From a virus, in IMG/VR virus record IMGVR_UViG_3300028569_001145, positions 40,702 to 104,701 of that record: a DNA stretch of 64,000 bases; one strand, 5' to 3'. The notes below the pieces were generated by a model. The model was not told where the DNA came from. It was given only the letters and a program-made list of their open reading frames with translations, and did no database searches. Positions 1-64,000 of this stretch are shown one piece after another. The translations under genes and the position numbers were made by a program. Numbering within the stretch: the first letter of the stretch is position 1; every line of letters starts with the position of its first letter.

Positions 1-18
1 GGATCGAAAAGCACCGGC

Positions 19-31
19 AGTTCTTTGACAT
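19..31 (+). promoter_or_regulatory. boxA-like antitermination element
   Basis: AGTTCTTTGACAT matches the boxA of bacterial rRNA leaders (E. coli core GCTCTTTAACA) and closely resembles leaders I know from Bacteroidota rRNA operons. The same 13 bases recur at 2795-2807. It lies just before the first tRNA of a 2 kb untranslated region, where NusB/S10-type antitermination would prevent Rho from ending transcription. That function is inference; the sequence match and duplication are seen directly. It could instead be part of a host-type promoter. Confidence 0.55.
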
Positions 32-45
32 ATTAGAAAAAATTT

Positions 46-128
46 GCAGATGTGGCGAAACTGGTAGACGCACTAGACTTAGGATCTAGCGTTGTAATGA
101 CATGGGGGTTCGATTCCCTTCATCTGCA
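46..128 (+). tRNA. tRNA-Leu (anticodon TAG)
   Basis: Acceptor GCAGATG (46-52) pairs with CATCTGC (121-127) and is followed by discriminator A. The D arm has the class II form ending GGTAGACGC. The anticodon stem CTAGA/TCTAG encloses loop CTTAGGA with anticodon TAG, and a long variable arm precedes a TTCGATT T loop. CCA is not encoded. Confidence 0.93.
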
Positions 129-134
129 CAATAA

Positions 135-210
135 GCCCCCTTAGCTCAGTTGGTAGAGCTTCTGATTTGTAATCAGACGGTCGCAGGTTCGAGTCCTGCA
201 GGTGGCTCCA
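135..210 (+). tRNA. tRNA-Thr (anticodon TGT)
   Basis: Acceptor GCCCCCT pairs with AGGTGGC with one mismatch. D stem GCTC/GAGC, anticodon stem TCTGA/TCAGA with loop TTTGTAA, and T arm GCAGG-TTCGAGT-CCTGC are all canonical. The 3' CCA is encoded (TCCA at 207-210), unlike most RNAs in this cluster. It begins 7 nt after the tRNA-Leu. Confidence 0.92.
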
Positions 211-212
211 AA

Positions 213-410
213 GTGAAACTTTTCCTACATAGGACGGATAAGCACCGTTGAAAGAGAACTTGGCTTCGTGGGAGTAGCTACCCAATGAAGTAATCATGTC
301 CCAAGTTGTAATGTGATGGACCCTGCTCTATGGTGCACTCATAACAGGTGAACAGTAAACTATGTTCAGTCAAATCCACAACTACGGTGAGCGTAGAGGA
401 TTAGTTTCAT
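213..410 (+). ncRNA. multi-helix structured RNA between tRNAs
   Basis: The 207-nt gap between tRNA-Thr and tRNA-Met has no convincing ORF but is closed by a 7-bp helix, GTGAAAC (213-219) with GTTTCAT (404-410, one G-U). Inside are helices 223-226/231-234, 234-237/245-248 (competing at one base), AACTTGG 257-263 with CCAAGTT 301-307 (containing 264-267/287-290 and 270-272/281-283), TGAACA 349-354 with TGTTCA 363-368, and AATCC 373-377 with GGATT 398-402 (containing CTACG/CGTAG 382-386/392-396). The pairing is read by eye. I recognise no RNA family and assign no function. Confidence 0.5.
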
Positions 411-417
411 TTAAATG

Positions 418-486
418 GCGGATTGGTGTAATGGTAACATATTGGGCTCATAACCCAAAGTTTATAGTTCGAGTCTATAGTCCGCA
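418..486 (+). tRNA. tRNA-Met (anticodon CAT)
   Basis: Acceptor GCGGATT pairs with AGTCCGC (one G-U). The anticodon stem TTGGG/CCCAA holds loop CTCATAA, and the T loop is TTCGAGT. The D arm is short (TGT/ACA). A CAT anticodon could also be an Ile tRNA modified to read ATA; the sequence alone does not decide. Confidence 0.88.
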
Positions 487-536
487 ACTAAACGTACTTA
501 GTATCATACCATAAGAACTGCTACTAGGTCTTTTTA

Positions 537-600
537 CAACCTGTACCCTTGAAAAACTCGTATTTAAAGATAAGCAGGTTGGTTCCGAAATAAAAGGGTA
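537..600 (+). ncRNA. candidate pseudoknot in tRNA spacer
   Basis: Two perfect 7-bp complementarities interleave: CAACCTG (537-543) with CAGGTTG (575-581), and TACCCTT (544-550) with AAGGGTA (594-600). The a-b-a'-b' order makes them a pseudoknot or two alternative helices. The first loop is 0 nt and the middle loop 24 nt, so simultaneous formation may be strained. It lies in the 133-nt gap between tRNA-Met and the first tRNA-like module. Confidence 0.5.
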
Positions 601-619
601 AGAGAATAAGGAACAAAAT

Positions 620-692
620 AGTCAGGTAGCTCAATGGTAGAGCGGGTCCGTAACAGGAGATGCCGTAGCAAGTTCGATTCTTGTCCTGACTA
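620..692 (+). tRNA. tRNA-like module A (irregular anticodon arm)
   Basis: Acceptor AGTCAGG (620-626) pairs perfectly with CCTGACT (685-691), followed by discriminator A. D arm GCTC/GAGC and T arm GCAAG-TTCGATT-CTTGT are good. The anticodon arm is not canonical: stem GGTCC is matched by GGA plus CC only if GATG (659-662) is bulged out, leaving a 6-nt loop GTAACA. No anticodon is assigned. This is the first of seven modules with the same acceptor stem. Confidence 0.6.
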
Positions 693-717
693 CAAAAAAA
701 ATTAAAAAATAAATGTT

Positions 718-792
718 ATGAAAGATTATTACATTGACAACAGAGAGTATTACTTATGGTGTATTGAAAATAATGTAATACCATATTGTTAA
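718..792 (+). CDS. possible 24-residue micro-ORF
   Basis: ATG at 718 opens a 24-codon frame rich in Tyr, Asn and acidic residues, starting MKDYYIDNREYY and ending in TAA. It occupies the spacer between tRNA-like modules A and B. The same bases contain interleaved complementarities (ATTACATT/AATGTAAT and TTGACAA/TTGTTAA with one G-U), so the stretch may be structured RNA rather than coding. No ribosome-binding sequence is visible. Weak call. Confidence 0.2.
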   Translation: MKDYYIDNREYYLWCIENNVIPYC

Positions 793-797
793 AATAT

Positions 798-880
798 AGT
801 CAGGTGGCGGAATGGTAGACGCTCCGGGGAATGGACACCGGTTAGAAACCATGTTGCAGGTTCGAATCCTGTCCTGACTA
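798..880 (+). tRNA. tRNA-like module B (class II shape, odd anticodon loop)
   Basis: Acceptor AGTCAGG/CCTGACT is perfect. The D arm GCGGAATGGTAGACGC is of the Leu/Ser class II kind, and the T arm is GCAGG-TTCGAAT-CCTGT. The expected anticodon arm is CCGG/CCGG (4 bp) with a 10-nt loop, so no anticodon can be placed. A small AAC-CAT-GTT hairpin sits where a variable arm would be. Length 83 nt is normal for class II. Confidence 0.55.
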
Positions 881-884
881 CAAA

Positions 885-961
885 GTGTTGTTCCATTGAG
901 AACGGAATGTATAAGAGTAAGACTAAACGTTGCTACAACACAGAGGATTTCTCACCCTCAA
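885..961 (+). ncRNA. structured spacer between modules B and C
   Basis: GTGTTGT (885-891) is perfectly complementary to ACAACAC (935-941), with TTCC/GGAA nested inside. TTGAG (896-900) can also pair with CTCAA (957-961), which would make the arrangement interleaved. The first helix is convincing; the second is only 5 bp and may be chance. Confidence 0.35.
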
Positions 962-964
962 CAT

Positions 965-1061
965 AGTCAGGTGGCGCAATTGGCAGACGTTGTTCCGAAG
1001 TACAAGGAATGTAAAATGGGTTCATACTCATAGCATGCAAGTTCGAATCTTGCCCTGACTA
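965..1061 (+). tRNA. tRNA-like module C (9-nt anticodon loop, long variable arm)
   Basis: Acceptor AGTCAGG/CCTGACT and T arm GCAAG-TTCGAAT-CTTGC are intact. The D arm is GCG...CGT. The anticodon-arm position has GTTCC/GGAAT (one G-U) with a 9-nt loop GAAGTACAA instead of 7. A variable-arm hairpin ATGGG/CTCAT follows. At 97 nt it is longer than a usual class II tRNA. No anticodon is assigned. Confidence 0.55.
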
Positions 1062-1063
1062 CA

Positions 1064-1110
1064 AATTCAGTTATCGGTGGGCAAGTCTGAATTAAAACAA
1101 AATCTTGCCC
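1064..1110 (+). ncRNA. H-type pseudoknot in spacer C-D
   Basis: AATTCAG (1064-1070) pairs with CTGAATT (1087-1093), and GGGCAAG (1079-1085) with CTTGCCC (1104-1110). Both helices are 7 perfect base pairs in interleaved order. Loops are 8, 1 and 10 nt, and the last is A-rich: textbook H-type geometry. It fills nearly the whole 54-nt spacer. Function unknown. Confidence 0.65.
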
Positions 1111-1115
1111 AACAT

Positions 1116-1279
1116 AGTCAGGTGGCGGAATTGTTTGGCGCTGGGATAAAAACTGGGGCCTGAGACATTGGTAGACGCTATTATCTGAGACGCTGGGCGT
1201 GATTCTCGTTCGATTCGAGAAGTAGACTCTGGTGGGAGTAGGCGCAGCTCACTTACAGGTTCGAATCCTGTCCTGACTA
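1116..1279 (+). tRNA. tRNA-like module D with inserted segments
   Basis: Acceptor AGTCAGG/CCTGACT and T arm ACAGG-TTCGAAT-CCTGT match the other modules, but the element is 164 nt long. Compared with module G, the D loop is interrupted after GCGGAATTG (1125-1133) by about 37 nt ending in a repeated ATTG (about 1167-1170), after which GTAGACGC resumes. Downstream lies a second T-arm-like hairpin, TTCTCG-TTCGATT-CGAGAA (about 1212-1230), so the module looks like a mosaic of tRNA pieces. No anticodon is assigned. It may be a broken gene. Confidence 0.45.
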
Positions 1280-1293
1280 CACAGAGTTATCTT

Positions 1294-1346
1294 ATAATTT
1301 ATTCTACTCTTTCCAAAAACGGTATAAATTATGGCAGCTTGGAAAG
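1294..1346 (+). ncRNA. H-type pseudoknot in spacer D-E
   Basis: ATAATTTAT (1294-1302) pairs with ATAAATTAT (1324-1332), 9 bp perfect. CTTTCCAA (1309-1316) pairs with TTGGAAAG (1339-1346), 8 bp perfect. The order is interleaved, with connecting loops of 6, 7 and 6 nt. The sequence is unrelated to the C-D pseudoknot while the topology is the same. Confidence 0.65.
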
Positions 1347-1357
1347 ACAAGCAATAC

Positions 1358-1484
1358 AGTCAGGTGGCGGAATGGTAGACGCAGGTTGGTATTAAGTGTC
1401 GGTAATCAAGACGGGTGTATAAGCAATAGAAGCCCTGAGAGAAAAGCACACCTCATCACACAGGTTCGAATCCTGTCCTGACTA
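1358..1484 (+). tRNA. tRNA-like module E (127 nt)
   Basis: Acceptor AGTCAGG/CCTGACT, D arm GCGGAATGGTAGACGC and T arm ACAGG-TTCGAAT-CCTGT are intact. About 77 nt separate D and T arms, far more than in a normal tRNA. The only clear helix there is GGTGT/ACACC. No canonical 5-bp stem with a 7-nt anticodon loop was found. Confidence 0.45.
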
Positions 1485-1509
1485 CGGTTCTGTGCTGCCT
1501 AAACGTACA

Positions 1510-1542
1510 GGAGGATGTCAACTTTCCTCTAACAATAGTTGA
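1510..1542 (+). ncRNA. compact pseudoknot in spacer E-F
   Basis: GGAGGA (1510-1515) pairs with TCCTCT (1525-1530, one G-U), and TCAACT (1518-1523) with AGTTGA (1537-1542). The order is interleaved with loops of 2, 1 and 6 nt, typical for a minimal H-type pseudoknot. Helices are 6 bp, so chance is less easily excluded than for the two preceding spacers. Confidence 0.5.
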
Positions 1543-1545
1543 GTT

Positions 1546-1618
1546 AGTCAGGTGGCGCAACGGTGACGCTGTGGAGTCGCTCTCTGCATTGATACAGGTT
1601 CGAATCCTGTCCTGACTA
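1546..1618 (+). tRNA. tRNA-like module F, nearly canonical (possible CGC anticodon)
   Basis: This is the only module with close to standard dimensions (73 nt). Acceptor AGTCAGG/CCTGACT, D stem GCG/CGC, anticodon stem GTGGA/TCTGC with two G-U pairs, 7-nt loop GTCGCTC (T33 present, CGC at 34-36) and T arm ACAGG-TTCGAAT-CCTGT. CGC would read Ala codon GCG, but the wobble pairs make the assignment tentative. Confidence 0.55.
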
Positions 1619-1671
1619 CAAAAATACATCAACGTATTGGGGATCAAACCTCGTTAGGCTCTGGGTATTTT

Positions 1672-1803
1672 AGTCAGGTGGCGGAATTGGTAGACGCTCA
1701 TAAAGTTGTGGAATAGCACTTTGAAAAGAGAAAGCTCACATTATAGTTAGAAGCTATTTATGGATAGTTGCAAATAATACAGGTTCGAATCCTGTCCTGA
1801 CTA
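1672..1803 (+). tRNA. tRNA-like module G (132 nt)
   Basis: Acceptor AGTCAGG/CCTGACT, class II D arm GCGGAATTGGTAGACGC and T arm ACAGG-TTCGAAT-CCTGT are intact. The 82-nt interior contains CATAAA/TTTATG as a possible closing helix and an AAAGT/ACTTT hairpin. No normal anticodon arm is visible. The preceding spacer (1619-1671) is bounded by AAAATAC/GTATTTT. Confidence 0.45.
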
Positions 1804-1880
1804 CCAAAAAAAATCGTAGTACCGAAAGGGAACAATGTAGAAGGAACATCTACAGCAGGTTAAGCGATATCCTGTATTTT

Positions 1881-1953
1881 GGACTTTTAGCTTAATTGGC
1901 CAGAGCGTGACACTGATAAAGTCAAGATACAGGTTCAAGTCCTGTAGAGTCCA
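1881..1953 (+). tRNA. tRNA-Ile (anticodon GAT)
   Basis: Acceptor GGACTTT pairs with AGAGTCC (one G-U), followed by A. The D stem GCTT/GAGC is good. Anticodon stem TGACA/AGTCA has one terminal mismatch and loop CTGATAA. T arm is ACAGG-TTCAAGT-CCTGT. Its acceptor differs from modules A-G, while its T stem is the same as theirs. Confidence 0.85.
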
Positions 1954-2064
1954 CACCTTAAAACCGATTCGGGTTCGTGAACAAGGGAGGCCCGTTCTTC
2001 TCGTGCAAGAAAGAAATCACGTTAAATCTCCTCATTCCAGGTGGCGGCGGTGACCTGGTAATAT
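1954..2064 (+). other. spacer with hairpins, no gene
   Basis: Contains the hairpin CCAGGT (2037-2042) with ACCTGG (2053-2058) and a CGTG...CACG hairpin around 2001-2020. An open frame crosses this stretch but also runs through the tRNA-Gln and is not believed. Confidence 0.35.
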
Positions 2065-2136
2065 TACCTCCTCGTCTAACGGCAGGACAAGTGGTTTTGG
2101 TCCACTTAATCGAGGTTCGAATCCTTGGGAAGGTAG
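2065..2136 (+). tRNA. tRNA-Gln (anticodon TTG)
   Basis: Acceptor TACCTCC pairs with GAAGGTA with one mismatch. D stem GTCT/GGAC, anticodon stem AGTGG/CCACT with loop TTTTGGT, and the TTCGAAT T loop are present. The T stem is only 4 good pairs. Confidence 0.82.
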
Positions 2137-2160
2137 CAATAGAGTTTTTGATTTTTGGAC

Positions 2161-2168
2161 TATTTATA
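2161..2168 (+). promoter_or_regulatory. late promoter motif TATTTATA, endonuclease gene
   Basis: Exact TATTTATA ends 4 nt before the ATG at 2173, giving the endonuclease gene its own unit inside the RNA cluster. Confidence 0.6.
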
Positions 2169-2172
2169 TTAA

Positions 2173-2790
2173 ATGGTTAACATATCAAAGCTTAGAAAAT
2201 ATCATTTCCTATACAAGACTACTAATCTTGTAAATGGGAAGTACTACTATGGAATGCATTCAACAAATAACCTTAAAGACGGTTATTTAGGCAGTGGAAA
2301 GTACTTATGGTATGCGATTAAAAAATACGGGAAAGAAAATTTTTACATTGAAATTTTAAAGTTCTTTGAAACAAGGGAAGCTTTAATAGAAGCAGAAAAG
2401 AAACTTGTAACTGTTGTCGAAGTTAATAATTCAAATTGTATGAATTTAAAACCCGGAGGTAAGGGGGGATTTAAAGACTCTAAACATAGGGAAGCTTTTG
2501 TTAATAGTATACCTGTAGATAAAAAAAGAGAATATGCATTTAAAAGACATAAACAAGGTGTTTTCGGTTTTAAAGGTAAAAACCATAAACCTGAAACTAT
2601 TGAAAAGATGAAGTTACATAAAGGTAAACAAGCAAAAGAAAAGAATTCTCAGTTCGGAACAAAATGGATTACAAATGAGATTGAAAATAAAAAAATAAAA
2701 GTTACTGATCAGATTCCAGAAGGATGGAGAGCGGGTAGAAAAATAAAGTTGGATTTTAAGCAAGAAGTTCGTATAATTATAGCAACATAA
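2173..2790 (+). CDS. GIY-YIG homing endonuclease (Seg type)
   Basis: Residues about 12-90 form a GIY-YIG nuclease domain: YHFLYKTTN, then YYYGMHST, an LGSGKYLWYAIKKYG segment and the expected downstream Glu (IEAEKKL). The C-terminal half has a NUMOD3-like DNA-binding segment (GKNHKPETIEKM) and a tail (FGTKWITNE ... PEGWRAGRK) of the kind found in T4 Seg proteins. At 205 residues it is a normal size for a free-standing enzyme. It would cut phage DNA lacking the gene and spread itself. It sits within the tRNA region; tRNA clusters of T4-like phages commonly host such genes. The start follows TATTTATA by 4 nt. Confidence 0.9.
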   Translation: MVNISKLRKYHFLYKTTNLVNGKYYYGMHSTNNLKDGYLGSGKYLWYAIKKYGKENFYIEILKFFETREALIEAEKKLVTVVEVNNSNCMNLKPGGKGGFKDSKHREAFVNSIPVDKKREYAFKRHKQGVFGFKGKNHKPETIEKMKLHKGKQAKEKNSQFGTKWITNEIENKKIKVTDQIPEGWRAGRKIKLDFKQEVRIIIAT

Positions 2791-2794
2791 AGGG

Positions 2795-2807
2795 AGTTCT
2801 TTGACAT
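2795..2807 (+). promoter_or_regulatory. second boxA-like element
   Basis: AGTTCTTTGACAT is identical to 19-31. Flanks also agree (a further TTA and A-run downstream). It lies 28 nt before the membrane protein gene and upstream of tRNA-Met 3150-3223. The first 11 bases are repeated inverted at 3127-3137. Confidence 0.5.
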
Positions 2808-2834
2808 TTTAAAAACAAGAAAGGAAAAAACAAA

Positions 2835-3116
2835 ATGGAAATTACATCATTCGTTTTAGGTATGCTTACGGTTACAGGTTTGGCAATTGCTGTACTTGTA
2901 GTTTTAGGTATAGTTAAGATTTACAACCAAGGCAAGAAAATTGCAGAATTAAAACAATCAATTGGATTAGTTGAAAACAATTCAAACGATTGGATTATGC
3001 AACTAGAAGAACAAATGTGCAGGAATTTTGATGACATTAGACGTGAGTATTCGTCTTATGTAGATTCACGTATTGACAGGCTTCAGTCAAATAAAAAGGA
3101 GGCAATAACTAAATAA
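2835..3116 (+). CDS. small single-pass membrane protein
   Basis: The 93-residue product has one strongly hydrophobic N-terminal helix (about residues 5-28) followed by a charged, probably coiled-coil region with heptad-like spacing and no recognised catalytic motif. An N-in inner-membrane topology is likely. An A/G-rich tract (GAAAGGAAAA) precedes ATG; unlike late genes it has no TATTTATA. It lies between the second boxA and tRNA-Met, so it is probably expressed with the RNA locus. Function unknown; a lysis or host-takeover role is only one possibility. Confidence 0.6.
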   Translation: MEITSFVLGMLTVTGLAIAVLVVLGIVKIYNQGKKIAELKQSIGLVENNSNDWIMQLEEQMCRNFDDIRREYSSYVDSRIDRLQSNKKEAITK

Positions 3117-3126
3117 TCATTAACCC

Positions 3127-3137
3127 GTCAAAGAACT
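3127..3137 (+). repeat. inverted copy of the boxA core
   Basis: GTCAAAGAACT is the exact reverse complement of 2795-2805. In a transcript covering both, the 11 bases could pair and hide the boxA, or form a long-range hairpin enclosing the membrane protein gene. Confidence 0.4.
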
Positions 3138-3149
3138 TTTCCTTTATTT

Positions 3150-3223
3150 GGACCTTTAGCTCAGCAGGTTAGAGCAGCGCTCTCATAAAGCGAAGGTCTC
3201 TGGTTCGAATCCAGAATGGTCCA
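3150..3223 (+). tRNA. tRNA-Met (anticodon CAT), second copy
   Basis: Acceptor GGACCTT pairs with ATGGTCC apart from one T-T. D stem GCTC/GAGC, loop CTCATAA, and T arm TCTGG-TTCGAAT-CCAGA are present. It differs clearly from the CAT tRNA at 418-486, so the two probably serve different roles (initiator, elongator or modified Ile). Confidence 0.88.
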
Positions 3224-3256
3224 CAACGCAGTCAGATGCCCGTAGCTACGGTTTAA

Positions 3257-3287
3257 GGTCTATCATTAATTTGGTAGGCCTTTTTTT
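3257..3287 (+). terminator. intrinsic terminator after the RNA locus
   Basis: GGTCTATC (3257-3264) pairs with GGTAGGCC (3273-3280) using three G-U pairs, followed by seven T. A 12-bp palindrome CCGTAGCTACGG (3240-3251) precedes it. Confidence 0.75.
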
Positions 3288-3294
3288 ATTTTAC

Positions 3295-3302
3295 TATTTA
3301 TC
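3295..3302 (+). promoter_or_regulatory. late promoter variant TATTTATC
   Basis: One mismatch to TATTTATA, 6 nt before ATG 3309 and right after the terminator. Confidence 0.45.
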
Positions 3303-3308
3303 AATGTT

Positions 3309-3461
3309 ATGGCACCAGCAAAAGGAAAATCAAAAACCACTTCAGTTATTACCAGGATTGAAAAGCCTAAAGTACGTCGTCCAGGAGTTCATGCAAAATC
3401 TAAAACATCTAAACTTAAACAAAGTAGAAATTACAAGAAGCTAAATAGAGGGCAAGGTTAA
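3309..3461 (+). CDS. small basic conserved phage protein
   Basis: A 50-residue, Lys/Arg/Ser-rich protein beginning MAPAKGKSKTT, with a central RRPGVHAKSKTSKLKQSRN and ending KKLNRGQG. From memory, short basic proteins with an RxGxHxK...NYKKxxRGQG tail are common in phages of Bacteroidota; their function is not known to me. It has no hydrophobic segment and could bind nucleic acid. The 3309 start is preferred over the out-of-frame ATG at 3304. The TATTTATC variant is just upstream. Confidence 0.65.
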   Translation: MAPAKGKSKTTSVITRIEKPKVRRPGVHAKSKTSKLKQSRNYKKLNRGQG

Positions 3462-3497
3462 TTGCTTTCTTCTTATTTTATTCGTATATTTACTGTT

Positions 3498-3728
3498 ATG
3501 AATAGTAGTTGGAGGATTATTGCTTTAAACCCTGATAAGAAGATAGGGGGTGTCTGGAGATTGAAAGATGATAAAAGGTTTTATTTAGGTGATTCTACTT
3601 CTTTCGGCTATATTGCAGAATTTTCAGTACGTAGTGGTTATATGTGGGCAAAGTGCGGTGGATCTAAAGTATACGGTATTCCAGAATTAAGAAGGTTTGA
3701 ATACGTTCTTTTAGAAGCTCTTTCCTAA
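3498..3728 (+). CDS. hypothetical protein
   Basis: An open frame extends upstream to TTG 3462, but ATG 3498 gives MNSSWRIIALNPDKK and follows a TATTTACT promoter-like variant. The 76-residue product is rich in aromatic residues (W, Y, F) and looks like a small compact beta protein. I do not recognise it. It is separated from the next gene by a promoter. Confidence 0.5.
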   Translation: MNSSWRIIALNPDKKIGGVWRLKDDKRFYLGDSTSFGYIAEFSVRSGYMWAKCGGSKVYGIPELRRFEYVLLEALS

Positions 3729-3737
3729 GATACTACC

Positions 3738-3745
3738 TATTTATA
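3738..3745 (+). promoter_or_regulatory. late promoter motif TATTTATA
   Basis: 18 nt before ATG 3764, leaving room for a short leader (which contains AGCGCT and a T run). Confidence 0.55.
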
Positions 3746-3763
3746 TAAAAGCGCTTTTTTAAA

Positions 3764-4297
3764 ATGAATAAACAATTTAACAGAATGCAGAAACTTGCCG
3801 GTATACTTACCGAAGGTTTATACACTACTCAAATGGATTTTGAATCTCCTGTTGCTACGGAAGGAAATGAAGTTCATGAGGAGGCGATGGATAATGTAGA
3901 GGGACCTATGCCCGAAGCTAGAAAGATGACCAAGGAGGAATTCAAATCTAAGATCCGTGAGATGATCTTGGCGGAAAGATCTCTTAGTGAAGCTAAGAAA
4001 AAGAAAGATAAAGAAGAGGATACTGCAGAGGAAGATGTTAATGTTGATATGGAACCTACCGGAGAAGAGGATGTTGATATGACTATGGATGTTCCACAGC
4101 CTGGTGATACTTCTATCGATATTAACGGTGACGGTGTTACTGATATTGATGCAGGATCTTCAGAAGCTAAAAAAGCCTTTGGTGATTTAACTGATGCTTT
4201 TCAAGCTGCTAAAGCTTTGGGAGATGAGAAGTTGATCCGTCAAATTGCAAACACAATTACATACTTTAATAAGAATATTATTCTAAAACAGGGTTAA
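3764..4297 (+). CDS. acidic protein with prohead-protease-like sites
   Basis: 177 residues. The N-terminus (RMQKLAGILTEG) resembles the C-terminal end of the scaffold protein (RFKKLAGL). A very acidic Asp/Glu-rich middle (about 85-135) follows a Lys run. L/M-x-E motifs of the kind cut by T4 gp21 occur at ILTE-G, MPE-A and LSE-A. The C-terminal 50 residues look helical. The composition suggests a scaffold-associated or internal head protein, but this is inference; no domain is recognised. The gene has its own promoter and a terminator. Confidence 0.6.
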   Translation: MNKQFNRMQKLAGILTEGLYTTQMDFESPVATEGNEVHEEAMDNVEGPMPEARKMTKEEFKSKIREMILAERSLSEAKKKKDKEEDTAEEDVNVDMEPTGEEDVDMTMDVPQPGDTSIDINGDGVTDIDAGSSEAKKAFGDLTDAFQAAKALGDEKLIRQIANTITYFNKNIILKQG

Positions 4298-4321
4298 TCA
4301 AAATATCTGTGTTAGATTAAG

Positions 4322-4347
4322 GGGATATCTTAGGGTATCCCTTTTTT
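4322..4347 (+). terminator. intrinsic terminator
   Basis: GGGATATC (4322-4329) pairs with GGTATCCC (4334-4341, one G-U) around loop TTAG, followed by six T. Confidence 0.8.
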
Positions 4348-4373
4348 ATTTAGGTTTTACGTTACTATCTTCT

Positions 4374-4381
4374 TATTTATA
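4374..4381 (+). promoter_or_regulatory. late promoter motif TATTTATA
   Basis: 11 nt before ATG 4393, directly after the terminator, so a new unit starts here. Confidence 0.6.
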
Positions 4382-4392
4382 TACAAACTACT

Positions 4393-4824
4393 ATGAATGC
4401 TGATAATGTGTTTGGTCTGTTTGATTCTGAAGAAGTAGGCCCTGATGTTAAGAAGATTACAGATGTAACTCAATACCCTACTATTTTCATAAAGTTATTT
4501 GTTAAGTTTGTTAATAATATAGATCCTCTGAATGAGGTTATGGCTAAGACTTTGAAGAAGATGGGCGGTGATGCTGATCTTGAGAAATTAAAATACGCTA
4601 ACAAACTAATATCAGTAGCTAGAGCTTACGAAATAATACAGGAGTTCGATTTCCAGGATAACACACACGTTGAAGCTCTCCTTGAGGAAGATGCAGAAGA
4701 AGTACTTGCTGCTTGTACTTATATGCTACAGGTACTTACTCGATATGAGGAATATGAAAAATGTGCTTTTATTAAAGATTTGAAAGATTTTATAACTTTT
4801 TCTCAAAAGAAGTTGCTTTTGTGA
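4393..4824 (+). CDS. hypothetical helical protein
   Basis: 143 residues, predicted mostly alpha-helical from its composition, starting MNADNVFGLFDSEEVG. There is no membrane segment, Cys cluster or catalytic motif. The end has a Tyr/Glu-rich helix (RYEEYEKCAF). It stands alone between a promoter and a weak hairpin (CCCTGTTC/GAACATGGG with one bulge, about 4828-4853). Not recognised. Confidence 0.6.
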   Translation: MNADNVFGLFDSEEVGPDVKKITDVTQYPTIFIKLFVKFVNNIDPLNEVMAKTLKKMGGDADLEKLKYANKLISVARAYEIIQEFDFQDNTHVEALLEEDAEEVLAACTYMLQVLTRYEEYEKCAFIKDLKDFITFSQKKLLL

Positions 4825-4913
4825 TTCCCTGTTCCTATATTAAGAACATGGGGTTTGAAAAAAAAGTTTGAAAAGAGGTTGGATAAAAGGATGTAAGTTA
4901 TTATATTAAGTAT

Positions 4914-5108
4914 ATGAGATATAGAAATCAAGTAAATGTTAAGTTAGATGTATTAGAAAATAATTTAAGGACATTAGAGCAGATTGTTCAAAGACAGTTA
5001 CCAGTCAAGGAGTATTTAGATACTTTAGAGAAAACTAAGAAAATATTAGAAGATGTGAAAGGTTTGATTAGTATTGAACCAACCACTAATGATGAAATCT
5101 CAAACTAA
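4914..5108 (+). CDS. small coiled-coil protein
   Basis: 64 residues with leucine/isoleucine heptad spacing (VKLDVLENNLRTLEQIVQ), probably one continuous coiled coil. The start is ATG 4914 in an A/T-rich context. It precedes the HD-domain gene by 14 nt and is probably co-transcribed. Function unknown. Confidence 0.5.
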   Translation: MRYRNQVNVKLDVLENNLRTLEQIVQRQLPVKEYLDTLEKTKKILEDVKGLISIEPTTNDEISN

Positions 5109-5122
5109 CCTAAATTAAAGTT

Positions 5123-5911
5123 ATGAACTTAGCAGCAGAACAAATTCAAGCAAATTGGGAAGAATTCTTAGGGTATATTGACCGTTATATTGAATCTCCT
5201 AGAAAAGAGCAATTAACACAATTTTATTTAGACAGACAGGGTAGATTTATTTTGATGCCTGCTGCTAATACTACTAAGTACCATAACTGCTTCCCTGGCG
5301 GTTATGTTGAGCATGTTAATCGAGTAGTTAAAGCTTCTCTACATTTTGCAAAACTCTGGGAGAAGTTTGGATGTGATATGTCTACTTTTACTATTGAAGA
5401 ATTAGTTTTTGCTGCTCTCAATCACGATCTAGGTAAGGTAGGTGATACTGAGAATGATTTATATATTCCAGGTCAAGATGAGTGGAGAAGGAAAAACCTA
5501 GGTGAAGTTTATACATATAATACCCAGGTTGCTTTCATGACAGTACCGGACCGTTCTCTATTCTTATTACAGGATGCAGGTATTAGGGTTTCTATGAACG
5601 AAATGCTTGCGATCAGAACTCATGATGGTCTTTATGATGAAGCAAATAAAGGATATTTAATATCTAGAGTTCCAGAGAGCAGACCTAAATCAGCAATCGT
5701 TTATATCTTACACCAAGCCGACTTAATGGCTTCAGTGGTTGAATTAACTATCAACCCAGTTGAACAACCAAAGTCAAAGCAGTTTGCAATCGCAAAAGAA
5801 ACTACTCAAAAGAACCCAGTAACTCATCAACAACAAGCAAAAAATAAAGCTCTTTCAAATGTGCAAAGTGAAGGCTTAAAAAATGCAATGTCTAACTTTT
5901 TTGAAGCATAA
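5123..5911 (+). CDS. HD-domain phosphohydrolase-like protein
   Basis: 262 residues. An HD-superfamily metal site is suggested by His in YVEHVNRV (about 72), the His-Asp pair in LNHDLGKVG (about 111-112), a later His-Asp in RTHDGLY and an Asp in ILHQADLMA. HD proteins cleave phosphoester bonds of nucleotides or nucleic acids. Similar genes occur in T4-like phages near gene 55, but the substrate is not known. The last 50 residues are Gln/Lys-rich and probably disordered. The stop overlaps the next ATG (TAATG). Confidence 0.75.
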   Translation: MNLAAEQIQANWEEFLGYIDRYIESPRKEQLTQFYLDRQGRFILMPAANTTKYHNCFPGGYVEHVNRVVKASLHFAKLWEKFGCDMSTFTIEELVFAALNHDLGKVGDTENDLYIPGQDEWRRKNLGEVYTYNTQVAFMTVPDRSLFLLQDAGIRVSMNEMLAIRTHDGLYDEANKGYLISRVPESRPKSAIVYILHQADLMASVVELTINPVEQPKSKQFAIAKETTQKNPVTHQQQAKNKALSNVQSEGLKNAMSNFFEA

Positions 5912-6201
5912 TGGGACTACTTGTAAGCATATTAGGGATACTTGTTTTAGTTTTAGGGTATACAACCTTTAACCTTTTACGTAAAAATGAGAAACAGGAA
6001 GATGTGCTTGCACAATACCTAACATACATGGATAACATATCTAAACAGATAGAATATTCTGATGTAAAGTTAAATCAAATAGACGCTAAGGGTATCTTTA
6101 AATCTGATGATGAAATAGGTTGGTTTTTTGAACAGATAAAGAATCTGCAATTACAGTTAAATAATTTTAAATTACTCGATGACGGCAGAAGCAAAAAATA
6201 A
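5911..6201 (+). CDS. small membrane-anchored protein
   Basis: 96 residues: one N-terminal transmembrane helix (about 3-22), a basic turn (LLRKNEK), then a soluble helical region ending in a conserved-looking block (GIFKSDDEIGWFFEQIKNLQ). It overlaps the sigma factor gene by 23 nt and is translationally linked to the HD gene. No function is assigned. Confidence 0.6.
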   Translation: MGLLVSILGILVLVLGYTTFNLLRKNEKQEDVLAQYLTYMDNISKQIEYSDVKLNQIDAKGIFKSDDEIGWFFEQIKNLQLQLNNFKLLDDGRSKK

Positions 6202-6916
6202 AAATTACTTTACTCATGATACTGAACTTGCTATTATAAAATATAACATAACAGAAGATCTAGGGGAACGTAATAAGATATACCGGGAAGAGATTCATTA
6301 TCCGTTATTTAAGTTAACGCAGAACCTAATACATACGTTTAAATTCTATTATACAGAAGAAACAAATCTAGAAGATCTTCAACATGAGGTCATTACCTTT
6401 TTGCTAACCAAACTGGATAAGTTTAATCCTGAGAAAGGAGCTAAGGCATATTCATACTTTGGAACGATAGCAAAAAGATACTTGATTGCATCTAATCAGA
6501 AAAACTATAAAAAGAGGTTAGAACTACTATCATTAGATAGTTTAAATATCGAACAAGAGGATGGTGAATTCGTATATGGAGATACTTTAGATACCTCCGA
6601 GATTACCCCAGAGACCTTACTAACTCAAGAATTAGAAGATATAACAGAATTTCTAAACGCTTATATTGAGCATTGTACAGAGAATATCTACATTATATTT
6701 CCCAACAGTGATGACGCTAAGATAGCAGATGCTATTTTAAATCTATTTAGAAGAAGAGATAAAATTTCAATCTTTAATAAAAAAGCACTCTACATTTACA
6801 TAAGGGAGCAAGTTGATATTAAAACTCCTAAGATCACTAGGATTGCTAACGAATTGCGAGATATCTTTAATAGAGAGTATGTTTTTTATCTAGAGAATGG
6901 GTATGTTAATTTCTAA
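6179..6916 (+). CDS. 55: late-transcription sigma factor, gp55-like
   Basis: 245 residues. The segment DLQHEVITFLLTKLDKF, then an AYSYFGTIAKRYLI block (about 98-112) and NQKNYKKR, correspond to sigma region 2 of T4 gp55 and its cyanophage relatives. This factor directs host RNA polymerase to late promoters. A gp55 relative in the same window as more than 20 TATTTATA motifs links factor and site. There is no recognisable region 4, as in T4 gp55. The start ATG 6179 lies inside the preceding gene. Confidence 0.85.
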   Translation: MTAEAKNKNYFTHDTELAIIKYNITEDLGERNKIYREEIHYPLFKLTQNLIHTFKFYYTEETNLEDLQHEVITFLLTKLDKFNPEKGAKAYSYFGTIAKRYLIASNQKNYKKRLELLSLDSLNIEQEDGEFVYGDTLDTSEITPETLLTQELEDITEFLNAYIEHCTENIYIIFPNSDDAKIADAILNLFRRRDKISIFNKKALYIYIREQVDIKTPKITRIANELRDIFNREYVFYLENGYVNF

Positions 6917-6930
6917 AAGTCTTTAGTTTC

Positions 6931-6938
6931 TATTTATA
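6931..6938 (+). promoter_or_regulatory. late promoter motif TATTTATA, baseplate unit 1
   Basis: 15 nt before ATG 6954, the first gene of a unit running to 9684. Confidence 0.6.
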
Positions 6939-6953
6939 AAAAATAGACTTACT

Positions 6954-7289
6954 ATGAGCTTAGATAAGATTATATTCAAGAATAAAAAATTCTCAGACCT
7001 TCTAGAAGAAATATATGATAACCAGAAAAAGAAGGAAAAGCAGATTACTGGCCTGATCGGAGAACTCAGACCACTGGTTCAAGATACCGGAGACGCTACC
7101 TTGATTGTACCTTTAATCAAAGAGTATTTAGAAATAGGAGTAAAAAATGACGAACAGTTAATTAAAGTAGCTACTATTCTTCAACGAATCTTCCAGAACC
7201 AAGAATCAGGTGGAGAAGGGTTAGGTATAACAGAAGAAGAAAGAGAACAGTTAATGCAATCAATTGATACCTTAGTTAAAAAAGATTAA
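6954..7289 (+). CDS. conserved small phage protein before the spike gene
   Basis: 111 residues, charged and helical (NQKKKEKQITGLIGELRP; then a Leu/Ile-rich helix). From memory, a short gene of this type often lies between gene 55 and the gp5-like gene in T4-like marine and freshwater phages. No function is known to me. Its stop overlaps the next start (TAATG), so it is coupled to the spike gene. Confidence 0.55.
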   Translation: MSLDKIIFKNKKFSDLLEEIYDNQKKKEKQITGLIGELRPLVQDTGDATLIVPLIKEYLEIGVKNDEQLIKVATILQRIFQNQESGGEGLGITEEEREQLMQSIDTLVKKD

Positions 7290-8524
7290 TGTCAGTACTT
7301 GGTTTTGCAGCTATAAATGATGGAACTAAAGCATCTCTAGCCGGTAATAGCCAGGTATTAGATGCTTTAAAGGCTTCTAAACTTATTGCAACTGGGAGAG
7401 TACTTTCTGTGATCTTAGATGAGACACACCCAAGGTATAAAGAGTTAGGAGGACCTAAAGCTATCGGTGCAGTTGAAATTATAGACATAGCCGGAGGTAC
7501 AGCAGACTATTCTACAACCTCTCAAAATCAAAACTACACAGTAGCTTATCCACTATACCCAGGAGTCAAAAACTATCCATTAATTAATGAGGTTATCTAC
7601 TTAGTTTCACAGCCGAGTAAACAGACTCAAAATAAAACTACAGCATTCTCATTATACTACATTAGTGTAGTTAACCTCTGGAATCATCCACATCATAACG
7701 CAATACCGTATTCTGCAGGATCAACAACACCTCAGAATTCAAAAAATTACCAAGATGTTGCCGCTGGAAGTGTAAATAAGTTGACAGACTCTTCCGGCAC
7801 TATTAAATTCGGTAATTATTTTAAAGAACGTACGGATATTAACCCGTTAAAGCCTTTTGAAGGAGATCATATACTAGAAGGTAGATTTGGTAATAGTATA
7901 CGTTTAGGGAGTACCGGAGGCACTAGCCCTTGGTCAACAACCGGGGAACAAGGTAACCCTGTTATGATTTTAAGGAACGGGCAAGGTACTATTGCACCTG
8001 ATTCTTGGACCCTACTGCCGGAAGATATCAATCAAGACCTGTCCTCAATTTACCTAACATCAACTCAGAGAATCCCTTTCCTGCCAGCGAGTATAAATTA
8101 CTTTTCGTATAAGCAGAACCCTCCTGAAACTCCAAATCAATTCACAGGAAATCAAATAATACTAACCTCAGGAAGGTTACTCCTCAATGCCTCCGCAGAC
8201 CATCTATTATTAAGCTCAGCTAAAAGTATAAATCTAAGTTCAAACTCATCTGTAAACATAGACACCCAGGAACTAGTGATGCAGACAGGTAATATTTACC
8301 TAGGTTCTAAATCAGCAAAAGAGCCTTTACTATTAGGAGATACAACTACAGCTCTACTAGATGATTTGATTTCAATAGTAAGCAAACTATTAGAAGCATC
8401 ACTTCAAGCCAATAATGGAGGAGGTCCTATACCTAGTTTAAACAAAGCGGGAGCTGATTTACTAATTAGGTTGCAGAGATTACAAACCTCTGAATTAAAA
8501 TCGAAGTATAATTTTACTGTATAA
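7289..8524 (+). CDS. 5: baseplate central spike protein, gp5-like
   Basis: 411 residues. The N-terminal 110 residues form an OB-fold-like domain (ATGRVLSVILDETHP ... GAVEIIDI). The middle has the spike signature FEGDHILEGRFGNSIRLGS with NPVMILRNGQ. The C-terminal part has repeated short beta strands (NASADHLLLSSAKSINLSSN) that fit a gp5/VgrG-type triple-stranded beta helix. It would form the membrane-puncturing tip at the centre of the baseplate. No lysozyme domain is visible, unlike T4 gp5. Coupled by TAATG to genes on both sides. Confidence 0.8.
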   Translation: MSVLGFAAINDGTKASLAGNSQVLDALKASKLIATGRVLSVILDETHPRYKELGGPKAIGAVEIIDIAGGTADYSTTSQNQNYTVAYPLYPGVKNYPLINEVIYLVSQPSKQTQNKTTAFSLYYISVVNLWNHPHHNAIPYSAGSTTPQNSKNYQDVAAGSVNKLTDSSGTIKFGNYFKERTDINPLKPFEGDHILEGRFGNSIRLGSTGGTSPWSTTGEQGNPVMILRNGQGTIAPDSWTLLPEDINQDLSSIYLTSTQRIPFLPASINYFSYKQNPPETPNQFTGNQIILTSGRLLLNASADHLLLSSAKSINLSSNSSVNIDTQELVMQTGNIYLGSKSAKEPLLLGDTTTALLDDLISIVSKLLEASLQANNGGGPIPSLNKAGADLLIRLQRLQTSELKSKYNFTV

Positions 8525-9684
8525 TGACTCCGGAAGAACTAGAAAAACAACGTCAACAAGAACAGGCAAAAAGAGAGCAGTTTAAGAGGCGAATTAAACT
8601 CGCAACCTCTATCGCTACAGCCGGAGGAGCAATTGCAGTATCTCAAATCAAAGGTTTAGATAAAATAAATCAAACAATAAACGATAAAGTAGCATCCCTC
8701 CAGAGTAAAGCAATAGGCCAGCTATTAGTACTTGCTTCCGATTTAGGAATTGAGGGTTTAGAAACCGGAATACCTACACTACCTAACCTATGCCCCCCTG
8801 CTGCACTCCTAGATAAAGCACTCGCTATTAGAAATAATTTAGGGGATTCTATTAATATAACAGCAGCTTATATCAATACAGTAAACGCATCTTTAAGAAT
8901 AATTTCAGACTTACTTAATGGAACTATCACAACACTAACTGCTTTAAACCTGCTAAAAACAGTAACATCAGTAGGAGTAAAAGTAATACCGCCAGGTGCA
9001 GTACCTGGAGCAGTTACAGCACTTCTAGCAGACTTAGATGATACCAGAACATTACTTACATTTAAAACAGACGGTACTCCAAAACTACCAGAATTAAAAA
9101 GAGCAGTTGAGATAGGATCAACATACATAAATCAAGCAGCTGTTACTCTAAGTACTATTATAACTCTCCTGGATTTTGTAGATCAAATTTTAATTAAGTG
9201 CGGTAAGAATCCAAATAATATAGGAGATCAAATCAATACCTTACTAGCAACTAAAAAAGCAGAAGATACAACATACAAAGGATTTACATTCAGAATAATA
9301 GAAAAGCCATTCTCCCCCACCGTTTCCCAGAAGATTGGACAAGCTTTAAATAAAGAAGGTATAGTCTTATTGCAGACAGCACCATCCTTTACTCTAGACC
9401 CCCAAGTTTTAATTGAGGAATTAAAATTAATAATAGATAGGGATAATCTTACTGCAGACCCTTATACACTGAATGATATAAGTCAAAGCATAAATAACCC
9501 ACCGCCCCCAACTACTAAACAAACACCTACTAACCCTGCTGTAAATCAAGACGTTACCCCGCTAGGCTATGCTGGAAAGGTAGTAGGTGAAAAAGGGAAC
9601 CTACCGGTAGGCAACGGATCTTTTGAAGAAGTATATCAATGGACTGGAGATAAGTGGGTATACGTAGAAACTATCAGCATTTAA
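8524..9684 (+). CDS. baseplate-associated structural protein
   Basis: 386 residues. A charged N-terminus (KQRQQEQAKREQFKRR) precedes an Ala/Ile/Leu-rich helical body with moderately hydrophobic stretches. A Pro/Thr-rich linker (about 325-345) leads to a small C-terminal segment with repeated Gly and Trp (YQWTGDKWVYVE). The position between the gp5-like spike and gp25 suggests a hub or spike partner. I cannot match it to a T4 protein. Confidence 0.55.
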   Translation: MTPEELEKQRQQEQAKREQFKRRIKLATSIATAGGAIAVSQIKGLDKINQTINDKVASLQSKAIGQLLVLASDLGIEGLETGIPTLPNLCPPAALLDKALAIRNNLGDSINITAAYINTVNASLRIISDLLNGTITTLTALNLLKTVTSVGVKVIPPGAVPGAVTALLADLDDTRTLLTFKTDGTPKLPELKRAVEIGSTYINQAAVTLSTIITLLDFVDQILIKCGKNPNNIGDQINTLLATKKAEDTTYKGFTFRIIEKPFSPTVSQKIGQALNKEGIVLLQTAPSFTLDPQVLIEELKLIIDRDNLTADPYTLNDISQSINNPPPPTTKQTPTNPAVNQDVTPLGYAGKVVGEKGNLPVGNGSFEEVYQWTGDKWVYVETISI

Positions 9685-9692
9685 TATTTATA
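9685..9692 (+). promoter_or_regulatory. late promoter motif TATTTATA, gp25-gp6 unit
   Basis: Exactly 4 nt before ATG 9697. Confidence 0.6.
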
Positions 9693-9696
9693 AACA

Positions 9697-10110
9697 ATGG
9701 ACGTTAAAGGACTTAAAAAACTCATTAAGGAAACTGTCAGAGAAGCTATTCAAGAAGAATTAAAGGATATCCTTTTAGAAGCCGTTCGTGCACCTAGGTT
9801 GACATTAGAAGGTACGCCGGTAGGCATCGGCGGATACGGTACTCCTAATCAAACTATGACCGAGACAGTCTTGCATAAAACCGCAACAACCCCTTCATTA
9901 AATACTAGAGAGCAGTATGCCTCTCTACTAAACGGTATGATGGAATCTAGAAACGGTAACCTAAATCTAAATTCAAATAACGCAATGTCGTTCGGAGCCA
10001 GTCAAGAATATAGACCACCAGCAACAATCAACACTGCAGGGGAAGGTTCCTCCTTACCGGCAGGAGAGGTTAACCTAAGCCAGATAATGGGCTTGATGAC
10101 TAAAAAATAA
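9697..10110 (+). CDS. hypothetical protein with N-terminal amphipathic helix
   Basis: 137 residues. The first 30 form a charged amphipathic helix (LKKLIKETVREAIQEELKDI); the rest is Gly/Asn/Thr-rich and probably extended. Short helices of this kind recur at the N- or C-termini of several proteins here (38587, 24811, 27900, 30767). It precedes gp25 by 4 nt and shares its promoter, so a minor virion role is plausible. Not recognised. Confidence 0.5.
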   Translation: MDVKGLKKLIKETVREAIQEELKDILLEAVRAPRLTLEGTPVGIGGYGTPNQTMTETVLHKTATTPSLNTREQYASLLNGMMESRNGNLNLNSNNAMSFGASQEYRPPATINTAGEGSSLPAGEVNLSQIMGLMTKK

Positions 10111-10114
10111 ATAA

Positions 10115-10528
10115 ATGACCTTCCAAACTAGAAAGATAAATCCTTTAGATATTGACCCTAATACCGGGGTAGGAGTCGGTTTGGAATTTCAAAGTAAAGG
10201 TGTTTTTCAAACAACCTACACCACCCAACAAGCAATCAAGAATAACCTAATCAACTACCTACTAACCGGGCCAGGGGAGAGGTATTTGAATCCCAACTTT
10301 GGATTAGGTTTGCAAAAATACCTCTTTGAACAACTTACCAGTAATACTGAAACTAGCATTGAAGAAGATATTCAGACAGCAGTAAGAGAATATTTTCCAT
10401 CAATTACTATTCAGAATCTAACCATTACACAAAACCCAGATACTTACCAAATTTATATTCAATTAACTTACGTTATAGGCCCTGTAAATTTAGGAGTACC
10501 AGATACTTTAGAAATAACACTAGGATAA
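10115..10528 (+). CDS. 25: baseplate wedge subunit gp25
   Basis: 137 residues, the usual gp25/W length. It shows the family pattern: an N-terminal strand region, a helix with QQAIKNNLINYLLTGPGERY, then NPNFGLGLQKYLFE and a C-terminal beta part. Gp25 joins the baseplate wedge to the sheath-initiation side and is shared by T4, P2-like tails and type VI secretion (TssE). It immediately precedes gp6, as in many contractile-tail clusters. Confidence 0.88.
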   Translation: MTFQTRKINPLDIDPNTGVGVGLEFQSKGVFQTTYTTQQAIKNNLINYLLTGPGERYLNPNFGLGLQKYLFEQLTSNTETSIEEDIQTAVREYFPSITIQNLTITQNPDTYQIYIQLTYVIGPVNLGVPDTLEITLG

Positions 10529-10529
10529 A

Positions 10530-12380
10530 ATGGCTACCAATAAAGATATTAAATATTTAAATAAGGATTTTACTACCCTTAGAAGCCGGTTGATTGATTA
10601 CGCTAAAACGTATTTCCCAACAACCTATAACGACTTTACTCCCGCCTCCCCCGGTATGATGTTTATGGAAATGTCTGCCTACGTAGGAGATGTAATGTCA
10701 TTTTACCTAGACAACCAAATACAGGAAACCTACCTACAGTATGCTCGACAGACTGACAATCTATTTGAATTAGCATATATGTTCGGATACCGTCCCAAAG
10801 TTACTGGGGTCGCTACCGTACCTGTTGACTTCTACCAGCAAGTACCATCAAAACTTTCAGGTTCAGTTTATATACCTGATTTCGATTATACTTTATTAGT
10901 AGCAGAGAATTCAACCATAACTTCTACATCGAATAATACAGTCTCTTTTTTGATCCAAGACAGTGTAGATTTTTCAGTATCATCTTCACAAGACCCAACT
11001 GAAATTACAATCTATCAAACAGCTGGATCGAATCCGGTCAGCTACTTATTAAAGAAAAGTAGACAAGCAATATCAGCCACCATTAATACAGTAACCTTTG
11101 CCTTCACTACTCCAACACAATTCGATATACGAACTATCACCGGGGATAATATTGTAGGTATTTTAGATATAGTAGATGCTGATGGCAATACCTGGTATGA
11201 GGTAGATTATTTAGGGCAAGATATGGTGTATAAAAAAGTTAAGAACACAAACCCTAACATACCAACTAATTCAGATCCCGATACCGCTTACACCTTAAAA
11301 CTCGAACAAGTACAGAGGAGGTTCACTAGCAGGTTCTTAGACTCAGCAACACTTCAAATTCAATTTGGAGCAGGCACTACAGCAGACTCTGATGAAAATA
11401 TTGTACCTAATCCAAACAACGTAGGAATAGGCTTACCCTTTGAGCAAAATAAATTAACAACTGCATATTCACCTACTAATTTTATTTTTACAGATACCTA
11501 CGGTATTGCTCCGGCAAACACTACACTAACTGTAAGATACTTAACCGGAGGTGGAGTTCAAGCAAACGTACCTGCCAATGACCTTTTAACATTAGCAGCA
11601 ACCGTCAATTACCAAGCAACCAACCTTAATACAAGCACAGCTAATACTTATAGAGCAACTCTAGCAGTTAGTAACCCATTAGCAGCATCAGGAGGAGGTT
11701 CCGGAGATACAATCGAGGATATTCGTCAGAATACTTTAGCAACATTCCCAACACAGTTAAGAACCATAACCCCAGACGACTATTTAATTAGAGCACTATC
11801 ACTACCCTCCAATTACGGTACCGTAGCAAAAGCTTATATTGAACAATCAAAACTAGCTAACCTATTACCTGGAGAGACTCCATCCACTTTAGATCTTTAC
11901 ATATTAACTTACGATGTAAATCAAAACCTAGTAACTGCATCTGATACACTAAAACAAAACCTAAGTACGTATTTATCACAATATAGAATGCTAGGAGACT
12001 CTATTAAAATCAAAGATGGTTTCGTAGTTAATATAGGTATAGATTTTAGCATAACCGTAGATCCTAATTTTAATAGTAGTGAAGTATTATTAAGATGTAT
12101 TCAAGAACTACAAAATTACTTTAAAATAGATAACTGGCAAATTAACCAGCCAATCCTGTTAAAAGATCTTGGAATTCTATTAGACAAAGTAACCGGGGTA
12201 CGTACAGTTAAGACCTTAACTATTAATAATCTAGCTGGAGGATCAATAGGATATTCTAACTACGCTTACGATGTTCAAGGTGCAACCATAGATAACGTAG
12301 TATACCCTTCAATTGATCCAATGATTTTCGAAGTGAAATACCCAAGCACTGATATTAAAGGTAGGGTAGTTTCTCTATAA
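10530..12380 (+). CDS. 6: baseplate wedge subunit gp6
   Basis: 616 residues, close to T4 gp6. The N-terminus has DFTTLRSRLIDYAKTYFP, TPASPGMMFMEMSAYVGDVMSF and LDNQIQETYLQYARQ, the conserved wedge motif that packs against gp25. The C-terminal half has the gp6/J segment ITPDDYLIRALSLPSNYGTVAKA, followed by beta domains. It would form the iris-like ring of the baseplate. It begins 1 nt after the gp25 stop. Confidence 0.88.
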   Translation: MATNKDIKYLNKDFTTLRSRLIDYAKTYFPTTYNDFTPASPGMMFMEMSAYVGDVMSFYLDNQIQETYLQYARQTDNLFELAYMFGYRPKVTGVATVPVDFYQQVPSKLSGSVYIPDFDYTLLVAENSTITSTSNNTVSFLIQDSVDFSVSSSQDPTEITIYQTAGSNPVSYLLKKSRQAISATINTVTFAFTTPTQFDIRTITGDNIVGILDIVDADGNTWYEVDYLGQDMVYKKVKNTNPNIPTNSDPDTAYTLKLEQVQRRFTSRFLDSATLQIQFGAGTTADSDENIVPNPNNVGIGLPFEQNKLTTAYSPTNFIFTDTYGIAPANTTLTVRYLTGGGVQANVPANDLLTLAATVNYQATNLNTSTANTYRATLAVSNPLAASGGGSGDTIEDIRQNTLATFPTQLRTITPDDYLIRALSLPSNYGTVAKAYIEQSKLANLLPGETPSTLDLYILTYDVNQNLVTASDTLKQNLSTYLSQYRMLGDSIKIKDGFVVNIGIDFSITVDPNFNSSEVLLRCIQELQNYFKIDNWQINQPILLKDLGILLDKVTGVRTVKTLTINNLAGGSIGYSNYAYDVQGATIDNVVYPSIDPMIFEVKYPSTDIKGRVVSL

Positions 12381-12384
12381 TTCA

Positions 12385-12392
12385 TATTTATA
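12385..12392 (+). promoter_or_regulatory. late promoter motif TATTTATA
   Basis: Exactly 4 nt (ACAA) before ATG 12397; heads the unit to 18306. Confidence 0.6.
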
Positions 12393-12396
12393 ACAA

Positions 12397-13497
12397 ATGG
12401 CTGTTTACAAACTCTTTCCTGAAAAAGACGCTACTCTGTATAGCGAGTACCCGGTTATGAATTCCGGTATCGATGAGATAATAGAAGCTACTACAGCAAC
12501 CAATATAGCCGGACAACAAACCACCAGTCGATTTTTAGTTCAATTCAACCAAGCGCAAATTCAAGACGTATTTAGTAGCAAAATTACCGGATCCTATGAT
12601 GCATACTTAAGGTTGTTTATGGCTAAAGTTGAAGGATTGGCACAAGATACTTTAATATACTGCTACCCAGTTTCAGGATCATGGGCTAACGGTACCGGTA
12701 AATACTTAGATAACCCGGCAGTAACCGACGGAGTAAGTTGGACTTACAAAATAACATCAGGTTCTGGAGCATGGGATACAATCTTTTCAGAAGGAAATGC
12801 AACTGGATCTTGGTCCGGAACTAATACAGGAGGGGGTAATTGGTATACTTCAAGTCTTTATGCTCAAAGTGCTTCCTTGCAGTATAGATCAACTTTTGAC
12901 CTTAACTTAGAAGTTACTAATGTAGTTAATGCTTGGAGCGGTAGTATTATCGAGAATAATGGGTTTATAGTTAAACAAGAAAATGCTGCAGAATTTGACC
13001 CTAGCCGGAATGTTGAATTTAAATATTTTTCAACAGACACTAATACCATATACCCACCACAGTTAGAATTCAGATGGGACGACTATATCTTTAATACCGG
13101 ATCATCTACACAAACTATTATAAATACCTCCAATATAGTTGCTACACTGCCCAACAATCCTGGAGTATATCAACCAGATTCTATTCAAAGATTTAGAATC
13201 AATTGTAGACCTCAATTCCCAACCAGAGTCTTTACTACCTCCTCCCTATATACAACTAATTATTATCTACCAACAGCATCATACTGGGCAATCAAAGACC
13301 TAGATACTGATGAGTTCGTAGTTGATTTTGACACAGTATATACAAAGGTTTCTGCTGATGCTAACAGCAACTACTTTGATGTGTATATGAATGGGTTAGA
13401 ACCTGAGAGATACTATAAGATCCTAATTAAAACTACTATTGACAATAGTGTTAAGATTTTAGATGACGACTACTACTTTAAAATAGTAAACGGGTAA
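12397..13497 (+). CDS. baseplate/tail protein with DNRLRE-like domain
   Basis: 366 residues. The N-terminal 210 residues resemble DNRLRE-type beta-sandwich domains: an opening KLFPEKDATLYSEYP, a strand holding RFLVQFN, DAYLRLFMAK and a later WSGSIIENNGFIVKQE. The C-terminal part (about 290-366) has an Ig-like run ending YYFKIVNG. This architecture is common in T4-like phages beside gp6, probably as baseplate decoration or fibre attachment. The stop overlaps the next ATG. Confidence 0.6.
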   Translation: MAVYKLFPEKDATLYSEYPVMNSGIDEIIEATTATNIAGQQTTSRFLVQFNQAQIQDVFSSKITGSYDAYLRLFMAKVEGLAQDTLIYCYPVSGSWANGTGKYLDNPAVTDGVSWTYKITSGSGAWDTIFSEGNATGSWSGTNTGGGNWYTSSLYAQSASLQYRSTFDLNLEVTNVVNAWSGSIIENNGFIVKQENAAEFDPSRNVEFKYFSTDTNTIYPPQLEFRWDDYIFNTGSSTQTIINTSNIVATLPNNPGVYQPDSIQRFRINCRPQFPTRVFTTSSLYTTNYYLPTASYWAIKDLDTDEFVVDFDTVYTKVSADANSNYFDVYMNGLEPERYYKILIKTTIDNSVKILDDDYYFKIVNG

Positions 13498-13850
13498 TGA
13501 GTGAGCAAGTTTCAATATCTAAACAAGTCTTTGAAAGCCGACAATACCGTCAGATTATAGATACGAATTTTACACAACTGACTGTCGGAGATGGAGCCAC
13601 AACAACTACTCCTGCCCCCTTGCCTACTGTTTCTGAATTTTTTGAGTATTATTCGGATTTATTTTTTCAAATACCAAAACAAGGAGAAATTAACTCACAC
13701 GAATACTTAATACAACAGAGTAGTGAGTATGTAGGAGGTCAAGCAGTCAATCAAGATATCCTTGCTCTGCAGCAAGAAATAACAGCTTTAAGAGAAGAGA
13801 ACTTGCAATTACAGGAACAATTACTTAACTTATCAAGAACAAATGGATAA
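13497..13850 (+). CDS. small structural protein with C-terminal coiled coil
   Basis: 117 residues. Residues 85-115 form a coiled coil (ILALQQEITALREENLQLQ), and the N-terminal part has polar beta-like segments. It is coupled to both neighbours (TAATG at its start, 8-nt overlap at its end), so it is probably made in step with the giant appendage protein and may trimerise or attach it. Confidence 0.5.
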   Translation: MSEQVSISKQVFESRQYRQIIDTNFTQLTVGDGATTTTPAPLPTVSEFFEYYSDLFFQIPKQGEINSHEYLIQQSSEYVGGQAVNQDILALQQEITALREENLQLQEQLLNLSRTNG

Positions 13851-16800
13851 AACAGTATACATTGAGAACATACCGTCTATTGAACTAGGAGGTCAAACAT
13901 ACCAATCCTCAGATACTGCATTAATATCCTCTTTTGATACTGAGAATGCTTTTGACTCTACAGTCAACTATATTGAGTATCACATATACAACGGGAATAA
14001 ATTTCTTATTGATACTATTGAGAATCTAGATTCTTATAGGATTTATAACAACCAGGTTTATATAGATCCTGAGCAGGATTTAGAATCTAGGGTATTCCAA
14101 CCAGGGCAATATTATAGCGTCTATAATTTCCTAACCCCGGTACTATCATCAAGCTTTCAAGAAACTTTTTACATCTCAGAAATATCAACAGATAGAACTG
14201 AATTAAGACTTGCAAGCACTGATATACTAGGAGGTGATATTATAGACAGTACAGAAGCACTCAAAACCTTAATAGACTCCTCACCATACTATCAGGATTT
14301 TTATTTAAATTTTGGCAATAATAATTTAGTTATTGCTAACAATATTTTATTAGATGATTCTGATCCGGAGAATATAACTGTTTTAATTAAGCTATACGAA
14401 CCGCTTGCAGATTCGTTTCAATTAAATTCACAGTGTTGGGCTGTTCAAAAGATTGCTGAATCTTTAGCTTATCTTTTCAACGTACAGATGTCTTTTGATT
14501 CAGTAGATGAATTAATAAGAATTAAAGGACCCAACACAAACATACTAGCTCTAGAATCAGGTAATAAATCTACAGAGATTGTAGCAAGTTCTGATTTACT
14601 ATATACTACTGAGGATAGTCTTAAAAATCAACTGCAGAGTTACTTACAAGAAGCAGGTAGTGATTTAAATATAGACTACTCAGAATATACTAATTTTGTT
14701 TTCTTCTCTAAAGCAGAAACCAGATTAGAGAATTTTTACTATAAACTAGGTTTAATAGAAGAGTATGCATATAGTGCTAGTCTATATACAGACACTACTA
14801 ATTTTTACAATTCAGGAAGTTCAACATACTGGGAGAGCAAACTCAAGGAAGTTATAACCAACTTCGATGGATATGAATACTACTTGTATTTTGAATCAGG
14901 ATCAACAACCTGGCCAAAATCAAACAGCACACCTCCATACACCAACTACCCGACTACATCCTCACAGGCAGTAGCATGGTTAAACACACAACTAGCAACT
15001 GCAAGTATTTACGATACTGAGAATAAAGACTCTTTAATAAACTCAGTACCTCTCTATATTAGAGAAAATTCTGACAACCTAAATTACCTACTATTTGTAG
15101 AGATGGCCGGACAGCATTTTGATGATATCTGGCTCTACATTCAAGCAGTTACTGAAAAGTACAACAATATTAATGGAGTAAATAAAGGGCTATCTAAAGA
15201 CTTAGTAGGGATAGCTTTAAGAGATTTTGGAATTAAACTATACCAGAATAACTTTACATCCGATAACTTATACAGTACATATTTGGGAATTACCCCATCC
15301 GGAAGCCTGTTACCGTATACCGGCCAAGAATTAATAAATACCTACGTTACTGCATCAGCAACCGGTTCATTAATACCGGTAAATGACCTTTCTTCTGAGA
15401 TACACAAGAGGTTATATCACAACCTACCCCTATTAGTGAAGAAAAAAGGAACGGCAGCTGGATTGAGGATACTAGCCAATATTTACGGAGTTCCAGCTTC
15501 AATCTTAAGAATCAATGAATTCGGAGGAAAAGATAAAAATACAAATACCTGGGACTATTGGCAGAATACTTTCGACTACAGTTTTAATACTCAAGGTATA
15601 AATTACTTAACATCTTCTTTTGCTGTAAATACAGCCTGGGGAGCTATTAATAATGTACCTAGTGCTGTTGAATTTAAGTTTAAAACCACAGGACTGCCAG
15701 CAGCTTCTAACTATTCTCAAAGTTTATGGGCCACCGATAAAAACGTGGGGCTAAGGTTAAAATACACCGGTACTGGATTAACCTCTGGATCATATTCAGG
15801 ATCTATTGTAGACCCGTACTTCGAATACGGTTACCTAGAATTCTTCCCAGACATTACAGATTTAAATTCAAGTGCTAGTATTTACTTGCCGTTCTTTGAT
15901 GGGGGTTGGTGGTCTGTTTTAGTTAATAAGAACTCTAATAGTGACTATACTCTGTATGTAGGTAATTCATTATATAGCGGCAATGATGGTAATACCTTAG
16001 GGTTTACATCAAACTCAACTGTAAATAAGTTAGGAAACTGGTCAGGAAGTGCTGTATCTTATTTCGGAACATCTTCTTTGAATGCAAGCACATTCTCAGG
16101 ATCTTTACAAGAGATTAGGTATTATAAAAATGCACTGAGTCAATCAGTATTTAATGACTTTATAATGAATGGAAGTTCAATTGAAGGCAACGGTATAAAC
16201 TCCGCACCGGATCAATTAATCTTCCGAGCATCTTTAGGAGGTGAGCTTTATACTAGTTCAATTTCAATACACCCTAAAATATCCGGAGAGTGGGTAACTA
16301 CATCTTCATTCGCTTCTGACAGTACTTTTTATTTTAATACAACTCCGGTTTTTACTGCTAATAATTTAATTTCTTTCTACGATCAACCAGTAACAGGTAT
16401 TAAAAACCCAGTTTCTGATAAAATTAATATTCAAGGTAAAACAGTATACGGAAACGTACTTTCTACTTTAACAACCCTACAGCAAAGCTATCCAGCAAGT
16501 TCATCATTTACACGTGACGTAAATTATTTAGAAGTAGGATACTCTCCTCAGAATGAAATCAACGAGGATATTACGGATTCAATTGGGTATTTTAATATCG
16601 GAGACTATATTGGAGATCCAAGGCAATTCTCATCCTCAACATTATCTTACCCTGAGCTAGATTCTTTAAGAGATTCTTATTTTGAAAAGTACAATAAGTC
16701 TTACGACTACCAAGATTATTTCAGGTTAATTAAATTCTACGATAATTCACTGTTTAAGTTAATCAAAGATTTTATACCTGCTAGAACTGCTGCAGCTACT

Positions 16801-18306
16801 GGTGCTATCGTTAAACAGCATTTACTAGAAAGAAACCGCCAAAGATCTGCTCAAATTACCTACTCAGAACCTTATTATACAGCATCAGTTACTTCGCTAC
16901 CTAGAGACTATGAGACTGGATCTATCGGAGTATTTGATGGAGGGTCTGGAGGATCAGTTAATCAGTGGGTAAACATAAGCCAATCATACACAGCATCAGT
17001 TTTAGGTTTAGCAGGACTGGTAACCTTTATTGAATCCTCCGAGTATGAATTTTATAACGGGCAATATTCAGGATCAAATATTGAGTGTCAATTATCGCAT
17101 TCTATCAACACTACACCGTTGTTAAATAATGTAAGTTCAAGCAGACTTTCAACCGTTTACGAAGATGTTGATTACAATTCAGATGCTTTAAACCCAACTA
17201 ACCTACCATTCATACAATCAGGTTCTGCATTCAAAGCAGCTGTACAAGATTCAAATTATGCTTCCGGCAGTGTTTGGAATATACCAAGATATGAAGGATC
17301 AGAAAATACCGGACAGTACAACTACACTATTAATTTCCCGAGCACATCTATTGCACCAGGCTATCCAATAGATGACTTTTCAGAATACATTGCATACTTT
17401 GATTGGGTTGGAGGATCAGATCCACAGTACCCAGGTGGTGGTAATGTTCACATTATAAGTTTAATTAAAACCGACGGAACAGTAATTGGATTAGATACTG
17501 CAAACAAGAATTTAGATATTGTCGAGAAAATATTCAAAGCAGGTACGTCTCCTACAATATACATACAAACTTATAGTTCAATTGAACCCACTACACCAAC
17601 CACAGTAGTAGAAGGAGGGGCCTTGTACCAAACAATTATGTTCGGTACCGGGAGTGATATTAGAGGTATTTCTGTAGAAAGTAACGGTAACAATAATGCA
17701 GTAAACGTTTTATTTACAACCAGTAGTATAAATACCCTAGTTGATAGTGCATCTATTGCAGGAGGGGATAATGGACTATACGCTCTGCAAACAGGTACAG
17801 CAAGTGTTGGTATCATAGATTTAATAGGAAGTATTTCCGACGGAGTAGGTATCTACAACAACACTCTAGGTAGTATAGCAGGGCAGAACGGAACTAGTTT
17901 ATATTTCCCATACAGGGATTCTTTATTTCCTTTAAAGTATGGAGATTTTATTAGATTCGGTACAACAGGCTCATACAGTCAGAATAATATCTACGCACTC
18001 GATGGTACTTTCCAAGCTAGCGGCTTACTCCAAATAAAGCAGATAAATTTAGGACCATCTCCAGTAAGTACTTCAAGCATAGAAGTAACTCCTGTAATCA
18101 CTGGACATATAACAGGGTCTTTACAAACACCGTTCAACGGAAGTTACGTAAACCAGAACTACCGTATCTTTAGAAGAATACCTAATGAAACTTTTATATT
18201 AATTCAGAATAAACCGGTAAACCCGGGAGCCGGTGTAATAGTACCACATAATTTTAACCCTAATTACGATCCAATACAATTGGCAAGACAAGTTGGTTTA
18301 ATTTAA
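13843..18306 (+). CDS. giant baseplate/tail appendage protein with LamG-like domain
   Basis: 1487 residues. Around 420-570 lies a segment conserved in phage wedge/appendage proteins as I remember them (AGQHFDDIWLYIQAVTEKY, then HKRLYHNLPLLVKKKGT and ILRINEFGGKDK). Residues about 580-780 form a LamG/concanavalin-like sandwich (WWSVLVNKNS, SGSLQEIRYYKNALSQ). The C-terminal third is Ser/Gly/Tyr-rich beta sequence. The length and position after gp6 suggest the functional equivalent of T4 gp7/gp10 or a fibre-base protein; I cannot say which. Surface glycan binding by the sandwich domain is plausible. Confidence 0.6.
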   Translation: MDKTVYIENIPSIELGGQTYQSSDTALISSFDTENAFDSTVNYIEYHIYNGNKFLIDTIENLDSYRIYNNQVYIDPEQDLESRVFQPGQYYSVYNFLTPVLSSSFQETFYISEISTDRTELRLASTDILGGDIIDSTEALKTLIDSSPYYQDFYLNFGNNNLVIANNILLDDSDPENITVLIKLYEPLADSFQLNSQCWAVQKIAESLAYLFNVQMSFDSVDELIRIKGPNTNILALESGNKSTEIVASSDLLYTTEDSLKNQLQSYLQEAGSDLNIDYSEYTNFVFFSKAETRLENFYYKLGLIEEYAYSASLYTDTTNFYNSGSSTYWESKLKEVITNFDGYEYYLYFESGSTTWPKSNSTPPYTNYPTTSSQAVAWLNTQLATASIYDTENKDSLINSVPLYIRENSDNLNYLLFVEMAGQHFDDIWLYIQAVTEKYNNINGVNKGLSKDLVGIALRDFGIKLYQNNFTSDNLYSTYLGITPSGSLLPYTGQELINTYVTASATGSLIPVNDLSSEIHKRLYHNLPLLVKKKGTAAGLRILANIYGVPASILRINEFGGKDKNTNTWDYWQNTFDYSFNTQGINYLTSSFAVNTAWGAINNVPSAVEFKFKTTGLPAASNYSQSLWATDKNVGLRLKYTGTGLTSGSYSGSIVDPYFEYGYLEFFPDITDLNSSASIYLPFFDGGWWSVLVNKNSNSDYTLYVGNSLYSGNDGNTLGFTSNSTVNKLGNWSGSAVSYFGTSSLNASTFSGSLQEIRYYKNALSQSVFNDFIMNGSSIEGNGINSAPDQLIFRASLGGELYTSSISIHPKISGEWVTTSSFASDSTFYFNTTPVFTANNLISFYDQPVTGIKNPVSDKINIQGKTVYGNVLSTLTTLQQSYPASSSFTRDVNYLEVGYSPQNEINEDITDSIGYFNIGDYIGDPRQFSSSTLSYPELDSLRDSYFEKYNKSYDYQDYFRLIKFYDNSLFKLIKDFIPARTAAATGAIVKQHLLERNRQRSAQITYSEPYYTASVTSLPRDYETGSIGVFDGGSGGSVNQWVNISQSYTASVLGLAGLVTFIESSEYEFYNGQYSGSNIECQLSHSINTTPLLNNVSSSRLSTVYEDVDYNSDALNPTNLPFIQSGSAFKAAVQDSNYASGSVWNIPRYEGSENTGQYNYTINFPSTSIAPGYPIDDFSEYIAYFDWVGGSDPQYPGGGNVHIISLIKTDGTVIGLDTANKNLDIVEKIFKAGTSPTIYIQTYSSIEPTTPTTVVEGGALYQTIMFGTGSDIRGISVESNGNNNAVNVLFTTSSINTLVDSASIAGGDNGLYALQTGTASVGIIDLIGSISDGVGIYNNTLGSIAGQNGTSLYFPYRDSLFPLKYGDFIRFGTTGSYSQNNIYALDGTFQASGLLQIKQINLGPSPVSTSSIEVTPVITGHITGSLQTPFNGSYVNQNYRIFRRIPNETFILIQNKPVNPGAGVIVPHNFNPNYDPIQLARQVGLI

Positions 18307-18317
18307 CAAAATAACTA

Positions 18318-18325
18318 TATTTATA
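18318..18325 (+). promoter_or_regulatory. late promoter motif TATTTATA
   Basis: 25 nt before the GTG start at 18351, the longest spacing among the baseplate units. Confidence 0.5.
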
Positions 18326-18350
18326 ACATATAACTAATTAATTAAAAACA

Positions 18351-19007
18351 GTGGGTTACCTTAATAATGCAGCAGTCACAGTTGATGCTATTCTAACTAA
18401 AAAAGGGCGGGAGCTTTTAGCTAGAGGAGACGGTTCTTTTAGAATCACTCAATTTGCTTTATCTGACGATGAAATAGATTATACCTTGTATAATCCTACA
18501 CAACCTTCAGGATCAGCCTTTTACGGAGAGGCTATCGAAAATATGCCCCTATTAGAAGCATTTCCTGATGAAACTCAGATTATGAAATACAAACTTGTAA
18601 CCTTACCTAGAGGTACTGCTAGAATGCCAGTATTGGATATCGGATATTCTGCAATCACTATTAAACAAGGTGCTAGTTTAGCAATCACCCCTCAGACTTT
18701 AAATTACCTATCTCAGACTTCCTTAATTGAATCCTCAGGTTATACATTTACGATTTCAGATGTGAGATTGTTTAACAGCTTCACAGGAGTAGGTATTAAC
18801 ACTCCGGATGTAGTAGCAGCTAATGCAACTACAACTATCGGAACCAATGTATCTAAGACAGTGATTGGAACTACTTTAAATTTAACAGCAACCACAGTTA
18901 ATACTTTATTTGGCTCTAATACTAGTTTATCTGCAACCTTGCAGGTGATTGGAAGAGATTCTGGAGCAAGATTACAAATACCAGTAACAGTAACTAAAAC
19001 GACCTAA
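18351..19007 (+). CDS. conserved T4-like structural protein (GTG start)
   Basis: 218 residues. The N-terminus GYLNNAAVTVDAILTKKGRE with LARGDGSFRITQFALSDDE is a conserved block I recognise from cyanophage-type T4-like structural genes; this fixes GTG 18351 as the start. The rest is beta-rich with Thr/Ala/Val. The role is probably in tail or baseplate assembly, not proven. Confidence 0.65.
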   Translation: MGYLNNAAVTVDAILTKKGRELLARGDGSFRITQFALSDDEIDYTLYNPTQPSGSAFYGEAIENMPLLEAFPDETQIMKYKLVTLPRGTARMPVLDIGYSAITIKQGASLAITPQTLNYLSQTSLIESSGYTFTISDVRLFNSFTGVGINTPDVVAANATTTIGTNVSKTVIGTTLNLTATTVNTLFGSNTSLSATLQVIGRDSGARLQIPVTVTKTT

Positions 19008-19017
19008 TTTATAACAG

Positions 19018-20007
19018 ATGTCATTTAAAAGATTAGATCCAGAAGATTTTCTAGTAAGTGTTGATTCAATAACAGCAACTGCCTGGTCGACCAACTCACC
19101 GACCTTAACTCAGTTTTTCACTTCATCAACTACATCTACCAACGATTCTTACTACAAGAACGTATACCAAACAGCATCTGCAAATAGTGCAGCAGCTATT
19201 CAATTTGCAATAGCTTACGGAAACCTTAACGGATCCGGTAGTGTAAATTACAATGATTTAGTACCGGGTAAAACACCTACTAGAACAGTTTATGGACAGT
19301 ACCGTAACTTAATCTACGGAGATGAAAACGCAACATTTAACTTTTCAGGAGTAACTGCTTCAGATTTCTGGGCATTATCTATTGAAAGATCTAGATATAA
19401 ACAACATCTGCTAAAAGGTACTTTTAACCTACAATTAAAGAACGGAAGCTCTACTTTGGTATTAACAGATAATTCAGGTATGGTATCAACTGATACCTAT
19501 CTAGATTGTGGTAGAGTATATCAGATTATTTCTGGATCTAACGGAATAGCATATTCAGGAACAGGAAACTCACTATCATCAGGATCTTATGGATTATTTC
19601 TACCAGATATTGCAACAATTATTTTAAACCCGTTAGCATTATCGCAATCAATTAATTTAGAACCTTCTAGATCAAATGACTCTGATGGTTTGAATATTAG
19701 TAGAATGTTCACAGCAATCTCCGGAGCTGCTTCTTTTCAACTAAATAGTGAAGAAACAGTGACCTCGGATTATGTTTATGTACGAGCTAGAAATGCTGAA
19801 TTTAACTACTCAGAGAATCCATCATTCATTTCAGGTTCAACTGGAGATGTACTGTATAGTAATTTTATAAACTCACCACAGACGTATTTAACAACTGTAG
19901 GATTTTACAACGATACTAATGACTTAGTTGCAGTAGCAAAATTATCTAAGCCATTAACTAAAGATTTTACAAAAGAAGCATTAATAAGAGTTAAGCTTGA
20001 CTTCTAA
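19018..20007 (+). CDS. tail/baseplate structural protein, paralog 1
   Basis: 329 residues. The C-terminal 70 residues (EFNYSENPSFISGSTG ... YLTTVGFYND ... LVAVAKLSKPL) match the end of the next gene product nearly position by position, so the two are paralogs. This C-terminal block is also typical of T4-like cyanophage structural proteins as I recall them. AATTTATA, one base from the late motif, lies just upstream. Confidence 0.65.
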   Translation: MSFKRLDPEDFLVSVDSITATAWSTNSPTLTQFFTSSTTSTNDSYYKNVYQTASANSAAAIQFAIAYGNLNGSGSVNYNDLVPGKTPTRTVYGQYRNLIYGDENATFNFSGVTASDFWALSIERSRYKQHLLKGTFNLQLKNGSSTLVLTDNSGMVSTDTYLDCGRVYQIISGSNGIAYSGTGNSLSSGSYGLFLPDIATIILNPLALSQSINLEPSRSNDSDGLNISRMFTAISGAASFQLNSEETVTSDYVYVRARNAEFNYSENPSFISGSTGDVLYSNFINSPQTYLTTVGFYNDTNDLVAVAKLSKPLTKDFTKEALIRVKLDF

Positions 20008-20013
20008 GAATGA

Positions 20014-20976
20014 ATGAGTGCATTCAAAAAACTTTTAGCATCTGACGTCATAGTCACTCCCTTTGAGGTAAACAAAGGCTTTACCTTTGTAGGAGCTAGT
20101 CAATTGACAGCATCAGATGCTGGAATCAACAGATTCTTAGGACAAAACATTACCGGATTATTTAACCTTTCAGAAGCTAGTACTGGAGAAACTTATTTAG
20201 AATATAAAAGACTAATTTACAATTCAGCTAAAGAATTATACTACTCTAATACTATAGCAACAGCAAGTCTTGCTTTTACAGTACCGGGTTTAGATTCTAC
20301 AGGTAATGTATTGACCGGACCAGTAAGTTCAGCTGGAAGATACGAAAATTATCTGCAGACTACTTTAACAGTTGAGAGGTACTTTCCGACCGGTTCAAAC
20401 GATATTATAGGAGTAATTTCAATCCCATCTAAACTATATGGAGATAAAATACAACCAGGATCTTTTGTATTTACAGCAGAATCTGGCAGTGTCTCTGATG
20501 ATGGGAATGGAAACTTAATTTTTAGCCTGGATGGAGCTTATGCTGGCAATATTATATACCAACATGGTTTGATTATTTTAACCAAAGATAATGAATCTTC
20601 CGGAGGTTCCCTATACGGAACCGGTGTATACGGAACAGGTATTTATGGAGGAGATGCGAATCCCTTTATAGAAAATTTTATACTCTCTGCAAATGTAACC
20701 TGCTCATTTTCAAGCTCAATTACACTTTTTGAAACTCAGTACAAATGTACTATCGACACCTCAGAGTTTAACTTTAGCTTAAATCCAAGCCTTATATCAG
20801 GATCAACCGAAGGCACAGTCTACGACTTTGCAACAGGTTCTTACTTTAACCCGTACATTACAACAGTAGGCCTTTATAACGAAAATCAAGACTTAATTGC
20901 TGTAGGTAAATTAGCAAAGCCACTACCCTCTAACAACACAACAGATTTAACAATACTAATTAACATCGATAGATAA
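20014..20976 (+). CDS. tail/baseplate structural protein, paralog 2
   Basis: 320 residues. It shares the start pattern (FKKLLASDVIV against FKRLDPEDFLV) and the C-terminal block (EFNFSLNPSLISGSTEG ... YITTVGLYNENQDLIAVGKLAKPL) with the preceding gene. A Gly/Tyr-rich loop (YGTGVYGTGIYGG, about 208-220) is special to this copy. Tandem duplication followed by divergence is likely. Starts 6 nt after the paralog. Confidence 0.65.
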   Translation: MSAFKKLLASDVIVTPFEVNKGFTFVGASQLTASDAGINRFLGQNITGLFNLSEASTGETYLEYKRLIYNSAKELYYSNTIATASLAFTVPGLDSTGNVLTGPVSSAGRYENYLQTTLTVERYFPTGSNDIIGVISIPSKLYGDKIQPGSFVFTAESGSVSDDGNGNLIFSLDGAYAGNIIYQHGLIILTKDNESSGGSLYGTGVYGTGIYGGDANPFIENFILSANVTCSFSSSITLFETQYKCTIDTSEFNFSLNPSLISGSTEGTVYDFATGSYFNPYITTVGLYNENQDLIAVGKLAKPLPSNNTTDLTILINIDR

Positions 20977-20977
20977 T

Positions 20978-21418
20978 ATGTGGTTATACGAAGGCAATCC
21001 GGTTACAAGTCTAGAACAGCTTCCGGAAAATGCCCACGGTTTTATTTATGTAATCTATAAAAAAGATACTAGAAAAACCTATGTGGGTAAGAAAAATTTA
21101 TTTAGTATTACTAATAAACCTTTAACTAAGAAGGAATTATTAGAAATAACAGATAAACGTAAATCTAAAAAAAAGCAGGTTATTAAAGAAAGTAACTGGT
21201 TATCATACTGGGGTTCTAATAAAGATCTTTTAACCGATATTAAAACTCTAGGAGAAGATGCTTTTGAAAAGCATATCTTGAAAGTCTGCTTCACTAAAAA
21301 AGAACTAACTTATTATGAAATACACTTTCAATGCGTCCTCAACGTATTACTACAAGACAGCTACAACGACAACATCCTGGGCAAATTTTACAGAAGGGAC
21401 TTGCACCCACCTTATTAA
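20978..21418 (+). CDS. GIY-YIG-like protein (SegE-like)
   Basis: 146 residues. GFIYVIYKKDTRKTYVGKKN gives the two strands of a GIY-YIG nuclease core; NWLSYWGSNKDLL and a Glu in TYYEIHFQ follow as in the family. Such short proteins recur beside structural genes in T4-like phages and are often annotated as endonucleases, though the lack of a DNA-binding domain leaves mobility doubtful. It begins 1 nt after the upstream stop, more like an operon member than an intruder. Confidence 0.65.
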   Translation: MWLYEGNPVTSLEQLPENAHGFIYVIYKKDTRKTYVGKKNLFSITNKPLTKKELLEITDKRKSKKKQVIKESNWLSYWGSNKDLLTDIKTLGEDAFEKHILKVCFTKKELTYYEIHFQCVLNVLLQDSYNDNILGKFYRRDLHPPY

Positions 21419-21435
21419 GTTCGTATATTTAGTCG

Positions 21436-22362
21436 ATGGTAAATCATCTACTAGTAAACTTAATGGACAGCCTTCTAGGAAAAGGCAAACCTACATCTGG
21501 GGATAATTACTCATACCACTGTCCTTTCTGCAATCACCATAAACCTAAATTAGAAATAAACCTTAGAGAGAATGAAGAGGGCTTGCATCATTGGCATTGC
21601 TGGGTTTGTAATAAAAAAGGTAAAAAACTAATTTCATTATTTAAAGCCGTTCAAGCACCAGATAATAAAATTGAAGAGTTAAAAGCTTTTGTAAAAATTT
21701 CCTACCATGAGGCAAAAGGAGTAAAAGTAGAAGCAATAACACTACCGAAAGAATTTATACCGCTATACCCAGCAGATAAGAATAATGTTTCAGTTAGACA
21801 AGCGTTAAGGTACTTAAAGGGTAGAAAAGTAAACGAATTAGACATAAAGAGGTATAATATAGGATACTGTGAAGCTGGACCTTATAGGAATATGATTATT
21901 ATACCATCTTACGATGAGTTTGGGGTTCTTAATTATTTTATAGGTAGAAACTTCGGCCCGGCTGAAATCAAATATAAAAACCCTAAAGTCTCTAAAAATA
22001 TTATAGCTTTAGAGAATACAATTAATTGGAATTCACCTTTGATAATATGTGAGGGTATGTTTGACGCTATTGCAATCAAAAGGAATGCTATCCCACTATT
22101 AGGAAAAACCATACCTGAAAAACTTATGAAGAAAATAGTATCCTCAGGTGTTAAACAAATCTTTGTTGCATTAGATACGGATGCTTTAAAACAGGCGTTT
22201 GAGTATTGTATAACCTTTCTAAACCACGGAAAACAGGTCTTCTTTGTTGACTTGCAAGAAAAAGATCCATCCGAACTAGGGTTTGAGGAATTTACAAAAA
22301 CTCTCCATACAGCCGCACCATTAACCTTTAGAGATATCCTGGAAAAAAAATTAGCATTATGA
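21436..22362 (+). CDS. 61: DNA primase, gp61-like
   Basis: 308 residues. An N-terminal zinc-binding site is formed by HCPFCNHH and HWHCWVCNKKG (about 28-61). A central core leads to the TOPRIM strands: LIICEGMFDAIAIK (acidic Glu) and IFVALDTDALKQA (Asp-x-Asp), then a C-terminal KDPSELG. T4 gp61 makes RNA primers with helicase gp41. A TATTTAGT variant is just upstream of ATG 21436. Replication genes inside a structural cluster are unusual for T4 order but known in distant relatives. Confidence 0.85.
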   Translation: MVNHLLVNLMDSLLGKGKPTSGDNYSYHCPFCNHHKPKLEINLRENEEGLHHWHCWVCNKKGKKLISLFKAVQAPDNKIEELKAFVKISYHEAKGVKVEAITLPKEFIPLYPADKNNVSVRQALRYLKGRKVNELDIKRYNIGYCEAGPYRNMIIIPSYDEFGVLNYFIGRNFGPAEIKYKNPKVSKNIIALENTINWNSPLIICEGMFDAIAIKRNAIPLLGKTIPEKLMKKIVSSGVKQIFVALDTDALKQAFEYCITFLNHGKQVFFVDLQEKDPSELGFEEFTKTLHTAAPLTFRDILEKKLAL

Positions 22363-23153
22363 TAGAAAAAAATACAAATATCCGTAAAGATAAAAAAATA
22401 AACCGCATTGTAGAAGCAGATCCTACAGCCAGGCAAATAACCATTCTAGACTCTAGATACTACCAGAGAAAAGAAGGAGTCTTTTACCCGTCGGTAACTT
22501 ACGTACTTTCACATTTACCTAAAGATAAATTTTTTGAATCCTGGATGAAAGATGTAGGGCATAATGCTGATATCATTATGAGAAGAGCCGGAGATGAAGG
22601 AACTCAAGTACATAATGCTGTAGAGGCTTACTTAGCAGGAGAAGAGATTACCTGGATTGACGATAACGGAAATGTAAAATATAATTTAGAAGTCTGGAAA
22701 ATGATTTTAAAATTTGTTGATTTCTGGGAGACTCATAAACCCGAACTCATTGCTTCTGAAACGCATTTATTTTCTGATGAATTAATGGTAGCAGGAACTG
22801 GGGATCTAGTAGTAAAGCTAAATGATAAACTTTGGTTGTTAGATATTAAAACTTCAAATTCATTACATGAAAGCTATGATTTACAATTATCAGTTTATAG
22901 AAAAGCATGGAATGAATTATTCGATACAGAGATTGAAGAAACAGGTATCCTATGGCTAAAAGCATCTACCAGAGGTCCTGATAAGTCGGGTAAAAAGGTA
23001 CAAGGAGATGGATGGCAATTGAAACCAACCGGAGATAAGTATGAAGAAAACATTACACTTTTCAAGCATTTATTTGAAATTTTTAAAGCAAAAAACCCAG
23101 AATTAAAACCTTATAGCGAGTTACTGCCTACATCGGTCAAGTTAGAGTTATAA
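22359..23153 (+). CDS. RecB/Cas4-like PD-(D/E)XK nuclease
   Basis: 264 residues. It carries YPSVTYVLSHLPKDKF near the start, GTQVHNAVEAYLAGE (His of the RecB-type motif), GTGDLVVK (Asp), WLLDIKTSN (D-x-K catalytic strand) and a YDLQLSVYRKAW (QxxxY) helix: the full order for RecB-family exonucleases. It overlaps the primase gene by 4 nt (ATGA), suggesting a joint role in replication or recombination. Confidence 0.82.
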   Translation: MIEKNTNIRKDKKINRIVEADPTARQITILDSRYYQRKEGVFYPSVTYVLSHLPKDKFFESWMKDVGHNADIIMRRAGDEGTQVHNAVEAYLAGEEITWIDDNGNVKYNLEVWKMILKFVDFWETHKPELIASETHLFSDELMVAGTGDLVVKLNDKLWLLDIKTSNSLHESYDLQLSVYRKAWNELFDTEIEETGILWLKASTRGPDKSGKKVQGDGWQLKPTGDKYEENITLFKHLFEIFKAKNPELKPYSELLPTSVKLEL

Positions 23154-23154
23154 C

Positions 23155-23162
23155 TATTTATA
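23155..23162 (+). promoter_or_regulatory. late promoter motif TATTTATA
   Basis: 11 nt before ATG 23174, 1 nt after the nuclease stop. Confidence 0.6.
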
Positions 23163-23173
23163 TTATATAGTAT

Positions 23174-24814
23174 ATGAACATCGATCAGATAACAGAACAT
23201 TTAATAAAAAACCTACTTCCAGAAAACCTGACCCCCGTCAGAGAAGTAGGAGAAGGAAGTAGTAAAGCCTTCCCAGCTATTAAAGAACATGACGATGTCG
23301 ATTTAGAAGATGGTTATCTATTCGGTACAACTGTTTATAGCTTCACTGATTCTAAAGATCAGTATTATACTGTTATATTAGAGTACGAAGGATTAGAAGT
23401 CACAGTCAGTTTTACAGCAGACGAGTCTTTTGAACAAACAAACTCTAATGAACTATATGCTGTTATAACTACAGTTTTCCAAATACTTAAGCAGGACATT
23501 TCACAATCACCTAAAAACCTTGTAAATTTAATTAAATACACCCCAGCATCAACGAAAGGAAAACCTGGACAGAGTCAAAAAGGAGCAGACCAGAGAGACA
23601 GAGTATATCAAGCCTATTTTAAGAGAATGTTCCCAAATGCAACAGTAGAAAAAGAAGGGCCAGATACTGTTGTATATCTAGAAGAATCATATAAAGGTAA
23701 AAGAACAAACGACGGGGCACCGGGTACCTTTAAAGCTAAAATTACTAAAGCTTATGGAGGGCCTGTAACTATTGAAAAAGCTAAGAAGTTTAAAAATAGA
23801 GAAAATGCTACCGCTCATGATAAGCGTCAGGCAAACTGGTTTATTAATTTTCATTCTAAGAATGAAGGGTTAAACGAAGTAGGGGATGCATCTGCATCTA
23901 AGTACGAATGGGAAGAAGTTGATAGAGAAGGTTATTTTACATATGTTCGTTTTATAACAGATAGTGAGACTGAGTATGATGTAGATCTTGAAACTATGAC
24001 ATACACTCCTAAAGATTCTACATCAGGTATCAAAGCAATAGGAGTTGAATTCTCAGCCAAACCGAAAGATGCTGAGTTCCTGGGCGGTTCATCTAACATA
24101 GTAGTTAATAAAGGTGAACTTTACAAGGTAATGGCTACTGTATTAGATATCATTAAAAAATACCTTAAAGAATTTAAAGCCCAGGCTATTATTTACACCC
24201 CCTCTAAAAAATCAAACGAAGACTTCGGTAATCAAAGAGACCAGGTGTATAAAGCTTTTATTAGTAAAGCATTCCCAGAAGTAAAATTTGAACAAAAAGG
24301 AGATATGGTGGTTGCTATTTTACCTAGCACTACGTATCTTACGATTGATGAAGTAGATGACTTACAGGAAAATATAGAACCAACAGAAACCTCAGGTAAG
24401 GCAGCACCTTACGGTTCAGGTTACAAACCTCTAGAAGAAACACTTGAGCCGTTAATAGCAGAACTGACTAAATACATGTATGAGGAAGGTTTACCTATTG
24501 ATCCTGCACCTACTGTTGAATTCATAGAGGATGAAGTAAATGCACAAAATCCTTTAGGGAGAACCGCTTATTATGATCCTCAAAACCGGCATATTGCTTT
24601 ATACGTAACTAGTCGGCACCCTAAAGATATTTTAAGATCTTTTGCTCATGAAATGATTCATCACATGCAAAATTTAGAAGGACGTTTAGGTAATATGCCA
24701 AATACAGTTAATGTAAATGAAGACGATCATTTAAAGTCGATAGAGGAAGAAGCCTATAAACTAGGCAATATTTATTTTAGAAGTTGGGAAAATAATAAAA
24801 ATAAAGTAAAATGA
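23174..24814 (+). CDS. zinc metallopeptidase-like protein with internal duplication
   Basis: 546 residues. Two copies of a beta-plus-helix module appear at about 55-175 and 270-395; both end in a motif of the form DQRDRVYQAYFKRMFPNATVE / NQRDQVYKAFISKAFPEVKFE (short pieces of each shown). The C-terminal domain has the HExxH site HEMIH at 492-496, preceded by SRHPKDILRSFA, with an acidic downstream helix (SIEEEAYKLGN). This suggests a gluzincin-type peptidase. L-x-E motifs (GLNEVG) are present. Substrate unknown; processing of virion or host proteins is possible. Confidence 0.65.
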   Translation: MNIDQITEHLIKNLLPENLTPVREVGEGSSKAFPAIKEHDDVDLEDGYLFGTTVYSFTDSKDQYYTVILEYEGLEVTVSFTADESFEQTNSNELYAVITTVFQILKQDISQSPKNLVNLIKYTPASTKGKPGQSQKGADQRDRVYQAYFKRMFPNATVEKEGPDTVVYLEESYKGKRTNDGAPGTFKAKITKAYGGPVTIEKAKKFKNRENATAHDKRQANWFINFHSKNEGLNEVGDASASKYEWEEVDREGYFTYVRFITDSETEYDVDLETMTYTPKDSTSGIKAIGVEFSAKPKDAEFLGGSSNIVVNKGELYKVMATVLDIIKKYLKEFKAQAIIYTPSKKSNEDFGNQRDQVYKAFISKAFPEVKFEQKGDMVVAILPSTTYLTIDEVDDLQENIEPTETSGKAAPYGSGYKPLEETLEPLIAELTKYMYEEGLPIDPAPTVEFIEDEVNAQNPLGRTAYYDPQNRHIALYVTSRHPKDILRSFAHEMIHHMQNLEGRLGNMPNTVNVNEDDHLKSIEEEAYKLGNIYFRSWENNKNKVK

Positions 24815-25323
24815 GATACATATACGAAAACGAAGAGGAATTTGCAGCAGGTGGTATTTTAATGGACCGTGACCAGGTATTAGTTCCAAAAGCACCGCAT
24901 ACAGTAGAGGATGTAATTAAAGCTATTAATACTATAGACTACTACGGACCTTATATCTCAAATATGAGAAGTAGGAAAGTATCAGATAAAGACTTAGAAG
25001 CACATTTCGGACCCAACTCAGCTAGAGCTAAAGCAGCTTTAGAAAAAGAAAGAGGGGAGAAATTCCCAGTTAAAACCAAACAGGCTATTGATGATTTTAT
25101 TAAACAAGGAGTAAAGAAACCAGATTTAATAAATTATGACCTTGAAGATGGAGAACTTATTTTTAAAGTAGAAAGAAACCTACAGAGAGGAAGATTACGC
25201 AGTATAATTAAAACCGTAATGGATAATGCTGGTATCTCTTATAAGTTGAGAGAAAAACAGGAAGGTGAAAAGAAGCGACTTAAAAAAATTGTTAAGGAAG
25301 CTATTGACAAAAAATTAAAATAA
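24811..25323 (+). CDS. hypothetical basic protein
   Basis: 170 residues, overlapping the peptidase gene by 4 nt. It has a mixed charged sequence with many Lys/Arg, and a C-terminal amphipathic helix (KKRLKKIVKEAIDKKLK) like those on several other proteins here. No cysteines or membrane segment. Not recognised. Confidence 0.5.
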   Translation: MRYIYENEEEFAAGGILMDRDQVLVPKAPHTVEDVIKAINTIDYYGPYISNMRSRKVSDKDLEAHFGPNSARAKAALEKERGEKFPVKTKQAIDDFIKQGVKKPDLINYDLEDGELIFKVERNLQRGRLRSIIKTVMDNAGISYKLREKQEGEKKRLKKIVKEAIDKKLK

Positions 25324-25895
25324 TGTCTAACGAATCAGTTTTGAAAAAACAATTCTCATCTTCTGACCTTCAGAGAATGAGAAACCTAGTTCAAGGTAAG
25401 ACCGGAGAAAAGACCTCAGTCTCTGCCGGATACACCAAAGACTACATTGACAGAAAAGAAGGTGATATCTGGGAGGAAGATGGACGTCAATGGACTATCA
25501 AAAATGGAGTAAAACAGAATATATCAAAACTACAGAAAGCTCGTGAATTAGGTAAAATGCCTTTGTTCTGCCCGGAGTGTAAATCCTTAATGAAGCACCG
25601 GTATGATGAGCAATTTTACCGAATACACAACCATTGCTTTGATTGCCAGATCAAGTTTGAGACTAAATTGAAAGTAGAAGGTAAATGGGATGAATACCAT
25701 ACCCAAATACACAACTCAGAAATTGATGGAATAATAGACAATTATGAAATGTGGGTTGATGATTTAATTAACGAATCTAACGATAGTTTCATGTCAGAGA
25801 CCGGAGAGCTGGAATCATGGTCCAAAGTAGATAAAAGTAAAGTTTTACAACAGAAAGAAGAAGCAATTGAGTATCTTACAAAGTTAAAGAAATAA
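25323..25895 (+). CDS. zinc-ribbon-like hypothetical protein
   Basis: 190 residues. A four-Cys metal site is formed by FCPECKSLMKHR and HNHCFDCQIKF (about 80-112). The N-terminal part includes a tryptophan-containing EGDIWEEDGRQWTIKNGVK segment resembling a small SH3-like hairpin. The rest is helical and acidic. It starts in a TAATG overlap with the previous gene. Function unknown; DNA or protein binding is possible. Confidence 0.55.
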   Translation: MSNESVLKKQFSSSDLQRMRNLVQGKTGEKTSVSAGYTKDYIDRKEGDIWEEDGRQWTIKNGVKQNISKLQKARELGKMPLFCPECKSLMKHRYDEQFYRIHNHCFDCQIKFETKLKVEGKWDEYHTQIHNSEIDGIIDNYEMWVDDLINESNDSFMSETGELESWSKVDKSKVLQQKEEAIEYLTKLKK

Positions 25896-25898
25896 AGC

Positions 25899-25906
25899 TA
25901 TTTATT
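25899..25906 (+). promoter_or_regulatory. late promoter variant TATTTATT
   Basis: 3 nt before ATG 25910. Confidence 0.45.
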
Positions 25907-25909
25907 AAT

Positions 25910-26485
25910 ATGACAAACTCTTTTAACATGTCAGACTGGAGACGCAAATACGTCTTAATGGCAGAAAACGATAACCAGTACCCAGATTACAATCCAGACA
26001 AGCATAAGACCTTAATGAGAGGTGCTATCGATTATGAATTAGAAGGTGATAATATTGTAGCATATTTACCGTTTGAAGAAGAACCGGAGTACGCTGTGAA
26101 AATGACTTTCCCAGTATCCCGTCTAGAGCAGTACTTAGGAGATGAAATCGAAGATAATGAAGCTTTACAGGCTTACGATTCGGATAGAATTGATAGATTC
26201 TTCCACGATAAATGGTCTGGGCTATTTGGAAAATACCATAAAATGGCTAAAGAAAGACCTGAAGATCCTTTTTTAAAAGGTAAGTTTAATGAAACTACAG
26301 AAATGGATCTTATGGAGCAAGTCTCAGGAGAAGAAGATCTAGATTTTTATATGGATAAAATTATAGGCCTGGCACAAAAAGCAAAAGACACTTGGAGTAA
26401 AGATGATAGAATGGAGTACTTCCGTGCTATTGAACAGGCTGTTAGAGATGCTGAATTTTTCATTAAGACACTTCCAAGATATTAA
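25910..26485 (+). CDS. hypothetical acidic protein
   Basis: 191 residues with two parts: an N-terminal half with aromatic beta-like stretches (DNIVAYLPFEEEPEYAVKMTFP) and a C-terminal helical half rich in Asp, Glu and Met. No motif recognised. The next gene begins 3 nt later. Confidence 0.5.
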   Translation: MTNSFNMSDWRRKYVLMAENDNQYPDYNPDKHKTLMRGAIDYELEGDNIVAYLPFEEEPEYAVKMTFPVSRLEQYLGDEIEDNEALQAYDSDRIDRFFHDKWSGLFGKYHKMAKERPEDPFLKGKFNETTEMDLMEQVSGEEDLDFYMDKIIGLAQKAKDTWSKDDRMEYFRAIEQAVRDAEFFIKTLPRY

Positions 26486-26488
26486 ATA

Positions 26489-27889
26489 ATGCCACTTAAA
26501 AAAGACTTAGGACAGTGGATCACCCACTTTAAAGATTCAGACGCTCCTCAATTTAAAAGTAAGTCTGAAGAAGAACGTAAAAATATGGCTTTAGCAGCTT
26601 TTAGAAAAAAATACGGTAGCCTGAATGAAGCTTACACAGATGCTTCTAATAACGAACTAGCCTCTTTTGTAGGCGTACTTCAAAATCAAATAGGAGCTGA
26701 GAAGGACCCTAAGAAACTTGCTATGCTTAAACAGGATCTTGAAGACGTTAAAAATGAACTCAAGAAACGAAAATCTTTAAAAGAGGCTAAAGCAACTCTT
26801 TGCGGTAGATGCGGACACAAACACGTTAAAGGAACTCCTTGTCCAAGGCCTTTTAAAGAGAATCAAGAGATGGACCCTGTTGATGTTATCACGATGGATC
26901 TTCCTTTGTTCTTGAGAATGCTTGAATTTGCAAGAGAAGATGCATCTCAAGACATGGACCTACATGATGTGACTGAGAAAGCAAACATGTTAACTAAAGA
27001 GAAAGACATGTTAACAATGGAAGATTATAATGAGATTGTTAAAGCAGCAGAAGAAATTGATGAAGCTACCGACTATATGAAACGTAGAAAAGCTCAAGAT
27101 GATTATGCTACTAACAAAAAAGACAAACCTAAAAAGCTACATACTGATAACCCTTCTGGTAAAACAGATTATATGAAACGCCGTGAAGCTGATAAAAAAT
27201 CACTAGAAGAGGAACTTAGTGAAACTTTTGCCAAAGAGTTTGATGATAACCCCTCTTTAAAAGGCGGTCAGAAGAAACTACCGGATAATTTGCAGAAAGC
27301 AATCATAGACAGAGCTTCAAAGAAAATGGAAGAGATCACCGTAACTGATGATCCGGATGCTGCTGAAAAAATCACTAAGACTGGACAAGAGGTAAAACTT
27401 GTACCTAAAGGAACCATAAAAGAAGGTCGTGAATTTGACTACGAAGGTTCCATGGCCCGTACTCAACTTTATTCAATTATTAAGAATGCAAAAGCTCTTT
27501 TTGATCAAATGAGTGACGGAACTCAATTACAGGGGTGGGTACAGTCTAAATTAACTAAAGCAGAAGATTATATTGATGCTGTTAGAACTTATTTAGAAGG
27601 AGAGGCATTAACTTCAACCACTCCTTTAATGGTAGCTGAGCAATCAATCTCAGATGAAGAAGGTGCTAACCTTAGTATAGGAGACGTGGTTAAAGCTGGA
27701 GATGGAGGGATTTACCAAATAATCTACTCATACGGAGAAGGTAAACCTTTTCTAGTTGCTTTTGATTTAAAAAAGAGAAAACCAACTAACTTGAGGAATA
27801 GAGTTTACTTTGATACTGATTCTATGATTACTAAAAAATTACACAAAGTATTGCCCTTCTCTGCTACCAAAGGCGGTTTTATGAAATAA
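26489..27889 (+). CDS. multi-domain hypothetical with zinc motif and L-x-E sites
   Basis: 466 residues. The opening KKDLGQWITHFKDSDAPQFK with EERKNMALAAFRKKYG looks like a small domain often found in phage head-region proteins. A Cys-rich motif CGRCGHKHVKGTPCPRPF follows at about 108-125. DYMKRR occurs twice (about 195 and 230) around a Lys-rich linker. The C-terminal 75 residues form a beta barrel-like segment (LSIGDVVKAGDGGIYQII). Cleavage-like motifs SLNE-A, SLKE-A and IKE-G suggest maturation by the prohead protease. Function unknown. Confidence 0.55.
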   Translation: MPLKKDLGQWITHFKDSDAPQFKSKSEEERKNMALAAFRKKYGSLNEAYTDASNNELASFVGVLQNQIGAEKDPKKLAMLKQDLEDVKNELKKRKSLKEAKATLCGRCGHKHVKGTPCPRPFKENQEMDPVDVITMDLPLFLRMLEFAREDASQDMDLHDVTEKANMLTKEKDMLTMEDYNEIVKAAEEIDEATDYMKRRKAQDDYATNKKDKPKKLHTDNPSGKTDYMKRREADKKSLEEELSETFAKEFDDNPSLKGGQKKLPDNLQKAIIDRASKKMEEITVTDDPDAAEKITKTGQEVKLVPKGTIKEGREFDYEGSMARTQLYSIIKNAKALFDQMSDGTQLQGWVQSKLTKAEDYIDAVRTYLEGEALTSTTPLMVAEQSISDEEGANLSIGDVVKAGDGGIYQIIYSYGEGKPFLVAFDLKKRKPTNLRNRVYFDTDSMITKKLHKVLPFSATKGGFMK

Positions 27890-27899
27890 TATTTAAAGT

Positions 27900-28388
27900 A
27901 TGAATTTAGGTAGTATTAAATCTTTAATAAGACAAAAAGTCGAGGATAAAATGAAAAACTTAGGAGTAAATAAGTACTCCGAGTTTAGGTTACTAAACAG
28001 AGTACCGGAACTAATACCTATCTTAGAGGATTTATTAACTAATAAATTTAATTACTTTGTAAAAGATGTAGAATGGGTAGCCCCTAAGCCGCCAGAATAT
28101 AGAGTACTTTTGGAAAATGGACAGTATTTTTACTTAGCAGACTATGGAAGATCTTGGGTTGCAACAGTAGAAGGTAAACGTTACTACTTACTAAACCTAG
28201 GAGAATCACAAATGGCAGTAGAAGCTGTTGCAAGGATTCTAAGATACGGTGAACCAGTTAACCCGGAAGATGTAGGGCCATTAGAGAATACAGCCGGAAC
28301 AGACATGGAAGCAGCTCTAGATCAGGAACCAGAAGCACCAGAAACAGAAGAAACCCCAGTAGGAGAAATACCGAGCGATTTATTATAA
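27900..28388 (+). CDS. hypothetical protein with acidic tail
   Basis: 162 residues. An N-terminal basic helix (SIKSLIRQKVEDKMKN) precedes a compact domain with YRVLLENGQYFYLADYGRS and KRYYLLNLGESQMA. The last 40 residues are Glu/Pro-rich and disordered. A TATTTAAA sequence lies upstream but is a weak match. Not recognised. Confidence 0.5.
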   Translation: MNLGSIKSLIRQKVEDKMKNLGVNKYSEFRLLNRVPELIPILEDLLTNKFNYFVKDVEWVAPKPPEYRVLLENGQYFYLADYGRSWVATVEGKRYYLLNLGESQMAVEAVARILRYGEPVNPEDVGPLENTAGTDMEAALDQEPEAPETEETPVGEIPSDLL

Positions 28389-28434
28389 CCTTATAAGTTG
28401 CTTTTTAAATAAAAAGGTTTTATATTTAGAATAC

Positions 28435-29529
28435 ATGAGTACTGAAAAAGTTATAACTTCCGAAGTTACTGATAGAATAGTTACTATCGAGAAGTTGCTA
28501 GAGATCTACAGTATCGATTTAGAGATATGGGAGATTGAAAAACAAGTAGTAAATACATGGGAGGTAGGAGCAAAAGATCCAAGCGGTCAAATTGTAACCA
28601 CTCCATTATTTCAGGTTAAATTATGGCTTAAAAAGAAACAAGCAGCAAGTGACTTAGCTCTTATTAGAAAACAATTTATCGAAGATCTAAAAGACCTAGC
28701 CCCGGCTGTTGAAAAATATAAGTATAAACATGAAGAAACTGGAGGGAAATTACTAGAAATTAATATTTTTGATTTACACTTTGGTAAAGTAGCCTGGCAT
28801 GAAGAGGTGGGAGAAAACTACAATATTGAAGTAGCAACCTCACGATTCAATAATGCTATAGATTATTTTATAGACCTACATAAAAATCATAATATAGAAA
28901 AAATCTTATTCCCAATTTCAAATGATTTTTTTAATTCTGACAGGTCTCACCCGTTTAACTCTACAACTAGCGGAACTCCTCAAGAAGAGGATACTCGTTG
29001 GCAGAATACCTTTAGAAAAGGTAGAACTCTGCTTGTAGAAGCTATTACTAGATTATCCCAATTAGCCCCTGTAGAGGTTAAAGTAATCCCGGGTAACCAT
29101 GATTATGAACGTAGCTTTTATCTAGGAGATTCTTTAGAAGGATGGTTTTACAGTAACAAAAATGTGACCATTGATAATAATGCAAGCCCAAGAAAGTACT
29201 ATAAATTCGGTAAATGTCTTATAGGACTTACACACGGTAACAATGAAAAGACAGCCGATCTACCTATGATTATGGCACAGGAAAATCCTGAGGCTTGGGC
29301 TAAGACTTTTTATAGAGAATTCCATTTAGGTCATCTACACCATAAGAGAGAAACTCAATTGAAATCAACCGCTGAATACCAGGGAGTAATCATACGCCAT
29401 ATGAGTTCCTTATCCGGAACCGATAGCTGGCATCATAAAAAAGGTTATGTAGGAGCTAGAAAATCAGCAGAAGCTTTTCTATGGGATCCTGAAACAGGGT
29501 TAATAAACCAGACTTACTTCAATATTTAA
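28435..29529 (+). CDS. calcineurin-like metallophosphoesterase
   Basis: 364 residues. The motif order is that of the family: FDLHFGKVAW (D113, H115), a central block around NDFFNSDRSH, PGNHDYERS (220-223 GNHD), LTHGNNEK and FHLGHLHHKRE. Two metal ions would hydrolyse phosphoesters of nucleic acids, nucleotides or proteins. Relatives next to phage DNA-processing genes are often called exonucleases or phosphatases; the substrate cannot be told. The N-terminal 100 residues are family-specific and helical. A TATTTAGA variant lies upstream. Confidence 0.82.
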   Translation: MSTEKVITSEVTDRIVTIEKLLEIYSIDLEIWEIEKQVVNTWEVGAKDPSGQIVTTPLFQVKLWLKKKQAASDLALIRKQFIEDLKDLAPAVEKYKYKHEETGGKLLEINIFDLHFGKVAWHEEVGENYNIEVATSRFNNAIDYFIDLHKNHNIEKILFPISNDFFNSDRSHPFNSTTSGTPQEEDTRWQNTFRKGRTLLVEAITRLSQLAPVEVKVIPGNHDYERSFYLGDSLEGWFYSNKNVTIDNNASPRKYYKFGKCLIGLTHGNNEKTADLPMIMAQENPEAWAKTFYREFHLGHLHHKRETQLKSTAEYQGVIIRHMSSLSGTDSWHHKKGYVGARKSAEAFLWDPETGLINQTYFNI

Positions 29530-29534
29530 TATTG

Positions 29535-30137
29535 ATGAGTACTATCCTTTTAGAAGACTATTTAGACGACCTTTACAAACTAATAGAGCAAGAAGATACC
29601 GAACAGCAACCGGATCAAGCTTCTGAATTAGGTGATAAACAAGCACCGGCAGAAATAGATACCTTAACTAAGGAACAGTTGCGGTATGTCTTAAAAAATA
29701 GTAAAGGTAAAATCATGACCTTAGTCTTTAAAAAGAAAGATGGTACTATGAGGATGATTAATACCCGAACAGGGGTAACAAAAAATATTAAAGGAACAGG
29801 TCTTGCTTACGACCCGGATAAGTATGGTTATGTTATACTTTGGGATCTGCGCAAAGGAAATTATAGAACAGTTAATATAAACACTGTAACTTTGCTTAAA
29901 AGTGCAGGAAAAACCTATACTATAACTGAAACCTTAGGATGGAAGCCTTTAGTATTTAAACATGGGGGTGTTACTCTAGAAGGGGAGGCTGCTTGGAATA
30001 AGTGGAAAAGATGGGCAGATTTAAATAGAAAAGATGATTTTTTATACAAAGTCTTAGATTCTATCAAAAGGCAGGGTTATAAAGCTAGTGCAAAACAACA
30101 ACAAGTACTTGTCAACTGGTTCAATAAGAAAAGATAA
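29535..30137 (+). CDS. hypothetical protein with SH3-like segment
   Basis: 200 residues from ATG 29535 (an in-frame TTG lies one codon upstream). An acidic N-terminus is followed by a beta-rich segment (IMTLVFKKKDGTMRMINTRTG ... GNYRTVNINTVTLLK) resembling small SH3-like domains of Bacteroidota and phage proteins (DUF2693-like; from memory). The C-terminal part has Trp-rich helices (WNKWKRWADLN). Function unknown. Confidence 0.5.
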   Translation: MSTILLEDYLDDLYKLIEQEDTEQQPDQASELGDKQAPAEIDTLTKEQLRYVLKNSKGKIMTLVFKKKDGTMRMINTRTGVTKNIKGTGLAYDPDKYGYVILWDLRKGNYRTVNINTVTLLKSAGKTYTITETLGWKPLVFKHGGVTLEGEAAWNKWKRWADLNRKDDFLYKVLDSIKRQGYKASAKQQQVLVNWFNKKR

Positions 30138-30138
30138 C

Positions 30139-30146
30139 TATTTATA
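30139..30146 (+). promoter_or_regulatory. late promoter motif TATTTATA
   Basis: Exactly 4 nt (ACAT) before ATG 30151; heads the unit that ends with the N-terminal terminase gene. Confidence 0.6.
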
Positions 30147-30150
30147 ACAT

Positions 30151-30765
30151 ATGTGCAGCTGCGGATGTAATACCTGCGATACAGCAACCAGAGGACCTCT
30201 TTTGAATGAAGCTATTCAGAGGAATGGACTTATCTCAGAAGGTATGATGTATCATACAACTACCAAGACTCCTCTTTACGAAAATATTTACCGTTATGGT
30301 TCTAAAAAATATCTTGAACTTTTTAAAGAAGCTAGGTATCTGTATTCTAGAAACCTTATCGATGTAAACGAAACCGATGAAGAAATCCTAGCAGAAACAG
30401 ACCTCGGCGAGATGGCCCTGTATGAAGGACAGCAAGTACCTTTAGATTTAATCTTAGAAGAGGAAAATCTCGAAGAAGCAGATAAGAAAAAAACTCCTCA
30501 ATTGAATAAACCTAAAAGAGGCGGCTCTAAAAAGTTTTATGTCTATGTAAGAAATCCTAAAACTAAAAAAATTAAGAAAGTATCTTTCGGAGACACTTCC
30601 GGATTATCTGCCAAGATTAATAACCCTAAAGCACGTAAGGCATTTGCCGACCGTCATGATTGTAAAAATAAAAAAGATAAGACTAAGGCCGGATACTGGG
30701 CATGCAGACTTCCAAGATATGCTAAACTTTTAGGGCTTAAAGGATCTTATTCAGGCTTCTGGTAA
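30151..30765 (+). CDS. conserved T4-like protein with basic Cys/Trp C-terminal domain
   Basis: 204 residues. The N-terminus has a Cys cluster (MCSCGCNTCDT). Cleavage-like motifs LLNE-A and LISE-G follow, then an acidic stretch. The C-terminal domain reads KKFYVYVRNPKTKKIKKVSFG, then RKAFADRHDCKN and AGYWACRLPRYAK, a module I recognise from many T4-like marine phages, where its function is unknown. Probably a virion-internal protein: acidic propart, basic mature domain. That role is inference. Confidence 0.6.
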   Translation: MCSCGCNTCDTATRGPLLNEAIQRNGLISEGMMYHTTTKTPLYENIYRYGSKKYLELFKEARYLYSRNLIDVNETDEEILAETDLGEMALYEGQQVPLDLILEEENLEEADKKKTPQLNKPKRGGSKKFYVYVRNPKTKKIKKVSFGDTSGLSAKINNPKARKAFADRHDCKNKKDKTKAGYWACRLPRYAKLLGLKGSYSGFW

Positions 30766-30766
30766 T

Positions 30767-31210
30767 ATGGAAAACATTCAACTCCTTATAAGAAAAAAAT
30801 TAGAAGAACGCAGTCTTAGAGACTGGGTCAAGGAGAAGTGGGTCCGTATTGATTCTGACGGTGATATTGCCGGACCCTGTGGTACATCAAAGAACAAACA
30901 AAGACCGGATAGATGCTTACCTCAAGCAAAAGCTCAATCTTTAACTAAATCTGAAAGAGCAGCTACTGCACAGAAAAAGAAAAAAGCTTCTAGACAATTC
31001 GTTTCAAATACTAAAAAAGCAAGAGTAACTGAGATCTTACAAATACTAGAATCAGATTATTCCCCAACAAATAAGGAATTATGGTCTAGAGCAAAATCAG
31101 CTGCTAGAGCAAAATTTGATAAGTACCCATCAGCCTATGCCAACCTATGGGCTTCTAAATGGTATAAGAAAAAAGGTGGAGGTTGGAGAAAAAAGAAAAA
31201 GAAAAAATGA
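30767..31210 (+). CDS. conserved very basic phage protein
   Basis: 147 residues. KWVRIDSDGDIAGPCGTSKN with PDRCLPQAKAQSLTKSERAA and a C-terminal KYPSAYANLWASKWYKKKGGG followed by a Lys-rich tail. These blocks are widespread in T4-like phages of aquatic bacteria (from memory; function unknown). The strong positive charge suggests DNA association. Begins 1 nt after the preceding stop and overlaps the next gene by 4 nt. Confidence 0.6.
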   Translation: MENIQLLIRKKLEERSLRDWVKEKWVRIDSDGDIAGPCGTSKNKQRPDRCLPQAKAQSLTKSERAATAQKKKKASRQFVSNTKKARVTEILQILESDYSPTNKELWSRAKSAARAKFDKYPSAYANLWASKWYKKKGGGWRKKKKKK

Positions 31211-31641
31211 TTAACCTAGTAGATATATTAAGTGAAGCAGAGGTAGCTAAATGCCCTGCACCTACTCAGAACATAGAATTAAACCTTGAGAATAGACAAA
31301 AGGCAATCAATGAGTATGGATACGGTCCATTAAACCCTAATGAACCTAATGAGAAGTTCTGGCAAGCTAAAGTTGAAATGTGGAAGCTTGATTCTGCAGA
31401 AGAAGCTAAAAAATCACTTTGTGGAAACTGTGCTGCCTTTGATATTACTAAAAAGACTTTAGATTGTATTGCTAAGGGTATTGGTGATGATGAAGGTTCT
31501 GAAGATCCGTTTGATGTTATTGAGGCCGGTAAACTAGGGTATTGTAGGTTCTTGAAGTTTAAATGTGCTGCTGCTAGAACTTGTGATGCTTGGGTTGTTG
31601 GTGGGCCAATAACAGACAAAAAAAATGATAAAAAATCTTAA
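31207..31641 (+). CDS. conserved Cys-rich phage protein
   Basis: 144 residues from ATG 31207, which overlaps the previous TGA (ATGA); the frame is open 8 codons further upstream but those would lie in the neighbour's Lys-rich tail. Conserved features are CGNCAAFDITKK, LGYCRFLKFKCAAARTCDAW and GGPI. The Cys pattern (C-x2-C ... C-x6-C-x5-C) suggests a metal or iron-sulfur site. DILSE-A near the start is a possible protease site. Family known to me from T4-like phages, without function. Confidence 0.6.
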   Translation: MINLVDILSEAEVAKCPAPTQNIELNLENRQKAINEYGYGPLNPNEPNEKFWQAKVEMWKLDSAEEAKKSLCGNCAAFDITKKTLDCIAKGIGDDEGSEDPFDVIEAGKLGYCRFLKFKCAAARTCDAWVVGGPITDKKNDKKS

Positions 31642-32107
31642 AAAATGGTTTGACCATTTAATTATACCCCGAGAAGAACTTAGTAATATGCCTATCTGTC
31701 CGTTTGCAAAAACGGCTATTAGTACCGGGCAATATACCGTAGAAGAAACTACTTTAGATACAATACCCTTTCAAGCAAGTACTGCGAACGTACAAGTCTA
31801 TAAAGTCTGTATTTTTTATCTAGCTAATTATGAGGAGTATGAAATAGAAGCACTGGAAGTTAAAACTAAAATGCTTAACCGTACTTTATTACAAACCGGT
31901 AAGGTCGTTTTAGATAACGATCCTAGAAACCCGTTTGTAATAAACGGAGTAACAACCACTTTCCCGGATTGTTATTTATGGATAGTTCAAGACCTAGTAG
32001 ACTTGACTTCTAAGTCAAACAGTCTTAAATTTACAGATTATTATAAACACTGGACTCAAAAGCAAATAGATGAAGTTGTGACATGGAGAAACCTTACAGA
32101 GATATAG
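31625..32107 (+). CDS. hypothetical protein
   Basis: 160 residues, overlapping the previous gene by 17 nt. A basic N-terminus (KNLKKWFDHLI) and a possible CPFAK motif (about 25-29) are followed by mixed alpha/beta sequence. The C-terminal segment DYYKHWTQKQIDEVVTWRN is helical. Not recognised. Confidence 0.5.
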   Translation: MIKNLKKWFDHLIIPREELSNMPICPFAKTAISTGQYTVEETTLDTIPFQASTANVQVYKVCIFYLANYEEYEIEALEVKTKMLNRTLLQTGKVVLDNDPRNPFVINGVTTTFPDCYLWIVQDLVDLTSKSNSLKFTDYYKHWTQKQIDEVVTWRNLTEI

Positions 32108-32352
32108 AAGTAGGAGAAAACTACGTTATAAGAGAGTTCAATCAGAATATCGATCCGATTGAACTTTTATGGCACCGCGACAATGAAGACCGTATGATTG
32201 AAGTATTAGAATGCGGTGAAGGTTGGGGATTTCAATTTGATGACGGACTTCCTTTTGATTTAGAGCCAAGTACATCTATATTTATACTAAGACACGATTG
32301 GCATAGAGTTATAAAAGGAACAGATAGGTTATTAATAAAGATCAGTAAATAA
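32083..32352 (+). CDS. small cupin-like protein
   Basis: 89 residues. LLWHRDNEDRMIEVLECGEGWGFQ and HDWHRVIKGTDRLLIKI fit a single cupin barrel, with the His-x-Asp and a later His as possible metal ligands (short quotes of a longer match). It overlaps its neighbour by 25 nt. Similar small cupins occur near terminase genes of T4-like phages as I remember them. Enzymatic activity cannot be inferred. Confidence 0.55.
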   Translation: MEKPYRDIEVGENYVIREFNQNIDPIELLWHRDNEDRMIEVLECGEGWGFQFDDGLPFDLEPSTSIFILRHDWHRVIKGTDRLLIKISK

Positions 32353-32690
32353 TGAAAGACTTACTATACATTGTAATAGGGATAGTTGCAGGCGCTTGGA
32401 TATACTCAAAATACTTTAGTAAAAAGCCACAATCTCTACCAGACACTTCTGTTTATGAAAACAGGATAGATTCTTTACAGAAAGCTATTATAGCTGATAA
32501 AGCTAAACTTACAACTTATGATTCTATAGCAACAGCTCAAGAAACTAAGATTGCAAAATTGAATAAGAAATTACAAGATATAGCTGATGAAGCTGCTCAA
32601 CAACAAAAACAACATGAAGAAGATATTCAGCGTATTGGCGCTATGTCTAATAATGACATCGCCTCTACATTCGCAGAAAGTTTTAAATGA
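32352..32690 (+). CDS. inner-membrane coiled-coil protein, i-spanin-like candidate
   Basis: 112 residues: one N-terminal transmembrane helix (about 4-20), a short linker with prolines, then a long periplasmic-type coiled coil (SLQKAIIADKAKLTTYDSIA to the end). This is the layout of Rz-type inner-membrane spanins. A second reading frame begins within its 3' part (32614), as in the overlapping Rz/Rz1 class. No endolysin or holin is recognised nearby, so the role is tentative. Confidence 0.5.
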   Translation: MKDLLYIVIGIVAGAWIYSKYFSKKPQSLPDTSVYENRIDSLQKAIIADKAKLTTYDSIATAQETKIAKLNKKLQDIADEAAQQQKQHEEDIQRIGAMSNNDIASTFAESFK

Positions 32691-33018
32691 TACCTGCTGT
32701 GTACCTTGCCAGGCATTGCGCAAAGCTCTGATAATGAAATCAGAGAAAGAGTTATTAGAGAAGAAACTTAAAAATACTAGAGATACTATCAGTGTTTACT
32801 CTGAAGCTTTACTTGCTAAAGATACTATAATAACAGCACGAGATAGTTCTATTGCTGTCTATATCCGTAATGAAGGGCGTCATAATGAAATTATAAACAA
32901 TAAGGACTCTATTATTACAACATACGGGCAAGAAATACAGAATCAAAAGAACCAAAAAATAGGTGTTATTATAGCTCTAGTAATAACTATTCTAACTTGG
33001 ACATTAACTAGTTTATGA
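32614..33018 (+). CDS. secreted/membrane protein overlapping the i-spanin-like gene
   Basis: Start ATG 32614 gives a clear signal peptide (MKKIFSVLALCLIMTSPLHSQ); an in-frame ATG at 32587 would add nine residues before it. The mature part has CC and CxxxC-like cysteines, a coiled-coil body (SEKELLEKKLKNTRDTISVY) and a C-terminal hydrophobic helix (VIIALVITILTWTLTSL). It overlaps the preceding gene by 77 nt in another frame. There is no proper lipobox, so it does not fit a classical Rz1 lipoprotein. Lysis-partner function is a hypothesis. Confidence 0.5.
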   Translation: MKKIFSVLALCLIMTSPLHSQKVLNDTCCVPCQALRKALIMKSEKELLEKKLKNTRDTISVYSEALLAKDTIITARDSSIAVYIRNEGRHNEIINNKDSIITTYGQEIQNQKNQKIGVIIALVITILTWTLTSL

Positions 33019-33866
33019 GTTCACCAGACTTAAAACAAATTATTCGACAGGAATATGTAAAGTGTGCTGTAGATCCGGTGCATTTTATGAAAAAATACTG
33101 CTATATCCAGCACCCACAACGTGGTAGAATCTTCTTCCAACTGTACCCATTTCAAGAAAAAGTATTAACTCACTTTCAAAATAACCCATACTCAATCGTT
33201 TTAAAATCAAGACAGTTAGGATTATCGACTCTTGCTGCTGGATATTCACTATGGTTGATGCTTTTTCATAAAGATAAGAACGTACTAACCCTAGCAACTA
33301 CTCAAGCTACTGCCCGGAACCTAGTAACAAAGGTTCAATTTATGTATGATAACCTCCCAACATGGTTAAAGATAGATGCAGTAGAGAAAAACAAATTAAG
33401 CTTAAGGTTATCTAACGGATCTAAAATTACAGCTAAATCTTCAAACTCGGATTCTGCCCGTTCAGAAGCAGTATCGTTACTACTAGTAGACGAGGCAGCC
33501 TTTATTGAAAACATTGCAGAGACATGGGCATCAGCACAACAGACACTTGCAACAGGGGGAGGAGCAATTATACTTTCAACACCGTATGGTACCGGTAACT
33601 GGTTTCACCAGACATGGGTTAAAGCCGAACAAGGAGATAATAACTTTTTACCGATCAAACTACCATGGTACGTTCACCCAGAGCGTGATCAGACTTGGAG
33701 AGATGCACAAGATGCTTTATTAGGAGATCCAAGACTTGCAGCACAGGAGTGTGATTGTTTATGGGGCCCGACTCTAGTCACTGTACAGGATATACAAACA
33801 GGAGAAGAAAAAATAATATCTTTAGAAGATTTATATTGGGAATTACAAGAATGTGACTATTTATAA
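33015..33866 (+). CDS. 17: terminase large subunit, N-terminal part fused to a split-intein N fragment
   Basis: 283 residues. Residues 1-247 are the ATPase half of a gp17-like terminase: Walker A-type LKSRQLGLST (63-72), Walker B LLLVDEAA (155-162) and a coupling motif STPYGTGNW. At Cys248 (base 33756) the sequence changes into an intein N-terminus, CLWGPTLVTVQD with TGEEKIISLEDL (block A), and stops after 36 residues. The normal terminase continues in the gene at 34619. The last codons TAT-TTA-TAA are themselves the late promoter for the next gene. The N fragment cannot package DNA alone; trans-splicing with the 34619 product would restore a 526-residue enzyme. Confidence 0.88.
   Translation: MSSPDLKQIIRQEYVKCAVDPVHFMKKYCYIQHPQRGRIFFQLYPFQEKVLTHFQNNPYSIVLKSRQLGLSTLAAGYSLWLMLFHKDKNVLTLATTQATARNLVTKVQFMYDNLPTWLKIDAVEKNKLSLRLSNGSKITAKSSNSDSARSEAVSLLLVDEAAFIENIAETWASAQQTLATGGGAIILSTPYGTGNWFHQTWVKAEQGDNNFLPIKLPWYVHPERDQTWRDAQDALLGDPRLAAQECDCLWGPTLVTVQDIQTGEEKIISLEDLYWELQECDYL
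33858..33865 (+). promoter_or_regulatory. late promoter motif overlapping the split-intein N stop codon
   Basis: TATTTATA forms codons 282-283 and most of the stop of the N-terminal terminase gene. It lies 23 nt before ATG 33889 and would drive the endonuclease and the C-terminal terminase gene. Confidence 0.5.
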
Positions 33867-33888
33867 TAGGAAGACCTTCTTGAGCATT

Positions 33889-34635
33889 ATGAATCAAAGT
33901 CAAAGAACAAAAAAAAGCTGGGAAAAAAGAAAACAGGAAATACACGCTGCAGGAGTATACACTCGACAAGAAACCGTGGAGAAATTAATGCAGGACGGGT
34001 ATTACAAAACACTTAAAGGTAAAGCTAAAAACAGGACACTGAGTAAGGAGAATAAAAAACTGTTTAACTCAATATATAAACACACAGAGGAACTGGAGAA
34101 AACCTTTAGAGACCAGGGAGCATATAAAATTAACTACAGCTTTTACTATAGGATTTTATTTTTAGTAGAACACAACTCAAACTTAGACCAACTAAAATGT
34201 AAATGCGGTAGAAAGTATACATGGACAACCTACTGCAGGCACTGCCCAGAATACAAAAAAACATTTGCAGGTAAAAAACATACAGAAGGTACAAAGCTAA
34301 AAATGAGAATATCGGCATTAAACTACCTAGAAGAAGCTAAAGGGCAGCTGATGCCAAGGTATAATAAGCAAAGCATTCCTGTTATAGAGGCATACGGTAA
34401 AAAACACGGGTATAAATTTATGCATGCTGAAAACGGGGGAGAGTATTTTATAAGAGAGCTTGGCTATTTTTTGGATGCCTATGATCCTATTCAGAATATT
34501 GCTCTAGAAGTTGATGAGAAACATCATTTTAACAACAATGGGGAAATAAGAGAACGTGATTTAGAGAGACAAAAACAAATTGAAAACCTACTAGGGTGTA
34601 CCTTTATAAGAATAAAGCATGATAACACTTTATAA
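33889..34635 (+). CDS. Vsr-like homing endonuclease nested in the split terminase gene
   Basis: 248 residues from ATG 33889 (the frame is open from GTG 33853, inside the upstream gene). The N-terminal half is basic and helical. A Cys/His cluster (CKCGRKYTW ... CRHCPEY) follows at about 100-125. The C-terminal nuclease core reads GYFLDAYDP, NIALEVDEKHHF and RQKQIENLLGCTFIRI, a Vsr/EDxHD-type PD-(D/E)XK fold. Free-standing endonucleases of this type are known in genes fractured by split inteins (Dassa et al. 2009). It probably cuts unsplit terminase genes and copies itself in. It overlaps the next gene by 17 nt. Confidence 0.82.
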   Translation: MNQSQRTKKSWEKRKQEIHAAGVYTRQETVEKLMQDGYYKTLKGKAKNRTLSKENKKLFNSIYKHTEELEKTFRDQGAYKINYSFYYRILFLVEHNSNLDQLKCKCGRKYTWTTYCRHCPEYKKTFAGKKHTEGTKLKMRISALNYLEEAKGQLMPRYNKQSIPVIEAYGKKHGYKFMHAENGGEYFIRELGYFLDAYDPIQNIALEVDEKHHFNNNGEIRERDLERQKQIENLLGCTFIRIKHDNTL

Positions 34636-35782
34636 AAACCAGAAATATAAAATAAAAACCCCGGATGGGTATCAATTTTTCGAAGGAATAAGACGAACAA
34701 CTAAGGATAAAGTTCTCATAGTTGAGTTTACAGACGGCACAAAAACAGAATGTTCGGAAGAGCATATCTTTGTAGTTGGTACGGAACAAATCCTTGCAAA
34801 AAATTTAAAACAAGGTACCAAACTTAGTTCAACAAAGGAGGTAGGCAGTGTTAGAGCCGGGGGAACTTCTAAATTTTTGTACGATCTTGTACAGGTAGGT
34901 ACAGAACATATCTACATAACAGATGGATTCGTGTCACACAACTGTGATTTTGCTACATCTGGAGATACAGTATTCTACGGGGAATACATGGAGTTCTACG
35001 AACAGACCTATATGAAAGAGCCCCTAGAGAGAAGAGGTGTAGATAGGAATTTATGGATATGGGAACCTGTAGATTACTCTAGAAGCTACATGGTTATTGC
35101 TGACGTAGCAAGAGGAGATGGTAAAGATTATTCTGCTTTCCATATATTAGATATCGAGAACAATACACAAGTAGGAGAGTATAGGGGACAATTACCCCCT
35201 AAAGAATTTGGACACCTTTTAGTAGGGGTAGCCACAGAGTACAATACAGCACTACTGGTAGTAGAAAATGCAAATATTGGATGGTCTACTATTGAAACTA
35301 TTTTAGAAAGAGCTTATTCAAACCTATACTATTCTCCAAGATCAGGTAATGTTTCTGCAGATTCTTATTTCGATCAATATGATCAGAGTTCAAACATGGT
35401 ACCTGGATTTACTATGAATTCAAGAACTAGACCGTTAGTCATTGGCAAATTTCAAGAATACTTTAATGAGAAAGCTGTGATTATACAGTCTAAACGTTTA
35501 ATGGAAGAGATGAAGGTCTTTGTTTGGAAAAATGGACGAGCAGAAGCACAAGGAGGTTATAATGATGACTTGGTGATGTCTTTCGGAACAGCTATGTATG
35601 TCAGGGATACTGCTTTAAAGTATAGACAGCAGGGATTAGACCTAACACGTAATGCCCTTAATAATATAACAGTTACAAAAGCACCGCATCAAGCCGTTTA
35701 TATGCCTACAAATTTTCAAAATCCTAATCTAATAGACAACCACAAAGGAGGTCAAGAAGATATTTCTTGGATATATAAATAA
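34619..35782 (+). CDS. 17: split-intein C fragment fused to terminase large subunit, C-terminal part
   Basis: 387 residues. Residues 1-108 are the rest of the intein: a block B-like CSEEH (His49), block F FLYDLVQV (86-93) and block G DGFVSHN, ending in His107-Asn108. The +1 residue is Cys109 (base 34943). Residues 109-387 are the terminase nuclease half, starting CDFATSGDTVF, with IADVARGDGKDYS (Asp162), a Glu in LLVVENANIGWS and the acidic pair in GGYNDDLVMS. Fusion after ECD of the upstream product gives the AQECD-CDF transition expected for gp17. The long C part with a 36-residue N part is the atypical split described for AceL-TerL. Confidence 0.88.
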   Translation: MITLYKNQKYKIKTPDGYQFFEGIRRTTKDKVLIVEFTDGTKTECSEEHIFVVGTEQILAKNLKQGTKLSSTKEVGSVRAGGTSKFLYDLVQVGTEHIYITDGFVSHNCDFATSGDTVFYGEYMEFYEQTYMKEPLERRGVDRNLWIWEPVDYSRSYMVIADVARGDGKDYSAFHILDIENNTQVGEYRGQLPPKEFGHLLVGVATEYNTALLVVENANIGWSTIETILERAYSNLYYSPRSGNVSADSYFDQYDQSSNMVPGFTMNSRTRPLVIGKFQEYFNEKAVIIQSKRLMEEMKVFVWKNGRAEAQGGYNDDLVMSFGTAMYVRDTALKYRQQGLDLTRNALNNITVTKAPHQAVYMPTNFQNPNLIDNHKGGQEDISWIYK

Positions 35783-35802
35783 AAGTAACTGGCTTTCTTT
35801 CC

Positions 35803-35810
35803 TATTTATA
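35803..35810 (+). promoter_or_regulatory. late promoter motif TATTTATA, portal gene
   Basis: 19 nt before ATG 35830. Confidence 0.6.
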
Positions 35811-35829
35811 CTTATATTGTTGATTACAC

Positions 35830-37722
35830 ATGGCAGATACCAGTATACTTAGCAGACTACGTAGATTATTTTCTACTGATGTTATTATTAGAAACGTCGG
35901 AGGAGAACAACTAAAAGTTGCTGACACCAATCAAATTCAAATGTCCGGAGAGTTGGAAAATAACTCTCTTTTTTCTAGATACAATAGAATATACACGACA
36001 TCCCCAACATCCCTCTACGGATACCAATCATCATTTAACTACCAGACTTTAAGAACCCAATTGTATTCTGAGTATGATGCTATGGATACTGATGCAATTA
36101 TTGCTTCAGCTCTAGACATTCTTTCAGAAGAATCTACCTTGAAAAACGATATGGGGGAGGTTTTGCATATCCGATCTACAGATGAAAATATTCAAAAGAT
36201 TTTATACAATTTATTCTACGACGTATTAAATGTTGAATTTAATTTAAGCTGGTGGATTAGAAATATGTGTAAGTATGGAGATTTTTTCTTAAAATTAGAA
36301 ATCTCTGAGAAGTTTGGAGTCTACAATGTCATTCCTTTTTCTGCATTTAATATAGAAAGACAAGAAGGTTACGACCCAGAAAACCCAATGAAGGTACGAT
36401 TCAGGTACGACCCTGATGGACTTGCAGCAGATACTTATGGATATTTTAAGCTACCTAATCAAAACGATAGCAAATCCCTTTACTTCGATAACTATGAGAT
36501 AGCACACTTCAGATTACTAACAGATATCAACTTCTTACCTTATGGCCGTTCTTATATTGAACCTGCTAGAAAGTTATTCAAGCAGTATACCTTAATGGAG
36601 GATGCAATGTTAGTACACAGGATTGTAAGAGCTCCTGAGAAGCGTATTTTCTATATGAACGTAGGTGGTATCCCTCCTACAGAAGTAGAGAACTTTATGC
36701 AGAAAGCTATCTCTAAGATGAAACGTACCCCTTATATTGATCAAACAACCGGTGAATATAATCTTAAGTATAACATGCAGAACCTTATGGAGGATTTCTA
36801 CATTCCTGTGAGAGGTAATGACACTTCAACTAAGATTGATACTTTAGGGGGTTTGCAGTATGACGGTATAACGGACGTTACATACCTAAGAGACAAGTTA
36901 TTTGCTGCTTTGAGAATTCCAAAAGCATTTTTAGGTTATGATGAGAACGTTCAAGGTAAAGCAACACTTGCTGCTGAAGATATTCGCTTTGGTAGAACAG
37001 TAGAGAAAATACAGAGAATCATTACTTCAGAACTATATAAGATTGCTTTTGTGCATCTATATACACAAGGTTATACAGAAGAGGGGTTGACTAACTTTGA
37101 AATTTCTTTAACTACTCCATCTATTATTTACGACCAAGAAAGAGTAGCTTTAATGAAAGAAAAAATGGAGTTAGTAAACTCTATGATGGATTCTCAACTA
37201 TTCTCTTCTGATTGGATTTATGATAATATATTCCACTTAAGCCAAGATGAATACGCAGAAATGAGAGACCTTGCTCTACAAGATGCTAAACGTAAATTCC
37301 GTATGTCGCAGATCGAAAACGAAGGAAACGATCCTTTGGAGACTGGTAAATCTTTTGGAACTCCACATGATATTGCAACAGCTTACGGCAAAGGTAGGGT
37401 ATACGAGAGACCAGGTAACGTACCGGATGGCTATAATGAGGACGAACCTACTTTAGGTCGCCCTAAAGAAAAAGCATCTCATTACGGAACTCAAAACGAC
37501 CCTCTAGGTCAGGATAGAATCGGCAAAGTAGGTATGAAGACTGATGACCAGCAGGGATACGGTAGAGATAAATCAGCACCATTTGCTATGGAAACAAAGA
37601 AGCATTTCTACAAATACCAGAACATTTTAGATTCTATGACAGAGAAAAAAGTATTGCTATTTGAAGCAGAAAAAACAGCAGAGAATATGCTGGATGAGAG
37701 TCAATTAAGAGAAGAGATTTAA
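35830..37722 (+). CDS. 20: portal vertex protein gp20
   Basis: 630 residues, somewhat longer than T4 gp20. Typical segments are DALD-type repeats around MDTDAIIASALDILSEES, WWIRNMCKYGDFFLKL, YIEPARKLFKQYTLMEDAMLVHRI, RAPEKRIFYMNVGG and AALRIPKAFLGYDENVQGKA. It forms the dodecameric ring where terminase docks. The C-terminal 100 residues are polar, Gly/Asp-rich and specific to this phage. It directly follows terminase, the T4 order 17-20 with sheath and tube genes missing between. Confidence 0.93.
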   Translation: MADTSILSRLRRLFSTDVIIRNVGGEQLKVADTNQIQMSGELENNSLFSRYNRIYTTSPTSLYGYQSSFNYQTLRTQLYSEYDAMDTDAIIASALDILSEESTLKNDMGEVLHIRSTDENIQKILYNLFYDVLNVEFNLSWWIRNMCKYGDFFLKLEISEKFGVYNVIPFSAFNIERQEGYDPENPMKVRFRYDPDGLAADTYGYFKLPNQNDSKSLYFDNYEIAHFRLLTDINFLPYGRSYIEPARKLFKQYTLMEDAMLVHRIVRAPEKRIFYMNVGGIPPTEVENFMQKAISKMKRTPYIDQTTGEYNLKYNMQNLMEDFYIPVRGNDTSTKIDTLGGLQYDGITDVTYLRDKLFAALRIPKAFLGYDENVQGKATLAAEDIRFGRTVEKIQRIITSELYKIAFVHLYTQGYTEEGLTNFEISLTTPSIIYDQERVALMKEKMELVNSMMDSQLFSSDWIYDNIFHLSQDEYAEMRDLALQDAKRKFRMSQIENEGNDPLETGKSFGTPHDIATAYGKGRVYERPGNVPDGYNEDEPTLGRPKEKASHYGTQNDPLGQDRIGKVGMKTDDQQGYGRDKSAPFAMETKKHFYKYQNILDSMTEKKVLLFEAEKTAENMLDESQLREEI

Positions 37723-37727
37723 TACTA

Positions 37728-37735
37728 TATTTATT
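37728..37735 (+). promoter_or_regulatory. late promoter variant TATTTATT
   Basis: 15 nt before ATG 37751. Confidence 0.45.
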
Positions 37736-37750
37736 ATAAACCATACATTG

Positions 37751-38584
37751 ATGTCAATCAAGCATTCAAAATACAGAAATACTGGACTTCTTTTCGAACT
37801 GCTGGTGAGACAGGTTACTTCTGATACTTTAGAAGGAAAAAAATCACCCGCAATCAACATACTTAAGAAATATTTCGTTAATACTGAATTAGGTAAGGAG
37901 TATCGTTTATATGAACAGTTAACTTTACGTAAGTCTTTAACAGAAGCTAAAGCTGAGATCATTATTAACACTCTAGTAGAAGCTTCAACTAAGTTGAAAA
38001 GAGCTGAAATTAGAAAACAAAAATATAACCTAGTTAAGGAAATTAAAAATAACTACGATTTAGAAAATTTCTTCAAAGCTAAGGTTAATAATTATAAGAT
38101 TTATGCTGCTCTGAACAACTTGATTGAAAATCAGTCTTTAGAGGATGTAAAACCTTCGGCGGTAATCAACAACAAACTTACATTACTAGAACACTTAACC
38201 GCCACCCCGGTTAAACAACCTGTAGATGAGTTAGTAGCAGAATACAAAACCTACAGTAAGGATGTACGCATCTTGACTTACCAAATGCTTTTAGAGAAGT
38301 TTAATGAGAAGTATGATCATTTAAACACAAAACAAAAAGAAGTACTTCGCCAGGTCATTAATTCAGTAGACAACACCGACAAATTAAAAGACTATTACAA
38401 TAGCCAAATCTTAGAGATACAAAAAATATTAGCAAAAAAACAAACCACAGTAGTTAATGAAGTAGTAAAAATTAAGCTACAAGAAGTGAGTAAATATATC
38501 AAGCCATTAGAAAAGACAGAAAAACTAACTAATGATTGTGTAATCAACCTATTACAGTATTACGAACTACTTAACGAACTTTAA
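37751..38584 (+). CDS. conserved head-region protein between portal and protease
   Basis: 277 residues from ATG 37751 (a TTG is one codon upstream). Helical and Lys-rich throughout, opening SIKHSKYRNTGLLFELLVRQV, a block I associate with T4-like phages in this position. Leu/Lys/Asn dominate, with no metal or nucleotide motif. Possibly an assembly factor; not established. Confidence 0.6.
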   Translation: MSIKHSKYRNTGLLFELLVRQVTSDTLEGKKSPAINILKKYFVNTELGKEYRLYEQLTLRKSLTEAKAEIIINTLVEASTKLKRAEIRKQKYNLVKEIKNNYDLENFFKAKVNNYKIYAALNNLIENQSLEDVKPSAVINNKLTLLEHLTATPVKQPVDELVAEYKTYSKDVRILTYQMLLEKFNEKYDHLNTKQKEVLRQVINSVDNTDKLKDYYNSQILEIQKILAKKQTTVVNEVVKIKLQEVSKYIKPLEKTEKLTNDCVINLLQYYELLNEL

Positions 38585-38586
38585 TT

Positions 38587-38808
38587 ATGACTAGAACTGA
38601 ATTCAAACAAAAACTCAAGGAAATGATTAAAGAAGAATCAGCTTCCGGTGCTGCTGGAGGGTATAGTACCCCGTATGCATTCAATCCAAATAAGAATGCT
38701 CAAGGCACTTCCCGTAATTACTACTTAAAGATGGGTTGGAAATTAGTTAATAAAGCTAAAACCAGAAAAGCAGCTAAGGGAATGGAGTATAAAGACCTTT
38801 GGAAGTAA
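38587..38808 (+). CDS. small basic head-region protein
   Basis: 73 residues. N-terminal amphipathic helix (TRTEFKQKLKEMIKEESAS) with a K-E-E-S site resembling protease-cleaved propeptides, then a Gly/Tyr-rich region (GGYSTPYAFNPNKNAQGTS) and a basic end. It lies 2 nt after its neighbour. It could be a minor internal head protein. Confidence 0.5.
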   Translation: MTRTEFKQKLKEMIKEESASGAAGGYSTPYAFNPNKNAQGTSRNYYLKMGWKLVNKAKTRKAAKGMEYKDLWK

Positions 38809-38816
38809 TTATTAGA

Positions 38817-38824
38817 TATTTATA
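38817..38824 (+). promoter_or_regulatory. late promoter motif TATTTATA
   Basis: Exactly 4 nt (ACAT) before ATG 38829. Confidence 0.6.
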
Positions 38825-38828
38825 ACAT

Positions 38829-40511
38829 ATGAAAAGCCTACAAAATAAATACAACCTTATTAAAGAAGGTAAAGGCAATAAAGAACTATTCTTAAAAGAA
38901 GCAAAAGCATTATTTCCAAACGTGGTTACTAATGCCCTAACCTTTGATCAAGCCATTCACAACCTATCAGAAAGAGGGATCATCTCTGAAGCTTTAGTAT
39001 TTGGAGGGATTGCACAACCAACCACCCCGGACTGGTTTAAAGTCTTTAAAGAGAATACCGGCGATGTAAAAGCCGAACTCAAAAAGACTGATAAAGAAGT
39101 TGAAGAAGCTGAAACTAAGGGGTTTGACTACAAGGATAAGAAAAACAACAATAACATTTCAACAGCTGAAATTTTAAGCGGTTACTATGTAGAAATGAAA
39201 GACCCTAAAAATGCTGAAAAGACTGAGACTGAAATTAAAGCAATGGTGTTCAAGAATCTTGAGAAAGATCCTTTACATTATGTAAAAGAAGGTCAATTCG
39301 GTGTTAAAGAATTGGGTTATAAAGATGAAGCTCCTGGTTTAGGTAAACCTAAAGAAGTAACAGGTAAATACAAATCATCCGGAATGGAACCTGTTAAATT
39401 AAACGAAGCAAAGCATAGTGATGAAGCTGATCTAAAAATTTACAAATCAGAATTAAAGATGCTTACTAAAGTTAAACCAACAGGAGAAAAGCAATTAAAG
39501 AGAAAAGAAGAACTAGAAAAGAAAATTGCTGATTTAGAAAAAAAGGTAACAGAAGTGTTTTACGGAAGCTCTGATGGGGATTATGATGCCCAGGAAGAGG
39601 ACAGACAAATGGCCTACTACAACTACGATAAAGGGCTAGAAGCTTACAGCGAAGGAGATTATTTAAAAGCAGATAGGTACTACACAGCTGCTTTAAGATA
39701 TGGAAGTTACCTAGGTTGGACTGAACAAGATTTACCTCCTTACGGTGATGATATGAATGAATCATTAAACGAAGGCTACGGAATGTCATTAGCAGATGCT
39801 ATGAAACAGGCATATGAAGAAAGTCTTAATGGATACGTGCAACACGTTGAAGATAATGGAGATGGCACTTTTAAAGTAACAGACTGGTATGATAGTGACA
39901 ACACAGTAGTTAGTTTCGAAGATGGTAGAAAGTTTAATGATAAGACATCAGAATATGAATTAGGGGAAATTGATATTACCGGAGTTGCAGGATCAGATGA
40001 AGAAGATGATTGGAGAGAAGGAGCTAGAGGTGTTAGACGTCCTAAACCAAAACAAGAGACTTTATCAGAAGTTAAAAGAAAAGCAGTAGAAAAGCACCTT
40101 AAGGAAATTGAAAAACTAGGTGAAATTGCATCTGTTGCTCATAAAATTCAAAAAATTAACGAAAAAATTGAAGAACTTAACAACAGACTCACTATGTCAG
40201 AAGGTGATGATGTTAAGGAAATAGTTGATAAAAAAGCTGTAAAAGAGATTCAAAAAGATATAAAACTTTACGAAAAGAAAAAAGCTTTCTACGAAAAAAT
40301 GCATTCTAAGATGTCTAAAAAAGCAGGAGTAGAACCTATGGAAGAAGAAGTTCCTATTATGGAAGCTGATGATGATAAGCCTGCATTTAATGACCCTGAG
40401 GGTGATATGATTCGTAATGCAATGAAAAGAGACACTGGAACTAAATTAAGACCCTGGTCTGAAATTGTCAAAGACATACTAAAAGACAAAGTACCCGGAA
40501 CAAGTAAATAA
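38829..40511 (+). CDS. large charged head-region protein with many L-x-E motifs
   Basis: 560 residues, strongly charged (Lys/Glu) and mostly helical, with several acidic runs. Motifs fitting gp21-type cleavage are LKE-A, IISE-A, LNE-A, SLNE-G and TLSE-V. A segment IAQPTTPDWFKVFKENTGD near 60-80 and a TPR-like stretch (YNYDKGLEAYSEGDYLKADRYYTAALRYG, only part quoted as a motif) lie in the first and middle thirds. It overlaps the protease start (TAATG). Its role may be in the prohead core or as an internal protein; I do not recognise a homolog. Confidence 0.55.
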   Translation: MKSLQNKYNLIKEGKGNKELFLKEAKALFPNVVTNALTFDQAIHNLSERGIISEALVFGGIAQPTTPDWFKVFKENTGDVKAELKKTDKEVEEAETKGFDYKDKKNNNNISTAEILSGYYVEMKDPKNAEKTETEIKAMVFKNLEKDPLHYVKEGQFGVKELGYKDEAPGLGKPKEVTGKYKSSGMEPVKLNEAKHSDEADLKIYKSELKMLTKVKPTGEKQLKRKEELEKKIADLEKKVTEVFYGSSDGDYDAQEEDRQMAYYNYDKGLEAYSEGDYLKADRYYTAALRYGSYLGWTEQDLPPYGDDMNESLNEGYGMSLADAMKQAYEESLNGYVQHVEDNGDGTFKVTDWYDSDNTVVSFEDGRKFNDKTSEYELGEIDITGVAGSDEEDDWREGARGVRRPKPKQETLSEVKRKAVEKHLKEIEKLGEIASVAHKIQKINEKIEELNNRLTMSEGDDVKEIVDKKAVKEIQKDIKLYEKKKAFYEKMHSKMSKKAGVEPMEEEVPIMEADDDKPAFNDPEGDMIRNAMKRDTGTKLRPWSEIVKDILKDKVPGTSK

Positions 40512-41128
40512 TGAGTAAAAGTCTACTTATAGAAACTATAGCCTTCACTCCTACCCCGCTAAAACTTAGTGAGGGTAAGGGTGGTTCTGGGCTTCCTTTA
40601 GTTGAAGGTATTTTAGCTACTGCCGAAGTTAAAAACGGCAATGGTAGGTATTATAGTAAAAAGATCTGGGATAGAGAAATTAACAAGTATATGGACTCTG
40701 TTAGACAAAATAGAGCCGTTGGAGAATTAGACCATCCTGAATCCACAGTTATTAACCTTAAAAATGTTTGCCATAACATCAAAGATATTTGGTGGAACGG
40801 TGATCACATAATGGGCAAGATTGAATTACTTCCAACACCATCAGGTAATATACTACAAGCATTAATTAACTCAGGTATTACTGTAGGAGTATCTTCTAGA
40901 GGAATGGGATCGGTTAAACAAATGGGAGAGACTTTAGAAGTTCAAGATGATTTCGAGTTGCTTTGTTTCGATTTTGTATCTACCCCATCTAATCCAGGAT
41001 CTTGGATGTACCCAAGTGGGAAGCATACTATGAATGAATCTTTAAATATAGACAGTGAAGGCTACGTAAAAGCTAATGAAATCATTCGAGAAATCCTCTG
41101 TGCACATGGCAACTGTCCATTATTTTAA
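40511..41128 (+). CDS. 21: prohead core protease gp21
   Basis: 205 residues, close to T4 gp21. VEGILATAEVKNGNGRYYSKK, GELDHPE (catalytic His region) and GISSRGMGSV-like VSSRGMGSVK (the Ser) with a DFELLCFDFVSTPSNPGSW segment are the signature of the S77 assembly peptidase family. It cleaves scaffold and capsid proteins after L/I-x-E sites during maturation. It is followed by an HNH endonuclease gene rather than directly by the scaffold. Confidence 0.9.
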   Translation: MSKSLLIETIAFTPTPLKLSEGKGGSGLPLVEGILATAEVKNGNGRYYSKKIWDREINKYMDSVRQNRAVGELDHPESTVINLKNVCHNIKDIWWNGDHIMGKIELLPTPSGNILQALINSGITVGVSSRGMGSVKQMGETLEVQDDFELLCFDFVSTPSNPGSWMYPSGKHTMNESLNIDSEGYVKANEIIREILCAHGNCPLF

Positions 41129-41160
41129 TAGAACCCTAGCATAGTTTTTCAAAGTCCGCC

Positions 41161-41168
41161 TATTTATA
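41161..41168 (+). promoter_or_regulatory. late promoter motif TATTTATA, HNH gene
   Basis: Exactly 4 nt (ATAG) before ATG 41173. Confidence 0.6.
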
Positions 41169-41172
41169 ATAG

Positions 41173-41898
41173 ATGGAAAAAGTATGCCCTACCTGTAAAG
41201 TATCAAAATCTCTTCAAGAATTTAGTAAGAATAAATTAAGGAAAGACGGCTTACAAAGAGAATGCAAGGTTTGCTGCAAAGCAAATCACGATAAACACTA
41301 CTACTTAAAAAAATCACCAAGCCGTTTTAAAACACCAGATCTCCCCGGACACAAAACTTGTACAACCTGTAAAGAAGTTAAGGCATTTGAAGAGTATAGC
41401 AAACTGAAAGCAGGAAAGTATGGGTTAGCAGCAAAATGTAAAATCTGTAGCGCAGCAAGTCACGATAAATGGAGACAGGGGGCAGGTAGAGAATGGGAGA
41501 ACATATACGTTAGGACTAGAAAGAAAAACGACTCTAATTACAAAGTAAAAGCACTGCTTAGGTTGAGATTACTAGACGCAGTAAAAAGACACACAGCCGG
41601 AGGAAAGGTTAATAAAAAACACTCAGCAGTAGCCTTACTAGGCTGTACAGTAGAGCAAGCAGTTGAATATTTAGAAAAGCAATTCTTACCGGAGATGAAT
41701 TGGAATAACCACGGTAAAATCTGGGAGATCGACCATATAAAACCTTGCGCTTCCTATAACTTAGAAAACCCGGAAGAGCAAAAAGAATGCTTTAATTATA
41801 AAAACCTTCAACCTCTATTTATAACCAGTAAGATTGCACAAGAGTATGGGTACACAAACTACAGAGGCAACAGGAATAAATTAGATAAGATATTTTAA
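41173..41898 (+). CDS. HNH homing endonuclease with two zinc fingers
   Basis: 241 residues. Two tandem copies of a C-x2-C...C-x2-C finger are seen: CPTCKVSKSLQEFSKN with CKVCCKANHDK, and CTTCKEVKAFEEYSKL with CKICSAASHDK. The C-terminal nuclease has IWEIDHIKPCASYN and NYKNLQPLF, the HNH core. It sits between protease and scaffold genes with its own promoter and terminator, a cassette-like intrusion. TATTTATA also occurs inside its 3' end (41816-41823), which may be chance. Confidence 0.88.
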   Translation: MEKVCPTCKVSKSLQEFSKNKLRKDGLQRECKVCCKANHDKHYYLKKSPSRFKTPDLPGHKTCTTCKEVKAFEEYSKLKAGKYGLAAKCKICSAASHDKWRQGAGREWENIYVRTRKKNDSNYKVKALLRLRLLDAVKRHTAGGKVNKKHSAVALLGCTVEQAVEYLEKQFLPEMNWNNHGKIWEIDHIKPCASYNLENPEEQKECFNYKNLQPLFITSKIAQEYGYTNYRGNRNKLDKIF

Positions 41899-41926
41899 CC
41901 CCTCTTAGGATAGTATCCTTTGATTG

Positions 41927-41959
41927 ACCCTCCCCTAAAAAAGGAGGGTTTCTTTTTTT
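41927..41959 (+). terminator. intrinsic terminator
   Basis: ACCCTCC (41927-41933) pairs with GGAGGGT (41943-41949), followed by a T-rich tract. A second small palindrome AGGATAGTATCCT lies at 41907-41919. It isolates the HNH unit from the scaffold unit. Confidence 0.85.
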
Positions 41960-41973
41960 GCAAAAAAGTACCA

Positions 41974-41981
41974 TATTTATA
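41974..41981 (+). promoter_or_regulatory. late promoter motif TATTTATA, scaffold gene
   Basis: 106 nt before ATG 42088, the longest leader in the window. A hairpin starts 8 nt downstream. Confidence 0.55.
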
Positions 41982-41988
41982 TTTGTAT

Positions 41989-42056
41989 GTAGTATTCTCT
42001 AATATACTACCCTATCAAAAAATACACCCTTTATTACGCTCCTTTTATTAAGCGTA
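41989..42056 (+). promoter_or_regulatory. structured 5' leader of the scaffold mRNA
   Basis: GTAGTAT (41989-41995) pairs with ATACTAC (42004-42010), forming a 7-bp hairpin at or next to the expected transcript 5' end. TACGCT (42035-42040) pairs with AGCGTA (42051-42056). A 5'-terminal hairpin could protect the mRNA from decay; this is inference. Confidence 0.4.
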
Positions 42057-42087
42057 TTTCCCAAACAAAAATTATTATTAGGAAAAA

Positions 42088-43392
42088 ATGTCAAACAGAG
42101 ATTTGTTAAAAGAAGCGATTGCTGATGCAAAAGCTGTCAAAGAAATCGCTATTACTAATGCTAAAGCTGCATTAGAAGAGGCGTTCACTCCTCATTTGAT
42201 GTCAATGTTCGAACAAAAACTAACAGAGATGGAAGATGAAAGTGAAAAGAAACACTCTATGGAAGAAGAAATGCACGATGACGAGCATAAAGACACCATG
42301 GAAGAAGAATTAGACGAGGACTTGGAATTAGAAGCTTTATTGAGAGAACTTGAGGAAGCAGAAAAAGAAGAGTCTGAAGAAGAAGAGGAATCTGAAGAAG
42401 AGGAAACCGAAGAGGGAGAATCTGAAGAAGAGGAATCTGAAGAAGTAGAACTAGACTTTGATGAAATGGAAAAGAATCCTGAGAAGTTTACTGACATGAT
42501 TGAAAAGATTGTTGATGAAGTTATCGACGAAATGATCGCTGACGGTGAATTAGAAGGAGGACATCCTGGAATGGAAGATGAAGCTGGTGCTATGGAACCT
42601 ACAATGGATGCTGAAGAAGAAGCTGGTGAAGACATGGAAATGCCTACAATGGCAGAAGCTAGAAAATCTAAACACTCTAAGGTAATGAAAGAACAGGTTA
42701 GTGCTGAAACTTGGATACAAATTATAGCAAACTACGGAGGGTATCATTCTGAGAAGGTAAACTACGAGACTGAAAGTTTTAAAGGAAACACCTCGGAAAT
42801 GAAAAACAAAGTACAAACTTTGATGGATAATGAACAAATCAGTGAAGGTATGGAACTCGACTTTTCAGACTCTAAAGTAGTTGCTTTCACGAACTATGAC
42901 GGCGAGTTTGTATTTTTTGTAAAGAAAGATGCATTTCCCGGCCCGGTAGATGAAAATTTTGTAGATGCGGTAGAAGAGTATGTATATAACGGAGGCATGA
43001 CCGAAGCTAGAAAATCTAAACACTCTAAGGTAATGAAAGAACTTAAAGAAGCTCGCACTGCTTTAAAAACCATCCAATCAGAATTGAATGAAGTTAACGT
43101 ACTAAATTCAAAACTTCTTTATGTAAACAAGATCTTCAAAGCACAAAACTTAACAGAAGGTCAAAAAGTTCACGTTTTAGCAGCATTCGATAAAGCTGAA
43201 ACAGTGAAAGAAAGTAAATTGATTTATGAAACTTTGAAAAATAACTTAGCTAAAACAGCTACTGCTAAAAAGAAAGAGTTTATCAATGAATCAAAAAGTT
43301 TTGCATCAAAATCAGTTGGAACTTCGCCAAAACAGCCTGTGGTGGAGACTAATCCAATGGTAGAGAGATTTAAAAAACTTGCAGGCTTATAA
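42088..43392 (+). CDS. 22: prohead scaffold protein gp22 with in-frame insertion
   Basis: 434 residues, longer than T4 gp22. Helical N-terminus (LLKEAIADAKAVKEIAITNA), then an extremely Glu/Asp-rich middle (about 50-185), and a Lys-rich helical C-terminal part ending MVERFKKLAGL. Residues 190-203 and 306-319 carry the same EARKSKHSKVMKE peptide, encoded by exact 40-bp repeats; between them lies a globular-looking segment (WIQIIANYGGYHSEKVNY ... FVDAVEEYVYNGG) that interrupts the helix. Position before gp23 and composition support scaffold. The gp21-type sites TMAE-A and MTE-A are in the repeats. Confidence 0.82.
   Translation: MSNRDLLKEAIADAKAVKEIAITNAKAALEEAFTPHLMSMFEQKLTEMEDESEKKHSMEEEMHDDEHKDTMEEELDEDLELEALLRELEEAEKEESEEEEESEEEETEEGESEEEESEEVELDFDEMEKNPEKFTDMIEKIVDEVIDEMIADGELEGGHPGMEDEAGAMEPTMDAEEEAGEDMEMPTMAEARKSKHSKVMKEQVSAETWIQIIANYGGYHSEKVNYETESFKGNTSEMKNKVQTLMDNEQISEGMELDFSDSKVVAFTNYDGEFVFFVKKDAFPGPVDENFVDAVEEYVYNGGMTEARKSKHSKVMKELKEARTALKTIQSELNEVNVLNSKLLYVNKIFKAQNLTEGQKVHVLAAFDKAETVKESKLIYETLKNNLAKTATAKKKEFINESKSFASKSVGTSPKQPVVETNPMVERFKKLAGL
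42655..42694 (+). repeat. 40-bp exact direct repeat, copy 1
   Basis: Begins GAAGCTAGAAAATC and ends ATGAAAGAAC; identical to 43003-43042. The offset is 348 bp, exactly 116 codons, so the reading frame is kept. Confidence 0.92.
43003..43042 (+). repeat. 40-bp exact direct repeat, copy 2
   Basis: Identical to 42655-42694. Bases immediately outside the two copies differ, so the repeat boundary is sharp. Confidence 0.92.
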
Positions 43393-43397
43393 CAACC

Positions 43398-43405
43398 TAT
43401 TTATA
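43398..43405 (+). promoter_or_regulatory. late promoter motif TATTTATA, major capsid gene
   Basis: 18 nt before ATG 43424. Confidence 0.62.
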
Positions 43406-43423
43406 AAAACACACATTTAAGAA

Positions 43424-45061
43424 ATGTCAAACGTACAAACATTACTAGAATCTGCTAACCCATGGCAGTCTTTGCAATCTGACGCTGCTAGATTGGCAAA
43501 AAAATGGGGCGCTACTGGCCTTTTAGGAGGCATCAGTAACGAAACTGAGAAAAACAACATGTCAATGATCCTTGAGAACCAAGCCAAGCAGTTGGTTATT
43601 GAGCAGTCTCAAACTGGAACTGGTGCTAGCTTTACTGCAGGTACTGGTGAGCAGTGGGCTGGTATTGCTCTTCCTTTGGTAAGAAAGGTATTTGGTCAAA
43701 TCGCTGCTAAAGAATTCGTTTCTGTTCAGCCTATGAACCTACCTTCAGGTCTTGTATTCTTCTTGGATTTCCAATATGGAACTACAAAGAATCCTTTTAC
43801 TGCAGGTAACTCTATGTATGGTGATACTTCTGCTAACTTCGGTAACACCTCAACTGGTGCTCTTTACGGTGCAGGTAGATTCACCTACTCTACTAACCAG
43901 TTCTCTGCTTCTGGTGTAACTGCAACTGCAACTTCTGCTTCTTTTGCAAGCGTTAATTTTGACTCAGCTTATTCTGCTTCTGTAGCAGCTGATGAAATCA
44001 AAAGATTGACTATTGCTAACATCTCCTCAGTACTAAGTGACTACGATTCATTAGCTGTTAGAGGCTTCTTGATCAACTCAGGTTCAGTAACTGACGGTAA
44101 AGTATTGCAAGAGTTAACTAAAATTAACGGAACTTCTCTTGAGTTCTACGTAACTGCATCTACTGCACAGATCCCAACTTTGAATGGATTCACAGTATTC
44201 TACAATAAGTTGACTAAAGACAATGCAAGAGGTGATTTCGAAGCTGGTGCTTCTTACTCTACTCCTAACGCTGAGTCTGAATCTACTATCGTTATCCCTC
44301 AGATTAACGTTCAAATGAGATCTGAACCTATTGTTGCTAAGACTAAAAAGTTGAAAGCACAATGGACTCCTGAATTTGCTCAAGACTTGAATGCATACCA
44401 TAGCTTGGATGCTGAAGCTGAATTGACAGCTGTAATGTCTGAGTACATCTCTTTGGAGATTGACATGGAGATTTTGGATATGTTAATCGAGTCTGCTGCT
44501 GCTGGTACTGAGTACTGGTCTGCTGCTAACAACAACTTCCTAAACGCAGGTGGAACAGCCTTCACTTCTGCAGGTGTTGATGCTGGTGGATTCTACAACA
44601 GCCAAGGACAGTGGTTCCAAACTTTGGGAACTAAGATGCAGAAATTGTCTAACATTATCCATCAAAGAACTTTGCGTGGTGGTGCTAACTTCTGCGTAGT
44701 ATCTCCTACTGTTGCTACTATCTTGGAAAGTATCCCAGGCTTTGCTTCTACTTCTAACGGTGACGTTACTGTAGCTAGCTATGCATTCGGTGTACAGAAG
44801 ATGGGTCAAATCAACAACAGATACACTGTTTACAAGAACCCTTACATGAAGGAAAACACCATCTTGATGGGCTTCAAAGGTAGCCAATTCTTGGAAACTG
44901 GTGCTGTATTTGCTCCTTACATTCCATTGATCATGACTCCTTTGGTGTATGATCCTGATACCTTCGTTCCACGTAAAGGTCTTTTGACTAGATACGCTAA
45001 GAAGATGGTCAGACCAGAATTTTATGGTAAAATTTACGTAAGTGGCTTGAACACTTTGTAA
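43424..45061 (+). CDS. 23: major capsid protein gp23
   Basis: 545 residues, T4 gp23 size. NPWQSLQSDAARLAKKWGATG near the start, GEQWAGIALPLVRKVFGQI, FVSVQPMNLPSGLVFFLDF, and near the end AKKMVRPEFYGKIYVSGLNTL are gp23 hallmarks. Candidate maturation sites are MILE-N (after 51) or LVIE-Q (after 60), near where T4 gp23 is cut (65). Codon choice (frequent GCT, GGT, AAC, TCT) looks more uniform than in neighbours, as expected for a very highly expressed gene. Confidence 0.96.
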   Translation: MSNVQTLLESANPWQSLQSDAARLAKKWGATGLLGGISNETEKNNMSMILENQAKQLVIEQSQTGTGASFTAGTGEQWAGIALPLVRKVFGQIAAKEFVSVQPMNLPSGLVFFLDFQYGTTKNPFTAGNSMYGDTSANFGNTSTGALYGAGRFTYSTNQFSASGVTATATSASFASVNFDSAYSASVAADEIKRLTIANISSVLSDYDSLAVRGFLINSGSVTDGKVLQELTKINGTSLEFYVTASTAQIPTLNGFTVFYNKLTKDNARGDFEAGASYSTPNAESESTIVIPQINVQMRSEPIVAKTKKLKAQWTPEFAQDLNAYHSLDAEAELTAVMSEYISLEIDMEILDMLIESAAAGTEYWSAANNNFLNAGGTAFTSAGVDAGGFYNSQGQWFQTLGTKMQKLSNIIHQRTLRGGANFCVVSPTVATILESIPGFASTSNGDVTVASYAFGVQKMGQINNRYTVYKNPYMKENTILMGFKGSQFLETGAVFAPYIPLIMTPLVYDPDTFVPRKGLLTRYAKKMVRPEFYGKIYVSGLNTL

Positions 45062-45087
45062 GATTAACCATACTAGTCTTCATAAAG

Positions 45088-45114
45088 AGCCCGGCGAAAG
45101 TCGGGCTTTTTTTA
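45088..45114 (+). terminator. strong intrinsic terminator after gp23
   Basis: AGCCCGGC (45088-45095) pairs with GTCGGGCT (45100-45107, one G-U) around a GAAA tetraloop, followed by seven T. The best terminator in the window. Confidence 0.93.
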
Positions 45115-45149
45115 TATAATAAAGTTTTTTGTTAGGCAGTAATATCATA

Positions 45150-45157
45150 TATTTATT
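45150..45157 (+). promoter_or_regulatory. late promoter variant TATTTATT
   Basis: 22 nt before ATG 45180. Confidence 0.4.
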
Positions 45158-45179
45158 ATTAAATAATCCCCTTAGCGTT

Positions 45180-46565
45180 ATGGCAAGACAGAAAGATAAC
45201 ACTCCGGTTGAATGCAAGCTATGTTCATTAATAATACCAGCAAGCGGTATGCCAAGTCATTTGCAACATAAACATAATAAACTATCATCAGATGAATACG
45301 CATTAAGATTTGGAGAATTCAGACAAAAACACCTTAAGCAGCAAATTAAAAAAAACACCAGTACAGTTATTTGTCAAATCTGCAACAATGCTATGGTGTC
45401 TCATAAGCAATTACTACACCACCTACATACTCATAATATAACATGGCAAGAATACTACATTAAATACTACTTTAACGGTAAGCATCCAACCTGTTCTTGC
45501 GGATGTGGTGCAGAAGTAAAACTCTTGCGTCATGGAAAAAATGAAAAAGGTGAATCTGTCTTTGCAAGAGAAATGCTCCCCGGACATTGCAACCACAAGC
45601 CTGGTTATAGACACAACACCCCTGAGCAGAAAGAGACTATGCGCAAGGCAGCTATTAAAAGAATGGAGGAAGGTAATCTAGTATTTAACAATGGGCCTAC
45701 ACAGTTAGAAGAGCAAGTAGTATCATACCTTCAAACATTAGGCATAACCAACATAAAACAATCAGATCGTGAGATTTTAACAGGTCTTGAAATCGACATC
45801 TACCTACCGGATTACAACCTTGGGATAGAGGTTAACGGAAACCGTTTTCATAGTGATCTGTTTAAAAAGAAAAACTACCATTTAAAGAAGACAGAGGAGT
45901 GTGCACGTAAAGGCGTTAGGTTGCTTCATATCTGGGAATGCGATTTAGTAAAAAAGCAAAGCATAGTATTTTCGAACTTAAAATCAATTCTAGGGAAAGT
46001 AGAAACAAAGATTCATGCCCGTAAATGTGTAGTTAAAACACTAACAGCACAGCAAACTAATATATTTCTACAGGAAAACCACCTTCAAGGAAGTACAGTA
46101 GCAGGGGTTCGTCTTGGATTATTTTACGGAGATCGGCTGGTTTCTGTAATGACCTTTTCAAAATTACGTAGAGCAGTGGGTATGAGTCATAGACAAGGTA
46201 GTTACGAACTCGCTAGATTCTGTAATGAAAAAAACACAGCAGTTGTTGGAGGTGCTTCCAAATTATTTCAATATTTTATACAGAACTACAGCCCAGAATA
46301 CATTCTTTCTTTTGCTAACCGGGACTGGAGTATAGGCAACCTTTATGAAAAACTAAAAATGACTTTTAAAGGGTACACCCCCCCGGGTTATTTTTATGTA
46401 AAATCACAATATAAGTATAGCCGTTTTGCTTTTACTAAGCATAAATTAATTCAAATGGGATACGATCCATTAATGACAGAGTATGATACTATGACACAGC
46501 AGGGTTATTTTAGGATATGGGACTGTGGTAACTTAAAGTATGAGTGGAGTGCTATTTATCATTAG
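45180..46565 (+). CDS. multi-domain homing endonuclease with two C2H2 fingers
   Basis: 461 residues from ATG 45180 (MARQKDNTP); the frame is open further upstream across the promoter. Two C2H2-like fingers (CKLCSLIIPASGMPSHLQHKH; CQICNN with HHLHTH) and a CSCGCG cluster precede a PD-(D/E)XK core: LEEQVVSYLQTLG, LEIDIYLPDYNLGIEVNG, then a RLLHIWECDL strand. The last 190 residues (GVRLGLFYGDRLVSVMTFSK, YELARFCNEKN, YILSFANRDWSIG) look like the Mom/GNAT-like domain attached to some phage endonucleases. Its place behind gp23 with its own promoter fits a mobile cassette. Confidence 0.75.
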   Translation: MARQKDNTPVECKLCSLIIPASGMPSHLQHKHNKLSSDEYALRFGEFRQKHLKQQIKKNTSTVICQICNNAMVSHKQLLHHLHTHNITWQEYYIKYYFNGKHPTCSCGCGAEVKLLRHGKNEKGESVFAREMLPGHCNHKPGYRHNTPEQKETMRKAAIKRMEEGNLVFNNGPTQLEEQVVSYLQTLGITNIKQSDREILTGLEIDIYLPDYNLGIEVNGNRFHSDLFKKKNYHLKKTEECARKGVRLLHIWECDLVKKQSIVFSNLKSILGKVETKIHARKCVVKTLTAQQTNIFLQENHLQGSTVAGVRLGLFYGDRLVSVMTFSKLRRAVGMSHRQGSYELARFCNEKNTAVVGGASKLFQYFIQNYSPEYILSFANRDWSIGNLYEKLKMTFKGYTPPGYFYVKSQYKYSRFAFTKHKLIQMGYDPLMTEYDTMTQQGYFRIWDCGNLKYEWSAIYH

Positions 46566-46577
46566 GAGAGTTATAAT

Positions 46578-47267
46578 ATGACAAGCGACCATTACAGCGC
46601 AGAGGTTTTTAAAGAAAAAAGAAAACCTAAGAATCCAATTAAATTTGGAATCACCTTAAACGAAGAGCAAAAATCAGCCAAAGCCCACATGTTATCTAGC
46701 GATATTGTGGCAATCAAAGGCCGGGCCGGATCAGGAAAAACCTTACTAGCTGTTCAGACAGGGTTAGATATGTTATTTAACCGTGATGTTGAGAAGTTAA
46801 TCATTGCCCGTCCTTATGTAACTGCAGGAGAGGATATTGGACACTTACCCGGAGGTGTGGATGATAAACTAGCCTACCTTACAGCCCCTGTTTATAACAT
46901 AATGTATGAACTAGTAGGTAAGGATAAGACTGATAAACTAGTGTCTGAGGGGTCTGTCCAGGTTTCTCCCTTTGGATTCTTAAGAGGTAATACATTCACC
47001 AACTGTTTTGTTTTAATTGATGAGGCACAGAATGCCACTATGAGACAAACTGAATTAATGATTGGCCGATTAGGTATTCATTCTAAGATGATATTCTGCG
47101 GTGATATGTCACAGTGTGACTTAAAAAATAAAAAAGACTCCGGGTTTGATTTCTTTTTAAAATTAGAACCACAAGTAGCCGGAATTAAAGTGATTACTTT
47201 AGAGCAAAACCACCGTCACCCAATAGTAGAACCAACATTAAAAGTATTTTCAGACTACAGAGAATAA
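46578..47267 (+). CDS. phoH: PhoH-like ATPase
   Basis: 229 residues. GRAGSGKT P loop (48-55), then LIIARPYVTAGEDIGHLPGG, FVLIDEAQNA (Walker B), MIFCGDMSQCDL and a final LEQNHRHPI: the complete PhoH order. PhoH-like genes are widespread in T4-like phages of aquatic bacteria; the role may be RNA-related or stress-linked and is unsettled. It follows the endonuclease by 12 nt and overlaps the next start (TAATG). Confidence 0.9.
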   Translation: MTSDHYSAEVFKEKRKPKNPIKFGITLNEEQKSAKAHMLSSDIVAIKGRAGSGKTLLAVQTGLDMLFNRDVEKLIIARPYVTAGEDIGHLPGGVDDKLAYLTAPVYNIMYELVGKDKTDKLVSEGSVQVSPFGFLRGNTFTNCFVLIDEAQNATMRQTELMIGRLGIHSKMIFCGDMSQCDLKNKKDSGFDFFLKLEPQVAGIKVITLEQNHRHPIVEPTLKVFSDYRE

Positions 47268-47857
47268 TGCCGCAGATACAGCTTATATCAACCTCAGGAT
47301 CAGTACCTACCACCACTCAACTGGCTTTGGGGGATATAGGTATTAATTCATATGATAGTAGGGTTTATTATAAGAGGTTTAGGGAAAATTCACAGGAAGT
47401 AATTCCTTTGAGTAATGCTTTGGCTTACGGCCAGTGGCAAAACAACACTACTTTAAGCGGATCTCTCAACACGTCTCAATCATTTCAGTACGATACAACT
47501 GATTTAGTCTATAAAACCTACTTAGAGCCCCCTAGTAAACTTTACGTAGAAACATCAGGAGTATTTAACATTCAGTTTTCTGCACAATTAGAAGAACCCG
47601 GATCAGGGGCAGCAGTTATTTACATCTGGTTTAAAAGAAACGGAATAAATATACCAGAATCCGCCACGGTAATTGATCTAGCTAATAAAGGAAAACAAGT
47701 GGCTGCCTGGAATTTTATGACTTATCTAAACGCTGGAGACTATGTAGAACTTGTTTGGCAATCAGATAATGGCAGTACTCAAATACTTGCAACAACAGCC
47801 GGGGATAGTATACCGGCTATACCTTCAATTATTACAACAATAACACAAGTTCATTAA
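47267..47857 (+). CDS. beta-rich virion surface protein
   Basis: 196 residues. The N-terminal 45 residues (QIQLISTSGSVPTTTQLALGD) resemble the opening of phage fibre proteins that present repeated short strands. The remainder (ESSGVFNIQFSAQLEEP-type strands, IYIWFKRNG, GDYVELVWQSDNGS) looks like a C1q/TNF-like jelly roll (partly paraphrased). Probably a fibre tip or head decoration. Coupled to phoH by TAATG. Confidence 0.55.
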   Translation: MPQIQLISTSGSVPTTTQLALGDIGINSYDSRVYYKRFRENSQEVIPLSNALAYGQWQNNTTLSGSLNTSQSFQYDTTDLVYKTYLEPPSKLYVETSGVFNIQFSAQLEEPGSGAAVIYIWFKRNGINIPESATVIDLANKGKQVAAWNFMTYLNAGDYVELVWQSDNGSTQILATTAGDSIPAIPSIITTITQVH

Positions 47858-47866
47858 ACTGTCATA

Positions 47867-47874
47867 TATTTATA
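47867..47874 (+). promoter_or_regulatory. late promoter motif TATTTATA
   Basis: 11 nt before ATG 47886. Confidence 0.6.
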
Positions 47875-47885
47875 ACAAACACGTT

Positions 47886-48137
47886 ATGGAACATACAAAA
47901 TTAACACAGGAGGAAATCTCCCAACTACAAGAGGTAAGACAGCAGTCACAGGCTTTAGTTTTAGAATTAGGTAACTTAGAATTAGCTAAGATTCAACTTG
48001 AGAATCGCTACGATGAACTAGTAGAATTCTACGATGACCTAAAAAACAGAGAGCGTGAACTAGGAAAAACCTTATCAGATAAGTACGGAGACGGTACTAT
48101 TGATATTGAAAAAGGGGAGTTTATTGCTAAAGACTAA
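47886..48137 (+). CDS. small coiled-coil protein
   Basis: 83 residues, nearly all one coiled coil (LQEVRQQSQALVLELGNLEL and on), with a short polar tail (YGDGTIDIEKGEF). From memory, small coiled-coil proteins of this kind are common near capsid genes of T4-like phages. Function unknown; it has its own promoter and a terminator. Confidence 0.6.
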   Translation: MEHTKLTQEEISQLQEVRQQSQALVLELGNLELAKIQLENRYDELVEFYDDLKNRERELGKTLSDKYGDGTIDIEKGEFIAKD

Positions 48138-48165
48138 ACGTAAAACTTTACATTCTTATAACATT

Positions 48166-48193
48166 AGGGCCTCCAGGGCCCTTTTGTTGTTTT
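48166..48193 (+). terminator. intrinsic terminator
   Basis: AGGGCC (48166-48171) pairs with GGCCCT (48177-48182) around a 5-nt loop, then TTTGTTGTTTTTG. Confidence 0.75.
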
Positions 48194-48198
48194 TGAAA

Positions 48199-48206
48199 TA
48201 TTTATA
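48199..48206 (+). promoter_or_regulatory. late promoter motif TATTTATA, fibre unit 1
   Basis: 7 nt before ATG 48214. Confidence 0.6.
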
Positions 48207-48213
48207 AGAAAAT

Positions 48214-48609
48214 ATGTCTGCAGGAAGATACTCTCTGTATATAGAGCAAGGAACCACGGTTAATTTTGAAATTCAGTATAAAGACGTTGCCGGAAACCCG
48301 GTAAACTTAACCGGTTATGGTGCTCGAATGCAGATTAGGCCTACTGTAGAGTCATCAACAGTATATCTTACCTTAAGCAGCAGCTTACAGCCTGATGGAA
48401 CAGGGCTTAGTATGTCAGGGTCTGCACCGTATAAGCCACTATCCTCTGGGTCTATTGGGGTTTATATTGCATCTTGTACGTCCTCGATGTTAAATTTTAC
48501 AGACGCTGTATATGACCTAGAAATTTTTGTACCAAATGGAACAGACTGTCCCACTGTAACCCGTATCTTACAAGGTCCGGTTAGACTCTCTAAAGAAGTA
48601 ACAAGATGA
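48214..48609 (+). CDS. Ig-like structural protein preceding the fibre gene
   Basis: 131 residues. IEQGTTVNFEIQYKDVAGNPV with LTGYGARMQIRPT is a conserved block of small beta-sandwich proteins in T4-like phages (BppU-like or fibre-base proteins, from memory). One domain only. It overlaps the fibre gene by 4 nt (ATGA), suggesting assembly with it. Confidence 0.62.
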   Translation: MSAGRYSLYIEQGTTVNFEIQYKDVAGNPVNLTGYGARMQIRPTVESSTVYLTLSSSLQPDGTGLSMSGSAPYKPLSSGSIGVYIASCTSSMLNFTDAVYDLEIFVPNGTDCPTVTRILQGPVRLSKEVTR

Positions 48610-51482
48610 ACAACATAGTAACTACCGATATTAATACCAACGTTGTTGTAGTAACATCCCCAGGTCCTTCCGGACCTGCCGGACCTGCCGGTCCTCAAGG
48701 TAATACCGGTACTGTAGAAGCCAATTCCGGATTCCTAGCCACGCCTTTCTTAAATGTATCCGGTGCAATGTCAGTTACTGGATCAACAGCTTTTACAGGC
48801 AGTGTTGTTATTACAGGATCTTTAACAGTTTCTGGATCTAACACCTTTACTAATACTGGCCCGGCTATTTTTTCAGGGTCTGTAGATGTTTCTGGATCAG
48901 TAACAGCAACTTTATTCTCAGGATCAGGTGCCGGATTAACAAACATCCCTGCTGCAGGAATTACAGGTTTAAATTTAAATAGAATTGCTAGCGGATCAGT
49001 ATCAGCTTCAGTATCACCAACAGGCAAGGCTTTTAATTTAATAAAAAGCAACACCTCTCTTTTTAGTATAGACCAGTTCGGTAACGTTTCTGGTTCAGGT
49101 CTTTACATCTCAGGTTCTACTATCTACATAGACGGTCCAACAATCAGGTTATACGGTAATGCTACATTAAATGATGCAGCTATTACAACTACTGCAACCA
49201 CAACTACCGATAGAATTCAGTCAGGCACTATCACAGCCTCGGTTGCTACCCTAGGCAATGCATTCACTTTACAATCTGCCGGAGTTACTTTGTTTAAAGT
49301 AGGTACAGATGGTATATTATCAGGATCAGGTGCTAACTTATTTGATATACCTGCCTCTGGAATCACAGGACTAAATCTTTCCAGAACAACTACAGGATCA
49401 GTAACAGCATCTGTTAATGTAGGCACTACCAACTTTCAAATCATTAGCGGATCTAGTAATTTACTATCTTTAGATTATACAGGGAAATTAGCTGTTAGTA
49501 AATCAGTTAACGTTGGTGTACCTACATCTAATAACTGGCAATCTGGTTTGAATGGTTCTTACTTCAACAACTTTACATCAAACACAGATGTCTCTGAGAT
49601 GTTAAGGTTTATAGCAGGTTTATTAAGTGCATCAGCACCTGATGCTTCTCCTAATACTAGAACTTACGGTGGAATTTCCGAAACTATAACCAATAGCGGC
49701 ACTACTACTGCTCCTTCAGGATATGTTCCTCAAAATTCTACAACAGCCGATATTATCTACATAGTAGGTAAAGGATTTGCCTCTACCGGTAGTACTATAT
49801 TCTCCGGTAAAACAATCTACAATAATGCTTCTTACGGTATCTCTTATAGCAGTACAGCAGGTGGATCTACAATAGTTTCATCTTCTGCCGATGCTCAGTT
49901 GTTTGGCCTAGGATTACTTTCAAGCGGTAATGCCACTCCGTTTAATGTTTCCGGAACTATAAACTGGTTCTACTCAGATAATAACTCAGAAACTATAACC
50001 GCAACCTCACAATCACAAAACCTAGTATCAAATAGCTCATTTGGAACTTCAAATGGGGTAACTATAGCAAGAATTAATACAGTAAATCCAGCAGTTATTC
50101 CTCCTGCTTACCAGGATGGTAAATTTACTACAGTATTTTCTTCCGGATTATTCAACGGAGGTAGAAGCTTTACAAGTGTAAGTTCTTCTGGTTGGTACCA
50201 TATTAGTGCCTCTATTACAATTGCAACCGGAAGTTCAGACTATAGCCCTGCTAGAACAGCAGTAGAGAGAATATTCTGGGCCCCTATCTCTAGTATTAGT
50301 ATTCCTACCCAGACAATTACATTCTCAGGAGTAAATAATAATGCATTAACTGCAACCTCAAGATCACTATCTGGTGCTCCTTACCTATTGACATCGACAT
50401 TTAACTTTGGAGTTACTGTAGAAGGATTATTTAATCCAATGTATACTGCAGATTCTGCTATTGCTTCTGTAACCGAAGTAGATTCTTTAGTAACTTTAGG
50501 AGGTACAACCAGTATTTCTACCTTAGCTGCTTTAATACAAACAATAAACGGTGTTTATGACTCAACAGGTACAGTAGTTAGATCAACAGGCATAGTTCCT
50601 TTTGAAACCGATATTGCTAAAATGACCGGCTCTGCTAACTTCAGTGCAGGAAATGGAGGAAATACCAATATTGCCACTACAGGATTAGGAATAACATCAG
50701 TTGTTTTGACTCATGCCGGTAAAAATAGATTAGGTGCTTCAACAACAGGCACTCAAACTATACCTTATCATACTGCTGGAACCTTTGGTCAACCAGCATC
50801 ATCTGGGTCTATGGCATACTATGGAAGAACATCTCAAACTTATGATGGTGGTTCATTAACAGGACAAACAGAATCATTTACAGGTGAGGCTTATCGTATA
50901 CAGTTAAATGATAACGTAACTACATTTACAGGAAATGCCTGGGATAATAGTTTTGGATTATATAATTTAGGAGGTAAGGATCTTCAAGTTAAACCAGGTA
51001 ACCTAGTAAGACCAGGAGGTACTTACGGATACTGGTTAACTGATCCTGATAACACTCAAGAGTACAAATACTATATTAGAAGATTCCAAAGAACATCGGT
51101 ATTAACTTCATTTACCTTGAACGTAGGTAAGACCTTAGTAGCATGGGATGATACATCAACCAATAATGCTGTAGCTGTGGGAATTATTTTCGAATCAGCT
51201 AAAGGAGGTGCTAGTAACTGCCGATTATTTGACCCTGTATATGCAAACGGTTCTCGAGGTGTAACATTCTCAGGTGCAACCGTAGGAACTAATCCATTTA
51301 CAAGTGCTCTAGATTATTATGGAGCAGGAGGAGCATTAGCAGGAACTACCTACACAATTACAGTACAATCAGCAACTAACATGGTACTAAATGGTACAGC
51401 AGGTTCAGATGAGATTTACGTAATAATCCGATATAAAGGAGACCCATCACCAGTTACCTCTTTAACAGTATCTGGTACTTAA
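48606..51482 (+). CDS. tail fibre protein with collagen-like start
   Basis: 958 residues. GPSGPAGPAGPQG (about 19-31) is a short collagen-like triplet run. Residues 45-300 hold repeated beta modules, each with a GAGLTNIPAAGITGLNL-type motif followed by GSVSASV. From about residue 300 (NVGVPTSNNWQSGLNGSYFN) to the end lies a large domain shared with the next gene's product; it is probably the receptor-binding part. No tail chaperone is seen. Confidence 0.75.
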   Translation: MNNIVTTDINTNVVVVTSPGPSGPAGPAGPQGNTGTVEANSGFLATPFLNVSGAMSVTGSTAFTGSVVITGSLTVSGSNTFTNTGPAIFSGSVDVSGSVTATLFSGSGAGLTNIPAAGITGLNLNRIASGSVSASVSPTGKAFNLIKSNTSLFSIDQFGNVSGSGLYISGSTIYIDGPTIRLYGNATLNDAAITTTATTTTDRIQSGTITASVATLGNAFTLQSAGVTLFKVGTDGILSGSGANLFDIPASGITGLNLSRTTTGSVTASVNVGTTNFQIISGSSNLLSLDYTGKLAVSKSVNVGVPTSNNWQSGLNGSYFNNFTSNTDVSEMLRFIAGLLSASAPDASPNTRTYGGISETITNSGTTTAPSGYVPQNSTTADIIYIVGKGFASTGSTIFSGKTIYNNASYGISYSSTAGGSTIVSSSADAQLFGLGLLSSGNATPFNVSGTINWFYSDNNSETITATSQSQNLVSNSSFGTSNGVTIARINTVNPAVIPPAYQDGKFTTVFSSGLFNGGRSFTSVSSSGWYHISASITIATGSSDYSPARTAVERIFWAPISSISIPTQTITFSGVNNNALTATSRSLSGAPYLLTSTFNFGVTVEGLFNPMYTADSAIASVTEVDSLVTLGGTTSISTLAALIQTINGVYDSTGTVVRSTGIVPFETDIAKMTGSANFSAGNGGNTNIATTGLGITSVVLTHAGKNRLGASTTGTQTIPYHTAGTFGQPASSGSMAYYGRTSQTYDGGSLTGQTESFTGEAYRIQLNDNVTTFTGNAWDNSFGLYNLGGKDLQVKPGNLVRPGGTYGYWLTDPDNTQEYKYYIRRFQRTSVLTSFTLNVGKTLVAWDDTSTNNAVAVGIIFESAKGGASNCRLFDPVYANGSRGVTFSGATVGTNPFTSALDYYGAGGALAGTTYTITVQSATNMVLNGTAGSDEIYVIIRYKGDPSPVTSLTVSGT

Positions 51483-51490
51483 TATTTATA
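51483..51490 (+). promoter_or_regulatory. late promoter motif TATTTATA, fibre unit 2
   Basis: Exactly 4 nt (ACAA) before ATG 51495. Confidence 0.6.
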
Positions 51491-51494
51491 ACAA

Positions 51495-54400
51495 ATGGCT
51501 ATCGATCCAATAAAAAAATCCAGTAGGCTACTACAAAGTAGACGTTATACATTAGATACTTTAACTGATGGGCAGGAAGCATTCACCCAGGTACTTGATT
51601 TAGGATCAGGAGAAATCTACTCAGAGACTAATCTAATACCTTCTGCTTCTTTACCTTTTTCAGGTAGTTCACAAGCAGGAGCTACTTCCGGAGTATTAAA
51701 ATTCTGGTATAGACAAAGATTAACACGGGGTGTTGAAAGTGATGGTAGACAGGTTTGGTTCTTTTTAGAACCATTTGCAGCAAGTGCTGACTCACAGACT
51801 ATCCAAGCAACACAGGTAACTAACTTCATATCTCCTAAATACTCAATTCCGTCCTTAGCGGCAAGTAATACTGAGATTTCAACTCCGGGGTATCTAACCA
51901 CAGTTAGAACTTCGATCAACGGAGTAACATTTTCAGACCCTATTAACACTAACTTTTACGCTTTTGATTATAAAACTGGTGTTTTACAATTTAGTTCATC
52001 AGCAGTAACACCAGTATCAGGAGATGTTTATATTTCAGTTTACCAGTACACAGGTAGAACCCTAGCATCAGATGCTATATTAGGATACTCAGGTTCATTC
52101 TCAGGATCTTTTCAAGGCAATGGAGCTGGATTAACTAACTTACCAGCATCATCAATTGTAGGTCTAAACCTTACTCAAATAGCTGATTCTCAAGTATCAG
52201 CAAGTGTCTCTGCAACCGGAACATCTTTTACAGTATCTAGTGCAAGCATTGACCTTTTAACAGTTAATAACCAGGGTCTAGTATCCGCTAGTTTATTCTC
52301 AGGGTCTTTTGTAGGTAGTAGCAATACAACAGGATCTTTTAGAGGAATAGGTTCAGGATCATTTTCAGGATCATTTCAAGGTAATGGAAATGGCTTAACC
52401 AATATTCCTGCTGCATCAATTGTAGGTTTAAATTTATCTTTAGTATCTACAGGATCTGTAACAGCATCTACAGCACCAGACGGAACAGTATTTCAAATTA
52501 CTTCCGGATCTAGTACCTTACTATCATTGAATAGCCTGGGGGATCTAACAGTAAGTGCTTCTGAATTCATAGGAAATAATTTAACAGCTGTTGGAAATGC
52601 AGCAATTACAGGTAGTTTATCTGTAAATGGGGTTACTGCTTTAAATAATAATTTAAATGTTGGTGGAAATACAACTTTTCTTAACAGTGTAGCTCTTACA
52701 GGATCTTTAGAAATTTCTCAAAATTTAACAGTTCAAGGAACTGCGTCTATATCTTATCTTCAATCGGTTACAGGGTCAGCAAAAATAATTGGAGACGCTT
52801 TCATTATCCTAAACTCAGACCTGCCAGCAGAGAGATATGCTGGTCTTATTGTAATTGATAGTGGATCAAGTGGACAAACAGGATCATTCCTTTATGATGC
52901 CGAACAAGATCACTGGTTTTATGATTCAACAGCAGAGGGATACGCCTCTGGGTTTATAGCGGGAGCTAGAGCAACTAGAGACAATATAATTTACCCTAAT
53001 AGGTACGTTATAACTAGAGGAGATGGTGGTAACCATATTGTAGATTCAAATATTTACTCTACTGGTTCTTATGTTACTATAAACAGAGGTGATACCGGTT
53101 CAAAAATTGCTGAAATCGATATAGTAGGTTCAATGTTAATAACAGGATCTACTTTATTACCAAGCCCGGATGGTGCTGTAAGCAGTAAATACGCTTTAGT
53201 CACTAGTCAATCAGCATGGCATAATAATGTAAATGTTGGATACCCGACTTCAAATAACTGGCAGACAGGTCTAAACGGATCATACTTTAATAATTTTAAC
53301 GCCAATTCAGATGTATCTGAAATGTTAAGATTTATTGCTGGACTATTAAGCGCATCAGCACCTGATGCATCTCCGAACACTAAAACTTACGCAGGTATTT
53401 CCGAAAATATTACCAACAGCGGCACAGGAACACCAGCATCAGGATATGTACCTCAATCAAGTACTGAGACAAGTATTATATATTTAACATCTAAAGGATT
53501 TGCATCAGCAGGAACTACTTTATTCCCAGGTAAAATCATCTACAATAGTAGTGCGTATAACATAACATACACCAGTACAGCAGGTGGATCAACCATTGTA
53601 TCATCTTCTGCAGATGCCCAGCTGTTTGGATTAGGTTTATTAACCAGCGGAGGACCTACTCAATTTAACGTTTCAGGTGCACTTAACTGGTTTTATTCTG
53701 ATAATAATTCAGAAACAGTTACAGCAACCTCAGCATCTCAAAATTTACTTTCTAATAGTACTTTTGGAACAACCAGCGGTTTAACTTTAGGAAAAATAAA
53801 TACGGCTAATCCGGCTGTTATTCCTGCTGCTTATCAGGATGGTAAATTTGCAGGTATTTTCTCCTCTAACTTGTTTAACGGAGGTAGAAGTTTCACCAAT
53901 ATTAGTTCTTCTGGTTGGTACCATATTAGTGCTTCTATTAGAATTGCTAGTGGTAGTTCACCATACAGCTCTGTTCAATCAGCAACCGAAAGAATATTCT
54001 GGGCTCCTTTATCAAGCATCAGTATTGCAAATAACACCAAGGCAGTAGGTTATGCAGGTTTCCAAGCTTTAACAGCAACCTCAAGATCATTATCAGGTGC
54101 TCCTTATTTAACAGCAGCAACTTACCAGGTATCTTCTTCTGTAACTGGCTTATTTAATCCGATGTACAGTGCAAACGTAACCATTGCCCGTCAAGGTGCA
54201 ACAGGAAACGTTACTTTGACTAACGGAGGTACAGGTGCTACTCAAGCAACCATAAATGCAAGTGGTTTAATATCATCAGCAGACACAGTTTATGATTCAA
54301 CAGGAGTTACTGTGAGAGCAACCTCAACAATTCCTTTTGAAACTGATCTAGTTAAATTAACCGGTAGCATCTCTTTAAACATAGGAACCGGTACTAACAT

Positions 54401-55223
54401 TACATCAACTGCCTTATCACCAACAACCTTTGCAATTGATACTTTCGGTAGAGACAGATCAGGAACCGAAGGTAGTACTTTAAATACACAGACAATTTTG
54501 TACCATACAGCGAGTGCTTTTGGACAACCTGCATCATCAGGATCTATGGCATACTATGGAAGATCACAAGGATCTGATACCGGAACATTGACCGGCACTT
54601 CAGAACCATTCACCGGAGAGTCTAACAGGGTTCAAATTACAGATAAATTCTTATCAGGATCTTATTCTGCTGCAGATACCTGGTCTACAGCATTTGGATT
54701 ATATAACCTAGGTGCATTAGACCTTCAAGTTAAACCAGGATTCCTAGTAAGACCGGGAGGAACCTATAAGTATTGGTTAAACGATCCAGACGGAACTAAA
54801 ACCTACAAATTCTATGCAAGAGCATTCCAGAGAAGTTCAGGAACTGCTGCTAACAACCTAATCTTAAATTTAGGAACTACATTAGTAGCATGGGATTCCG
54901 CAACACCTGGAGTTGCGGCAGCAATTATATTTAAATCTTCGGGGGTAATTAATTTTGCCACTCCTAGGATATATGATCCTACACAATTAACTTCTAACTT
55001 AATTAATGCAAGTATTGCAAATGACAACCAGAGAAATCCATTTTCACGTAATATTGCATTGTATGGAAATACCGGAGGTAATTTAGCATCAACAACATAC
55101 ACAATACCTTTAAGGGAAGCAGACGGTATGATCTTAAACGGAACAAACCAGGACTATATTGTATTAGTAAGGTATACCGGAGACCAGGCACCAATCACAA
55201 GCATAACAGTATCATATTCATAA
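51495..55223 (+). CDS. tail fibre protein, hybrid paralog
   Basis: 1242 residues. The first 190 (IKKSSRLLQSRRYTLDTL, QEAFTQVLDLGSGEIYS) match the N-terminus of the 55233 product, so they are probably the virion-binding part. The middle has two SGSFSGSFQGNGAGLTN-type modules. Residues 575-1242 match the C-terminal domain of the 48606 product (ISSSGWYHISASI, LQVKPGFLVRPGGTY). Third-codon positions differ widely between the copies although the protein is conserved, so the duplication is old and under selection. Confidence 0.75.
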   Translation: MAIDPIKKSSRLLQSRRYTLDTLTDGQEAFTQVLDLGSGEIYSETNLIPSASLPFSGSSQAGATSGVLKFWYRQRLTRGVESDGRQVWFFLEPFAASADSQTIQATQVTNFISPKYSIPSLAASNTEISTPGYLTTVRTSINGVTFSDPINTNFYAFDYKTGVLQFSSSAVTPVSGDVYISVYQYTGRTLASDAILGYSGSFSGSFQGNGAGLTNLPASSIVGLNLTQIADSQVSASVSATGTSFTVSSASIDLLTVNNQGLVSASLFSGSFVGSSNTTGSFRGIGSGSFSGSFQGNGNGLTNIPAASIVGLNLSLVSTGSVTASTAPDGTVFQITSGSSTLLSLNSLGDLTVSASEFIGNNLTAVGNAAITGSLSVNGVTALNNNLNVGGNTTFLNSVALTGSLEISQNLTVQGTASISYLQSVTGSAKIIGDAFIILNSDLPAERYAGLIVIDSGSSGQTGSFLYDAEQDHWFYDSTAEGYASGFIAGARATRDNIIYPNRYVITRGDGGNHIVDSNIYSTGSYVTINRGDTGSKIAEIDIVGSMLITGSTLLPSPDGAVSSKYALVTSQSAWHNNVNVGYPTSNNWQTGLNGSYFNNFNANSDVSEMLRFIAGLLSASAPDASPNTKTYAGISENITNSGTGTPASGYVPQSSTETSIIYLTSKGFASAGTTLFPGKIIYNSSAYNITYTSTAGGSTIVSSSADAQLFGLGLLTSGGPTQFNVSGALNWFYSDNNSETVTATSASQNLLSNSTFGTTSGLTLGKINTANPAVIPAAYQDGKFAGIFSSNLFNGGRSFTNISSSGWYHISASIRIASGSSPYSSVQSATERIFWAPLSSISIANNTKAVGYAGFQALTATSRSLSGAPYLTAATYQVSSSVTGLFNPMYSANVTIARQGATGNVTLTNGGTGATQATINASGLISSADTVYDSTGVTVRATSTIPFETDLVKLTGSISLNIGTGTNITSTALSPTTFAIDTFGRDRSGTEGSTLNTQTILYHTASAFGQPASSGSMAYYGRSQGSDTGTLTGTSEPFTGESNRVQITDKFLSGSYSAADTWSTAFGLYNLGALDLQVKPGFLVRPGGTYKYWLNDPDGTKTYKFYARAFQRSSGTAANNLILNLGTTLVAWDSATPGVAAAIIFKSSGVINFATPRIYDPTQLTSNLINASIANDNQRNPFSRNIALYGNTGGNLASTTYTIPLREADGMILNGTNQDYIVLVRYTGDQAPITSITVSYS

Positions 55224-55232
55224 TAGAGAAAG

Positions 55233-56108
55233 ATGGCAATTGACAAAATAATAAAATCCAACCGACTCCTACAGAGTAGACGGTATACTGTAGCTTCTTT
55301 GAGTGACTCTCAGGAAGCATTCACCAGTGTATTAGACATAAATTCAGGTGAGGTTTATACTCAGACTAATTTAATTCCAACCTCCAGTCTTCCTTTTTCT
55401 GGTTCTACTCAAAGCGGGTCTATTTTTAGTGTAGGTGGTGAGCCGATTCTAAAATACTACTACCGTCAAGCAATGACACCATCAAACGTTGTTTCTGGTA
55501 GTTTTACAGATGCATTTTTCTTCATCGATCCACCTCCAGGAGGGACAGTAACTCCTCAGTTGTTACAAAATGGTCAACAAAATAATTTTATTTCCGCTAA
55601 ATATTCTGCCCCATCACTAGCCAACTCGGATGCCGAGGATTCACCCCCAGGATATAATGCTGTTGTGTTTATTGCTGGTGTTAAGCAAAATCCAGCAAAT
55701 TACCAATTTGACTATAAAAACGGTGTACTTGAATTTTTAACATCCCCTCCAACCACAGGACAAGCCGTTACTTTAACCGCATATCAATATGTTGGTAAAA
55801 CTTTAAATACTTTAATAGCAACAGGATTTTCAGGTTCATTCTCAGGTTCCTTCCAAGGAAACTCTACCGGAGTATTTACCGGTACAGGATCAGGTTCATT
55901 CTCCGGATCGCTACAAGGTGCAGCCACTTTAAATAACCTAACTTTAACAGGAAGCTTTAACCACACAGGTAGCTACAATCTAATAGGAAACATTACCCAA
56001 ACCGGTAGCTTCAACCAATCAGGTAGCATAAACGTAGTAGGTGCTATTATTTCTAACGGAATTAACGTAGTAGATAACGCTATTGCAATGGCAATTGCAT
56101 TAGGGTAA
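55233..56108 (+). CDS. short fibre protein sharing the N-terminal anchor
   Basis: 291 residues. The N-terminal 190 (IIKSNRLLQSRRYTVASL, QEAFTSVLDINSGEVYT) are paralogous to the 51495 product. The remainder has SGSFSGSFQGNSTG repeats and a Thr/Ser/Gly-rich beta end without the large C-terminal domain. It might serve as an adaptor or be a truncated fibre. Preceded by TATTCATA, one mismatch from the late motif. Confidence 0.65.
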   Translation: MAIDKIIKSNRLLQSRRYTVASLSDSQEAFTSVLDINSGEVYTQTNLIPTSSLPFSGSTQSGSIFSVGGEPILKYYYRQAMTPSNVVSGSFTDAFFFIDPPPGGTVTPQLLQNGQQNNFISAKYSAPSLANSDAEDSPPGYNAVVFIAGVKQNPANYQFDYKNGVLEFLTSPPTTGQAVTLTAYQYVGKTLNTLIATGFSGSFSGSFQGNSTGVFTGTGSGSFSGSLQGAATLNNLTLTGSFNHTGSYNLIGNITQTGSFNQSGSINVVGAIISNGINVVDNAIAMAIALG

Positions 56109-56116
56109 TATTTATA
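56109..56116 (+). promoter_or_regulatory. late promoter motif TATTTATA
   Basis: 7 nt before ATG 56124. Confidence 0.6.
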
Positions 56117-56123
56117 ATAAATT

Positions 56124-56456
56124 ATGCCAAATACTTTTATAAATAGAATTTCAGGCTCGATAGGTGCTACAGAAACAAACATTTATACTACACCTATTGC
56201 TACAACTACAACTGTAATTGGTGTTGCTGTTTCAAATCGTTTACAATCAAACATACTAGTAGATGTTAAATTAGTAGAATCAGGCAGTTTAAACACAGCA
56301 TTTTTATGTACAGGAAGTTTAATCCCTCCTGGTTCAAACATAATCCTAGTAGGCGGTGAGCAAAAAGTAGTATTGGAAACTGGTGACCGTTTGACTCTAA
56401 GATCAAATGTTGCTAGTTCTGCGGACATAGTGTTATCGGCCCTTGAAATTAGCTAA
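56124..56456 (+). CDS. small beta-rich structural protein
   Basis: 110 residues: NRISGSIGATETNIYTTPI, a Val/Thr-rich sheet, and TGSLIPPGSNIILVGGEQKV. Single beta-sandwich, no signal peptide. Small proteins of this sort accompany fibre genes in T4-like phages (from memory). Probably a fibre or head decoration subunit. Confidence 0.55.
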   Translation: MPNTFINRISGSIGATETNIYTTPIATTTTVIGVAVSNRLQSNILVDVKLVESGSLNTAFLCTGSLIPPGSNIILVGGEQKVVLETGDRLTLRSNVASSADIVLSALEIS

Positions 56457-56465
56457 TAGAAAAGA

Positions 56466-57959
56466 ATGAAATATACTGGACTAAATCCAACTGATGTAAA
56501 TAAGGTCGCCAGCGGTTCCTTAGGGGTCTTTGTAGAAAGTACTCAGGTAGGAACTTTTGGAACAAATAGTTTAGTTGTATCTGGTTCAACAACCTTATCA
56601 GGTTCCTTAACTAATATTGGCCCACAAACTCAATCAGGCAGCCTAAATGTAGTAGGGAATACTCTTATAACCGGTTCTTTGACCGTTGTAACTGGTTCCT
56701 CTATTGAGTTACAAGTAACAGACACAGGGGTAAAAATAGGGAATGCTACTGGAGATTCTCATACCATTACCGGTTCATTAGGTACAACAGGTTCAGTCAA
56801 TATTCAAGGCAATACCGGACTAAACGGAACACTTTCAGTAACTGGTTCTCAATATACCTCAGGTACTACCGATGTAGCAACTATACAAGGTTCTACCTCC
56901 GATGGTACTTTACTCAATATCCTAGGTACATCAGGTCAGTTATTTTCTGTAACAGACGGATTATCAGGTTCTTTATTCTCAGTAAATACAATTTCTGGTT
57001 TGCCCGTAGTAGAGGCATTCTCTGATTTCTCATTTGTAGCAGGTCAATACGGGGTTAACAATTTATTTGTTAAAGACGGTAAGGTAGGTATCATGACGGG
57101 TACCCCTCAAGCTACTTTAGAGGTTGCAGGTGGTGCTATTATAGGTGGTGATACTACAATTAGTGGTTCTACGGTTATTACAGGATCTCTCACTATCCCA
57201 CAAGAAGGTGAAACCGATCTATTAAAAGTTGGAGGAACTACCTCTGCCCCTACATTACTTGTAGGTACAAATAATAAAGTAAACATAGGTACTACATCCT
57301 CAGTCTCAACCTTAAATGTAGCAGGTACAACAAACGTACTTACAGTTGAAGGTACTACAGTTGAGGGTAATATGTTTGATGTATATGGCCCCTCAGGTCA
57401 ATTATTTTCCGTTGTAGACGGGTTATCAGGATCGTTATTTAGTGTAAATACTATTTCCGGCGTTCCGGTAATGGAGGTGTTCTCTGACAATACTGTCAGG
57501 GTAGGGCAATACTCAAATCCTCCTTTAGTAATTGCAGGTGCAACAGCTTCTGTATCAGGAACTCTAAATGTAAATTCAGGTAATATTAACGTAACATCAG
57601 GATCAGTTACAATATTTAAATCCGGTTCTAGTCTTTCAGATTCTTTATTTGATGTAGAAGGTGCACAGGGTCAATTATTCTCTGTCATAGATACATTCTC
57701 AGGATCCTTAATGTCAGTAAATGATATTTCAGGATTTCCAATCTTGGATGTAAGATCAGATGATAGTATTACAATGGGTACTTTCGGATCAAATGCTTTC
57801 AGAGTAGCAGGCACTAATGTAAGTGTAGGAGTAACAGCATCAGCCGTACCAACAACCACAGGTTCAGACGGCGAGTTTAGATTCGGTATAGTAGGCGGAA
57901 GTGCCTTCATGTATGTTTACCTAGGCGGTAAATGGAGATCAGGTTCTTTATCGAACTAA
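56466..57959 (+). CDS. tail fibre protein with three repeated modules
   Basis: 497 residues. A module containing SGQLFSVTDGLSGSLFSVN then a Pro-Val/Ile-hydrophobic strand occurs three times (about 150-200, 300-350, 395-440) with variations. N-terminal region has TGSLTVVTGSS-type strands. The C-terminal 40 residues (GEFRFGIVGGSAFMYVYLGGKW) are a small cap typical of fibre ends. Likely a trimeric side fibre; attachment partner unknown. Confidence 0.65.
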   Translation: MKYTGLNPTDVNKVASGSLGVFVESTQVGTFGTNSLVVSGSTTLSGSLTNIGPQTQSGSLNVVGNTLITGSLTVVTGSSIELQVTDTGVKIGNATGDSHTITGSLGTTGSVNIQGNTGLNGTLSVTGSQYTSGTTDVATIQGSTSDGTLLNILGTSGQLFSVTDGLSGSLFSVNTISGLPVVEAFSDFSFVAGQYGVNNLFVKDGKVGIMTGTPQATLEVAGGAIIGGDTTISGSTVITGSLTIPQEGETDLLKVGGTTSAPTLLVGTNNKVNIGTTSSVSTLNVAGTTNVLTVEGTTVEGNMFDVYGPSGQLFSVVDGLSGSLFSVNTISGVPVMEVFSDNTVRVGQYSNPPLVIAGATASVSGTLNVNSGNINVTSGSVTIFKSGSSLSDSLFDVEGAQGQLFSVIDTFSGSLMSVNDISGFPILDVRSDDSITMGTFGSNAFRVAGTNVSVGVTASAVPTTTGSDGEFRFGIVGGSAFMYVYLGGKWRSGSLSN

Positions 57960-57971
57960 GGTCTTTCTCCA

Positions 57972-57979
57972 TATTTATA
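57972..57979 (+). promoter_or_regulatory. late promoter motif TATTTATA, giant fibre gene
   Basis: 10 nt before ATG 57990. Confidence 0.6.
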
Positions 57980-57989
57980 TTAAAAACAC

Positions 57990-60900
57990 ATGGCTTATGT
58001 TAATGGAAATAAACCCATTGTAACTAATGGTTTGGTTTATGCATTAGATTTTGGGAATACTAAATCATACACTTCAGGAAGCAATACTGCTAGGTCAATA
58101 GTTTTTGATCCTGCAGGTACAACTACTGTTACAGGTTCTACTGCTATACCAACCCTAACTAATGGAGTTTTAAATTTTACAGGCTCTCAATTTGTAAGAA
58201 GAACAGGTTCACTTTCTGTTTTTGATTCTCAAGGTTCTTTCACTGTCCAAATAGTAGGAAAGGCCAACACACCAGGCAACTTATTTTCTATTAATACAAC
58301 CTCTGGAAACCTTGCATCCAATGTAACTCCATCAAGTTCGGTATTTGGGTTTAATTTAAGTTCTGGAGATTTTTCTAGAACATATAGAGGATTTACATCC
58401 TCAAGTTTGCAGCATGTAACTTACCGTTACTCACAAGGCAGTATTGATATTTTTCTTAACGGTATTCCGGTTACTGCCTCTCAGGCAAATACTGCATTAA
58501 CAACCACTGCAATTTCAAATGCATTATTTATAAATTCAGGTTCTAATTTCTTTTCAGGCTCGGTAGCTCAATTTTATGTTTACAATAGGGCATTATCTGC
58601 TGATGAAATCTACGAAAATTACCTAGTTTCCGCTGGTAGAAATAGTCTTCCGACAATTCCTAAACCTTATACACAAGACGAGAACGTATATAAATTTTTA
58701 CAAACAACAGGAATAACAGATTTAGATACAATATCTGCTATTGATACTTTTGTTTCTAATCTAAAATCAAATGGATTATGGAACAAAATGACAGCCATTT
58801 ACCCATTCTTAACCACTAGTACTGGTTCACAAGCAGTGAATCTGAAAGATCCGGGGGTATTAGGATTGGGACTAACAGGATCATTTTCTGCCTCCTCGGC
58901 TGGTTTAACGCCATCTAGTTCAACTTCTTTTATAGAAACTCAAGGAGTAACTACAGATACTTTATATCCAACAGTTAATACTGCTTCATCTCATATCACT
59001 TTATTATCATATGATGTACCTAAAACTAGTTCATACCCTGCTGCTATAGTAGGTGGAGTTGGAGCTTCTGGAGGTGCTATTACTTTTGCTAATGGTAAAG
59101 TAATACATACCTTTACTTCTGGTTCCGGATCTTTTATACCATTACATGCTTCTTTAACAGCTGTAGAAGTATTAGTAGTAGCTGGTGGTGGTGGAGGCGG
59201 TAGAGGTGAGGGAAATAACTATGGCGGCGGTGGTGGCGGAGCCGGTGGATTAATTTACTCTTCATCATTCTCCGTTACTCCTCTTACTACATATACAACA
59301 GTAGTGGGGCAAGGAGGAGCTAGTGGGTCTGGAAGTTCTACTTCTGGATCTAATGGTGAAAATTCACAATTCGAAAGTATAATAACTTTAGGAGGCGGCG
59401 GAGGTGGAGCAGCAGGATTATCTATACCTGGTAATAATGGTAATATTGGTGGCTCCGGTGGAGGAGCAGGAGCGGGGCCTGGAGTTCCGCATATAGGGGG
59501 GTCTGGTTCTATTGGGCAAGGTAATAACGGAGGTAATGTAACAATTACTGTTGTGGGTAATGGTGGTGCAGGTGGAGGTGGTGCTGGTGGTAACGCTCCT
59601 AATAGATCTACATATGGAAGTTTTTCACCTGGAGGGGTTGGATTAGTATATTCAATATCAGGACAACCAGTAACATACTCTGAAGGAGGTATAGGAGGGG
59701 GATTTGTAGAAAATTATGGATTTAATGGATTATCAAATAGAGGTTATGGAGGTAGTGGTACACGATTTGGTACTGCTGGGAAAGGTGGTTCCGGCGTAGT
59801 AATAGTATCTTACCCAGCAATTTCCGGACAAGGTCCTAACAGTGGATTTTTTATAACAGAAGATGCAATATCAGGGTCATCTAACTCAGAATTTTCAGGA
59901 GGTATAACAGGATCAGGAAATATAGGATTTTTAACTGTATCAAGAACAGGTTCTAATTCTTTCTTATTAAGAAAAAATAACGACCAAACAGTAATCAACA
60001 CCCCATCATCAGGGGCTTTTAATTTAGATTTATATTTAGGAGGTGCAAGTTTAGCAGGAGCAACTTCTTCCTTAGGTAACTCAAATACAAGCATATCCTA
60101 TGCCTCAATAGGGGCAGGTCTAACAACCACCGAGGTAGCAACATACTATAACCTAGTATCACAACTACAAAACAACCTAAAAAGACAAAATACTTTATTA
60201 GATAATTTTTCTGGGGCAGCAGCGGCTTATTCTTTAAGAAGAATAGGACCTTCCGGTTACTTTGGACCAGCCATTAGGGTAAGAAGGGATTCCGACAATA
60301 CATTAAGGGACATTGGATTTACCTCCGATGGACAATTAGATACAGTAGGACTGTTGGATTTTGTGGGAGTGACTGGGTCTGGGTTTGTACAGACTTGGTA
60401 TGATCAGTCTGGGAATGGTAGAGATGCCACGCAAGGAACAACTACTAGACAACCATTTATTGCAATTTCTGGATCTGTTACGGTAAGAGAAAATAAACCA
60501 GTATTTCAATTAGATAATGCTACTCAAAAACACTTAATTGCTCCTACCTTAAATACTTTAATAGGAGGAAATAGACTTTCATTTTTCACCGTTGTTCAAG
60601 ATGCAGGTTTTACTGATATGGGAGCTAATGCAACCTCTGGAAACAACGGATTTATGTTAAGAGATTTTAGAACAGCTTCACCGCCCGGATTTTGGTTACC
60701 TCAATTAAATACAGGCAATTCACCTCTGATAAGAGATACAATATATACTGGAAGTATAAAATCTGTTATTTCTATTATATCCAATGAAAGTAGTTTAACT
60801 ACTTATAATAGACTAGATTTTAAAGGATCTGTTGCTGGTAATTACACATTTAATAGTACAAATAATTTTTTAATAGGTAGTATAGGTGGAATTGGAAGTT

Positions 60901-62618
60901 TTTACAGTGAGGCTAGAATATCAGAAATTATATTATATAATACCGATCAAACAAATAATAGATTATCAATATCAACAAACCAATTCACCCACTATTCAAC
61001 TTCAGGTTCAGACCCAGACTATCAATCCTTCATAACAGCCACAGGTATAACACAACCAACCCAATCGGCTGCCCTAGAGACCCTAGTATCGGATTTAAAA
61101 TCATATGGATTATGGAATAAAATGAAAGCCATCTATCCAATGATTACCGACAAAAATAACAGACTGTCTGACTCGCAGACCTTAACCAACAACTGGTTTC
61201 AGATTTCTAGTTCATTGACGGTTTCATCCTCGGCTGCACCAGACGGTTCAAACACCGGATTCTTATTCAAGGAAACTGCAACACCCACCGGGTCATTCAC
61301 TGTAGTAAATAATGGAGCTAGTGCTTATACATTCTCCGGAGATGTTACCGGAGATAATCCAACCTTAACTCTGGAAAGAGGAGTTACTTACAGTTTTTAC
61401 TTAAATGCATCCGGACATCCTTTCTACATTATGACAGGATCTGGAGCATATACTGTTGATGGACAATACAACATAGGTGTAACCGGGCAAGGAACACAAG
61501 TAGGTACACTCACTTTTACAGTACCCAATAACGCACCAGATACCCTGGCTTATGTTTGCCAGTTCCATGGATCAATGGCAGGTACTATTAATGTGATTAA
61601 TAATACAGCTCAGCATTACATTACTAGAACAGTAGTTAATGATGTAATATCAGGCTCAGAATATGTAGTTTCATTCCATGGAAGATACTTAAACAGACCT
61701 TGGATGGCAGTCAAAACTGATGCCGGAGTACAAGGATGGTTTAATGTTCAAACAGGAACAACCGGTTCCTTTACCGGGTCAAATGCTACAGTAACAGCAG
61801 TATCAGGAGGATGGTACAGGTGTGCATTATACTTTACAGCCTCTGAGGCTACTGCACCTAGAGCAGCACAGTTTCATCTGGCAGATGCCGACAACAGTCT
61901 TTCTTATGCTGGTAATACAGCCTCCGGATCTTATATCTGGGGTGTACAATGGGAGAATGGAAATTTGTTAGGTCCTTACAGAGTAACTTCTAATGGATTT
62001 ACTACCGGGTCAATGCTGGATCAAATGAAGTTTAATTTGAAAAATCCGGTTGATACTGATGCTGGGTTTAGATTGACTTACAACGGCAACTGGAATCCAG
62101 GGTATTCAGGAACTAAACCTGATGGAATTACAGCGTATGGAAATGCTTTTATTAGGAACAATGCTATGAGCAGTTCATCCATACACTTGTCTGCTTATAG
62201 TAGAACTAACGCTACCGGTACTGATGGTGCTATAATAGGAAATAGTACAGCTTATTATAATTTGCTAAGGTTAAAAGATTCAAGTAACAACTTTAGAGGG
62301 GGTATTAATGCTAGTACTTTAAACACTGTTTCAAATCCAAATTCAACCGGGTATTATATCGGGTTAAGAACATCACCAACTTCAAATAGATTTTTTAAAA
62401 ATAATATTCTATTAGGGATTTTAACAGATAATGTTGTAGTAGATTCAAATGATCCTATATACATTGGTGCTATTCACCGCTCAGGAGGAGCTACTTTCTA
62501 CGACAATAAGGAGATTGCATTCGCAACAATAGGAGACGGCCTAACCGACTACGAGGCCAAAGCACTCTACTGGATAGTACAAAAATACCAAACCACACTT
62601 GGAAGACAAGTGTACTAA
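57990..62618 (+). CDS. giant tail adhesin with LamG-like, Gly-rich and cupredoxin-like domains
   Basis: 1542 residues. N-terminal LamG/concanavalin-like domain (about 10-215; LVYALDFGNTKSY, GSVAQFYVYNRALSADEI). A helix-turn motif VSNLKSNGLWNKMTAIYPF (about 260) recurs as VSDLKSYGLWNKMKAIYPM (about 1035). Residues 395-608 are a Gly-rich region (VVAGGGGGGRGEG onward). A second sandwich (about 740-1010) contains FVQTWYDQSGNGRDATQ. A cupredoxin-like domain lies at about 1100-1205 (GHPFYIM ... YVCQFHGSM). The end is another LamG-like unit. Probably a receptor-binding fibre. Confidence 0.72.
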   Translation: MAYVNGNKPIVTNGLVYALDFGNTKSYTSGSNTARSIVFDPAGTTTVTGSTAIPTLTNGVLNFTGSQFVRRTGSLSVFDSQGSFTVQIVGKANTPGNLFSINTTSGNLASNVTPSSSVFGFNLSSGDFSRTYRGFTSSSLQHVTYRYSQGSIDIFLNGIPVTASQANTALTTTAISNALFINSGSNFFSGSVAQFYVYNRALSADEIYENYLVSAGRNSLPTIPKPYTQDENVYKFLQTTGITDLDTISAIDTFVSNLKSNGLWNKMTAIYPFLTTSTGSQAVNLKDPGVLGLGLTGSFSASSAGLTPSSSTSFIETQGVTTDTLYPTVNTASSHITLLSYDVPKTSSYPAAIVGGVGASGGAITFANGKVIHTFTSGSGSFIPLHASLTAVEVLVVAGGGGGGRGEGNNYGGGGGGAGGLIYSSSFSVTPLTTYTTVVGQGGASGSGSSTSGSNGENSQFESIITLGGGGGGAAGLSIPGNNGNIGGSGGGAGAGPGVPHIGGSGSIGQGNNGGNVTITVVGNGGAGGGGAGGNAPNRSTYGSFSPGGVGLVYSISGQPVTYSEGGIGGGFVENYGFNGLSNRGYGGSGTRFGTAGKGGSGVVIVSYPAISGQGPNSGFFITEDAISGSSNSEFSGGITGSGNIGFLTVSRTGSNSFLLRKNNDQTVINTPSSGAFNLDLYLGGASLAGATSSLGNSNTSISYASIGAGLTTTEVATYYNLVSQLQNNLKRQNTLLDNFSGAAAAYSLRRIGPSGYFGPAIRVRRDSDNTLRDIGFTSDGQLDTVGLLDFVGVTGSGFVQTWYDQSGNGRDATQGTTTRQPFIAISGSVTVRENKPVFQLDNATQKHLIAPTLNTLIGGNRLSFFTVVQDAGFTDMGANATSGNNGFMLRDFRTASPPGFWLPQLNTGNSPLIRDTIYTGSIKSVISIISNESSLTTYNRLDFKGSVAGNYTFNSTNNFLIGSIGGIGSFYSEARISEIILYNTDQTNNRLSISTNQFTHYSTSGSDPDYQSFITATGITQPTQSAALETLVSDLKSYGLWNKMKAIYPMITDKNNRLSDSQTLTNNWFQISSSLTVSSSAAPDGSNTGFLFKETATPTGSFTVVNNGASAYTFSGDVTGDNPTLTLERGVTYSFYLNASGHPFYIMTGSGAYTVDGQYNIGVTGQGTQVGTLTFTVPNNAPDTLAYVCQFHGSMAGTINVINNTAQHYITRTVVNDVISGSEYVVSFHGRYLNRPWMAVKTDAGVQGWFNVQTGTTGSFTGSNATVTAVSGGWYRCALYFTASEATAPRAAQFHLADADNSLSYAGNTASGSYIWGVQWENGNLLGPYRVTSNGFTTGSMLDQMKFNLKNPVDTDAGFRLTYNGNWNPGYSGTKPDGITAYGNAFIRNNAMSSSSIHLSAYSRTNATGTDGAIIGNSTAYYNLLRLKDSSNNFRGGINASTLNTVSNPNSTGYYIGLRTSPTSNRFFKNNILLGILTDNVVVDSNDPIYIGAIHRSGGATFYDNKEIAFATIGDGLTDYEAKALYWIVQKYQTTLGRQVY

Positions 62619-62620
62619 AA

Positions 62621-62628
62621 TATTTATA
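62621..62628 (+). promoter_or_regulatory. late promoter motif TATTTATA
   Basis: 9 nt before ATG 62638. Confidence 0.6.
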
Positions 62629-62637
62629 ATTAAATAA

Positions 62638-64000
62638 ATGGCAACCCAATATTCAAATAAACCTATAGTTACAGACGGTCTAGTGTATGCACTGGATTTT
62701 GGAAACCAAAAAAGTTATGTTAGTGGTTCTGCTACGGCCAATAGTTTAAAATACGAAACCAATCCTACATTTGTTACTGGGTCTACATCTATACCAAATT
62801 CTTTATCTCCGGTTTTATTTTTTACTGGATCACAATGGGTAGAAAGAACGGGATCATTTAGTGTTTTTAACCCAAACGGGATTTTTACTTTATCAATAGT
62901 AGTGAATGCTATAACAGCAGGTACTCTAGTTTCACAAACATCCTCTTTAGGTAATCTTGTCTCTAACGTATCCCCTACATCCTCTGCTTTTGGTTTTGCA
63001 AACCCCAATTACACTAGAGGAATACAGGGATTATCTGCCACAGGACTTAATCATCTTACATATAGATATTCTTCAGGAAGTCTGGATATTTTTTATAACG
63101 GTACTTTGGTTACAGCCTCACAGGCCACCATTTCCTTACCCACCTCATCCGTTGTTGATGAATTTTATATAAACGGTAATAACGGTCTATTAAACAATTT
63201 CTCCGGATCATTGGCAGCTATATCGGTTTATAATAGGGCATTAACTATAAACGAAGTACAGAGCAACTATACTTTATCTAAAATAAGATACGGACTAACT
63301 CAAGAACAAAATTACACTTTGGATGAAAATGCTTTTCTGTTTCTACAATCAGCAGGCATCACAGACCCAATCATAACAGGCTCCATAGACACGTTTGTCC
63401 GTGGTTTAAAAAGTGCCTCTCTATGGGACAAGATGATTGCCATATATCCTTTTGTAGGCACAGGATCAGTTGGGACAAACCTAACCGGATCACACCGTTG
63501 GAATCTTAAAGAGCCGTCTCTAGTAACATACCCATTATCATTTACAGGATCTTGGAATGGATCTACTTCTGGTTCAGCACCCTCAGGCTCAAATACAAAT
63601 ATTTCTACCCAGGTAACACCATCAACATACTACCCATTTTTTAATACACAGTCTGCCCATATATCAATTCTATCTTATGATACCCCAGTATCAAGTTCCT
63701 ACTTGATGGGAACAGAAGGAACAATAAATACCTCCTCTTTTTCCATTTACTATAATTCAGGATCTCAATCAGGATCTATAACCGGTTCTATAAATAATGC
63801 ACCACTTTACGGAATACCATCCTCAGGTCCCCTAGGACTAATCACCGTTTCTAGAACAGGTTCCAATAGTCTGACTATTGCCCGGAACGGGGTTACATCC
63901 TCGTTTGCCGTACCGGCCTCCGGTGCTTTATCAACAGGAATTTATTTGGGTGCAATAAATAATAATGGAATAGCATTAGGAAATTCACCGTTGGGAATTA
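62638..64000 (+). CDS. giant adhesin paralog, truncated by the window end
   Basis: The open frame from ATG 62638 (MATQYSNKPIVTDGLVYALD) runs to the last base with no stop. It is collinear with the 57990 product: the same N-terminal LamG-like domain (NFSGSLAAISVYNRALTINE), the DTFVRGLKSASLWDKMIAIYPF motif and a following SSSYLMGTEG region. In this copy the Gly-rich block is absent at the position where the other has it. A tandem duplication with domain loss or gain is likely. Confidence 0.75.
   Translation, partial: MATQYSNKPIVTDGLVYALDFGNQKSYVSGSATANSLKYETNPTFVTGSTSIPNSLSPVLFFTGSQWVERTGSFSVFNPNGIFTLSIVVNAITAGTLVSQTSSLGNLVSNVSPTSSAFGFANPNYTRGIQGLSATGLNHLTYRYSSGSLDIFYNGTLVTASQATISLPTSSVVDEFYINGNNGLLNNFSGSLAAISVYNRALTINEVQSNYTLSKIRYGLTQEQNYTLDENAFLFLQSAGITDPIITGSIDTFVRGLKSASLWDKMIAIYPFVGTGSVGTNLTGSHRWNLKEPSLVTYPLSFTGSWNGSTSGSAPSGSNTNISTQVTPSTYYPFFNTQSAHISILSYDTPVSSSYLMGTEGTINTSSFSIYYNSGSQSGSITGSINNAPLYGIPSSGPLGLITVSRTGSNSLTIARNGVTSSFAVPASGALSTGIYLGAINNNGIALGNSPLGI

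What the first reader, a model, noticed from the sequence alone, without database searches (positions are those of the whole stretch)
33015..35782. Terminase large subunit encoded in two genes joined by an atypically split intein
The ATPase half ends at ECD and continues as an intein N-terminus (CLWGPTLV) that stops after 36 residues. The second gene begins with 108 intein residues (block B-like CSEEH, FLYDLVQV, then GFVSHN) followed by Cys+1 and the nuclease half. Splicing would give a 526-residue gp17. Known split inteins mostly divide late; an N part this short is the rare AceL-TerL/VidaL-type architecture, also found in a phage terminase. All splice residues (Cys1, His49, His107, Asn108, Cys+1) are present, so activity is likely. 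DNA packaging would then depend on trans-splicing.
Basis: partly seen in the sequence, partly recalled or inferred. Interest (0 to 1): 0.92.

Follow-up and report, generated by a model that had tools for sequence, protein, structure and literature searches.

The report
Phage terminase split by mobile intein
A phage's DNA-packaging motor gene is cut into two genes by a mobile element made of a two-piece self-splicing protein with a DNA-cutting-enzyme gene between the pieces; it belongs to a known kind, but its relatives show the whole cycle of how such split genes arise, spread, decay and rarely rejoin.

Summary
TerL (terminase large subunit) is encoded as ExtN(247 aa)-IntN(36) and IntC(108)-ExtC(279), with all class-1 splice residues. 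The 1187-nt insert is exact against uninterrupted relatives (L004, 92% identical TerL; ECD^CDF).

I found 58 further distinct TerL loci carrying both intein parts, nearly all at this site. With the window, 45 have an intact endonuclease gene between the halves, 5 a decayed one, 6 none but are still split, and 3 are one ORF. C1, Asp89, His107 and Asn108 are invariant (59/59). IntC matches CatC, from the consensus of the atypically split AceL/GOS-TerL inteins (E=3e-19); a contiguous relative models as an intein fold.

Intein and endonuclease trees broadly agree and disagree with the TerL tree; some cassettes are near-identical inside diverged terminases; one occupied/empty pair carries a co-conversion-like footprint (24/520 vs 8/1780 mismatches). 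So the cassette moves as a unit.

Best reading: a 'fractured gene' with the endonuclease gene sitting at the atypical split site. Splicing and cleavage are inferred, not shown. New member of a known kind.

The parts
33015..33755 (+). TerL N-extein (ATPase half, 247 aa, Walker A SRQLGLST, Walker B LLLVDEAAF), ending ...AAQECD
   Evidence: Pfam Terminase_6N E=9e-14; PHROG 5989 E=3.5e-44; 95% identical to the matching part of uninterrupted L004
33756..33866 (+). Intein N fragment (36 aa, CLWGPTLV...ECDYL) and stop codon
   Evidence: Follows the exact empty-site boundary; 58-63% identical to IntN of L083/L084; Cys1 and Gly4 invariant in 59 loci; weak match to CatN, E=0.08
33853..34635 (+). Endonuclease gene between the intein halves (260 codons from GTG 33853; 248 from ATG 33889, better supported by where homologues start); putative PD-(D/E)XK/Vsr-type homing endonuclease
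   Evidence: 54-60% identical homologues at the same place in other phages; weak Pfam MTES_1575/DUF559; fold neighbours I-Bth0305I and Vsr, weak
34619..34942 (+). Intein C fragment (108 aa) with block-B SEEH (His49), block-F LYD (Asp89), His107, Asn108
   Evidence: CatC 6dsl_B E=1.1e-12 alone, 3e-19 as profile; residue conservation
34943..35782 (+). TerL C-extein (nuclease half, 279 aa, begins Cys+1 CDF) and stop codon
   Evidence: Terminase PHROG 24361 E=3e-13; 90% identical to uninterrupted L004
33756..34942 (+). Whole mobile cassette, 1187 nt, absent from close relatives
   Evidence: Exact empty site in L004, L079, L005, L006 and Flavobacterium phage immuto

Best explanation
This is a mobile 'fractured-gene' cassette in the terminase large-subunit gene of an Immutovirus-like T4-type myophage. 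A class-1, atypically split intein (36 + 108 aa) is interrupted at its early split site by a free-standing homing-endonuclease gene. Inferred mechanism: the three overlapping genes are co-translated; IntN docks into IntC to complete the intein fold; Cys1 activates the ECD-Cys1 junction, the acyl group moves to Cys+1, Asn108 cyclises, and a 526-aa TerL joining ATPase and nuclease is released, with a 144-aa intein in two parts. During mixed infection the endonuclease cuts an uninterrupted terL at or near ECD^CDF, and repair from the occupied copy inserts the whole cassette with some flanking extein DNA. When the endonuclease gene is later lost, terL usually stays split and only rarely rejoins. 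Shown: architecture, homology, exact empty site, conservation, intein fold of a contiguous relative, horizontal movement of the cassette. Inferred: splicing, DNA cleavage, cleavage site.
For: Architecture. Exact empty sites. CatC match E=3e-19. 59/59 Cys1, Asp89, His107, Asn108. Contiguous natural version L161/L163 with intein fold, pLDDT 92.9. dN/dS about 0.08-0.32 (intein) and 0.06-0.28 (endonuclease) in relatives. Intein and endonuclease trees put the window near the same relatives (L083, L086, L087) while its TerL sits in a clade with eight empty terminases (support 97). Cassettes with dS 0.10-0.12 inside TerLs with dS 1.05 (L225/L210). Co-conversion-like footprint L101 vs L133. One copy of each TerL part in the record. 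Cultured coliphage kaaroe grows with its only detected terminase encoded in two such pieces at another site.
Against: No splicing or cleavage data. The window's intein sits on a long branch (0.93), so its own activity could be weakened. The endonuclease family rests on weak matches. The record is a fragment, so a second terminase cannot be fully excluded. Contig L003, otherwise identical over the stretch compared, lacks one base near 34978 that would stop the C half.
Confidence: 0.85

Rival explanations
1. The two halves never splice. The ATPase and nuclease work as two separate chains, held together non-covalently by the intein parts, which are vestigial as catalysts.
For: The split falls between the ATPase and nuclease domains, and endonuclease-less forms stay split for some time. 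Other phage genes tolerate division into two working polypeptides (a ribonucleotide reductase case is cited in PMC10448857).
Against: Catalytic Cys1, His107 and Asn108 are invariant in 59 loci although only splicing needs them. In kaaroe an analogous split cuts inside the ATPase domain. Close members of the consensus family splice in vitro (PMC11766414).
Confidence: 0.08
2. The cassette is a decaying remnant in this particular phage: spliced poorly, endonuclease inactive, no longer mobile.
For: Long intein branch; no close occupied relative; L003 carries a one-base deletion just after the intein; relatives show endonuclease decay.
Against: All frames are open and the intein and endonuclease motifs are intact. 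Without splicing, the phage would lack a one-piece terminase.
Confidence: 0.08
3. The interruption is removed at RNA level (a group I intron carrying an endonuclease), or bypassed by frameshifting, or is an assembly artefact.
For: Phage terminase genes do carry introns with neighbouring endonucleases (ICP1, PMC10448857). The insert spans three frames.
Against: No Rfam family matches 32500-36500 at E<=1. The insert ends carry protein-level intein motifs and L161 reads straight through them in frame. The same arrangement appears in dozens of separately assembled contigs.
Confidence: 0.02

Closest known systems
AceL-TerL / GOS-TerL atypically split inteins and their consensus Cat (PDB 6dsl)
   Same: Terminase large-subunit host gene, short IntN (25, 37 and about 30 aa; here 36) and IntC of about 104-108 aa, Cys1/Cys+1 class-1 residues (as AceL/Cat), clear sequence similarity to CatC (E=3e-19).
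   Different: An intact endonuclease gene lies between the halves here; whether the original AceL/GOS loci have one I could not check (papers not held). GOS-TerL uses Ser1 (PMC11766414). IntC is only about a third to a half identical to its relatives.
Fractured genes with split inteins and an intervening endonuclease gene (Dassa 2009; AceL NrdHF in PMC7891396)
   Same: Essential gene split into two by intein halves with a separate endonuclease gene between them; phage setting.
   Different: AceL NrdHF splits at the usual intein endonuclease site (98 + 48 aa), is a class 3 intein and has a GIY-YIG enzyme. Here the split is early (36 + 108), class 1, with a PD-(D/E)XK/Vsr-like enzyme.
I-Bth0305I / Vsr-like homing endonucleases
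   Same: Nuclease domain at the C-terminus with conserved acidic residues and His; weak fold similarity (3r3p prob 0.51, target TM 0.45).
   Different: No significant sequence match; different N-terminal part; membership not established.
VidaL and PolB16 OarG atypically split inteins
   Same: Very short IntN; intein fold.
   Different: Weaker sequence similarity (VidaL profile E=4e-4). PolB16 OarG uses Ser1/Ser+1, sits in a polymerase gene and is split 15 + 168 aa (PMC10189870).

Membership tests
Class-1 intein | Nucleophile at position 1, block-B His, C-terminal His-Asn, nucleophile at +1 | tested here: met
   Cys1, His49, His107-Asn108, Cys+1 in the window; invariant or nearly so in 59 loci
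Class-1 intein | HINT (intein) fold | tested here: met
   Contiguous relative L161 models with pLDDT 92.9; 53 PDB matches at E<=1e-3, those listed almost all inteins; the window's own two-chain complex could not be modelled
Class-1 intein | Protein splicing activity | not testable with these tools
   Needs co-expression or infected-cell proteomics
Atypically split TerL intein (AceL/GOS/Cat) | Located in TerL with a short IntN (about 25-37 aa) and long IntC (about 104-110 aa) | tested here: met
   36 + 108 aa in TerL; published lengths from PMC11766414
Atypically split TerL intein (AceL/GOS/Cat) | Sequence homology to the family | tested here: met
   CatC E=1.1e-12 single sequence, 3e-19 profile; CatN E=0.08 only
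Fractured gene (split intein with intervening endonuclease gene) | Separate endonuclease-type gene between the two intein-bearing gene halves | tested here: met
   Gene 33853-34635 and homologues at the same place in 45 loci
Fractured gene (split intein with intervening endonuclease gene) | Uninterrupted homologues with an exact empty site | tested here: met
   L004, L079, L005, L006, immuto
Homing endonuclease, PD-(D/E)XK/Vsr (EDxHD) type | Nuclease fold and catalytic residues of that family | tested here: inconclusive
   Invariant D208, E219, E222, H225, D236; weak Pfam and fold matches only
Homing endonuclease, PD-(D/E)XK/Vsr (EDxHD) type | Cuts the empty allele and drives its own transfer | not testable with these tools
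   Indirect support only: cassette mobility and co-conversion-like footprint in relatives
Group I intron (considered) | Group I covariance-model match in the insert | tested here: not met
   No Rfam match at E<=1 in 32500-36500

The most novel reading that the evidence does not exclude
Early ('atypical') split sites in phage terminase inteins are scars of endonuclease-gene invasion away from the canonical intein endonuclease site. The split intein plus endonuclease homes as one unit; losing the endonuclease leaves an essential gene in two pieces, and rejoining (L161) is rare. Different endonuclease families have used the same early site: PD-(D/E)XK-like here, GIY-YIG-like fused in frame to IntN at the equivalent TerL position of Vibrio phage VP-1, and another nuclease-like domain in E. 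coli phage kaaroe.
Probability: 0.6. Interest if true: 0.72.

Novelty: new member of a known kind. Interest (0 to 1): 0.6.

Why it matters
How an essential gene comes to be carried as two genes, and why some natural split inteins break so near their N-terminus, is still mostly conjecture. This locus and its relatives give a natural series: empty site, fractured with intact endonuclease, decayed endonuclease, split without it, and rejoined. One occupied/empty pair carries an apparent transfer footprint. Cultured E. coli phages with an analogous terminase (kaaroe) make both splicing and homing directly testable. The many diverse IntN/IntC pairs would also enlarge the set of short-IntN split inteins used for protein labelling.

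Tried and rejected
Group I/II intron or other structured RNA in the insert: no Rfam match. A second, complete terminase in the same record: none, though the record is a fragment. Identifying the endonuclease by sequence in PDB: no meaningful match; by fold only weak PD-(D/E)XK, RAP-type mitoribosomal and Vsr neighbours. IntN alone against PDB: only a chance antibody match. Two alignments mixing separate IntN and IntC fragments were misaligned by MAFFT and not used for folding. Co-conversion around the window's own insertion is not detectable, because the nearest empty relative L004 differs by roughly 17-20% at DNA level throughout. The original papers on GOS-TerL, Cat and fractured genes are not held in the library, so their loci could not be compared directly.

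Full report
What is there. The window is bases 40702-104701 of a 104.7-kb virus record. ORF 33015-33866 encodes 247 residues of a T4-type terminase ATPase followed by 36 residues beginning CLWG. ORF 34619-35782 encodes 108 residues ending VSHN, followed by 279 residues of terminase beginning CDF. The gene downstream is a T4-type portal (Pfam E=2e-65). The nearest cultured relative found by DNA similarity of this region is Flavobacterium phage immuto, whose terminase is one uninterrupted gene.

Between the halves lies a third gene, 33853-34635 (260 codons from GTG; 248 from ATG 33889, the start better supported by where homologues begin). It is in a third reading frame and overlaps its neighbours by 14 and 17 nt. 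Its homologues occur at the same place in other phages. Weak Pfam matches to REase_MTES_1575 and DUF559 and weak fold matches to the I-Bth0305I catalytic domain and Vsr point to a PD-(D/E)XK/Vsr-type nuclease. Its C-terminal domain (about residues 128-246) is shared with many free-standing phage genes that have other N-terminal parts.

The insertion is exact. Removing 33756-34942 (1187 nt) restores the protein sequence ...LAAQECDCDFATSGDTVFYGEY..., which is that of L004 and L079; the junction ECD^CDF is also that of L005, L006 and immuto. 1187 is not a multiple of three, so no single reading frame crosses the insert.

It is an intein. IntC matches CatC, from the consensus of the atypically split AceL/GOS-TerL inteins, at E=1.1e-12 alone and 3e-19 as a profile. 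IntN matches CatN only weakly (E=0.08). In L161 and L163 the same intein is contiguous inside one terminase ORF. The AlphaFold model of the L161 intein (pLDDT 92.9) has 53 PDB matches at E<=1e-3, and nearly all of those listed are inteins or intein-like domains. Across 59 loci with both parts, Cys1, Gly4, Asp89, His107 and Asn108 are invariant, and block-B His49 is present in all 58 where it aligns.

A family with a life cycle. The 59 loci comprise 45 with an intact endonuclease gene, 5 with a fragment, 6 with none but still split, and 3 contiguous (one of these, L216, at a neighbouring site); 65 further distinct TerL sequences are empty. The empty count is a lower bound, since only the best 80 of 158 relatives were kept. 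The series is visible at sequence level: L212 and L214 have near-identical intein DNA but L214 has lost most of the endonuclease gene; L171, L200 and L208 keep remnants; L166 has its halves in one frame separated by a single stop. The contiguous L161 falls inside a group of otherwise endonuclease-bearing inteins, which suggests rejoining rather than an ancestral state.

It moves as a unit. The window's TerL falls in a clade with eight empty terminases (support 97) and is 92% identical to empty L004. Its intein and its endonuclease both lie near L083, L086 and L087, whose terminases are far more distant (supports there are moderate, 85-92, with 98 for the wider 11-row intein group). Among relatives, L225 and L210 have dS of 0.10-0.12 in the cassette against 1.05 in TerL, and L225 keeps 93-99% cassette identity with L212/L227/L224 inside more diverged TerL. 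L101 (occupied) and L133 (empty) differ at 8 of 1780 positions further out but at 24 of 520 next to the insertion (60 nt upstream, 460 nt downstream; Fisher p=3e-10, with limits chosen after inspection). This is what gene conversion around a homing event would leave. At 12 of 20 downstream sites the occupied relative L103 shares the L101 base, against 4 shared with L133; another occupied relative, L092, does not discriminate.

Selection. In relatives close enough to measure, dN/dS is about 0.08-0.32 for the intein and 0.06-0.28 for the endonuclease gene, against 0.03-0.12 for TerL. Both are under purifying selection. The window copy has no close occupied relative, so this was not measured for it.

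How it most likely works. Shown: anatomy, homology, exact empty site, conservation, cassette movement. Inferred from intein biochemistry: association of IntN with IntC, then the class-1 pathway giving a 526-aa TerL. Inferred from homing biology: the endonuclease cuts uninterrupted terL in mixed infections. The split corresponds to the early split of AceL/GOS-TerL, not to the usual intein endonuclease site (PMC6801210 states in its abstract that endonuclease domains inside inteins all sit at one conserved site). Here a separate endonuclease gene occupies the early site, which gives a simple cause for the unusual split.

Known versus new. Both components are known kinds: atypically split TerL inteins (reviewed in PMC11766414) and fractured genes with an intervening endonuclease (PMC7891396 describes AceL NrdHF at the usual split site, citing earlier fractured-gene work). 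I could not read the original GOS-TerL, Cat and fractured-gene papers, nor find the AceL-TerL paper in the library, so whether those loci also hold an endonuclease gene is unknown to me. I therefore file this as a new member of a known kind, with the survey as the main addition.

Cultured relatives. Vibrio phage VP-1 has an equivalent terminase intein at EYD^C, with IntN fused in frame to a GIY-YIG-like domain and a separate IntC-TerL gene. Seven cultured coliphage records, including E. coli phage kaaroe (host K-12 MG1655), have a terminase split inside the ATPase domain at IDE^CAF in the same early-split style; the kaaroe genome holds one copy of each part. 59 phage records share that C-extein at 90% identity or more, and only those seven match the kaaroe N-part with its cassette. 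These are the practical test systems.

Caveats. Nothing here measures splicing or cleavage. The record is a fragment. L003, a 6.5-kb contig otherwise identical over the stretch compared, lacks one base at about 34978, which would stop the C half; the window's version keeps the frame shared by its relatives, so L003 is more likely the faulty one.

Noticed in passing
L235 (E. coli phage kaaroe, MN850574) 745-3856: Terminase split inside the ATPase domain (IDE^CAF) by an early-split intein; the N ORF runs from IntN in frame into a nuclease-like domain. Seven cultured coliphage records share it, annotated as hypothetical or terminase genes.
   Followed up: partly
L234 (Vibrio phage VP-1, MH363700) 337-3679: Two inteins in one terminase: a contiguous one after SRQSGK (Walker A), and an early-split one at EYD^C whose IntN is fused in frame to a GIY-YIG-like domain.
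   Followed up: partly
L075:7806-8315, L076:3259-3858 and L119-L133, L136, L151: Free-standing relatives of the same nuclease domain lie within a few kb of uninterrupted terminase genes, with other N-terminal parts.
   Followed up: partly
L166:2181-2633: Endonuclease gene lost; IntN and IntC are in the same frame, separated by a single stop codon, so the gene is one substitution away from rejoining.
   Followed up: partly
L178:3923-4755: IntN is fused in frame with the endonuclease gene in one ORF while IntC stays separate.
   Followed up: no
L134:3125-3991: A second relative of the endonuclease lies directly upstream of the same fractured terminase gene.
   Followed up: no
L003 position 2683 (window about 34978): One-base deletion relative to the window just after the intein creates an immediate TAG stop in the C half; probably an assembly error or a minor variant.
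   Followed up: partly
L117 vs L208 TerL: Terminases about 96-100% identical but with clearly diverged cassettes (76-96% where they align), as if the cassette had been replaced.
   Followed up: partly
window 32352-33018: Two short overlapping ORFs in different frames just upstream of terL, each starting with a hydrophobic N-terminus, reminiscent of spanin pairs.
   Followed up: no
endonuclease model m4267c1942b5b: The best fold matches of the endonuclease model are Toxoplasma and Tetrahymena mitoribosomal proteins, E-values 0.02-0.2; possibly the RAP-type fold.
   Followed up: no

What the first reader, a model, noticed from the sequence alone, without database searches (positions are those of the whole stretch)
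33858..34635. Endonuclease gene nested in the intein gap, with a late promoter built into the intein-N stop codon
TATTTATA is formed exactly by the last two codons plus stop of the N-terminal gene (TAT-TTA-TAA). It probably drives both the Vsr/EDxHD-type endonuclease and the C-terminal terminase half, which overlap by 17 nt. Making the essential second half depend on the endonuclease operon would discourage loss of the mobile gene.
Basis: partly seen in the sequence, partly recalled or inferred. Interest (0 to 1): 0.7.

Follow-up and report, generated by a model that had tools for sequence, protein, structure and literature searches.

The report
Homing-endonuclease promoter inside split-intein terminase gene
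In this phage the gene for the DNA-packaging motor is broken in two by a selfish DNA-cutting gene, and the last codons of the first half also serve as the cutter's own promoter, next to a partial copy of the site it probably cuts; this resembles the self-control of phage T4's I-TevI but in an unrelated kind of element.

Summary
TAT-TTA-TAA at 33858-33866 ends the N-terminal half of a terminase gene (terL) fractured by an atypically split intein (36 + 108 aa). TATTTATA is this phage's promoter-like motif: 36 forward against 8 reverse copies, 26 of the 36 lying 8-40 nt before a start codon. Relatives support a promoter for the nested endonuclease: in 11 allele clusters of this lineage, synonymous change nearly stops over CAA-GAA-nnn-GAC-TAT-TTA; across the family, 16/34 endonuclease-bearing clusters have the motif at the intein-N stop, against 0/10 endonuclease-less ones. 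Beside the promoter lies a copy of the left half of the empty insertion site (QECDC): at least 12/15 matches in 15/34 clusters (0.08 expected), 11/15 here. This matches the I-TevI arrangement (late promoter overlapped by a homing-site-like operator), so autorepression is my preferred but unproved reading. The fractured-gene architecture is known; regulatory DNA written into intein-N codons beside a homing-site copy looks like a new variant.

The parts
33015..33866 (+). TerL N-half: extein-N 33015-33755 (247 aa, ATPase part) plus intein-N 33756-33863 (36 aa, CLWGPT...QECDYL) and stop
   Evidence: Terminase_6N 8.9e-14; terminase PHROGs; intein boundary set by empty-site relatives, gap 0
33846..33860 (+). 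Half-copy of the insertion site: CAAGAATGTGACTAT, 11/15 to own extein junction CAGGAGTGTGATTGT; candidate operator and 5' arm of a possible hairpin
   Evidence: synonymous variation suppressed
33858..33865 (+). TATTTATA, candidate late-type promoter -10 element formed by TAT-TTA-TAA
33877..33882 (+). TTCTTG, inverted complement of CAAGAA, just before the endonuclease start; conserved in this lineage
33889..34635 (+). Nested endonuclease (248 aa from ATG 33889; TTG 33880 or GTG 33853 possible): helical and zinc-ribbon N-part, Vsr/PD-(D/E)XK-like C-part
   Evidence: 29-member alignment; AF2 pLDDT 89; I-Bth0305I 3r3p Z 6.8, Vsr 1cw0 Z 6.8
34619..35782 (+). TerL C-half: intein-C 34619-34942 (108 aa, ...VSHN) plus extein-C 34943-35782 (CDFATSG..., nuclease part); overlaps the endonuclease by 17 nt
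   Evidence: intein-C profile vs CatC 6dsl E 8.2e-24; relatives match exactly from residue 108/109

Best explanation
A mobile element sits in the terL gene of a T4-like phage, nearest in named phages to Flavobacterium phage immuto. It consists of an atypically split intein with a free-standing Vsr-like homing endonuclease gene in the gap. TATTTATA, made by the last codons and stop of intein-N, is the endonuclease's own late-type promoter. The half-copy of the insertion site beside it is most likely an operator: the endonuclease can bind it and shut its own promoter, but cannot cut it efficiently because the right half is missing. In some relatives a hairpin between CAAGAA and TTCTTG may also hide the endonuclease start on read-through mRNA but not on mRNA begun at the internal promoter. 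The two TerL halves would be rejoined by protein trans-splicing. Shown by sequence: anatomy, empty sites, motif enrichment, DNA-level constraint, the site copy. Inferred: promoter activity, binding and repression, cleavage, trans-splicing.
For: Motif enrichment and strand bias. In 11 clusters the fraction of synonymous codon differences is 0.18, 0, 0.6, 0.2, 0, 0 over CAA-GAA-nnn-GAC-TAT-TTA, against about 0.4-0.6 in most neighbouring intein-N codons; GAC is only 28% of Asp codons in the genome. Overlapping endonuclease coding cannot explain it, as several alleles have stops in that frame. In contiguous, endonuclease-less L106-L108 the residues QE..YLL stay but the codons become TAC-CTG or TAC-CTA, so the motif is gone. 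Motif near the N stop: 16/34 endonuclease+ clusters against 2.1% of control windows and 0/10 endonuclease-less clusters, p 0.005. Site copy at least 12/15 in 15/34 endonuclease+ clusters, control 0.23%; the copy lies in three different reading frames. Precedent: the I-TevI operator matches its homing site at 15/20 and overlaps its late promoter; hairpins act on read-through mRNA (PMC2988022). 7 of 10 homing-endonuclease-like genes of this contig have their own TATTTATA against 19/113 others.
Against: No transcript, binding or cleavage data. The window's own copy is only 11/15 (shuffle p about 0.007). Its leader is not unusually structured (z -0.4; -0.12), and covariation in the hairpin is weak to moderate. 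18/34 endonuclease+ clusters lack the exact motif and about a third lack a recognisable copy. Clusters share ancestry, so p-values are optimistic. The T4 late consensus is TATAAATA, not TATTTATA. One near-identical allele (L112) breaks the motif by a synonymous change.
Confidence: 0.6

Rival explanations
1. The promoter is real and serves the endonuclease, but the insertion-site copy is not an operator. It is a relic of how the endonuclease gene entered, or a weakly cut site that supplies a donor DNA end.
For: The copy covers only the left half and ends at the insertion point. In this lineage it also resembles the extein-intein junction (QECDCL / QECDYL). 3/10 endonuclease-less clusters keep it. 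Some endonucleases cut their own DNA at a low rate (PMC10448857).
Against: Matches of 14-15/15 persist among alleles whose endonucleases are only about 50-60% identical, in three reading frames, always beside the promoter position; a neutral relic should have decayed.
Confidence: 0.28
2. One reading: the promoter drives endonuclease and C-half together, making the essential C-half depend on the endonuclease operon and so protecting the endonuclease from loss.
For: Overlapping ORFs (17 nt here, 4-17 nt in relatives). A retention argument is published for T4 promoters embedded in endonuclease genes (PMC2988022).
Against: 13/44 clusters contain endonuclease-less or remnant alleles that keep the split. 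Sister alleles L143 and L129 lack endonuclease and promoter but keep the C-half. 0/10 endonuclease-less clusters keep the motif.
Confidence: 0.08
3. TATTTATA here is chance or protein-level conservation of the DYL tail of intein-N, not a promoter.
For: AT-rich genome; DYL/QE..YLL residues are conserved, also in the contiguous intein.
Against: Synonymous change stops exactly there; rare GAC is used, giving the C that precedes the motif; other lineages have the motif in non-coding DNA just after the N stop.
Confidence: 0.08

Closest known systems
Fractured genes with split inteins and EDxHD-type endonucleases (Dassa et al. 2009, known here only through citations, e.g. in PMC10448857)
   Same: Host gene and intein split in two ORFs with a free-standing Vsr-like endonuclease gene in the gap
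   Different: I could not read the paper; regulatory DNA in intein-N codons and a homing-site copy at the promoter are not something I know to be reported
Atypically split inteins (CatC 6dsl; AceL-TerL and GOS TerL from memory or citation; VidaL)
   Same: Very short intein-N, long intein-C; terminase host gene; intein-C profile matches CatC at 8e-24
   Different: Natural locus with nested endonuclease and promoter described here; splicing untested
T4 I-TevI, I-TevII, I-TevIII (PMC2988022)
   Same: Endonuclease nested in a splicing element, own late promoter, homing-site-like sequence overlapping the promoter, hairpin on read-through mRNA
   Different: Group I introns and GIY-YIG/HNH enzymes there; split intein and Vsr-like enzyme here; here the elements also code for protein; binding and repression not shown
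Split gp17 of Providencia phage PSTRCR_127 and Serratia phage 92A1 (L098, L099)
   Same: Corresponding TerL region (QEH/C..F), split intein, nested ORF; canonical T4 late motif TATAAATA inside intein-N coding in both
   Different: Nested ORF unrelated, GIY-YIG-like by eye; motif further upstream; no insertion-site copy found

Membership tests
Fractured gene with split intein and nested endonuclease | Host protein and intein divided between two ORFs at the intein-N/intein-C boundary | tested here: met
Fractured gene with split intein and nested endonuclease | Free-standing endonuclease ORF between the halves; uninterrupted alleles elsewhere | tested here: met
Fractured gene with split intein and nested endonuclease | Protein trans-splicing restores the host protein | not testable with these tools
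   needs expression
Atypically split intein | Short intein-N (36 aa) and long intein-C (108 aa) with C1, HN end and C+1 | tested here: met
EDxHD / I-Bth0305I homing endonuclease family | Vsr-like catalytic fold with conserved acidic and His residues | tested here: inconclusive
   Fold match Z 6.8 to 3r3p and 1cw0, tied with other PD-(D/E)XK folds and below RAP domains at Z about 10; no PDB sequence hit; weak Pfam MTES_1575/DUF559/NUMOD3; conserved E185, D196, E207, D209/E210, H213, D224
T4-type late promoter | Single -10 element TATAAATA without -35 | tested here: not met
   Motif here is TATTTATA; no conserved -35. It may still work like one: it lies upstream of portal and other structural genes; the phage encodes a 185-aa sigma factor, but with regions 2 and 4
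I-TevI-like autoregulated endonuclease | Homing-site-like sequence overlapping its own promoter | tested here: met
   15/34 clusters at 12/15 or better; window 11/15 overlapping TATTTATA
I-TevI-like autoregulated endonuclease | Hairpin hides the start on read-through mRNA only | tested here: inconclusive
   Leaders more structured as a set (p 4e-4), arms complementary at 82% of cells against 37-55% slid, but the window alone not significant
I-TevI-like autoregulated endonuclease | Endonuclease binds the operator and represses | not testable with these tools
   needs EMSA and reporter

The most novel reading that the evidence does not exclude
A Vsr-like, split-intein endonuclease has independently evolved I-TevI-style self-control: its late promoter and a homing-site-like operator are written into (or just after) the coding sequence of the intein-N fragment, and this control is conserved across a wide family of aquatic T4-like phages.
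Probability: 0.42. Interest if true: 0.7.

Novelty: new variant of a known kind. Interest (0 to 1): 0.55.

Why it matters
It would show that autorepression through a homing-site mimic is a general solution for phage mobile elements, reached by unrelated nucleases in introns and in split inteins. It offers a natural case of regulatory DNA encoded in intein codons, and a sequence rule for predicting homing sites: look for the copy at the promoter. The dozens of endonuclease-less and contiguous alleles also give a readable life cycle (invasion, loss, re-fusion) of split inteins.

Tried and rejected
Retention lock: contradicted by endonuclease-less split alleles. Overlapping coding as cause of the codon conservation: rejected, because the endonuclease frame has stops there in several alleles. 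Peptide conservation of QECDC in the endonuclease: rejected, because the copy lies in the endonuclease frame, the N frame or neither. RNA hairpin in the window itself: not significant. RNAalifold on 11 alleles gave only 5 core pairs without covariation. Sigma-70 promoter scan: 15 sites against 15.1 expected. PDB sequence search with the endonuclease profile: nothing convincing. Insertion-site copy in the T4-like L098-L100: none found. Variant-site inteins (QE/C; L245, L251, L246, L254) show no such copy by eye. Dassa 2009 and Taylor 2011 were not held.

Full report
What is there. The window is positions 40702-104701 of a 104,701-bp IMG/VR virus contig. At 33015-35782 lies a terL gene broken in two. 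The N-half (283 aa) ends in a 36-aa intein-N (CLWGPT...QECDYL). The C-half (387 aa) begins with a 108-aa intein-C ending VSHN, followed by extein CDFATSG. An intein-C profile from 14 relatives matches CatC, the engineered consensus atypical split intein, at E 8.2e-24. Of 79 further terL relatives fetched, all but L069, which is truncated, have N- and C-extein directly joined (gap 0), the nearest at 95/90% aa identity (L003), so the boundaries are exact and the element is absent from the nearest lineages. Named relatives are Flavobacterium phages immuto (57% over extein-C).

The nested gene. Members of the same endonuclease family lie in the terL gap in most split alleles and, with a different N-part, as a free-standing gene after the portal gene in L074/L075. 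The AlphaFold model (29 sequences, pLDDT 89) has a C-terminal restriction-like domain whose matches include I-Bth0305I 3r3p and Vsr 1cw0 (both Z 6.8). Other PD-(D/E)XK folds score about the same and RAP domains score higher, so Vsr-like is supported but family membership is not proved.

The motif. TATTTATA is present 36 times forward and 8 times reverse; 26 of the 36 lie 8-40 nt before a start, a zone holding 4.5% of the contig. Its consensus is [AC]TATTTATA with no -35, often exactly 12 nt before ATG. TATTTATT is also enriched (4 of 8 in the zone, 0.36 expected). The phage encodes a 185-aa sigma factor with regions 2 and 4. The motif is therefore a good candidate for a phage promoter; 'late' is inferred from its place before portal and other structural genes and by analogy to T4. 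7 of 10 homing-endonuclease-like genes found in this contig carry their own TATTTATA, against 19 of 113 other ORFs (the annotation of the other ORFs is incomplete).

DNA-level constraint at 33846-33863. Eleven clusters (below 88% nt identity to each other) end intein-N with CAA-GAA-nnn-GAC-TAT-TTA. Among pairs with the same residue, the fraction of different codons is 0.18, 0.00, 0.60, 0.20, 0.00, 0.00 there, against mostly 0.4-0.6 in the preceding intein-N codons and at the extein junction. The genome prefers GAT (72%), yet nearly all alleles use GAC. In L106-L108, where the intein is contiguous and no endonuclease remains, the residues QE..YLL persist but the codons become TAC-CTG or TAC-CTA. 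In other lineages TATTTAT[AT] lies in non-coding DNA just after the N stop (L122, L123, L126, L128, L135, L176).

The insertion-site copy. Beside the promoter lies a copy of the 15 nt that encode QECDC at the insertion site. Over the allele set, 15 of 34 endonuclease+ clusters match their own site at 12/15 or better; control windows in the same loci do so at 0.23%, and none of 8,704 reached 13/15. The best are 15/15 (L168) and 14/15 (L135, L155, L165, L169, L218, L225). In the window it is 11/15 (33846-33860). The copy may sit in the endonuclease frame, the N frame or neither, so it is conserved as DNA. In this lineage an inverted TTCTTG follows the promoter, just before the endonuclease start. 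The two arms are complementary in 82% of cells, against 37-55% when slid, with some two-sided changes, and leaders as a set are more structured than other stretches (p 4e-4); for the window alone this is not significant.

Reading. For T4 I-TevI the review PMC2988022 describes a late promoter inside the element, an operator of 15/20 identity to the homing site overlapping it, weak cleavage of that operator, and a hairpin that hides the ribosome site on read-through mRNA but not on late mRNA. The present locus has the sequence signs of the first two and hints of the hairpin. I therefore prefer self-repression by the endonuclease, with a plain own promoter as the safer half of the claim (about 0.8) and the operator as the bolder half (about 0.45).

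If the C-half needed this promoter, endonuclease-less split alleles should be rare or should keep it. They occur in 13 of 44 clusters, and none of the 10 clusters without a full endonuclease keeps [AC]TATTTAT (L115 keeps TATTTATA preceded by T). In L143 the endonuclease, motif and copy are missing relative to sister L128, with the end of the N-half and the start of the C-half joined at a shared TTATAATTT; an ATG inside intein-N is open for the C-half. L129 lacks all but the last endonuclease codons compared with L126. The C-half can thus live on read-through from upstream.

T4-like isolates. Providencia phage PSTRCR_127 and Serratia phage 92A1 have gp17 split in the corresponding region with an unrelated nested ORF, GIY-YIG-like by eye, and in both a TATAAATA, the T4 late consensus, lies inside intein-N coding. 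This suggests that a late promoter in intein-N arose more than once, though two related phages are a small sample.

Limits. All functional steps are inferred. Clusters are not independent samples, so p-values are guides. Contigs are metagenomic; several endonuclease-less states are seen in more than one assembly, which argues against assembly error.

Noticed in passing
whole contig; e.g. window 9685, 12385, 30139, 38817, 41161, 51483: TATTTATA starts exactly 12 nt before ATG in about ten genes; if it is a -10 element, transcripts would be nearly leaderless.
   Followed up: partly
L086:15690-16247 (contig 35690-36247): 185-aa phage-encoded sigma factor with regions 2 and 4, candidate reader of TATTTATA.
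   Followed up: partly
contig 1190, 11269, 23196, 29861, 31875; window 2173: Other homing-endonuclease-like genes each with their own TATTTATA 12-24 nt upstream; whether homing-site copies sit there too was not tested.
   Followed up: partly
L098, L099 (Providencia PSTRCR_127, Serratia 92A1): Split gp17 with an unrelated nested ORF (GIY-YIG-like by eye) and a canonical TATAAATA inside intein-N coding; in Aeromonas AsFcp_2 (L100) the nested ORF is fused to intein-C.
   Followed up: partly
L106-L108: Contiguous (unsplit) form of the same terL intein that still carries the QE..YLL tail as a linker, probably re-fused after endonuclease loss.
   Followed up: partly
L245, L246, L251, L254: Related split inteins inserted two codons upstream (QE/C instead of QECD/C), whose endonucleases seem to have an extra zinc-finger-like N-terminal domain.
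   Followed up: no
L074:8809-9317, L075:3262-3861: The same nuclease domain with a different N-part as a free-standing gene right after the portal gene.
   Followed up: no
window 46-3224: Cluster of about eight tRNA genes with a freshwater-1 sRNA (RF02979) at 312-374.
   Followed up: no
window 32352-33018: Rz-like spanin gene with an overlapping ORF just upstream of terL, possibly an Rz/Rz1 pair.
   Followed up: no
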